The translations under genes and the position numbers were made by a program. 33,000 bases of DNA from contig CANNRA010000002.1 of assembly GCA_947507735.1 (NCBI GenBank), positions 1-33,000 on the forward strand, in the 5' to 3' direction. Positions 1 through 33,000 of the stretch are shown here, piece by piece. Under the pieces are notes generated by a model. That model did no database searches and was not told where the DNA came from. It worked only from the letters and a program-made list of their open reading frames with translations. Positions within the stretch are counted from its first letter, which is position 1; each line of letters begins with the position of its first letter. Source of the DNA: Actinomycetota bacterium. GTDB taxonomy: Bacteria; Actinomycetota; Thermoleophilia; Gaiellales; Gaiellaceae.

Positions 1-1
1 C

Positions 2-1735
2 ACGCCGACCCTGACGCTCGAGACGGGAACGACCGACGCGGTCGTCAACTACAGCTCGGGTAGCGGCACCTCGACGTTGACGTTCGACTACACGGTCGGC
101 GCGGGCGATACGAGTGCCGATCTCGACGTGCAGAGCTCGACCGCTCTCTCGCTGAACGGCGGCACGATCAACGACGCTGCCGGCAGCGCCGCGGTCAGAA
201 CGCTCGCGACCGGCGCGGCCACGACGGGCGCGCTTGCGAATGCGAAGAGCCTGGTGATCGACACGACGAACGCGACGGCGACGATCACGACGCCGCCGTC
301 GGCGTTGACCAACTACAACGTGGCCGGCCTGCCCGCGAGCCTGGCCGGTACGGCGGCGGATGCGACCTCGGGTGTGGCGACCGTGAAGGTCTCGGTGCAG
401 GACGGCTCGGGGAACTACCTCGACCAGCTCTCGTCGGGTGCCGCGTTCAACCAGGCTTCGCAGACCTTCCTCACCGCGACGGGCACCACGAGTTGGACAG
501 CCACCACCGCGAACATGCCTGTGGTCACCGGGCACACCTACAACATCGTCATCCAGACGATCGACGCCGCCGGCAACACTAACTCGACTGCTGCGACGTC
601 GAGCTTCGTCTACGACACGACGGCGCCGACCGTCACGGGCGTCACCTCGTCGCTGGCGGATGGCTCGTACAAGCTCGGCCAGGTCGTGCCGATCCAGGTG
701 AACTTCTCCGAGGCCGTCACGGTCACCGGCACGCCGACCCTGACGCTCGAGACCGGCTCGACCGATGCGGTCGTCAACTACAGCTCGGGCAGCGGCACCT
801 CGACGCTGACGTTCACGTACACGGTGGGTGCCGGCGACACGAGCGCCGACCTCGACGCTCAGAGCTCGACCGCGCTCGCGCTCGGCGGCGGCACGATCAA
901 GGACGCTGCCGGCAACGCGGCCGTGCGGACGCTGGCGACCGGGTCAGCAAGCCCGGGCGCGCTCGCGAACGCGAAGGCGATCGTCATCGACACCATGGCC
1001 CCGACGGTTAGCAGCGTCACCTCAGCGACGCTCAACGGCTCCTACGCAACCGCCGCGACGATCGACCTGACCGTCACCTTCAGCGAGGCCGTCACCGTGA
1101 CCGGCACGCCGCAGCTCGCCCTCGAGACCGGTGACCCCGACCGGACGGCCGACTACCTCTCCGGCTCGGGCAGCCTCGCGCTGACGTTCCGCTACACCGT
1201 CCTGGCGGGCGACACGGCGAGCGATCTCGACTACACGGGCACCGGCGCCCTCGCCCTGAACGGCGGCACGATCAAGGACTCTGCCACCAACGCCGCGGTG
1301 CTGACGCTCGCGACGCCGGGTGCCGCAGGCTCGCTCGGCGCGGCCGCCGACCTCGTGATCGACACGACCGCCCCGGCCGTCACCAACGTCACGGCCTCGA
1401 CCGCCAACGGCTCCTACAAGGCCGCTGCCATCGTCAACGTCACCATCACCTTCGACGACATCGTCGTGGTCACCGGCACGCCGCAGCTGACGCTCGCGAC
1501 CGGCGCGACCGACGCGGTCGTCGACTACACCTCTGGCTCGGGCTCGAGCACGCTGACCTTCGCCTACACCGTGCAGGCAGGCGACACGACCAGCGACCTC
1601 GACTACGTCGCGACGACCTCGCTCGCGCTGCACGGCGGCACGATCAAGGACGCCGCCGGCAATGCCGGCGTGCTGACGCTGCCCGCCCCTGGCGCTGCCG
1701 GCTCGCTGGGCGCGAACAGGGCGATCGTCATCGAC
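2..1735 (+). repeat. Type-A Ig-like repeats (TGTPxLTLETG..DAVV.Y.SGSGSSTLTF.YTV.AGDT..DLD)
   Basis: Motif recurs at about nt 2, 731, 1101 and 1474; the last three are spaced about 370 bp. The copies near nt 2 and 731 are nearly identical at nucleotide level. Confidence 0.85.
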
Positions 1736-4700
1736 ACCGCTGCCCCGGCGATCACGGACGCCGTCGTCGCCGCGACCGGCACCACCGTCACGCTCACCTT
1801 CGGCGAGCCGCTGAACACCGGCTTCGTCGCCTCGACGCTCTCGTTCGGCCTCCATGTCAATGGCGGCTCTGCGGTGCTGCCGAGCAGCGTCAGCTTCGAC
1901 GACTCGACCCACCTCTTGCTCACCTTCTCGTCGGGTGCCGTCCACAACGGCGACGCCGTCACGCTCGACTACTCGATCGGTGGCACGCCGCTGCGCGACA
2001 TCGCCGGCAATCAGCTCGCAGCCTTCACGGGCACGACGGTGACCGGTTCCGGCGCCGTGACCAGCATCACGCCGGATGTGCCGACGCTCGGGACGCCCGC
2101 CAACGCGGCACGCATCAGCACGAGCACGCCCACGCTGAGCGCCCTCTTCAACGACACCGACGCCGGCAACACGGGCCGCATCACGATCCAGGTCTGCGCC
2201 GCCGCCAGCTGCACCGACCCGGGCGACCCGATCGCCACCTACAGCTCGTCCGTCGCGGCGTCGTACACCGTGGTCAACGGCACGAATGGCACCGCCTCCG
2301 TGAGCAGCGCGCTCAGCGACGGCAGCTACTACTGGCGTGCCCGCGCCGAGGACAACACCGGCGCGACCTCGGCCTACTCCGCCACGCGCCTCTTCGTGGT
2401 CGACACCACGGCGCCGACCGTCTCGACGCGCACCGTCAACGGCTCGACGCTGACGATCACCTACGACGAGACGCTCGACGGCGGCGCGACGCCGGCCACG
2501 ACTGCCTTCTCGGTCTCCGTCAACGGCGCAGCCGCCGTCAGCCCGTCGATCGTGGCGATCAGCGGCACCGGCGTCGTGCTCACGCTCGCCGCGCCCGTGC
2601 TCAACGGCGACGACGTCACCGTCGCCTACGCGCAGCCGGTGAGCAACAAGGTGCGCGACGCCGCCACGACGGTCGCTGGCACGGCCGCAGGCAACCTTGC
2701 CGCCGCCTTCAGCGCGCAGACCGCCACTAACGTCACCGGCTCCTCGGCCCCGAACGTGCCGATCCTGATCCAGCCGGCCGATGCCAGGCGCGTCAACTCG
2801 CTGACGCCGACGCTCAGCGCGCAGTTCAGCGATGCCGACACCAACAACACGGGCACGATCACTTTCGAGGTGTGCGCCGACGCCAGCTGCGTCAGCTCCA
2901 TCGGCACCTTCACCTCGTCCTCGACGACGATCGCCAACAACGCGAACGGCGTCGGCGCCGTCCCGTCGGGCCTGCACCTGGCGAGCGGCACCACCTACTA
3001 CTGGCGCGCCAAGGCCACCGACAACACCAGCCAGGATTCGCCGCTCTCGATCACCCGCTCGCTGATCGTCGATACCACCGCGCCGGCCACCACGGCCCTT
3101 GCGGTGAGCGGCAGCTCGCTGACGCTCACCTTCGGCGAGCCGCTCGACGCGACCTCGGTGCCGGCAACCGGCGACTTCGCCGTCAAGGTCAACACCGTGA
3201 CCCGCGGCGTCTCCGGCGTCGCGGTCTCCGGCTCGGCCGTCACGCTGACGCTCGCCAGCGGCGTCCTCTACGCCGACACCGTCACCGTCGCCTACACGAA
3301 GCCCGCCACCGGCACGATCCGCGACCTCGCTACAACCGAGGCCGGTGTCGCCGCAGGCAACCAGACTGCAACCTTCGCTGCGCAGACCGTCACGGTGAAC
3401 ACCGCGAGCCAGACGCCGTCCGTGCCGACCCTCACCGGCCCGACCACCGCGGCGGTGCTCAACACCGCAACGCCGACGCTGAGCGCCACCTTCAGCGACC
3501 CGGACACGAACGACACCGGCACCGTCACCTTCCAGGTGTGCAGCGATGCCCTCTGTGCAACGTCGCTCGGCACGGTCACCACGAGCGCCGGCAGCACGAA
3601 CCCGCAGACGCTCTCGGCCGCGGTGCCCGGCGGCCTCGGACTTGCAGCCGGCAGCACCTACTACTGGCGTGCCAGGAGCACCGACTCGTCGAGCGCCGCC
3701 TCGGCCTTCGGCGCCACTATCCGCTCCTTCACGGTCGACACCACGGCACCGACCGTCTCGACGCGCACCGTCGACGGCTCTGCGCTCGTCGTCACGCTCG
3801 ACGAGGGGCTCGATACCGGCTCCACGCCTGCTCCCTCGGCCTTCACGGTGACGGTCAATGGTGCCGACGACGCCGTCACCGTCGTGTCGGTCTCCGGCAG
3901 CGCCGCCACCCTGACGCTGACCACGGCCGTCCACTACCGCGACACCGTCACCATCGCGTACACGCAGCCCGGCTCCGGCAAGCTGCGCGACGTCGCGACC
4001 GACTCAAGCGGCACTGCCGCGGGGAACACCGTCGCTTCCTTCACGGCCGCCTCGGTCACCAACAACACCGCGAGCATCGCCCCGTCCGCGCCGACGCTCT
4101 CCGGCCCGGCCGACGGGCTGCGCCTGAACACGGCGACGCCGCAGCTCTCCGCGACCTTCAGCGATCCGGATCCGAACGACACCGGCAAGGTCACCTTCCA
4201 GGTCTGCTCGACCAACGACTGCTCGGTCGTGGTGAGCACCTTCGACTCGTCCTCGACGACGCTTGCCAACAACGCCACCGGCTCGGCGAACACCCCGGCC
4301 GGCCTTGTCAGCGATACCACCTACTACTGGCGGGCGACTGCGACCGACGCGGCCCCGAGCTCGCTGACCTCGTCGAGCGCCTCGGCGATCCGCAGCTTCA
4401 TCGTCGACACGACCGCCCCGACGGTCACCGCGCGCGCCGCCACCGGCACCACGCTGACGCTGACCTTTGGCGAGTCGCTCGACACCGGCAACGTGCCGGC
4501 AACCTCGGCGTTCACCGTCACCGACGGCGGGGCCACTCTGTCGGTCACGAACGTCGCCGTCAGCGGCTCCACGGTGACGCTGACGCTCGGCTCGAGCGTC
4601 CTCTACCGCGACGTCGTGAACGTCACCTACACCGCACCGGGCAGCGCGCCGCTGCGCGACACCGCTGTGACGATCGCTGGCGCCGCTGCCGGCAACCTCG

Positions 4701-7700
4701 CGCCGAGCACCTCGGCCCAGGCGGTGACGGTCAACACCTCGAGCCAGACCCCCTCGCAGCCCGCGCTTGCCAGCCCTGCCGACGGCACCACGGTCGCGAC
4801 GACCACGCCCACGCTGGCGGCGACCTTCAGCGATCCCGACACGAACGACACGGGCAGCATCACCTTCGAGGTCTGCTCGACCAACACGTGCTCGATCTCG
4901 CTCGGCACCTTCAACTCGATCTCGAGCGCGGTGGCGAATGGTGCCAACGGCTCGGCGGCCGTCTCCGGCCTGACGCTCACAACCGGGATGACCTACTACT
5001 GGCGTGCGAAGGCCACCGACTCTGCGGCACAGGCGTCGAGCTATAGCTCGACGATCCGCTCGTTCCTGGTCGACACCACCGGCCCGGCGATGACCTCGGC
5101 GACCATCAACGGCACGACGCTGGCGGTCACCTACGGCGAGACGCTGGGCGCGACAACCCCGGCCCCGGCCGCCTTCGGCGTCTCCGTGAACGGCGCCGCC
5201 GCCATCGCGCCGAGCGCCGTCTCGCTCGCGGGCAGCACCGTGACCCTGACGCTGGGCACCGCGGTCAAGAACGGCGACACCGTGGCCGTTACCTACACGC
5301 AGCCGCTGGCCAGCCGCCTCGCCGACGCCGTCGGCAACCTGGCGGCAACGCAGACGCTCGCCTCGAGCTCGGTGACGAACGCGACCGCCTCGCAGGCGCC
5401 GGCCACGCCCGTGCTCGTGACGCCCGCGGACGCCGCCACGGTGACCACGGCGACCCCGAGCCTGACCGCGACGTTCAGCGATCCGGACTCGCTCAACACC
5501 GGGCGCATCACCTTCCAGGTCTGCGCCGACGCGAGCTGCACCAGCGTCCTGCGCACGATCGACTCGAGCTCGGGCATCGCGAACGGCGCGAACGGCTCGG
5601 CGGCGGTCGCGCCGGCACTCGCCGACGGCGTCGCCTACTGGCGCGCCCAGGCGCTCGACAACACCGGCGCCACGTCGTCCACCTCGGCGACGCGCACCTT
5701 CACGGTGGACGCCACCGCGCCGTCGCTCGCGTCGGTCTCGGCGTCGGGTAGCAGCATCGCGCTCAACTTCAGCGAGGCGCTCGGCACCGGCTCCGTGCCT
5801 GTCGCCGGTGACTTCAGCGTCACCGTCAACGCGGTTGGGGTCACGCCGTCGTCGGTCGCGATCAGCGGTCAGGTCGTCACGCTGACGCTGCCCTCGGCGG
5901 TCGCCACGGGCGACGCGGTCGTCGTCGGCTACACGCCGGGCGCCGCGCCGATCAAGGACGTCTCCGGCAACAACGCTGCCGGCTTCAGCGGCCAGTCGCC
6001 CGACCTGACCGCCCCGACGCTCGCCTCGACGCAGGTGAATGCGAGCAGCCTCACCCTGACGTTCTCCGAGTCACTGATCGCCTCGCCCGTCCCGGCCGGT
6101 ACGGCCTTCACGGTGTCGGGCCGCTCGGTCAGCAGCATCGCCATCTCGGGCAGCACCGTCACGCTCACCGTCTCGCCGGCCGTGACCAGCAGCGACGCCG
6201 TCTCGCTGAGCTACGCGATCCCCGGCTCGAACCCGCTGCGCGACCTTGCCGGCAACCAGGCCGCTCCGATCGTCTCGGCCGCCGTCACCAACAGCACGCC
6301 TGCTCCGATTGTCGTCACACCGGTTACGCCGGTCACGCCGCCCGCGCCGACCGACTCGACGGCGCCGTCCGCGACCTCGGCTGGCGTCAGCGGTGCGACG
6401 GTCACGATCTCCTTCGACGAGGGCCTCGCGGCGAGCACGCCGGGCGCCGGCAGCTTCAGCGTCACCGGCTCGATCTCGGGCGGCCGCTCCGTCAACTCGG
6501 TCTCGGTCTCGGGCTCCGGCGTCACGCTCAACCTGGCGGTCGGCGTCTCGGCCGGCGAGACCGTCACGGTCAGCTACACGCGCCCCGGCAGCGACGGCCT
6601 CCGCGACTCCACAGGCAACCAGACCGGCACCTTCTCGCTGACCGCGACCAACACGACGGTGGGCAGCACCGGCACGACCGGCGGGACCGGCGGCACTGCG
6701 CCGGCCGGCGGTGACGCCTGCGGCAGCGGCTCGAGCTTCTTCTTCACGTCGGCCTACGTCAGCGGTGCCACGGCGAGCCTCGTCTTCTGCCGTGCGCTCG
6801 ACCCGTCGCAGCTCCCGCCCGTCTCCTCGTTCCGCGTCACCGGCTCGCTGCGCGGCTCGCTCATCCCGACGGCCGTCAACGTCTCCGGCGCGACAGTCAC
6901 CCTGACGCTGCCGCAGTCGGTCGCCGGCGGCGAGGTTGTCATCGTCAACTACGCCCGCCCGGATGGCGGCGCGCTGCGCGACACGCTCGGCAACGTTGCG
7001 CTCTCGGTGCTCGGCGCCTTCGCCGCCAACACCACCGCGGGCAGCCCGGTCGTCACCATCTCCGCGTCGGCGCCGCCGACCCTCGTCGCCTCGTCCCCGA
7101 ACGACGGCATCACCGTGACGGCAGTCTCGGCGATCTACCTTGCCGCCTCGAAGTCCGTCACCTGGGGCGACATCGAGATCGTCCGGCCGAACGGCACGAC
7201 GGTGACGCTGGTCGGTGGCGTCACGGGAGCCTCGATCAGCCGCCCGTTCGCGTCGTCGGGCGACGGCCTCTACGAGGTGCGCACGGACGTCGGCGATGGC
7301 GCTGCCAGCGCGTCGTTCGTCACGCACTTCACCCTCTACACGCCGCCGGTCGTCGTCGGCGGCGCAACGCTGCCGCCTGCGGTTGCCGCGCCTGCGACGG
7401 CGAAGGTCGCAGACCCCGGGAAGGGCGGGGCCATGTCGTCCTCCGACGGCGCGACGGCGGTCTCCTGGCCGATCTCGACCTTCGCCGAGCGCACCGTCGT
7501 CACGATGAAGCCGCTCATCGTCGCTGCAGGCAGCGACAGCAGCACGCCCGGTGGCGGAACGACGGGCAGCGGCTCCCCGGGCGCTCCCACGCCCTCGGCG
7601 ACCGCGCTCTTCGGGCTTGGCTCGTCGGCTGTCGAGATCACGGCGACGCAGGAGTCGAACGGCGCCCCGATCACCTCGTTCGCCGAGCCGATCGACATCC

Positions 7701-8617
7701 AGTTCCCGGACGCCCCGCTCGGCTCGGTGCCGTCCTACTCACGCGACGGCTCGACCTGGACGGAGGTGCCGCTGCTGCTCCGCTCGCCGGATCGCCCCAG
7801 CGATCCCCCGATCCTGCCCGTGGGCCAGCCCGATGGCTGGTACCGCGACGCGGGCAACACCGTGCACATCCTGTCGCGCCACCTCACGTTCTTCGGCGTG
7901 CTCGTAACGGGCGCCAAGGCACCGGTCGTGACCCGCGTCGTCGCCGCGCCGCAGCTCTACCTCAACGGCCGTCGCACCTTCTCCTTCTACCTCCAGACCA
8001 CGCGCGCGGCGACGATGACGGCGGGTCTCTACAAGAACGGCGAGCAGATCACGCGCTGGTCGAAGATCACCATCGCCAGGGGCGGCACCTTCGTGTGGCG
8101 CCTGCCGCTGCCGAAGACGACGAAGCTCATCGGTGAGGTCTCGCTGGAGATCCGGCTGCTCAGCGGCAAGGTCACGCGCACCCTGACCAAGCCGATCGTC
8201 TTCCTCAGCGCGCCGCCTACCCAGGTCAAGCGTCCGGTGATCGCGCTCGTCAACGGCCCGGACAACCGCCGCGTGCTCAGCGCCACGCTCAGGAAGGCCT
8301 ACTCGGTCGGCTTCTACACGACGCACCTCGACGTGATTGCAACCCTCGGCAACCCCGAGACGAGGATCAACGCCGTCGTGATCGACCTCACGACCCAGCC
8401 GGTGAGCCAGCAGAACCGCTACGGCCTGGTGCGCAACATCCACCGGATCTTCCCGGACATCAGGATCGTCGTCGTCACGAACAGCGCGAAGCTGCGCCAG
8501 AGCGTCATGGCCTTCGGGGCCGATGCAGTGATCCCGGCGCCGGCCGACCCGCAGGTCGTCGGCGAGACGCTCCGCCTGGTGCTCCTGCGCGCCGCTCCCG
8601 TCGACACGACCCGCTAG
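2..8617 (+). CDS. Giant Ig-like/SwmB-like repeat surface protein, 5' truncated by window edge, with C-terminal receiver-like domain
   Basis: Open frame continues upstream of the listed TTG start to the window edge (TPTLTLETGTTDAVVNYSSGSGTSTLTF...). Many repeated beta-rich modules of the form DTTAPTV...LTLTFGEPLD...VTVAYT; FnIII-like modules with TYYWRAxATD; stop TAG at 8615-8617. Confidence 0.93.
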   Translation, partial: TPTLTLETGTTDAVVNYSSGSGTSTLTFDYTVGAGDTSADLDVQSSTALSLNGGTINDAAGSAAVRTLATGAATTGALANAKSLVIDTTNATATITTPPSALTNYNVAGLPASLAGTAADATSGVATVKVSVQDGSGNYLDQLSSGAAFNQASQTFLTATGTTSWTATTANMPVVTGHTYNIVIQTIDAAGNTNSTAATSSFVYDTTAPTVTGVTSSLADGSYKLGQVVPIQVNFSEAVTVTGTPTLTLETGSTDAVVNYSSGSGTSTLTFTYTVGAGDTSADLDAQSSTALALGGGTIKDAAGNAAVRTLATGSASPGALANAKAIVIDTMAPTVSSVTSATLNGSYATAATIDLTVTFSEAVTVTGTPQLALETGDPDRTADYLSGSGSLALTFRYTVLAGDTASDLDYTGTGALALNGGTIKDSATNAAVLTLATPGAAGSLGAAADLVIDTTAPAVTNVTASTANGSYKAAAIVNVTITFDDIVVVTGTPQLTLATGATDAVVDYTSGSGSSTLTFAYTVQAGDTTSDLDYVATTSLALHGGTIKDAAGNAGVLTLPAPGAAGSLGANRAIVIDTAAPAITDAVVAATGTTVTLTFGEPLNTGFVASTLSFGLHVNGGSAVLPSSVSFDDSTHLLLTFSSGAVHNGDAVTLDYSIGGTPLRDIAGNQLAAFTGTTVTGSGAVTSITPDVPTLGTPANAARISTSTPTLSALFNDTDAGNTGRITIQVCAAASCTDPGDPIATYSSSVAASYTVVNGTNGTASVSSALSDGSYYWRARAEDNTGATSAYSATRLFVVDTTAPTVSTRTVNGSTLTITYDETLDGGATPATTAFSVSVNGAAAVSPSIVAISGTGVVLTLAAPVLNGDDVTVAYAQPVSNKVRDAATTVAGTAAGNLAAAFSAQTATNVTGSSAPNVPILIQPADARRVNSLTPTLSAQFSDADTNNTGTITFEVCADASCVSSIGTFTSSSTTIANNANGVGAVPSGLHLASGTTYYWRAKATDNTSQDSPLSITRSLIVDTTAPATTALAVSGSSLTLTFGEPLDATSVPATGDFAVKVNTVTRGVSGVAVSGSAVTLTLASGVLYADTVTVAYTKPATGTIRDLATTEAGVAAGNQTATFAAQTVTVNTASQTPSVPTLTGPTTAAVLNTATPTLSATFSDPDTNDTGTVTFQVCSDALCATSLGTVTTSAGSTNPQTLSAAVPGGLGLAAGSTYYWRARSTDSSSAASAFGATIRSFTVDTTAPTVSTRTVDGSALVVTLDEGLDTGSTPAPSAFTVTVNGADDAVTVVSVSGSAATLTLTTAVHYRDTVTIAYTQPGSGKLRDVATDSSGTAAGNTVASFTAASVTNNTASIAPSAPTLSGPADGLRLNTATPQLSATFSDPDPNDTGKVTFQVCSTNDCSVVVSTFDSSSTTLANNATGSANTPAGLVSDTTYYWRATATDAAPSSLTSSSASAIRSFIVDTTAPTVTARAATGTTLTLTFGESLDTGNVPATSAFTVTDGGATLSVTNVAVSGSTVTLTLGSSVLYRDVVNVTYTAPGSAPLRDTAVTIAGAAAGNLAPSTSAQAVTVNTSSQTPSQPALASPADGTTVATTTPTLAATFSDPDTNDTGSITFEVCSTNTCSISLGTFNSISSAVANGANGSAAVSGLTLTTGMTYYWRAKATDSAAQASSYSSTIRSFLVDTTGPAMTSATINGTTLAVTYGETLGATTPAPAAFGVSVNGAAAIAPSAVSLAGSTVTLTLGTAVKNGDTVAVTYTQPLASRLADAVGNLAATQTLASSSVTNATASQAPATPVLVTPADAATVTTATPSLTATFSDPDSLNTGRITFQVCADASCTSVLRTIDSSSGIANGANGSAAVAPALADGVAYWRAQALDNTGATSSTSATRTFTVDATAPSLASVSASGSSIALNFSEALGTGSVPVAGDFSVTVNAVGVTPSSVAISGQVVTLTLPSAVATGDAVVVGYTPGAAPIKDVSGNNAAGFSGQSPDLTAPTLASTQVNASSLTLTFSESLIASPVPAGTAFTVSGRSVSSIAISGSTVTLTVSPAVTSSDAVSLSYAIPGSNPLRDLAGNQAAPIVSAAVTNSTPAPIVVTPVTPVTPPAPTDSTAPSATSAGVSGATVTISFDEGLAASTPGAGSFSVTGSISGGRSVNSVSVSGSGVTLNLAVGVSAGETVTVSYTRPGSDGLRDSTGNQTGTFSLTATNTTVGSTGTTGGTGGTAPAGGDACGSGSSFFFTSAYVSGATASLVFCRALDPSQLPPVSSFRVTGSLRGSLIPTAVNVSGATVTLTLPQSVAGGEVVIVNYARPDGGALRDTLGNVALSVLGAFAANTTAGSPVVTISASAPPTLVASSPNDGITVTAVSAIYLAASKSVTWGDIEIVRPNGTTVTLVGGVTGASISRPFASSGDGLYEVRTDVGDGAASASFVTHFTLYTPPVVVGGATLPPAVAAPATAKVADPGKGGAMSSSDGATAVSWPISTFAERTVVTMKPLIVAAGSDSSTPGGGTTGSGSPGAPTPSATALFGLGSSAVEITATQESNGAPITSFAEPIDIQFPDAPLGSVPSYSRDGSTWTEVPLLLRSPDRPSDPPILPVGQPDGWYRDAGNTVHILSRHLTFFGVLVTGAKAPVVTRVVAAPQLYLNGRRTFSFYLQTTRAATMTAGLYKNGEQITRWSKITIARGGTFVWRLPLPKTTKLIGEVSLEIRLLSGKVTRTLTKPIVFLSAPPTQVKRPVIALVNGPDNRRVLSATLRKAYSVGFYTTHLDVIATLGNPETRINAVVIDLTTQPVSQQNRYGLVRNIHRIFPDIRIVVVTNSAKLRQSVMAFGADAVIPAPADPQVVGETLRLVLLRAAPVDTTR
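2060..5735 (+). repeat. Type-B composite repeats: FnIII-like module with C-x4-C plus SwmB-like module, six copies
   Basis: First Cys codon of the (E/Q)VC-x4-C motif at nt 2195, 2873, 3539, 4205, 4874, 5522 (spacing 678, 666, 666, 669, 648 bp). Each is followed by a YYWRAxAxD-like motif (YWRAQALD in the last) and then VDTTAP/VDATAP. Confidence 0.88.
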
Positions 8618-10437
8618 GCGGCGCGCGCGACCAGGGCAGCGGCGTCGGCCGGGGTGCCGACCACGATCCGGTCGCGACCCTCGTCCTTGGCGCGCAGCAG
8701 GCCTGCATCGGCGATGCGCAGCAGCTCCTCGAGCTCGGCACCGGCGGTCGAGTCGGTGACGCCGAAGCTCACCGTGAACGTGGGCCCTGCGGCGCTCGCC
8801 AGAGCAGCTGCGAGCTGCTCGCGGATCCGCTCCAGCGCCGGCAGCGCACCGGCGATGTCGCAGTCCGCGAGCACGACGACGAACTCCTCGCCCCCGAGCC
8901 GCCCGGCGATGTCCTCGCCGCGCACCGACTCGCGTAGCACCTGCGAGAAGAGCCGCAGCGCGCGGTCACCGGCCTCGTGGCCATACGTGTCGTTGAGCTG
9001 CTTGAAGCGGTCGAGATCGATCATCGCCAGGGCGAAGCGAGCCCGGTCGCGGGTCAGCTCCCGCACCTTGTTCTCCAGCGTGCGCCGGTTGAGCAGGCCG
9101 GTGAGGCTGTCGGTCGAGGCCTGGAGCTCGGTCTTGGTGAACGCGCGCACCGTGCCGAGGCGCGTCCCCGTGTGGCGCGAGAGCGTCGTCAGCTGGCGCC
9201 GCACCTCGGCCGCCGGTGGGCTGCCGGCCGGGCCGGTGGCGTGCAGCACGCCGAGCGCGCGGCCCATGAACGAGATCGGCACGAACACCGCCGAGCGTGG
9301 CTCGCCGGGCCGGTCGCGCAGCTTGTGGCAGGAGTTCAAGGCGTCGCTGGTCTCGAACGTCGTGGTGACGCCCTTGCGCACCGCGGCGCAGCTGTAGGGC
9401 GAGATGACGCCGCAGCCGGGGGCGCCACCGCTGGGGCTGACGGCCGCCCGGCCGAGGTGCGCCCGGCTGGAGTCGGCGAGCAGCATCTCCATCGGGGCTC
9501 CGGGGTCGATCTGGCCGAGGGCACGCTCGACGACGCGCAGCACGTCTTCCTCCGTGTCCACCATCTCCATCGCCTCGCCGAGCTGGCGACCGAAGTCGGC
9601 CCGCTTGGCGTCGCTCTCCATCTGGGTGAGAAGGGTCGTCAGGCTCTCGGCGACGTCGTCGAACGCCTGCCCGACCCTGCCGATCTCGTCCTGTGAGGCG
9701 ACGTGCGCCCGAGCCGACAGGTGGCCGCCCGCGACTGCCGCTGCGGCTTCGCCGATGCGCCGCAGCACGCGGATGATCGACATCGACAGCAGGTGCGAGG
9801 CGGCGAGCAGCACGAGGCTGGCGAGCCCAGCCGCCAGCATGATGCGCTCGCGCGCGGTGGCGCGCGCCGCCTGGGCCGAGTGACCCGTGGCCACGACGCC
9901 GGCGTTGAGGTCGCTCTGGAGCCTGGCTGATGCCTCGCGGATCGAGGCGAGCTCGCGGGCAACTGCGGCTGCGGCCAGCGCCGTACCGTCCTCGCTCCGT
10001 CGCGCTGCTGCGGTGATCGCGATGGCGCGCTGGGAGAAGAGCGAGACCGAGCGGGCCAGCGGCGCGCTGTTGAGATCAACGGAGCCGAGATCGGCGAGCA
10101 GGCCGCGCAGCGCGGTGATGTGCGTCTCGACGGCAGCGGCGGACGCCGACCTCGGTGCTGTCTCGCGGTCGGCGATCACGGTGCTGCGCAGCTCGGCGAG
10201 CTCCTGCAGCACCTCGGCGTGGAACTGCTGCGCCCGCGCCAGGCGTGCCGCCGTGCTGCCCGTCACGTCGAGCGTCTGCAGGCCGCTCAGCGCGACGAGG
10301 CCGACGGCCAGCACGAAGAGGATGCCGAGCGCCGCGATGCCGACGAGCTTGACGCGCAGCGACAGCCGCTCGAGCACGCTCGGTCGGTGGCGGGCGAAGG
10401 TGCGCGGCCTGACCGGTTTGATAACGGTGTGCGCCAC
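8614..10437 (-). CDS. Membrane diguanylate cyclase: N-terminal TM and sensor region, second TM, HAMP, GAF-like region, GGDEF
   Basis: GRLGGEEFVVVLAD active-site motif; RGED (RxxD, consistent with an I-site) five residues before GGEEF; DLDRFKQLNDTYGHEAGDRAL; hydrophobic segments near the N terminus and mid-protein. Confidence 0.93.
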   Translation of the reverse strand: MAHTVIKPVRPRTFARHRPSVLERLSLRVKLVGIAALGILFVLAVGLVALSGLQTLDVTGSTAARLARAQQFHAEVLQELAELRSTVIADRETAPRSASAAAVETHITALRGLLADLGSVDLNSAPLARSVSLFSQRAIAITAAARRSEDGTALAAAAVARELASIREASARLQSDLNAGVVATGHSAQAARATARERIMLAAGLASLVLLAASHLLSMSIIRVLRRIGEAAAAVAGGHLSARAHVASQDEIGRVGQAFDDVAESLTTLLTQMESDAKRADFGRQLGEAMEMVDTEEDVLRVVERALGQIDPGAPMEMLLADSSRAHLGRAAVSPSGGAPGCGVISPYSCAAVRKGVTTTFETSDALNSCHKLRDRPGEPRSAVFVPISFMGRALGVLHATGPAGSPPAAEVRRQLTTLSRHTGTRLGTVRAFTKTELQASTDSLTGLLNRRTLENKVRELTRDRARFALAMIDLDRFKQLNDTYGHEAGDRALRLFSQVLRESVRGEDIAGRLGGEEFVVVLADCDIAGALPALERIREQLAAALASAAGPTFTVSFGVTDSTAGAELEELLRIADAGLLRAKDEGRDRIVVGTPADAAALVARAA

Positions 10438-10505
10438 TGTGACGCGGTAATCGGCAGCGTGGCTCGGCGCTGTAACGGTCGCACGTCACCGCTTCTTGCG
10501 GGCCG

Positions 10506-10525
10506 TCTCCCCCGAGCGGGGGAGA
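10506..10525. terminator. GC hairpin (possible T-less terminator) between hydrolase and diguanylate cyclase genes
   Basis: Inverted repeat TCTCCCCC-GAGC-GGGGGAGA; no T tract. Confidence 0.35.
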
Positions 10526-10553
10526 GCGCTGCGCCGGTCTCGGGCAAGCGGCG

Positions 10554-11276
10554 CTACGCGCGGGCCAGATCGGCCAGGAAGCCGGCGACGAGCGCGGGCT
10601 GCGAGAGCATGGGGGAGTGGGAGGTGGGCCACTCGCTGACAGCGGCGCCCATGCGCGCCGCGAGCAGCCGCTGCAGCGACGGTGAGATGGTGTGGTCGTC
10701 GGTGCACACGACGTAGGTCGACGGCTTCTCGCGCCAGGCGATGCCGCGCAGCTCCTGCGTGCCCGAGACGGCGTTCTGCGGGAGCAGGCGCGCGATCGCG
10801 GCGGCCGCGTCGGCCGGGTCGCAGTCGTGGTAGAGGATCGCGACCTCCTTGCCGGGCTCGGGCCGGTGCGAGAACTCGGCGTCATCGATGGCGAGGCCGT
10901 TGCCCGGACCGACGAGCACCTCGTCCACCAGGGCGAGCGTGTCGAAGACCGACTCCTCTTCCTCGGGCACGAGCGAGCACAGGTAGACGAGGTGGTGCAC
11001 CCGCGGGTCGCCGGCGGCCGCCTCGGTGATCACGGCGCCACCGTACGAGTGCCCGACCAGCAGCACGGGGCCTGTCGCCTCGGCGATCGCCTGCTGCACG
11101 GCGGCTGCGTCGTCGTGCAGGTCGCCGCGCTCCTCGCGCGTTGCGCCCATGCTGGGCAGCCGCGGCGTTAGCACCTGCAGGCCCTCGGCTTCGAGCAGCG
11201 GCACCACCTGCTCCCAGGCCCAGGGGCCGTGCCAGGAGCCGTGGACGAGAACGACAGTGGCGGGGGTGGTGCTCAT
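10554..11276 (-). CDS. Alpha/beta hydrolase (salicylate-esterase-like)
   Basis: VLVHGSWHGPWAWEQVVPLL and nucleophile elbow VGHSYGGAV; C-terminal His in PTSHSPMLSQP. Confidence 0.88.
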   Translation of the reverse strand: MSTTPATVVLVHGSWHGPWAWEQVVPLLEAEGLQVLTPRLPSMGATREERGDLHDDAAAVQQAIAEATGPVLLVGHSYGGAVITEAAAGDPRVHHLVYLCSLVPEEEESVFDTLALVDEVLVGPGNGLAIDDAEFSHRPEPGKEVAILYHDCDPADAAAAIARLLPQNAVSGTQELRGIAWREKPSTYVVCTDDHTISPSLQRLLAARMGAAVSEWPTSHSPMLSQPALVAGFLADLARA

Positions 11277-11349
11277 GCGGCCTCCGGGGCGGAATGGGGG
11301 AGCGGGGAACGCGAGTCTACGACGGCGCGGTCGCCCGCTGCGAGCGGGG

Positions 11350-12030
11350 TCAGTGCAGGATGTTGACGGCGCGGGCTGCGACGAGCAGCACCGTCAGCGC
11401 CGAGGCGGCCGACTCGATGAGCATCAGCAGCTTGGTGCGGCCGCGCAGCGGCATCGCGTCGGTGGGGCTGAACGCGATCGCGTTCGTGAAGGCGATGTAG
11501 ATGTAGTCGATCAGCCGCGGGTGCCAGCCGGGAGGCGCGAGGTCAGGGTTCTCCTGCTGCGGGAACTGGAAGTCGCGCGCGTTGATCGGAGCGTTCACCC
11601 GGTCGTAGGGCCCGTCGCCGTCGAGCTCCCAGAACAGGAGTCCGAACGCGACGACGTTGGTCGCCCAGATCGCGATGCCCTTGAACAGCAGCTCCGGGCC
11701 GCTCGTCTCGTTGCCGTTAACGAGCGAGATGATCAGCGCGCCGAGCGACACCGAGTTGGCGGCGGTGATCACCGCGATCAGCAGCAGCGCGACGGCGCGC
11801 CGCTTGTGGATGCGGTTCAGCCGGTCGTGGGTGGCGGAGTGCTGCAGCGAGAAGATCAGGACGAGCTCCAGCCCGGCGGGCACGAGCCAGTGCCACCAGG
11901 GCAGCCCCGACAGGCGCCAGCCGCTCTGCCGGCTCTGGAGCGCGAGTGCCACCTGTCCAACCACGACCGCCAGGAACGCCGGCGTTGCCTCGAGCCGCGT
12001 CTCCCTGCGGATCTCGGCGAGGTCGTCCAT
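11350..12030 (-). CDS. Multi-pass membrane protein with DUF1345/pore-loop-like C-terminal region
   Basis: Starts at MDDLAEIRRETRLEA (ATG at 12028-12030), overlapping the upstream stop; several hydrophobic segments; DYIYIAFTNAIAFSPTDAMPL. Confidence 0.75.
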   Translation of the reverse strand: MDDLAEIRRETRLEATPAFLAVVVGQVALALQSRQSGWRLSGLPWWHWLVPAGLELVLIFSLQHSATHDRLNRIHKRRAVALLLIAVITAANSVSLGALIISLVNGNETSGPELLFKGIAIWATNVVAFGLLFWELDGDGPYDRVNAPINARDFQFPQQENPDLAPPGWHPRLIDYIYIAFTNAIAFSPTDAMPLRGRTKLLMLIESAASALTVLLVAARAVNILH

Positions 12031-12410
12031 CAGCCCTCGTCGACCCAGGCGTGTTGCGACAGCGCCTCGATCGGCACCACGTCGAGCGCGCGCCGGTGGG
12101 TCGCACCGAGCACGACGGGCGCCGCGGCCCCGGCCTCGTAGGCCTCCAGCCAGCGGTCGGCGCAGACGCACCAGCGGTCGCCCGGCTTGAGGCCTTCGAA
12201 GGCGAACTCGGGGCGCGGCGTCGAGAGGTCGTTGCCGGAGAGCTGCGAGAAGCGCAGGAACTCCTCGGTCGCGACGACGGCCACGGTGTGGTTGCCGATG
12301 TCCTCGCTGCCGGTCGAGCAGAAGCCTGTGCGATAGAAGCCGGTGAGCGGGCTTGTCGAGCAGGGCAGCAGTTCGCCGCCCACCACGTTCACGTCATTCT
12401 CCTGCGCCAT
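12030..12410 (-). CDS. DUF2237 family protein
   Basis: NVVGGELLPCSTSPLTGFYRTGFCSTGSEDIGNHTVAVVATEEFLRFS...GDRWCVCADRWLEA; the TGATG overlap couples it to the following gene. Confidence 0.85.
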   Translation of the reverse strand: MAQENDVNVVGGELLPCSTSPLTGFYRTGFCSTGSEDIGNHTVAVVATEEFLRFSQLSGNDLSTPRPEFAFEGLKPGDRWCVCADRWLEAYEAGAAAPVVLGATHRRALDVVPIEALSQHAWVDEG

Positions 12411-12494
12411 GCGGTGATCCTCTCACAGCCGCGGTCGGCGGGCGCGCCGGGTACCGTTCGCGCCGGCCCGCGGTCACCCTGGACACTGCTTCGT

Positions 12495-12504
12495 ATACTA
12501 GTAT
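12495..12504. promoter_or_regulatory. Palindromic operator-like site ATACTAGTAT at the gntR 5' end
   Basis: Perfect 10-bp palindrome within CTTCGTATACTAGTATGCAAG; AT-rich island in a GC-rich context, overlapping the first in-frame ATG. Confidence 0.55.
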
Positions 12505-13216
12505 GCAAGCACTGATGAGCGAGGCTCTCCTCACCATCGATCGCAGCGACCGCAGCCAGGGCGGCGCGCGCCTCCGGGCCTATGCGCTGCTGCGCGATGC
12601 GATCGTCGCCGCCGAGCTCGAGCCCGGCCAACGCCTCTCCGAGAACGAGCTCGCCGCCCGCCTCGGCGTTAGCCGCACGCCCGTGCGCGAGGCGCTGCTG
12701 CGTCTCAGCGACGACGGCCTCGTCGTCGTCGTCCCGCAGCTCGGCAGCTTCGTCACGCGCATCCACCTGCGCGCGGTCGAGGACGCCCACTTCGTGCGCG
12801 AGTCGCTGGAGTGCGCCGCCGTGCGCCTCGCCGCCGAGCGCGCCACCGCAGCCGACATTGCCGCCCTCGATGCCCTGCTCGCGGGCCAGCGCGACGCTGG
12901 CGCCCGCGGTAGCTTCGACGCGTTCTACGCCCTCGATGACGCCTTCCACTCGGCTCTCTGCGACATCAGCGGTCACGGTGGCGCCTGGGAGGTCAGCCAG
13001 CGCGTCAACCACCACCTCAACCGCGTGCGGCGCCTCAGCCTGCCGGAGCCGCACTACCTGCCCGAGATGATCGACGACCACGCTGGCGTCGTCGCTGCGG
13101 TGCGCGGGCACGACCCGGCCGCCGCCGAGGACGCCCTGCGCGCCCACCTCGCCCACACCCTCTCCGGCCTGCCGGGCATTCGCGGCCGCAACCCCGAGTT
13201 CTTCGACCAGGAGTAG
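12503..13216 (+). CDS. GntR-family (FCD) transcriptional regulator
   Basis: Winged HTH: LRDAIVAAELEPGQRLSENELAARLGVSRTPVREALLRLSDDGLV; C-terminal FCD-type helices. Alternative start at 12515. Confidence 0.92.
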   Translation: MQALMSEALLTIDRSDRSQGGARLRAYALLRDAIVAAELEPGQRLSENELAARLGVSRTPVREALLRLSDDGLVVVVPQLGSFVTRIHLRAVEDAHFVRESLECAAVRLAAERATAADIAALDALLAGQRDAGARGSFDAFYALDDAFHSALCDISGHGGAWEVSQRVNHHLNRVRRLSLPEPHYLPEMIDDHAGVVAAVRGHDPAAAEDALRAHLAHTLSGLPGIRGRNPEFFDQE

Positions 13217-13220
13217 CCCG

Positions 13221-15905
13221 ATGGAGAAGCGGCACCCGCACTTGCGCCGTGGCGACGACGACCCGGTGGAGACCCAGGAGTGGCTCGCGTCGGTGGACGC
13301 CGTCGTCGCCGACGAGGGCGTCGAACGGATGAGCTTCCTGCTCGAGCGCATCATCGCGCGCTCGCAGCAGCTCGGTGTCCCGGCAATGGCCGGCCTCAAC
13401 ACGCCGTACGTCAACAGCATCGCCCCGGCGGACGAGCCGCCGTTCCCCGGCGACTCGGAGATCGAGCGCCGGCTGCGCGCCCTGGTGCGCTGGAACGCCA
13501 TCGCGCTCGTGCTCCAGGCCAACAGCGAGTCGTCCGAGCTGGGCGGCCACATCGCCAGCTACCAGTCGGCCGAGACGCTCTACGAGGTGGGCTTCAACCA
13601 CTTCTGGCGGGCCCGCTCGGAGGCCTCGCTGGGTGACCTGATCTTCATGCAGGGGCACTCCTCGCCGGGCATCTACGCGCGCGCCTACCTAGAAGGACGG
13701 CTTTCCGAGGCCGAATTGCAGCGCTTCCGGCAGGAGGTCGGCGGGGGCGGGCTCTCGTCCTACCCCCATCCGTGGCTGATGCCGGGCTTCTGGCAGTTCC
13801 CCACCGTGTCGATGGGTCTGGGGCCGCTGACGGCGATCTACCAGGCCCGTTTCATGAAGTACCTGGTGGCTCGCGACATCATTCCGGAGAGCGATCGCAA
13901 GGTCTGGGCGTTCATGGGCGACGGCGAGATGGACGAGCCGGAGTCGATGGGCGCGCTCTCGCTGGCGGGCCGTGAGCGGCTCGACAACCTCGTCTTCGTC
14001 GTCAACTGCAACCTGCAGCGGCTGGACGGTCCGGTGCGCGGCAACGGCAAGATCATCCAGGAGCTGGAGACCAACTTCCGCGGCGCCGGCTGGAACGTGA
14101 TCAAGGTCATCTGGGGCTCAACCTGGGACTCGCTGCTCGCCGCCGACACGGGCGGCTGGCTGCGTCGGCGCATGGAGGAGGCGGTGGACGGCGAGTACCA
14201 GTCGTTCAAGGCCAAGAGCGGCGCCTACGTGCGCGAGTTCTTCTTCGGCAAGTACCCGGAGCTGGCCGCGATGGTCGCCGACTGGACCGACGATCAGATC
14301 TGGGCGCTCACCCGTGGCGGTCACGACCCGCAGAAGGTGCACGCCGCCTACGCTGCCGCGACCCACACGAAGGGGCAGCCCACCGTCATTCTCGCCAAGA
14401 CGATCAAGGGCTTCGGCATGGGCGAGGCGGGCGAGGGCAAGAACATCACGCACCAGCAGAAGTCGATCAAGGGGCCTGCGCGGCTGGCGATCCGCGACCG
14501 CCTCCAGCTGCCGATCAACGACGATCAGGCGGCCGAGGCAAGCTTCTTCCGGCCCGCCGACGACGCGCCCGAGCTGGTCTATCTCCGGCAGCGCAGAGCG
14601 GCCCTGGGCGGCTCGCTGCCGATGCGCCACGACGATGCGACCCCGCTCGAGGTGCCGCCGCTGAGCGCGTTCGCGAGCGTCCTGGAGGGAAGCGGTGACC
14701 GCCCGAACTCCACGACCATGGCGTTTGTCCGTGTCCTGAATACGCTCGTGCGCGACGAACGGATTGGTCGCCGCGTGGTGCCGATCGTCCCGGACGAGTC
14801 GCGCACCTTCGGCATGGAGGGCATGTTCCGGCAGCTCGGCATCTTCAGTCAGGTCGGCCAGCTGTACCAGCCGGAGGACGCCGACGACCTGATGTTCTAC
14901 CGCGAGGACGAGCACGGCCAGATCCTCCAGGAGGGCATCAACGAGCCCGGCGCGATGAGCTCGTGGATCGCCGCCGCCACCGCCTACGCCAATCACGGCC
15001 AGGCGATGATCCCCTTCTACATCTTCTACTCGATGTTCGGCTTCCAGCGGGTCGGCGACCTGGCCTGGGCCGCCGGCGACAGCCGTGCCCGCGGCTTCCT
15101 GATCGGCGCCACCTCGGGCCGCACGACGCTGAACGGCGAGGGCCTCCAGCACGAGGACGGTCACTCGCACATCCTCGCCTCGACGATCCCCAACTGTCGC
15201 GCCTACGACCCGACCTACGGCTACGAGCTGGCGGTGATCATCCAGGACGGCCTGCGCCGGATGATGGGCGAGCAGGAGGACGTCTTCTACTACCTCACCG
15301 TGCTCAACGAGGCGTACCCGCAGCCGGCGCTGCCTGAAGGCGCGGAGGAGGGCATCCTCGCCGGGATGTACCTGCTGCGTGCGGGCGCCGCGGTGGCGGC
15401 GGAGGCGCCGCGGGTGCAGCTGCTCGGCTCGGGCGCCATCCTGCGCGAGGTGCTCGCGGGTGCCGAGCTGCTGCGTCAGGACTTCGGCATCGAGAGCGAC
15501 GTCTGGAGCGTGACGAGCTTCACCGAGCTGCGCCGCGAGGGGCTGGAGGTCGAGCGCTGGAACCGGCTGCATCCCACGGCCGAGCCACGCCGCACGCGGG
15601 TTGAGCAGAGCCTGGGTAGCCACCCCGGACCGCTCGTTGCGGCGACCGACTACATGCGCGCCTTCGCCGACCAGATCCGCCCGTTCACCGGTAGCCGCCG
15701 CTTCACGACGCTCGGCACCGACGGCTTCGGGCGCAGCGACTACCGGGTGAAGCTGCGCAGCTTCTTCGAGGTCGATCGCCGGCACGTCGCGGTGGCGGCC
15801 CTCAAGGCGCTCGCCGATGACGGGGTCGTCGCGCCGGAGCGCGTCCAGCAGGCGATCGAGCGCTACGAGATCGACACGGAGGCAGCGGCGCCGTGGACGG
15901 TCTAG
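13221..15905 (+). CDS. aceE: Pyruvate dehydrogenase E1 component, homodimeric type
   Basis: MAGLNTPYVNSI, GHIASYQSAETLYEVGFNHFWR, GDGEMDEPESMGALSLAGRERLDNLVFVVNCNLQRLDGPVRGNGKIIQELE, and VPDESRTFGMEGMFRQLGI are typical of AceE. Confidence 0.97.
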   Translation: MEKRHPHLRRGDDDPVETQEWLASVDAVVADEGVERMSFLLERIIARSQQLGVPAMAGLNTPYVNSIAPADEPPFPGDSEIERRLRALVRWNAIALVLQANSESSELGGHIASYQSAETLYEVGFNHFWRARSEASLGDLIFMQGHSSPGIYARAYLEGRLSEAELQRFRQEVGGGGLSSYPHPWLMPGFWQFPTVSMGLGPLTAIYQARFMKYLVARDIIPESDRKVWAFMGDGEMDEPESMGALSLAGRERLDNLVFVVNCNLQRLDGPVRGNGKIIQELETNFRGAGWNVIKVIWGSTWDSLLAADTGGWLRRRMEEAVDGEYQSFKAKSGAYVREFFFGKYPELAAMVADWTDDQIWALTRGGHDPQKVHAAYAAATHTKGQPTVILAKTIKGFGMGEAGEGKNITHQQKSIKGPARLAIRDRLQLPINDDQAAEASFFRPADDAPELVYLRQRRAALGGSLPMRHDDATPLEVPPLSAFASVLEGSGDRPNSTTMAFVRVLNTLVRDERIGRRVVPIVPDESRTFGMEGMFRQLGIFSQVGQLYQPEDADDLMFYREDEHGQILQEGINEPGAMSSWIAAATAYANHGQAMIPFYIFYSMFGFQRVGDLAWAAGDSRARGFLIGATSGRTTLNGEGLQHEDGHSHILASTIPNCRAYDPTYGYELAVIIQDGLRRMMGEQEDVFYYLTVLNEAYPQPALPEGAEEGILAGMYLLRAGAAVAAEAPRVQLLGSGAILREVLAGAELLRQDFGIESDVWSVTSFTELRREGLEVERWNRLHPTAEPRRTRVEQSLGSHPGPLVAATDYMRAFADQIRPFTGSRRFTTLGTDGFGRSDYRVKLRSFFEVDRRHVAVAALKALADDGVVAPERVQQAIERYEIDTEAAAPWTV

Positions 15906-17395
15906 CCAGGCCGCCGGTGCTGCGTCGACGCCGGCTGGCAGCGCTGCTGGCGGGCGCGGCGCTGCTTGCCCTGCTCACAGCCGCCGCCGCGACGGCTGCT
16001 GCTGGCCCCTGGGCGACTGCGAACGGCACCGTCACGAGCACCCGTGCCCTCGCGGCCACCACGATCTCGTCGAGCACGGTCGGCGGCCTGCGGGTGCGCT
16101 GGCGCTTCGCCCTGAATCCACGGCGCGGCTCCGGCTTCGGCGCCATCACCGCCAACCCGGTGCTGCGGGGGGATACCGTCTACATCCAGGACTCGTCCTC
16201 GAGCGTCTACGCCCTGGACGTGCGTACGGGCCGCCCGCGCTGGCAGGTCACGCTGGCTGCGCCGAACGACGGCCCCAATGGCCTCTCGGTCGTTGGCTCG
16301 ACCCTCTACGCCGCCACCGACACGACGGCGTTCGCCCTCGATGCGCGCACCGGCCGCAGACTCTGGTCGCACCTGCTCGTCCGCCCGGACGAGCAGTTCG
16401 TCGGCGTTACCCCGGTTATCGACCGCGGCCGCGTCTATGTGAGCACGCAGGGCTTCCCGCCGGGCGGGCGGGGGGCGCTCTACGCGCTGTCGGCCCGCAC
16501 GGGTAAGACCGTCTGGCGCTTCGAAACGATCAAGGAGCCCTGGCCGACGGCGCAGGCCGGCGGCGGCGGCCTCTGGTACCCGGTCAGCGTGGACGAGAGC
16601 GGCAACGTCTACGCCGGCGTCGCCAACCCGGGGCCGTGGGGCGGCACGAAGCAGCTGCCGAACGGCGCCGCCTTCGCCGGGCCCGCGCTCTACACCGACT
16701 CGCTGATCGTCCTGGCCGGGGCGAGCGGCAAGCTGCTCTGGCACGACCAGGTGACGCGCCACGACGTGCGCGACTACGACTTCCAGACCTCGCCGATCCT
16801 CGCCACGCTGGGCGGGCGCAAGCTCGTCTTCGGCGCGGGCAAGGCCGGTCGCGTCATCGCCTGGGATCGCGTCACGCACGCCCGTGTCTGGGCGCAGGCG
16901 GTCGGGACGCACGCCCACGACCTCGGCCCGCTCCCGCCGACGCCGACCCGCGTCTGCCCCGGGCTGCTGGGCGGCGTCGAGACGCCGATGGCCTTCGCGG
17001 CGGGCCGCCTCTTCGTCCCGGTGGTCGAGCTGTGCATGGACGAGAGCGCGGTCACCTCGCCCAGCGCGTTCAAGCGCTCGCCGGTGGAGGCGAAGGGCGC
17101 GGTCTACGCGCTTGACGCCGCGACGGGCCGCATCGCCTGGCAGCGCCGGCTCGGCTCGGCCGCCTTCGCCTGCGCCACGGTCGCCCGCGATGTCGTCTTC
17201 GTGCCGACCTACGACGGCACGGTCGAGGCGTTCTCCACCGCCGACGGGCGCACGCTCTGGCGAACGCGCCTCCGGGCCGGCAGCAACGCCTGCCCGGCCG
17301 TCGGCAGCGACCTGCTCGTTGTCGCGGCCGGCGCCCCGCATCCCGCCTTTCCCCAGCCGCTGGCCGAGGTCATCGCGTTTGAAACATATCGTTAG
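15893..17395 (+). CDS. Secreted PQQ-binding-like beta-propeller quinoprotein (short form)
   Basis: GTG start overlapping the aceE 3' end; signal-peptide-like N terminus (RRRRLAALLAGAALLALLTAAAA); propeller blade motifs (VYALDVRTGRPRW, VYALDAATGRIAW); HDVRDYD at 16760-16780. Confidence 0.83.
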   Translation: MDGLARPPVLRRRRLAALLAGAALLALLTAAAATAAAGPWATANGTVTSTRALAATTISSSTVGGLRVRWRFALNPRRGSGFGAITANPVLRGDTVYIQDSSSSVYALDVRTGRPRWQVTLAAPNDGPNGLSVVGSTLYAATDTTAFALDARTGRRLWSHLLVRPDEQFVGVTPVIDRGRVYVSTQGFPPGGRGALYALSARTGKTVWRFETIKEPWPTAQAGGGGLWYPVSVDESGNVYAGVANPGPWGGTKQLPNGAAFAGPALYTDSLIVLAGASGKLLWHDQVTRHDVRDYDFQTSPILATLGGRKLVFGAGKAGRVIAWDRVTHARVWAQAVGTHAHDLGPLPPTPTRVCPGLLGGVETPMAFAAGRLFVPVVELCMDESAVTSPSAFKRSPVEAKGAVYALDAATGRIAWQRRLGSAAFACATVARDVVFVPTYDGTVEAFSTADGRTLWRTRLRAGSNACPAVGSDLLVVAAGAPHPAFPQPLAEVIAFETYR

Positions 17396-17527
17396 CCCGC
17401 AGCGGCGGTTCATGCCGGAGAGCACTGTGCCCGCAAGCCCGCTCCGGGACAGGGGTTGCGGCTCTCCGCGCAAATGCATTGTCGCTCTGGCTCGGTTGGG
17501 GTTTCGCAGGAAGTTGTTACCGCCCTC

Positions 17528-17556
17528 TTGCGCAGCGTTCACCGGGATGCAATAGT
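17528..17556 (+). promoter_or_regulatory. Candidate sigma70-like promoter (TTGCGC-N17-AATAGT) for the PQQ dehydrogenase
   Basis: Weak -35/-10 match with 17-bp spacing in the intergenic leader. Confidence 0.25.
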
Positions 17557-17640
17557 TCCGCCTGTTATCTCGCCGCTCGCCTGGTGATCGCCCACGGTCG
17601 CACCAGGATTTTGGCGGGGATCTCGATAGGGAGGATCTGG

Positions 17641-19689
17641 ATGCACCGCTTTCGCTGGGCCAAAGCACTGGCCTGCCTCGGACTCGTAGTAGGAGCCGGC
17701 GTCGTTGCGACGACCGCCTCTTCCTCGAGCGGGGCCAAGAAGGTCATCACACCCTCACCGGTGTGGACCGCTGCACAGCTCAACGCGCCGGCCGGCGACA
17801 ACTGGCTGAACTACTTCGGCCCGCTGGACGGCTCGCGCTACTCGTCGCTGAATCAGATCACGACGAGCAACGTGAGCACCCTCAAGGAGCTGTGGCACAT
17901 GAGCCTCGGCGCCTGCACCGCGGCGCTCATTGCCGGCGACCCGGTCATCCCCGGCGCTCCGCGCGGTGCCACGAACAACCCGACGAACTGCGGTTCGACG
18001 GAGGCCAACCCGACGGTTGTGGACGGCGTGCTCTACACGACCGGCCCGCCGCAGGGTGAGGTCTGGGCAATCGATGCAGCCACTGGCAAGCAGATCTGGA
18101 AGTGGACGCCCTCCTACGCCGGTCAGGTGCTGAACAGCGGCGCCATCTTCACGCCCGGTTCGGGTGGTCGTCGCGCCGGCGTCGCCGTCGCTGAGGGCAA
18201 GGTCTTCGTTGGCCTCGGTGATGGTCGTCTCGTCGCTCTCGATCAGCGCAGCGGCAAGCAGGTCTGGGAGACGGCAGTCGGCTCCTACAAGAACAACGCG
18301 AAGATCTCGACCGCTCCGATCTACGCGAACGGCATGATCCTCGTCGGTGACGGCTCTGGTGACTCGGGGGGCAACAGCCCGTCGATGCAGGCCTTCCGCG
18401 CCGCCAACGGCGGTCGCATCTGGGCCTGGAGCCCCATCCCGTCCCCGGGCCAGCCCGGCTACGAGACGTGGACGAACGACGGCAAGGGCGGCAACGGTTC
18501 GACGCTGTACGGCGGCGGCTCCTTCTGGGAGTCCCCCATCATCGACACCGCTCGCAAGCTCCTGATCGTCGGCACGGGTAACCCGGAGCCGTGGAACTCG
18601 CGCGGCCCCGGCATGAACCTGTACACGGACTCGATCGTTGCGCTCGACCTCTACTCGGGTCAGCTCAAGTGGTACTTCCAGGTTGCACATCACGACCTGT
18701 GGGACTCGGACCTGCCGAACAACGGCGTCCTGTTCGACGGCACGTACAAGATCGGCGGCAAGATGGTCAAGCGCCCCGGTGTTGCGTACGTGAACAAGGT
18801 CGGTATGACGTTCATCCTCGACCGCGAGACGGGCAAGCCGCTCATCCCGGTCGACGAGGTCCCGGTGCCGCAGTCCACTGCTGACGGCGTCAACACCTGG
18901 CCGACGCAGCCCGTTCCGCGCACGTCCAACGTGCTCTTCAACCCGGGCGGGTACCGCAACAACAGCAAGTACAACACGGGTGTCAACTCCGGCATCCCCT
19001 GCACCACGCCGGACGCTCTCACGAGCCTCGGCATCCCGTACGCCACGGCGACTGCGCCTGACGGCAAGCCGTACAAGCTCGGTTGCTCGTACGACCCGTA
19101 CGACACGACCCAGTACGTCGTGACGCCCTTCGAGAACATGGACTGGCCGGCGAGCTCCTACAGCCCGCAGAACAAGACCATGATCACGTGCGGTGTCTCG
19201 GGTCGTGCCACGGCATTCGAGCAGATCCCGGCCGCCTCGCAGGTTGCGAGTCAGTTCGGCGGTCTCGGTGCTAACCGGCTTGGCGTCGGTGACGGCTCCA
19301 CCCCGAACAGCAACTTCGGCAACTTCGCCGCTCTGAACCTGGAGACCGGCAAGCTGAAGTGGTGGCAGCGCTGGCAGGCCATCTGCTACTCCGGCTCGAT
19401 GAACACCGCCGGCGGCCTGACGTTCGTCGGTCACTACGGCACCGCTGATGGCGCCAAGGGTGACGGCTACCTCGCCGCCGTCGACACCAAGACGGGCAAG
19501 GAGCTGTGGAAGTCCGCGACCATGCCGTACCCGGTCGCTGCTGCCCCGGTCACCTACACCGTCGGTGGCAAGCAGTACGTCACCGTGCAGGTCGGCGGTG
19601 CTGCTCACAACGACGTGACCCGCCCGTACGGTCTCCTCGACGCACGTCGCGTCCGCGGTGACTACGTCTACACGTTCGTTCTTCCGTAG
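17641..19689 (+). CDS. PQQ-dependent (quinoprotein) dehydrogenase, secreted
   Basis: ATG preceded by AGGGAGGATCTGG; signal-like MHRFRWAKALACLGLVVGAGVVATTA; LNYFGPLDGSRYSSLNQIT, VWAIDAATGKQIWKW, HHDLWDSDLPNNGVLFD, ELWKSATMPYPVAAAPVTYTVGGKQYV. Confidence 0.93.
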   Translation: MHRFRWAKALACLGLVVGAGVVATTASSSSGAKKVITPSPVWTAAQLNAPAGDNWLNYFGPLDGSRYSSLNQITTSNVSTLKELWHMSLGACTAALIAGDPVIPGAPRGATNNPTNCGSTEANPTVVDGVLYTTGPPQGEVWAIDAATGKQIWKWTPSYAGQVLNSGAIFTPGSGGRRAGVAVAEGKVFVGLGDGRLVALDQRSGKQVWETAVGSYKNNAKISTAPIYANGMILVGDGSGDSGGNSPSMQAFRAANGGRIWAWSPIPSPGQPGYETWTNDGKGGNGSTLYGGGSFWESPIIDTARKLLIVGTGNPEPWNSRGPGMNLYTDSIVALDLYSGQLKWYFQVAHHDLWDSDLPNNGVLFDGTYKIGGKMVKRPGVAYVNKVGMTFILDRETGKPLIPVDEVPVPQSTADGVNTWPTQPVPRTSNVLFNPGGYRNNSKYNTGVNSGIPCTTPDALTSLGIPYATATAPDGKPYKLGCSYDPYDTTQYVVTPFENMDWPASSYSPQNKTMITCGVSGRATAFEQIPAASQVASQFGGLGANRLGVGDGSTPNSNFGNFAALNLETGKLKWWQRWQAICYSGSMNTAGGLTFVGHYGTADGAKGDGYLAAVDTKTGKELWKSATMPYPVAAAPVTYTVGGKQYVTVQVGGAAHNDVTRPYGLLDARRVRGDYVYTFVLP

Positions 19690-19706
19690 CGAACTGATGT
19701 GAGTGA

Positions 19707-19742
19707 GGGCGGCGGCCGCAGCGATGCGGCCGCCGCCCTTTT
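19707..19742 (+). terminator. Rho-independent terminator after PQQ dehydrogenase
   Basis: Perfect 14-bp stem GGGCGGCGGCCGCA-GCGA-TGCGGCCGCCGCCC followed by TTTT. Confidence 0.9.
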
Positions 19743-19826
19743 CTCGTTGTGGCCCCGTTGCGATCGTGATAGAAATCGAGGATCGTGCAGGGTGGTCACG
19801 GCAAGCTGTTCCTCGAACCAGGAGAA

Positions 19827-20522
19827 ATGATGCGCAGGGTTGTTGAGATTCGGACACTTCTGGCGACGATGGTCGCGTTGGCCGTAGCTGTCGCACTCGC
19901 CGGTTCGGCCGGTGCTGCTCCGAAGGCCGTTGATCCCGGTCTGACCGTCTTCAAGAGCGCCAGTTGTGGTGCCTGCCACACGCTTGCCGCTGGCGGTGGT
20001 GCGGGCAAGGTCGGCCCGAGCCTCGACAAGACCAAGCCGACGGCCGCTCTCGTGATCTCGCGTGTCACGAACGGCAAGGGCGTCATGCCCTCGTTCAAGA
20101 CGCGCCTCAAGGCTGCCCAGATCAAGGCTGTCGCCGCGTACGTGACCTCGGTCGCCGGCAAGAAGGTCGCGGCTCCGGCCAAGACCACGACGCCCGCCAA
20201 GACCACGGCGCCGGCCACCACCGCCGCTTCGACGCCCACCCCGGCGCCTGCTGCAGCTGGCCCCGAGACGCTCAAGGGCGACCCGGCCGCCGGTGCCGCC
20301 GTGTTCACGTCCGCCGGCTGCGGCTCCTGCCACACGCTCGCCGCTGCCGGTGCCACGGGTTCCGTTGGCCCGAGCCTCGACGGGCGCAAGCCGACGCAGG
20401 GCGTGATCACGTCTGTCGTTCAGTCCGGCGCCGTTGCCGGTGGTTCGCAGATGCCGGCGTTCAACCTGAGCGCCACGGATCTCGCGAACCTCGCTGCGTA
20501 CGTCTACAAGTCGACGCACTGA
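19827..20522 (+). CDS. Secreted diheme cytochrome c (two cytochrome c domains with A/T/P-rich linker)
   Basis: CGACH at 19965-19979 and CGSCH at 20319-20333; signal peptide; linker KTTTPAKTTAPATTAASTPTPAPAAA; SD AGGAG just upstream. Confidence 0.92.
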   Translation: MMRRVVEIRTLLATMVALAVAVALAGSAGAAPKAVDPGLTVFKSASCGACHTLAAGGGAGKVGPSLDKTKPTAALVISRVTNGKGVMPSFKTRLKAAQIKAVAAYVTSVAGKKVAAPAKTTTPAKTTAPATTAASTPTPAPAAAGPETLKGDPAAGAAVFTSAGCGSCHTLAAAGATGSVGPSLDGRKPTQGVITSVVQSGAVAGGSQMPAFNLSATDLANLAAYVYKSTH

Positions 20523-20577
20523 CCGTGTGATCCGCTCCTGCCCCCTCACGGGTGGCCGGAGCCGGACGAAGTGACTC

Positions 20578-20616
20578 GGAGGGCGGGGCGCCAGGCGCCC
20601 CGCCCTCCGGCGTTTT
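20578..20616 (+). terminator. Terminator hairpin downstream of diheme cytochrome
   Basis: GGAGGGCGGGGCGCC-A-GGCGCCCCGCCCTCC (15-bp arms) then GGCGTTTT. Confidence 0.75.
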
Positions 20617-20758
20617 GGGGCCGCACGGCGCGGCTCTCCGCAGCCTGGAGGCCCGAGCCGCTTCGCGCGAGGGCCGTTGGGCCAGCAAGCTGCCGCGTGC
20701 CCGCAGAGAGGCTCTCAGTGGCCCTCAAGACGGATCGAGCAGCTAGCCTGAGGGCGCG

Positions 20759-21112
20759 ATGAAAAAAGAGCTTGAGTTCTTCGACGTGTCAGCCCTGCCC
20801 TGGGAGCCAGTTCCTGGCTTCGCCGGGCTCGAGCAGAAGATCCTTGCCGGAGACAAGACCTCGGCGGACGTGAGCCGGCTCGCGCGGATGGCTGCAGAGG
20901 CCGACTTCGACGAGCCGCTTGTCCATGATTTCTGGGAGGAGATCTGGATCCTCGAGGGTTCGGTCCACGACAAGCGCACCGGGCTCACGTATACGGCGGG
21001 CATGTACGCCTGCCACCCGCCCGGGATGGTGCACGGGCCGTTCGCGAGCACCGAGGGTTGCCTCATGTTCGAGGTGCGCTACACCGACCCGCACAACCGC
21101 CAGCCGCGCTAG
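20759..21112 (+). CDS. Single-domain cupin protein
   Basis: HDFWEEIWILEGSVHDKRTGLTYTAGMYACHPPGMVHGPFAS. Confidence 0.78.
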   Translation: MKKELEFFDVSALPWEPVPGFAGLEQKILAGDKTSADVSRLARMAAEADFDEPLVHDFWEEIWILEGSVHDKRTGLTYTAGMYACHPPGMVHGPFASTEGCLMFEVRYTDPHNRQPR

Positions 21113-21124
21113 AGCGCTCGGCGC

Positions 21125-22036
21125 CTACGGCCGCGAGCGCGGATCGCCGGGGCAGGCGCGCTCGTGCATGGCGGCCAGCTCGCCTGGACGGTCGCTCCAG
21201 CGCTGCGTCTCCAGCGTTCTGTCGAAGAGCGACTCCGTGTCCAGGTAGTGAGCCATCGCCTCCTGCGAGCCGGGCAGCGAGGTGTACGCCGTCGGCTGGG
21301 GGTTGAGGCCGTGGCAGACCATCACCGAGCTGCGCTGCGTCGCATACGGGCCGTGCTCGATCCCGGCCGGATTGCCCAGCACGGTGCCTGCGTAGCCGAC
21401 CCCGCGGTTCGGCATCACCAGATCGCCCGAGAGAAAGATCAGCTCTTCCCAGGACTCCTCGTGGTACTCGTGTTCCGGGGAGGTGTACCCGGGCAGGATC
21501 AGCACCAGCCGCAACATGCCGCCCGGCCCGCCGTGGACGTGCCCGCTGGTGACATCCGGGACGCGCAGCGACTTGTACATCAGCCCGTGCCGCTGGTCGG
21601 CGGCCTGGATGAACGGCGTCCAGTCGGTCGACCACGTCTTCGCGGTGTGCAACTGGCCCCCGTAGCAGTGTGCGGCGGTGAGCTCGGGGTTGTAGAAGAG
21701 CAGAACCTGGGCGCCGCCCGCCGATGCCAGCTCGACGGTGCCGCACCCGGGCGAGATCGCGATGAACCCGCCCGAGCCGTGCCGCTCACCCTCGACGCTG
21801 AGGTCGCCCTCGATGACCAGAAACTCGAGCGTCGCCTCCTCGGAGGGCTGGCTCAGGCTCCACCCTGCCGGCAGCTGCAGCATCAACGTCGCGCTGCCAG
21901 CTGTCCCCGCAGCCTTGCTGATCAGGCGTGAGTCGACCCCGAACGCCGCGCGGATGTCGCGCTGGACGCCCCAGCCGAGCTCCTGCAGGTTGAACCACTG
22001 CACCTCATCGCGCTTCCACTTCGGGTTCCTGACCAT
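21125..22036 (-). CDS. Bicupin (DUF4437-like) protein
   Basis: Two cupin halves: EATLEFLVIEGDLSVEGERHGSGGFIAISPG and YHEESWEELIFLSGDLVMPNRGVGYAGTVLGNPAGIEHGPY. Start taken at MVRNPKWKRDEV; an upstream start at 22066 is possible. Confidence 0.75.
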   Translation of the reverse strand: MVRNPKWKRDEVQWFNLQELGWGVQRDIRAAFGVDSRLISKAAGTAGSATLMLQLPAGWSLSQPSEEATLEFLVIEGDLSVEGERHGSGGFIAISPGCGTVELASAGGAQVLLFYNPELTAAHCYGGQLHTAKTWSTDWTPFIQAADQRHGLMYKSLRVPDVTSGHVHGGPGGMLRLVLILPGYTSPEHEYHEESWEELIFLSGDLVMPNRGVGYAGTVLGNPAGIEHGPYATQRSSVMVCHGLNPQPTAYTSLPGSQEAMAHYLDTESLFDRTLETQRWSDRPGELAAMHERACPGDPRSRP

Positions 22037-22069
22037 CGCGGCATCTTCACAGAGACGGGGGCGCATCGC

Positions 22070-23131
22070 ATGGAACCCCGGAGCGGCTCATTCAGTCATC
22101 CTGTCGACCAACTCAGAGTCACTCTTCTGAGTATTAACTTGCCGGGCCGCGTGGCCGACTACGACGGTGTGTCAAACTCGGGATCAGCAACCGTGCTCGG
22201 TAACGGCTCCGCTCGGAGTCATGCCCCTTTGCCCACACCGGAGCTCCCGGGCGCCGACCAGGTTGAGACTCCCAAAGCGCAGGCTGGTCGCGGAGAGGTC
22301 GTTGGGCAGAAGCCGCCCGGCAGAACCGAGCGGTTCCTGAAATCCCCGGTTATCCCGGTCACGATTCTTGGTGGCTGCATCGTTGCGGCAGCCGTGTTCC
22401 AGGCGACAGCAGAGGTTGCAGTGGTCGTTCTGGCCAGTGTGGCTCTGGCCTTCTGGCTGGCAGCGATCGTCGTTGCCGATCGGATCGGCCAGCACAAGCA
22501 GCGCATTGGCTGGCCCTGGGGTTTGCTGCTTGGTGGAGTTGGCGTGATCGTTCTCTACCTCCTCCCGAGTCGGGCCCCCGTCAACGGGGAGCCTGCTCCG
22601 AGCGCACCGAAGCTGAAGAAGGATCAGGCACCAGCAAACGGCTCGTCAGCTCCTCCGAGCGAGGAGCGGGTCAGTAGCAGCCGCAGCGAAAGCCTGATCC
22701 GCCGCCTCGAGCACCAGGTGCAGCAGGTGCTGCAGCGGGATCCTCTGTCCGATCCTCATTTCCATCAGTACACCTACGCAGGGCTGCTCTCGGCGATGAG
22801 CAAGGCCGAGCGCGACACGGCCGCCCTGCTGATGGCAGTTCGCACCGTGGCCGCGAAGTGGCCGGAGTCTCCGGTTGCGACGCTGGTCAGCGATCGTGAT
22901 GGGCAAGGCGCCGCCGGCGTCACCCCGGGCACGCAGTCGCAGTCGAGAGCAGCGGAGAGCCAGCCGCTGGTCGAGGATCCCGGAGGGCTTCTGCGCCAGC
23001 GCCTCATCGTTGGCGAGATCACGGTGAACGACTACCGGGAAATCAGCAGTGCAATCGCCGACGCATTTCTCCTCGACCTCGACGTCAAGAACGCCATAGC
23101 GGCCGCGGAAAACAGCAAGAGCGCCGACTAG
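22070..23131 (+). CDS. Orphan membrane protein with C-terminal SHOCT-like segment; true start uncertain, probably downstream of 22070
   Basis: Hydrophobic segments VIPVTILGGCIVAAAVF, VAVVVLASVALAFWLAAIVVA, WPWGLLLGGVGVIVLYLL; C-terminal GGLLRQRLIVGEITVNDYREISSAI. Confidence 0.6.
   Translation: MEPRSGSFSHPVDQLRVTLLSINLPGRVADYDGVSNSGSATVLGNGSARSHAPLPTPELPGADQVETPKAQAGRGEVVGQKPPGRTERFLKSPVIPVTILGGCIVAAAVFQATAEVAVVVLASVALAFWLAAIVVADRIGQHKQRIGWPWGLLLGGVGVIVLYLLPSRAPVNGEPAPSAPKLKKDQAPANGSSAPPSEERVSSSRSESLIRRLEHQVQQVLQRDPLSDPHFHQYTYAGLLSAMSKAERDTAALLMAVRTVAAKWPESPVATLVSDRDGQGAAGVTPGTQSQSRAAESQPLVEDPGGLLRQRLIVGEITVNDYREISSAIADAFLLDLDVKNAIAAAENSKSAD
22111..22132. promoter_or_regulatory. Inverted repeat ACTCAGA-N8-TCTGAGT next to TATTAA
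   Basis: Perfect 7-bp arms; overlaps a -10-like TATTAA at 22132-22137. Confidence 0.35.
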
Positions 23132-23294
23132 CTGGACGCCTACCCGCTGCGCCGCTACGAGCCGGACAGCGCGCTATCTCCCTGTCTTTGCCAGGCCGGA
23201 GACCCCTCTGCCTGGTCACGTTCGCCTCATCACCACCGTTGCCGGGCACGTACGAGACCCGACGCTGAGCCACACGCTGGGAAGGAAACAGGTC

Positions 23295-23600
23295 ATGACA
23301 ACGTTCGCAGGTATCGACATCTTCTGGATCGAGGTTGGGCTGTTCTGCTCCAGCGCTCTCCTGGCCTGCGGCTTCCAGTACGTGTTCGGCCCCGCCTCGG
23401 TTCCGACCTGTGGCTCGGATCGCCCGAGCCTCCTACGTAGCGCCGCGTTCGCCGTCCGCAAGGCTGTGCATCACGTGACATTCCTGTCGAGATGCGTTGC
23501 GGTTGGTATCGCCAGCGCGCTTGTCCCGCTGGGCCTGATGCTTGGCTTCCTTGGCGGTAGGCACGAGTTCGTCTCGCGCCTCAGCCACATCATCCTCTAG
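23295..23600 (+). CDS. Small two-TM membrane protein, unknown function
   Basis: ATG preceded by GGAAGGAAACAGGTC; two hydrophobic stretches (WIEVGLFCSSALLACGFQYVF, VAVGIASALVPLGLMLGFLGG). Confidence 0.4.
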   Translation: MTTFAGIDIFWIEVGLFCSSALLACGFQYVFGPASVPTCGSDRPSLLRSAAFAVRKAVHHVTFLSRCVAVGIASALVPLGLMLGFLGGRHEFVSRLSHIIL

Positions 23601-23720
23601 AGCCGCGACAGCCCGGCGGCTGCGCTCCCTCGCCGGAGCAGCACGTGTGGGAGCAAGTCTCTCGGCTGCCCATCTCGGTCAGGCCGGCCTGCTCGAATCC
23701 GCAGGGTTGAGACAAGAAGG

Positions 23721-23807
23721 CGGCGGGGCTGGGATTCGAACCCAGGGAAGAGTTGCCCCTTCAGCGGTTTTCAAGACCGCCCCGTTCGACCGCTCCGGCA
23801 CCCCGCC
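23721..23807 (-). tRNA. tRNA-Ser (anticodon TGA/UGA)
   Basis: Minus strand GGCGGGGTGCCGGAGCGGTCGAACGGGGCGGTCTTGAAAACCGCTGAAGGGGCAACTCTTCCCTGGGTTCGAATCCCAGCCCCGCCG: 7-bp acceptor stem, anticodon loop CTTGAAA, long variable arm, TTCGAAT T-loop. CCA is not encoded. Confidence 0.96.
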
Positions 23808-23919
23808 GCGCGCTGGGATCGTAGACCGCGGCGACGCTTCGCGTAGCCCGTGCCGCCGTCGTGCGGCTCGCCTATGCTCGTCGGGTCTGGTCGTTGCTGG
23901 GATCGAGGCGGAGGCTCCT

Positions 23920-24732
23920 GTGTCACGGATTGCGCGGCTGGTGCTGGGTGTGGTGGCGGGCGGACTGCTGGCGACGGCGCTCGCCGGGAGCGGTGCCGCG
24001 GCGACTGGTGGGTCGGTCGGCCTGCGCTTCGCCACCGTCAACAGCGACGGCTCGCTCGTCGCGGCGCGCTCGCAGGGTGCCGCCTCGTCGTTGCGTGCCT
24101 CGGTGGGCAAGTTCAAGGTCGTCTTCTCTGCTCCCATCACGCGCTGCGCGGTCTCGGCCGCCTCGCTGGCGGGCAGCTCGTCAAACACGTTCACCTTCGA
24201 CGTGAAGTTCGCGACGTTCATCTCGGACTCGACGCTGTATGTGACCTTGACCGGGCGCTACGACGGCCCCGCCGACTTCCCGTTCTCGGTGGTGCTGGCC
24301 TGCAAGGAGACGGCGACGCTTGCCGACACGGTCGGGGCGGGCGGGATCAAGCCGGGTGCAGGCGGGATCAAGCCGGGGGCCGGCGGGATCAAGCCGGGTG
24401 CGGCCGCCAGCTCGACCTCGGCGGTGCTTGCCTCGATGCTGCGCTTCGCCACCGTCGACAGCTCGGGTGGGCTGCTGGCCTCGCGCAGCTACGGTGCGGC
24501 GTCGGCCATGCGAGGGTCGTCTGGCAAGTTCAAGATCGTCTTCGACAGCTCGCTCGAGACGTGCGCCGTCAGCGCGGCCTCGCTGGCGGGCAACTCGTCG
24601 AACACGTTCACCTTCGACGTGAAGATCGCGACGTTCATCTCGGGCTCGTCGCTGTACGTGACGTTGACCGGGCGCTACGACGGCCCTGCCGACTTCCCGT
24701 TCTCGGTCGTGCTCGCCTGCGCGGCCTCGTGA
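23920..24732 (+). CDS. Secreted protein built from two tandem homologous domains joined by a GGIKPGA repeat linker
   Basis: GTG start with GGAGG 5 nt upstream; signal-like VSRIARLVLGVVAGGLLATALAGSGAAA; domains (LRFATVNSDGSLVAARSQGAAS... and LRFATVDSSGGLLASRSYGAAS...) both ending in YVTLTGRYDGPADFPFSVVLAC. Confidence 0.8.
   Translation: MSRIARLVLGVVAGGLLATALAGSGAAATGGSVGLRFATVNSDGSLVAARSQGAASSLRASVGKFKVVFSAPITRCAVSAASLAGSSSNTFTFDVKFATFISDSTLYVTLTGRYDGPADFPFSVVLACKETATLADTVGAGGIKPGAGGIKPGAGGIKPGAAASSTSAVLASMLRFATVDSSGGLLASRSYGAASAMRGSSGKFKIVFDSSLETCAVSAASLAGNSSNTFTFDVKIATFISGSSLYVTLTGRYDGPADFPFSVVLACAAS
24340..24402 (+). repeat. Three tandem 21-bp repeats encoding GGIKPGA
   Basis: GGCGGGATCAAGCCGGGTGCA / GGCGGGATCAAGCCGGGGGCC / GGCGGGATCAAGCCGGGTGCG. 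Confidence 0.92.
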
Positions 24733-25190
24733 CCGTCGTCGAGTCCACCCACGAGTCCATCCTGCGCTGCACCACGCCGGGCTGCGGCACGCAGGTGCGC
24801 GTCGCGCCGACGCAGCAGGCGGCGCCCTGCTGCCCGGCCTGCGGCGCAGCGGTGCCGTGGATCGTCAGCGCGCTCGTCGAGACGTTCGACGAGGAGATCA
24901 CCGTCGAGGTGCCCGTGCTCGTCGACTTCTGGGCGATGTGGTGCACGCCCTGCCAGCAGGTCACGCCGCTCGTCATGCGCGCCGCCAAGGAGCACGCGGG
25001 CGCGCTCAAGGTCGTGAAGGTCAACGTCGACCGCGTGCCGCAGATCGCCGACCGCTACGTGCTGAAGAGCATCCCGACGCTGTCGCTGCTGCGCGGCGGC
25101 AGCGAGGCCGACCGCCTCACCGGGTCGATCCCGCCCGACCACTTCGCCGCCTGGCTTGCGCCGCACGTGGGCGACCTGCGCGGCGCCTAG
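24729..25190 (+). CDS. Thioredoxin with N-terminal zinc-ribbon-like segment (Trx2-like)
   Basis: VDFWAMWCTPCQQVTPL active site; N-terminal C-x4-C...CCPAC; GTGA overlap with the preceding stop. Confidence 0.9.
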   Translation: MTVVESTHESILRCTTPGCGTQVRVAPTQQAAPCCPACGAAVPWIVSALVETFDEEITVEVPVLVDFWAMWCTPCQQVTPLVMRAAKEHAGALKVVKVNVDRVPQIADRYVLKSIPTLSLLRGGSEADRLTGSIPPDHFAAWLAPHVGDLRGA

Positions 25191-25224
25191 CGCCGGCCGG
25201 CCAGCGCGGGCCAGCTCCGGGCCG

Positions 25225-25728
25225 TCAGAGCCCGACGGGGCAGTCTGCGGCGACCTCGAAGGTCGCCTCGATCTCGACCGGGATGTCGGCGTAGAGCTCG
25301 GCCGCCCCGATCGCGGCGCGGGTGTGGCGGCCGCGCTCGCCGAAGATCTCGACCATCAGATCGCTGAAGCCGTGCAGGACGTCGGACGGCGTGGTGAAGC
25401 CGGGCGCGCAGTTGACGAAGCCCTGGACGCGCACGACGCGGGTGACGTGATCGAGGCTGCCCAGGTAGCGGCGCAGCGTGCTGAGCGTGCAGAGCCCGGC
25501 GAGCCGTGCCGCGTCGTAGCCCTGGGCGATCGTCAGCTCGCGGCCGAGCTTGCCCGTCACGTAGGGCACGTTGCCGGGGCCGAGCGGGCCGTGGCCGCTC
25601 ATGAAGACGAGGTTGCCCGAGCGCAGCGCCCGGACGCGGTTCGCCTCGTCGGCGAAGGGTGGGGGCAGCTCGATGCCGAGCGCGGCGAGGCGCGCTTCCG
25701 GCGAGGCTGCGGTCGCGTCGCCGCTCAT
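25225..25728 (-). CDS. RidA/YjgF/Rid family protein
   Basis: MSGDATAASPEARLAALGIELPPP...NLVFMSGHGPLGPG...RVVRVQGFVNCAPGF...GRHTRAAIGAAELYADIPVEIEATF; ATGA overlap with the serS stop. Confidence 0.85.
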   Translation of the reverse strand: MSGDATAASPEARLAALGIELPPPFADEANRVRALRSGNLVFMSGHGPLGPGNVPYVTGKLGRELTIAQGYDAARLAGLCTLSTLRRYLGSLDHVTRVVRVQGFVNCAPGFTTPSDVLHGFSDLMVEIFGERGRHTRAAIGAAELYADIPVEIEATFEVAADCPVGL

Positions 25729-26942
25729 GCGCCCGGCTCGATCACCTGTGGCGCGCCGAAGGCCCACAGCGCCTCGGGCACGTGCACCGAGCCGTCCGGC
25801 TGCTGGTGGTTCTCCAGCACCGCCAGCACGGCGCGGCCGGTGACCGCGGTGCCGTTCAGCGTGTGCAGCGGCTCGACGCCCTTCTCGCCGCGCCAGCGGA
25901 TGCCGAGCCGACGGGCCTGGAAGTCGGTGGTGTTCGACGTCGAGGTGACCTCGCGGTAGCGGCCCTGGGACGGGAACCACGCCTCGCAGTCGTACTTCTT
26001 GGCGGCCGAGGCGCCGAGGTCGCCGGCGGCGGTCAGGATCACCCGGTACGGGATCCCCAGGTCGCGCAGCAGCTCCTCCTCGTTCGCGAGCACGGCATCG
26101 TGCTCGGCGTAGGAGTCCTCGGGGCGGCAGAAGATGAACATCTCGATCTTGTCGAACTGGTGCAGGCGGAACATGCCGCGCGTGTCCTTGCCGGCGGCGC
26201 CGGCCTCGCGGCGGAAGCAGGTGCTCCAGCCGGAGTAGCGCGCGGGCAGCTCGGCAGGATCGAGGATCTCGCCCATGTGGATGCCGGCCAGCGCGACCTC
26301 GGAGGTGCCGGTGAGGTACAGGTCGTCGCTCTCCAGCTTGTAGAGGTTCGCGGCGTCGGTGGGGAGGAAGCCGGTGCCGTACATCGCCTCCTCGCGCACG
26401 AGGACGGGCGGCAGCACGGGCGTGAAGCCCTTGCCGGCAAGCTTGGAGATCGCCATCTGGAAGACGGCGAGCTGGAGCAGCGCGGCGGCGCCCATCGTGT
26501 AGCCGAAGCGGGCGCCGGAGAGGCGGGCGGCGCGCTCCATGTCGAAGCGGCCGAGGGCGGTGTGCTCTTTCGGCTCGGTGATCGTGGGGATCGTGCCGGC
26601 CTCGCGGATGACGATGAAGTCGTCCTCGCCACCCTCGGGCACGCTCGCGTGCGGCGGGTTGGGGACGAAGTCGAGCAGGCGGTCGCGCTCGGCCTCAGCG
26701 GCGGCGATCTGCTGCTCGAGCTCCTGCAGCTCGACCTTGACGGCCTTCAGCTCCTCGAGCTGCTCGGGCGTCGGCTTGCCCTTCAGCTTGGTGCGGCCGC
26801 GCAGCTCGTCCACCTTCGGCACGAGGGCGCGCCACGCCTCGTCAGCGGCGATCAGCGCGTCGAATGCCTCGGCGGCGCCCTTGCGGGCGAGGGCGGCACG
26901 GGTGCCGGGGACGTCGTTGCGGGCAGCTCTGAGATCGATCAC
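25725..26942 (-). CDS. serS: Seryl-tRNA synthetase
   Basis: MIDLRAARNDVPGTRAAL N-terminal coiled-coil arm; TGTSEVALAG; TCFRREAGAAGKDTRGMFRLHQFDKIEMFIF; TLNGTAVTGRAVLAVLENHQQPDGSVHVPEAL. Confidence 0.97.
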   Translation of the reverse strand: MIDLRAARNDVPGTRAALARKGAAEAFDALIAADEAWRALVPKVDELRGRTKLKGKPTPEQLEELKAVKVELQELEQQIAAAEAERDRLLDFVPNPPHASVPEGGEDDFIVIREAGTIPTITEPKEHTALGRFDMERAARLSGARFGYTMGAAALLQLAVFQMAISKLAGKGFTPVLPPVLVREEAMYGTGFLPTDAANLYKLESDDLYLTGTSEVALAGIHMGEILDPAELPARYSGWSTCFRREAGAAGKDTRGMFRLHQFDKIEMFIFCRPEDSYAEHDAVLANEEELLRDLGIPYRVILTAAGDLGASAAKKYDCEAWFPSQGRYREVTSTSNTTDFQARRLGIRWRGEKGVEPLHTLNGTAVTGRAVLAVLENHQQPDGSVHVPEALWAFGAPQVIEPGA

Positions 26943-27028
26943 GGTGCGGGAAGCGTAGTGGGCCGGGCCGGTCGGCGTCGCAGCGTCACGGTTGTCCTGC
27001 CCGGCTGCGGCGGTGTACCGTCGCTGCC

Positions 27029-27904
27029 ATGCCTCTGGCGAAGATCGCGCGCTCCGGCCGCGTGCAGCTCACCCGGCTCACGCTGCACCACCTCGACTGG
27101 CCGGCCGCCACCGCCGAGGCCGCCGCCGAGCCGCCGATCGTCCTGCTCCATCCCAACCGCACCAACGCCCGTGTCTGGGACTACGTGGTCGAGCACTCGA
27201 CGCTGCCCAACCGCTGGCTCGCCCCTGACCAGCGCGGCCACGGCCGCTCGGACTATCCGGAGAGCGGCTACCAGCTGGACGACTACGTCACCGACCTGGT
27301 CGAGCTGCTGGACGCGCTCGGCGTGGCGCGCGCGCACTTCCTGGCAGCCGCGACCGGCGGCAACATCGCCCTGCTCGTTGCAGCGCAGCACCCGGAGCGG
27401 GTCGCCTCGCTCACCGTCGTCGACCCCGGCCTCTCGCTCGACCCGGCGATCAGCCACGCGGTGCGCGACCAGATGAAGCTCGAGTTCCGCTTCCCGTCGC
27501 TGGCCGAGGCGCGTGCCCGGATGCCGTTCTCGGCCCACTGGTCGGACGAGCTGAAGGAGCACTACGCGCGCTACTCGTTCCGCGCCGTTGACGGGCCGGA
27601 CACGGGCGTCGCCCCGGACGAGGGCGATGTCGAGTGGCGCTACTTCATCCCCGGCGTGATCGAGACCGAGGCGGCGCTCGAGCACGACATGTGGGATCGC
27701 ATCGACGTGCGCTGCCCCCTGCTGGCGATCCGCGGCGCCGAGTCGAAGGTGTTCGACGAGACGCGCATGGCGCGCCTCAAGGCGATCGTGCCGGCCTGCG
27801 AGACGCTCGCGATCGCGGCCGACCACCGGGTGAGCCAGGACAACCCGCAGGCGCTCGCGGCCGCGGTGGACGACTTCATCCGGCGCAGCGGCAGCGGCGC
27901 CTAG
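27029..27904 (+). CDS. Alpha/beta-hydrolase-fold protein with degenerate nucleophile elbow
   Basis: LHPNRTNARVWDYVV, WLAPDQRGHGRSDYPESGYQLDDYVTDLVELLDALGVARAHFLAAATGGNIALLVAAQHPERV; C-terminal ADHRVSQDNPQAL. Confidence 0.85.
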   Translation: MPLAKIARSGRVQLTRLTLHHLDWPAATAEAAAEPPIVLLHPNRTNARVWDYVVEHSTLPNRWLAPDQRGHGRSDYPESGYQLDDYVTDLVELLDALGVARAHFLAAATGGNIALLVAAQHPERVASLTVVDPGLSLDPAISHAVRDQMKLEFRFPSLAEARARMPFSAHWSDELKEHYARYSFRAVDGPDTGVAPDEGDVEWRYFIPGVIETEAALEHDMWDRIDVRCPLLAIRGAESKVFDETRMARLKAIVPACETLAIAADHRVSQDNPQALAAAVDDFIRRSGSGA

Positions 27905-27916
27905 CGGGGCTTTCGC

Positions 27917-28279
27917 CTAGCCCAGCCGGCCGGCGCGGAACTCGCCGAGGGTCAGCGCTGCGCTCATCTGCACCTCGCGCGGAGCGTCGTTCGCCCCGGC
28001 GAGCGCCTCCAGCGCGGCGACGGCCTCCTGCGGCGCCCAGCCCAGCGCGTGCGCCGCGGCGACCGAGCGGACGGCAGGGTCGGGGTCGTCCAGCAGGATG
28101 GTGATGCCGTCGCGGCCGGCCTGCCACTTGCGCAGGCTGTCGTAGGTCTCCTGGATGCGCTCGTACTTGCGGTGCGCCTTGCGGCCCGCGCCCTTGCGCT
28201 CCGAGCTCTGCTCGGCGATCCACTCGACGATCAGGGCGCGATAGGTCGCGAGCAGGGGGTCAACCGGGTTCTTTGCCAT
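27917..28279 (-). CDS. Small HEAT-like/DUF2019-type helical-repeat protein
   Basis: DDPDPAVRSVAAAHALGWAPQEAVAALEALAGANDAPREVQMSAALTLGEFR; start abuts the SDR stop. Confidence 0.6.
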   Translation of the reverse strand: MAKNPVDPLLATYRALIVEWIAEQSSERKGAGRKAHRKYERIQETYDSLRKWQAGRDGITILLDDPDPAVRSVAAAHALGWAPQEAVAALEALAGANDAPREVQMSAALTLGEFRAGRLG

Positions 28280-29113
28280 CTAGTGCGTCTCCTCGCCGCC
28301 GGAGACGTTCATCGCCTCGCCGGTGACGTAGCCAGCCTGCTCGCTGCACAGCCAGGCGCAGGCCTTGGCGATGTCGTCGGGCAGGCCGGGGCGGCCCAGC
28401 GGGATGCGGCTCGTCATCGCGGCCATGTACTCGTCGTGGGTGAGGCCAAGCGCCTTCGAGAAGAAGTCGTTCTGCCAGGCGCCGAGGCCGGTCGTCACGT
28501 GGTTCGGGCAGATCGCGTTGACGGTGACGTTGTGCGCGCCCAGCTCGATCGCCACCGAGCGGGTGAAGCCGATCACGCCGTGCTTCGACGCCACGTAGGC
28601 CGAGGCGTACGGGAAGCCTGACTTGCCGCCCTGCGACGAGATGTTGACGATGCGGCCGCCGCGCTGCTGCGCGATCAGCTGCCGCGCGACGTGCTTGGTG
28701 CAGAGGAACATGCCGCGCAGGTTGACGTCGAGGACGACGTCCCACTCGTCGGCGGTCATCTCGGTGACGAGCTTCATCAGGTAGCCGACGCCCGCGTTGT
28801 TGACGAGGATGTCGATGCCGCCGAAGCGCTCCACCACGGCAGCGACCATCGCCTCGACCGAGGCCTCGTCGCGCACGTCGCAGTGGACGGTCATGACCTC
28901 GGTGCCGGTCGCGCGGATCTCCGCGGCGACCTGCTCCAGCTCGGCCGTCGTCGCCACGCCGTGCGTGGGGAAGAGGTCGCCCTCGGTGCGGCCAAGGTCG
29001 GCGATGACGACCTTGCAGCCCTCCTGGCCGAGGCGCAGGGCCATTGCCTGGCCGAGGCCGCCGTGGCGCCCCGACCCCGTCACGATCGCGATCTTCCCGT
29101 GGAGTCCGTACAT
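28280..29113 (-). CDS. Short-chain dehydrogenase/reductase (SDR)
   Basis: IVTGSGRHGGLGQAMA, NNAG, ISSQGGKSGFPYASAYVASKHG (YxxxK). Alternative GTG start at 29119. Confidence 0.93.
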   Translation of the reverse strand: MYGLHGKIAIVTGSGRHGGLGQAMALRLGQEGCKVVIADLGRTEGDLFPTHGVATTAELEQVAAEIRATGTEVMTVHCDVRDEASVEAMVAAVVERFGGIDILVNNAGVGYLMKLVTEMTADEWDVVLDVNLRGMFLCTKHVARQLIAQQRGGRIVNISSQGGKSGFPYASAYVASKHGVIGFTRSVAIELGAHNVTVNAICPNHVTTGLGAWQNDFFSKALGLTHDEYMAAMTSRIPLGRPGLPDDIAKACAWLCSEQAGYVTGEAMNVSGGEETH

Positions 29114-29164
29114 GGGCACGACCCTACACCGAGCGGGCGCCGCGCGACCCGGGTCGCTCCGGGC

Positions 29165-30775
29165 CTACAGCTCCTCGACGATGTGCATGGCGGTGCGCAG
29201 CGCGAGCGCCTGCAGGGTCGGCGTCGGGTTGATCGACGCGCACGTCACGAACGTCGAGCCGTCGACGACGAAGAGGTTGTCGACGTCGTGCGCCCGGCCG
29301 AAGCCGTCCACCACCGAGCGCCTCGGGTCGTCGCCCATGCGCGCGGTGCCCATCAGGTGGAAGCGGGAGTCGGCGGGGAGGTGCTGCTCGATCACGTCGA
29401 CGGCCCCGGCCTCGCGCAGCAGCTCGCGCGCGACCTCGGCGCCCGCGGCCAGGATCTGCTCGGAGTTCTCGCTCACGGTGTAGACCATGCGTGCCGTCGG
29501 TATGCCGTCGCGGTCGCGCTGCGACCAGTCGACCTCGATGCGGTTGTGCTGCTCCGGCAGATCCTCGGCCACGATCGCCAGGCCGGCCGTGCGCCCGAAC
29601 ACCTGCTCGAACCGCTCGTGGTGGCGGCGGCCCCAGGGCAGAGGCGTCGCGAACGACCCGAGCGCCGTGATCGCCGGGCCGTGCGAGCGCAGCGCCTGCA
29701 GCGTGAAGCCGCGCACGTAGTCGCGCGCGGGGTCAGTCTCGTAGAACTCCTGGCTGAAGATCGTGCAGGCGGTCGGCCCCTTCCAGCCTTCCAGTAGCTC
29801 GTCGAAGACGCCGATCGCGGTCGCCAGCGGGTGCAGCATCAGGTTCTTGCCGACGAGCCCCGACGAGTTGGCGATGCCGTCCGGGAAGCGCTCGGAGCGT
29901 GACGCGAGCAGCAGGCGCGGCGTGCCGATGCCGTTTGCCGCCACGACGACGCGGGCCGCGGGCTGGAAGTGCAGCTCGCCGGCGGCGTCGAGGTAGTGGG
30001 CGCCGGCGCAGCGGCCGCTCGCGTCCACGGGCAGCTCGACGACGCGGGCGCGCGTGCGCAGCTCGACGCCGTTCCTGATCGCCTTCGGCCAGTAGGTGAT
30101 GTCGGTCGAGGCCTTTGCCTGCTGGTAGCAGCCGAGCTCCATCATCCCGCAGTTGTTGCAGGCGCCGCGCCCGTCGCCGTACGGCCGCGAGTTGGTGGCG
30201 ACGTCGCTCGGCCACCAGTGCCAGCCCTTGCGGTCGAAGGCGGCGGCGAGGCGCTCGCCGGGCTTGCCGGGCGAGATCGGCGGGGTCTGGCGTGGCCTAC
30301 GCGGCGGGTTGGCCGGGTCGCCCGCGAGGCCGGCGACGCCCATCAGCTCGTCGTTCAGCTCGTAGAAGTCGGCGAGGTCGTCGTAGGTGAGCGGCCAGTC
30401 GTCGGCGACGCCGTCGAGGCTCTGCACCCGGAAGTCGGACGGGTGGAAGCGCGGGAAGTGCGCCGACCAGAGGATGGTCGAGCCGCCGACGCCGTTCCAG
30501 AGCAGCGGCTTGATCGGCGACTGCGCGTCCTCGATCGGATAGTCGACGTCGAGGCCGCGCGTGTTCGGGTTGGGGCTCCGGCGGAACTGGCGGTGGATCT
30601 CCCACTGGTCATCGGCCGAGAGGTAGCTGCGCGGGTCGCTCCAGTCACCGCGCTCGAGGCAGACGACCTTCGCGCCGGTGTCCCCGCTGACCGCCCAGGC
30701 GACGGCGGCGCCGCTCGCGCCCGCACCGACGATCAGCACGTCGCAGGCGTCGTGCACATGCTTCGGCGCGCTCAT
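29165..30775 (-). CDS. GMC-family FAD oxidoreductase (gluconate-2-dehydrogenase large-subunit-like)
   Basis: VLIVGAGASGAAVAWAV; GVGGSTILWSAHFPRF; ACNNCGMMELGCYQQAKAS; HLMGTARMGDDPRRSVVDGFGRAHDVDNLFVVDGSTFVTCASINPTPTLQALALRTA. Confidence 0.93.
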   Translation of the reverse strand: MSAPKHVHDACDVLIVGAGASGAAVAWAVSGDTGAKVVCLERGDWSDPRSYLSADDQWEIHRQFRRSPNPNTRGLDVDYPIEDAQSPIKPLLWNGVGGSTILWSAHFPRFHPSDFRVQSLDGVADDWPLTYDDLADFYELNDELMGVAGLAGDPANPPRRPRQTPPISPGKPGERLAAAFDRKGWHWWPSDVATNSRPYGDGRGACNNCGMMELGCYQQAKASTDITYWPKAIRNGVELRTRARVVELPVDASGRCAGAHYLDAAGELHFQPAARVVVAANGIGTPRLLLASRSERFPDGIANSSGLVGKNLMLHPLATAIGVFDELLEGWKGPTACTIFSQEFYETDPARDYVRGFTLQALRSHGPAITALGSFATPLPWGRRHHERFEQVFGRTAGLAIVAEDLPEQHNRIEVDWSQRDRDGIPTARMVYTVSENSEQILAAGAEVARELLREAGAVDVIEQHLPADSRFHLMGTARMGDDPRRSVVDGFGRAHDVDNLFVVDGSTFVTCASINPTPTLQALALRTAMHIVEEL

Positions 30776-31218
30776 GCCTGCCGCCAGTGCGGAGCGCGGG
30801 TGCGGGCCGCCGCGATCAACGCCTCGTCGAAGGGCGGCAGCTCGTGGCCGTCGGGCTGCGGTGCGCCTGGCCGGTAGCCGGTCTTCGCGGCGACGATTGC
30901 CAGCACGCGCGGGTCGATGTAGTAGGCGTTGTAAGCGGCCTGGAGCGCGGCGCCGAAGCCGGCAGGCTCGCTCGCGGCGAGGGCGGTGAGGGCTGTCTCG
31001 CGCTCGTCGGGGCCGTGCGTGGCGAAGCCGGCGGGAAGCGCGGCGAGCAAGGCTCGCAGCGGCGCCAGCCCGGCGACGCTCAGCCCGGCCAGGCGGATGG
31101 CCTCGGCCGGCAGGTCAAGGTCGGTGGCGGCAGGCCACTCGGGGCTGCCCGGCAGGAACGTGTCGAGGACGGCGGCGAGGAGCGCACGCTCTTCGGCCGG
31201 GAGGCGCTGGTCGGTCAC
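30772..31218 (-). CDS. Gluconate 2-dehydrogenase subunit 3-like small subunit
   Basis: LLAAVLDTFLPGSPEWPAATDL...FGAALQAAYNAYYIDPRVLAIVAAKTGYRPGAPQPDGHELPPFD; 4-nt overlap with the GMC start. Confidence 0.78.
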   Translation of the reverse strand: MTDQRLPAEERALLAAVLDTFLPGSPEWPAATDLDLPAEAIRLAGLSVAGLAPLRALLAALPAGFATHGPDERETALTALAASEPAGFGAALQAAYNAYYIDPRVLAIVAAKTGYRPGAPQPDGHELPPFDEALIAAARTRAPHWRQA

Positions 31219-31260
31219 CCGCCGATCCTAGAAGGCGGCGCGGCGGCGTGCCGGGGCAGC

Positions 31261-32088
31261 TCAGCCGCGGCGGGCGAGCACAGCCTCGATCACCTGGGCG
31301 ACGCCCTCCTCGTCCACCGAGGGGCAGATCCAGTCGGCGATCGCTTTTAGCCTGGGCGTCGCGTTGTCGACGGCGACGGCGTAGCCGGCCCATTCGAGCA
31401 GCTCGATGTCGTTGTCACCGTCGCCGCAGCCGAGGGTGGCTGCCTGGTCGAAGCCGAGGCGCTCGGCGACGAAGGCGAGGCCGGAGCCCTTGGTGACGTG
31501 CAGGTCGCTGAACTCGAGGAAGTGGGGGAGCGAGCGGGCGACGTGCAGCCGGCCGGCGAACAGCTCCTGCAGCTCGATCTCGAGCTGGACGACGCGCGCC
31601 TCCTCGTCCACGACGACGAGCTTGGTCGGGCGCTCGCGCAGGAACGACTGCAGCGGGCCGACGGCGAAGACGGGGATGTGCTGGAACGCGGAGTAGCGCC
31701 GCGAGTAGGCGGTCTCCTGCTCGACGTAGAGCGTGTCGTCGACGTAACAGTTGAGCGAGAAGCCCCGGGCCTCGACCGCCGCGATCACCTCGTGCGCCAG
31801 GTCGAGCGGGACGGGCTCGTGCAGCAGCGTCTCGCCGGTGACCGGGTCGCCGACCCAGGCGCCCTGGTAGCAGACGAGCGGCGCCGTGATGCCTGCGGCA
31901 AGCGCGTACGGCAGGGCCGAGCTGTACATCCGCCCGGTGACGATCAGGACGTGGATCCCGGCAGCGCGCGCAGCGGCGATCGCGGCGAGCGTGCGTGGGC
32001 GCCACGTCACATCGGCGGGCAGCAGCGTGCGGTCGAGGTCGCAGGCGATTGCCTGGACGTCAGCGGGGAAGTCGTGGGGGAGGAGCAG
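31261..32088 (-). CDS. HAD-superfamily (Cof-type) phosphatase; start inferred as CTG at 32088
   Basis: Motif I AIACDLDRTLLPAD (upstream of the listed ORF), VTGR, VTKGSGLAFVAERLG, GCGDGDNDIELLEWAGYAVAVDNA. Confidence 0.85.
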   Translation of the reverse strand: MLLPHDFPADVQAIACDLDRTLLPADVTWRPRTLAAIAAARAAGIHVLIVTGRMYSSALPYALAAGITAPLVCYQGAWVGDPVTGETLLHEPVPLDLAHEVIAAVEARGFSLNCYVDDTLYVEQETAYSRRYSAFQHIPVFAVGPLQSFLRERPTKLVVVDEEARVVQLEIELQELFAGRLHVARSLPHFLEFSDLHVTKGSGLAFVAERLGFDQAATLGCGDGDNDIELLEWAGYAVAVDNATPRLKAIADWICPSVDEEGVAQVIEAVLARRG

Positions 32089-32091
32089 GCG

Positions 32092-32526
32092 CTACTTGCC
32101 GGCGACGGCCGACACGTACGCGACGACGTCGTCAACCTGCGTGGCGCTGAGCTGGCTCGCGAACGCGGGCATCGCGCCCAGGCCGTTCGCGACGCGCTCG
32201 CGGACGAGGGCCGCATTGGGCTTCGTCTGATCCAGGTTCGGGCCGACCGCGCCGGTGGAGCCTGCGTCCTTCAGCGTGTGGCAGGCGACGCAGCCCGAAC
32301 TCGCGAACACCGTCTTGCCGGCGTCGGGATCACCCACGGCGGCAGCAGCCGTCGTTTCAGCAGCGGTGGTTGCCGTAGCGGCAGTCGTTGTCGGCGCGGC
32401 GGTCGTCGTGCCCGACACCGTCTTCGGCAGCGGCGAGACCGTCTGCTGCGTGTAGCCGCCACAGCCGGCGAGAAGCAGCGCGGCAGCAGTGACGACGGGG
32501 ATGGCGATGATTCCGATCCGGCGCAT
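32092..32526 (-). CDS. Lipoprotein monoheme cytochrome c
   Basis: Signal and lipobox MRRIGIIAIPVVTAAALLLAGCGG; CVACH at 32278-32292; MPAFASQLSATQVDDVVAYVSAVAGK. GTG start at 32544 also possible. Confidence 0.9.
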   Translation of the reverse strand: MRRIGIIAIPVVTAAALLLAGCGGYTQQTVSPLPKTVSGTTTAAPTTTAATATTAAETTAAAAVGDPDAGKTVFASSGCVACHTLKDAGSTGAVGPNLDQTKPNAALVRERVANGLGAMPAFASQLSATQVDDVVAYVSAVAGK

Positions 32527-32540
32527 GCCGCAGAGGATAC

Positions 32541-33000
32541 TCACGCCGCCGAACGCCGTGCGCGGCGAACTGCCTCCCAGGCCAGCAGCGGGGCGACCTG
32601 GAGCACGGCGAAGGCCAGCACCTGGACGGGCGTGTCGTTGACGAGCAGCGAGACGACGACCGCGATCAGGAACGCGTCGATGACGGGGGAGCGGCGGCGC
32701 CGCGTCGCCGCGAACGTGAGCCCGATCACCGACCAGACGGAGGCGATGATCACGCCGGTGCTCCCGGCGACCTTGTGGATCGACACGTCGAGCCGGCTGA
32801 CGATGTCGGTGACGACGGTGGTGGGTCCCCCGCCGGCTGCAGCCGTGACATGGCTGTGGCCGCCGGCGAGTGCGTCGAGGCCGACGAAGGCGGCAGCGAG
32901 CGCGATCCCGGCGCCGACGACGAGCGCGATCTCGACGGGGCGGATGCGGCCCCCGCGCAGGCGCAGGGCGAGCACGAGGTAGCCGGCGAGCAGCACGAGC
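32541..33000 (-). CDS. Membrane protein, 5' end probably beyond the window's right edge
   Basis: Several hydrophobic segments (VEIALVVGAGIALAAAFVGL, VIIASVWSVIGLTFAA, AFLIAVVVSLLVND, VLAFAVLQVAPLLAWEAV). Confidence 0.6.
   Translation of the reverse strand, partial: LVLLAGYLVLALRLRGGRIRPVEIALVVGAGIALAAAFVGLDALAGGHSHVTAAAGGGPTTVVTDIVSRLDVSIHKVAGSTGVIIASVWSVIGLTFAATRRRRSPVIDAFLIAVVVSLLVNDTPVQVLAFAVLQVAPLLAWEAVRRARRSAA

Follow-up and report, generated by a model that had tools for sequence, protein, structure and literature searches.

Conserved non-canonical start codons and stop-coupled translation are both described in bacteria. In Streptomyces, sigR starts with GTC, or with GTT in a few species, and its weak, IF3-repressed start sets the stoichiometry of two neighbouring products (PMC5472188). 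The infC gene, which encodes IF3, starts with AUU in E. coli and with ATC in Streptomyces (PMC5472188), and in NTGA termination-reinitiation the upstream stop overlaps the downstream start or lies within nucleotides of it (PMC6728339, PMC12548453). Concerning CUG, it reportedly makes up 0.024% of bacterial starts and has 0.86% of the activity of AUG in E. coli (PMC11497404), it failed to initiate effectively in mycobacterial reporters (PMC4633059), and among 61,358 ancestral AUG starts in 36 prokaryote groups a change to CUG was inferred for only 2 (PMC5622118). No report of a CTG-start habit in the lineage studied here was found in the open-licence literature searched. The HAD phosphatase gene presented here, together with its orthologues in the GTDB family of the source genome (f1), resembles sigR in being actinobacterial and in keeping a non-canonical start over a species group. 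However, sigR is one gene of one genus, with GTC, a strong Shine-Dalgarno sequence and experimental proof, whereas in f1 the codon is CTG, several genes and the whole family are involved, and the evidence is sequence only. Like infC, the f1 genes have a conserved non-canonical codon in place of ATG, GTG or TTG, but infC is autoregulated by its own product while the f1 genes encode unrelated enzymes. The gene fits the non-canonical-start class in lacking ATG, GTG and TTG and in having a conserved codon at the orthologous start position, with initiation and IF3 repression being inferred. With the cytochrome gene upstream it fits the class of coupled pairs by the proximity of stop and start, dependence on upstream translation being likewise an inference. 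It differs from the NTGA systems in starting with CTG, and the ATGA, GTGA and TTGA variants are absent family-wide at this locus; the source-genome sample contains 44 ATGA, 61 GTGA and 10 TTGA pairs.

The locus lies in a window of 33,000 nucleotides (the whole stretch of DNA analysed) from a draft assembly of 2.16 Mb in 233 contigs, and its features are collected in Table 1. The cytochrome carries a lipoprotein signal (LLLAGC) and a CVACH haem motif. A second coding stretch resembling this cytochrome was observed at 20004-20522 on the plus strand of the window (GPSLDKTKPTAALVISRVTNGKGVMPSF). The HAD gene is co-directional with the cytochrome gene, its CTG starts 3 nt past the TAG, and no Shine-Dalgarno sequence is visible before this CTG at the source locus. 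Reading on from the TAG, the codons are CGC CTG CTC CTC CCC CAC GAC TTC CCC GCT GAC GTC CAG GCA ATC GCC TGC GAC CTC GAC, and the phosphatase N-terminus, together with catalytic motif I, is encoded in these 20 codons. The original prediction had claimed that motif I lies upstream of every ATG, GTG and TTG of its frame and that the in-frame TAG doubles as the cytochrome stop. Both claims held: the frame is open from the TAG (32094-32092), the motif-I Asp precedes any standard start, and the first claim is supported by the sequence, the coding score, the PF08282 match and the conserved N-terminus. The coordinates that it gave for the TAG, the CTG, an ATC in the same frame (32049-32047, minus strand) and GTG 32010 all held when the sequence was read again.

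Table 1. Features of the cytochrome-HAD phosphatase locus (positions in the window).
Feature	Coordinates	Strand	Evidence or remark
c-type cytochrome gene	32092..32526	-	PF13442 (5.9e-13), PF00034 (6.5e-8)
TAG stop of the cytochrome gene, which also closes the HAD frame on its upstream side	32092..32094	-	sequence
CTG, proposed HAD start, one codon past the cytochrome stop	32086..32088	-	sole NTG between stop and motif I; orthologues
Cof-type HAD-IIB phosphatase from the proposed CTG, 275 codons and stop	31261..32088	-	PF08282, TIGR00099
HAD motif I core DLD (nucleophile Asp at 32040-32038)	32032..32040	-	sequence and orthologue alignment
GTG, earliest ATG/GTG/TTG of the HAD frame, judged not to be a start (would delete motif I)	32008..32010	-	

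Extended upstream to the CTG, the protein matches PF08282 from model position 1 (E-value = 2.7e-56), and begun at the CTG it scores 178.6 bits with TIGR00099, against a cut-off of 137, over model positions 2-256 of 256. It matches the Cof-type HAD-IIB phosphatases of these two models over its full length, motif I included; compared with them the enzyme is ordinary and only the start codon of its gene is unusual. The codons between the TAG and GTG 32010 score as coding in a coding-potential measure. One could argue that the true start is GTG 32010 or another internal site, in which case the protein would be truncated and the coding sequence before that site a relic, and this GTG is indeed the first standard start in the frame. 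However, the truncated product would be without the nucleophile Asp, the upstream region is conserved as protein with synonymous variation in about 60 genomes, and the GTG itself is not conserved. We consider this explanation very unlikely.

The original prediction had proposed comparing the start codons of orthologues, and this was carried out. The HAD gene was found in 67 of 103 f1 genomes, and start regions were read in f1 and in two sister families of the same order (f2 and f3). Sixty f1 loci from about 25 genera, in which the gene directly follows the cytochrome gene, were counted. All data are genome sequences, mostly MAGs, and the rows are related by descent, so the counts are not independent events. 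The N-terminus is conserved across orthologues as LPxxFPxxVxAxACDLDRT. In the stretch from the cytochrome stop to the LP motif, ATG, GTG and TTG are absent in 59 of the 60 f1 loci; CTG is present in this interval in 47, being the first possible codon in 40, and 38 show a CTGA stop/start overlap. Of 15 sister-family loci with the same gene order, 14 carry ATG or GTG at the corresponding position, as illustrated by GTG ACG CTG CCC in L029 (sister family) and CTG ATC CTT CCG in L005 (f1). The absence of a standard start exceeds chance (59/60 f1 against 1/15 sister loci, Fisher p = 4e-13, a test that ignores kinship), although the rows are related by descent. In the sister family f3, locus L095 (genus g41) has the HAD gene with CTGA and without a standard start, and the non-standard HAD start could possibly have arisen more than once.

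A sequencing error, which the original prediction had left as an alternative, or an assembly error can be all but excluded. In its favour, the source genome is a draft in 233 contigs, and another draft, G094, is full of apparent frameshifts. Against it, about 60 genomes assembled separately show the absence at the orthologous locus, CTGA stands at the place equivalent to the source CTG in the nearest relative (80% identity), and CTG recurs in recF, purL and ymdB. Genome G094 (L097-L116), in which many genes have apparent frameshifts that are probably long-read indel errors, was rejected as unfit for start-codon statistics. The other alternative of the original prediction, in which the gene starts at CTG through coupling to cytochrome termination, is the one that the orthologues support best, with initiation being inferred and no experimental data at hand. 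Beyond what had been predicted, the feature is common to the whole family and to several genes, and a minority of the f1 HAD genes is also without CTG.

Specifically, both CTG and the standard starts are missing from the interval in 13 of the 60 f1 loci. In nine of them GTA overlaps the cytochrome TAG (GTAG), namely in eight species of genus g32 (L065, L066, L069, L037, L040, L063, L064 and L019) and in L008, while L004 has CTAG and L009, L011 and L082 are also without an NTG codon in the interval. In g32, L004 and L008 the HAD gene is intact and conserved despite having no NTG before its N-terminus, and starts at GTA, CTA or GTC in these loci are a possibility that remains unproven. The g32 genome G033 carries CTG at the recF (L345) and purL (L328) starts. 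Concerning the CTGA overlaps, the base preceding TGA is C in 38 of 38 cases, over six different last codons, while the third bases of the same cytochromes are C in 52% and G in 40%. The last codon is GGC in 30 of the 38, and this shared descent lowers the weight of the figure; CTGA arises easily from a last codon ending in C, so the pattern is partly one of descent. In four f1 loci (L001, L015, L032 and L079) the HAD frame is that of the cytochrome and CTG follows the stop in each, where it is not forced, because there is no overlap. A second explanation would be that re-initiation beside a stop takes any triplet (CTG, GTA, CTA, GTC or CTC) and that CTG is common merely through the TGA overlap. 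It is supported by the species with GTA or CTA overlaps and their intact HAD genes, and by the GTC or GTT starts of Streptomyces sigR (PMC5472188). Yet GTGA, ATGA and TTGA would be expected if the identity of the codon were free, and only C is seen before TGA; CTG is also conserved at purL, and at recF where no stop overlaps. We regard this explanation as unlikely.

A third explanation is that the phosphatase is fused to the C-terminus of the cytochrome through stop-codon readthrough or ribosomal frameshifting, and needs no start codon. The lack of a standard start, the adjacency of the genes and the -1 frame of HAD relative to the cytochrome in 50 of the 60 f1 loci speak for it. Against it, the relative frame varies between species (0, +1, -1), even between the source locus and its nearest relative L002, and the cytochrome is a predicted exported lipoprotein whereas the phosphatase is of a soluble cytoplasmic type. 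Additionally, the same N-terminus occurs in genus g11, where the cytochrome is absent and the start is standard, and the start column of purL shows CTG without an overlapping upstream gene. This explanation, too, appears very unlikely. Genus g11 is nested inside f1 and its HAD gene has ATG, GTG or TTG at the start position; the cytochrome gene was not found upstream of HAD there. On the HAD protein tree, a single switch to the non-standard state at the root of f1 and a single reversal in g11 are required. The standard start of g11 in the absence of the cytochrome gene offers indirect support for a dependence on upstream translation, which is inferred without reporter data.

Further CTG starts were sought by a coding-potential scan of 707 kb of the source genome (675 predicted genes), seeded with the HAD orthologues and looking for coding signal that begins before any standard start, together with a table of stop/start overlaps. 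An earlier seeding was dropped, as it picked antisense shadow ORFs. The candidates were ymdB, purL, recF, lgt, a JAB-domain gene and a Nudix gene, and orthologues were read for the first five. In recF, the start column has CTG in 26 of 32 f1 loci against none of 18 in the sister families, and CTG is also retained in loci with a more distant dnaN stop upstream of it (L343, L351, L355 and L361). In the source genome (L121, minus strand) and in L339, dnaN ends with TAA and not TGA, so that the CTG becomes CTA, followed by ATC (TAATC); the source-genome recF may start at either of the two. In purL, f1 has CTG in 23 of 32 loci and TTG in nine, while CTG occurs in 0 of 18 loci of the sister families. 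A TANNNT box lies 6-8 nt upstream in 26 of the 32 f1 loci, and its spacing is as expected of a leaderless mRNA, so that purL is apparently leaderless. In ymdB, CTG occupies the f1 start column in 16 of 33 loci (GTG 7, ATG 6, TTG 2, CTC 1, ATT 1), whereas the sister families are standard in 17/17, with no CTG. The CTC and ATT were each seen in a single species (L240 and L242). The lgt gene has CTG in two species of the source genus, placed in the source genome 8 nt after GGAGG, and standard starts in other genera; the JAB-domain gene has CTG in the source genome only, with GTG at or beside that codon in other genera. CTG thus sits exactly where other species have ATG, GTG or TTG in several genes, whose contexts include stop-coupled, apparently leaderless and Shine-Dalgarno ones. 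The Nudix hydrolase frame (L126:1791-2255) has no ATG, GTG or TTG in its first 80 codons, and an ATC after GGGAG is a possible start. In the window, a weak coding signal (score 6.4) at 25728-27017 on the minus strand reaches back about 25 codons beyond the first standard start and could conceivably mark another non-standard start.

CTG was not enriched behind Shine-Dalgarno sequences or -10 boxes in the 707 kb of the source genome, where ATG and GTG dominate, and with these tests being negative it is not a general substitute start. As a rough figure based on only a few genes, the candidates amount to about 0.5-1% of the sampled genes, compared with the 0.024% of CUG starts reported for bacteria (PMC11497404). 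GC content fails to separate f1 from the sister families, and avoidance of GTG in the first codons was dropped as evidence because the outgroups show it too. Concerning the initiation machinery, an altered anticodon arm of the initiator tRNA was rejected, as most f1 genomes carry the canonical one; the incomplete source assembly gave no exact match, but both other genomes of the same genus have it. Loss of IF3 was ruled out, its gene being present in f1. Several IF3 residues differ consistently between f1 and the sister families. In the column that we take to be that of E. coli M135, 14 of 17 outgroup rows but none of the f1 rows have M, and in the one that we take to be that of D122, 15/15 f1 rows have A. 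These f1-specific substitutions are a correlation only, and a possible lead.

The reading that we prefer is that CUG serves in f1 as a minor but functional start codon and that the HAD gene is translated by termination-coupled re-initiation. We consider it likely, at a probability of about 0.75, in the absence of protein or ribosome-profiling data. The sequences and their conservation are shown, while the steps of translation are inferred: ribosomes finishing the cytochrome at the UAG would re-initiate at the CUG, fMet-tRNA would read this codon, and the closeness of the stop would stand in for the missing Shine-Dalgarno sequence. The weak start would probably hold the phosphatase low relative to the cytochrome, and this low output, itself inferred, may be selected, as shown for sigR, since the absence of better start codons is conserved at the locus. 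The HAD locus would then be one case of a wider family property, with CUG fixed at HAD, recF, purL and ymdB, and at lgt in the source genus. Points against this reading are the 13 f1 loci without CTG, the weakness of CTG in E. coli and its failure in mycobacterial reporters, and the lack of genome-wide enrichment. A bolder reading is that of a relaxed initiation code, in which altered initiation machinery makes CUG a regular low-efficiency start, perhaps along with GUA, CUA, AUC and AUU next to a stop, in about 0.5-1% of the genes, core genes among them, which would then be mis-annotated. Taken as one joint claim, we can neither favour nor dismiss it.

A family with CTG at recF, purL, ymdB and HAD over many genera offers a natural system for studying how the ability of IF3, initiator tRNA and the 30S subunit to tell start codons apart evolves. 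It would also follow that gene callers place the starts of such genes wrongly; the HAD protein, if begun at the first standard start, would be missing its catalytic residue. If the bolder reading is true, annotations limited to ATG, GTG and TTG would wrongly truncate or extend genes of f1.
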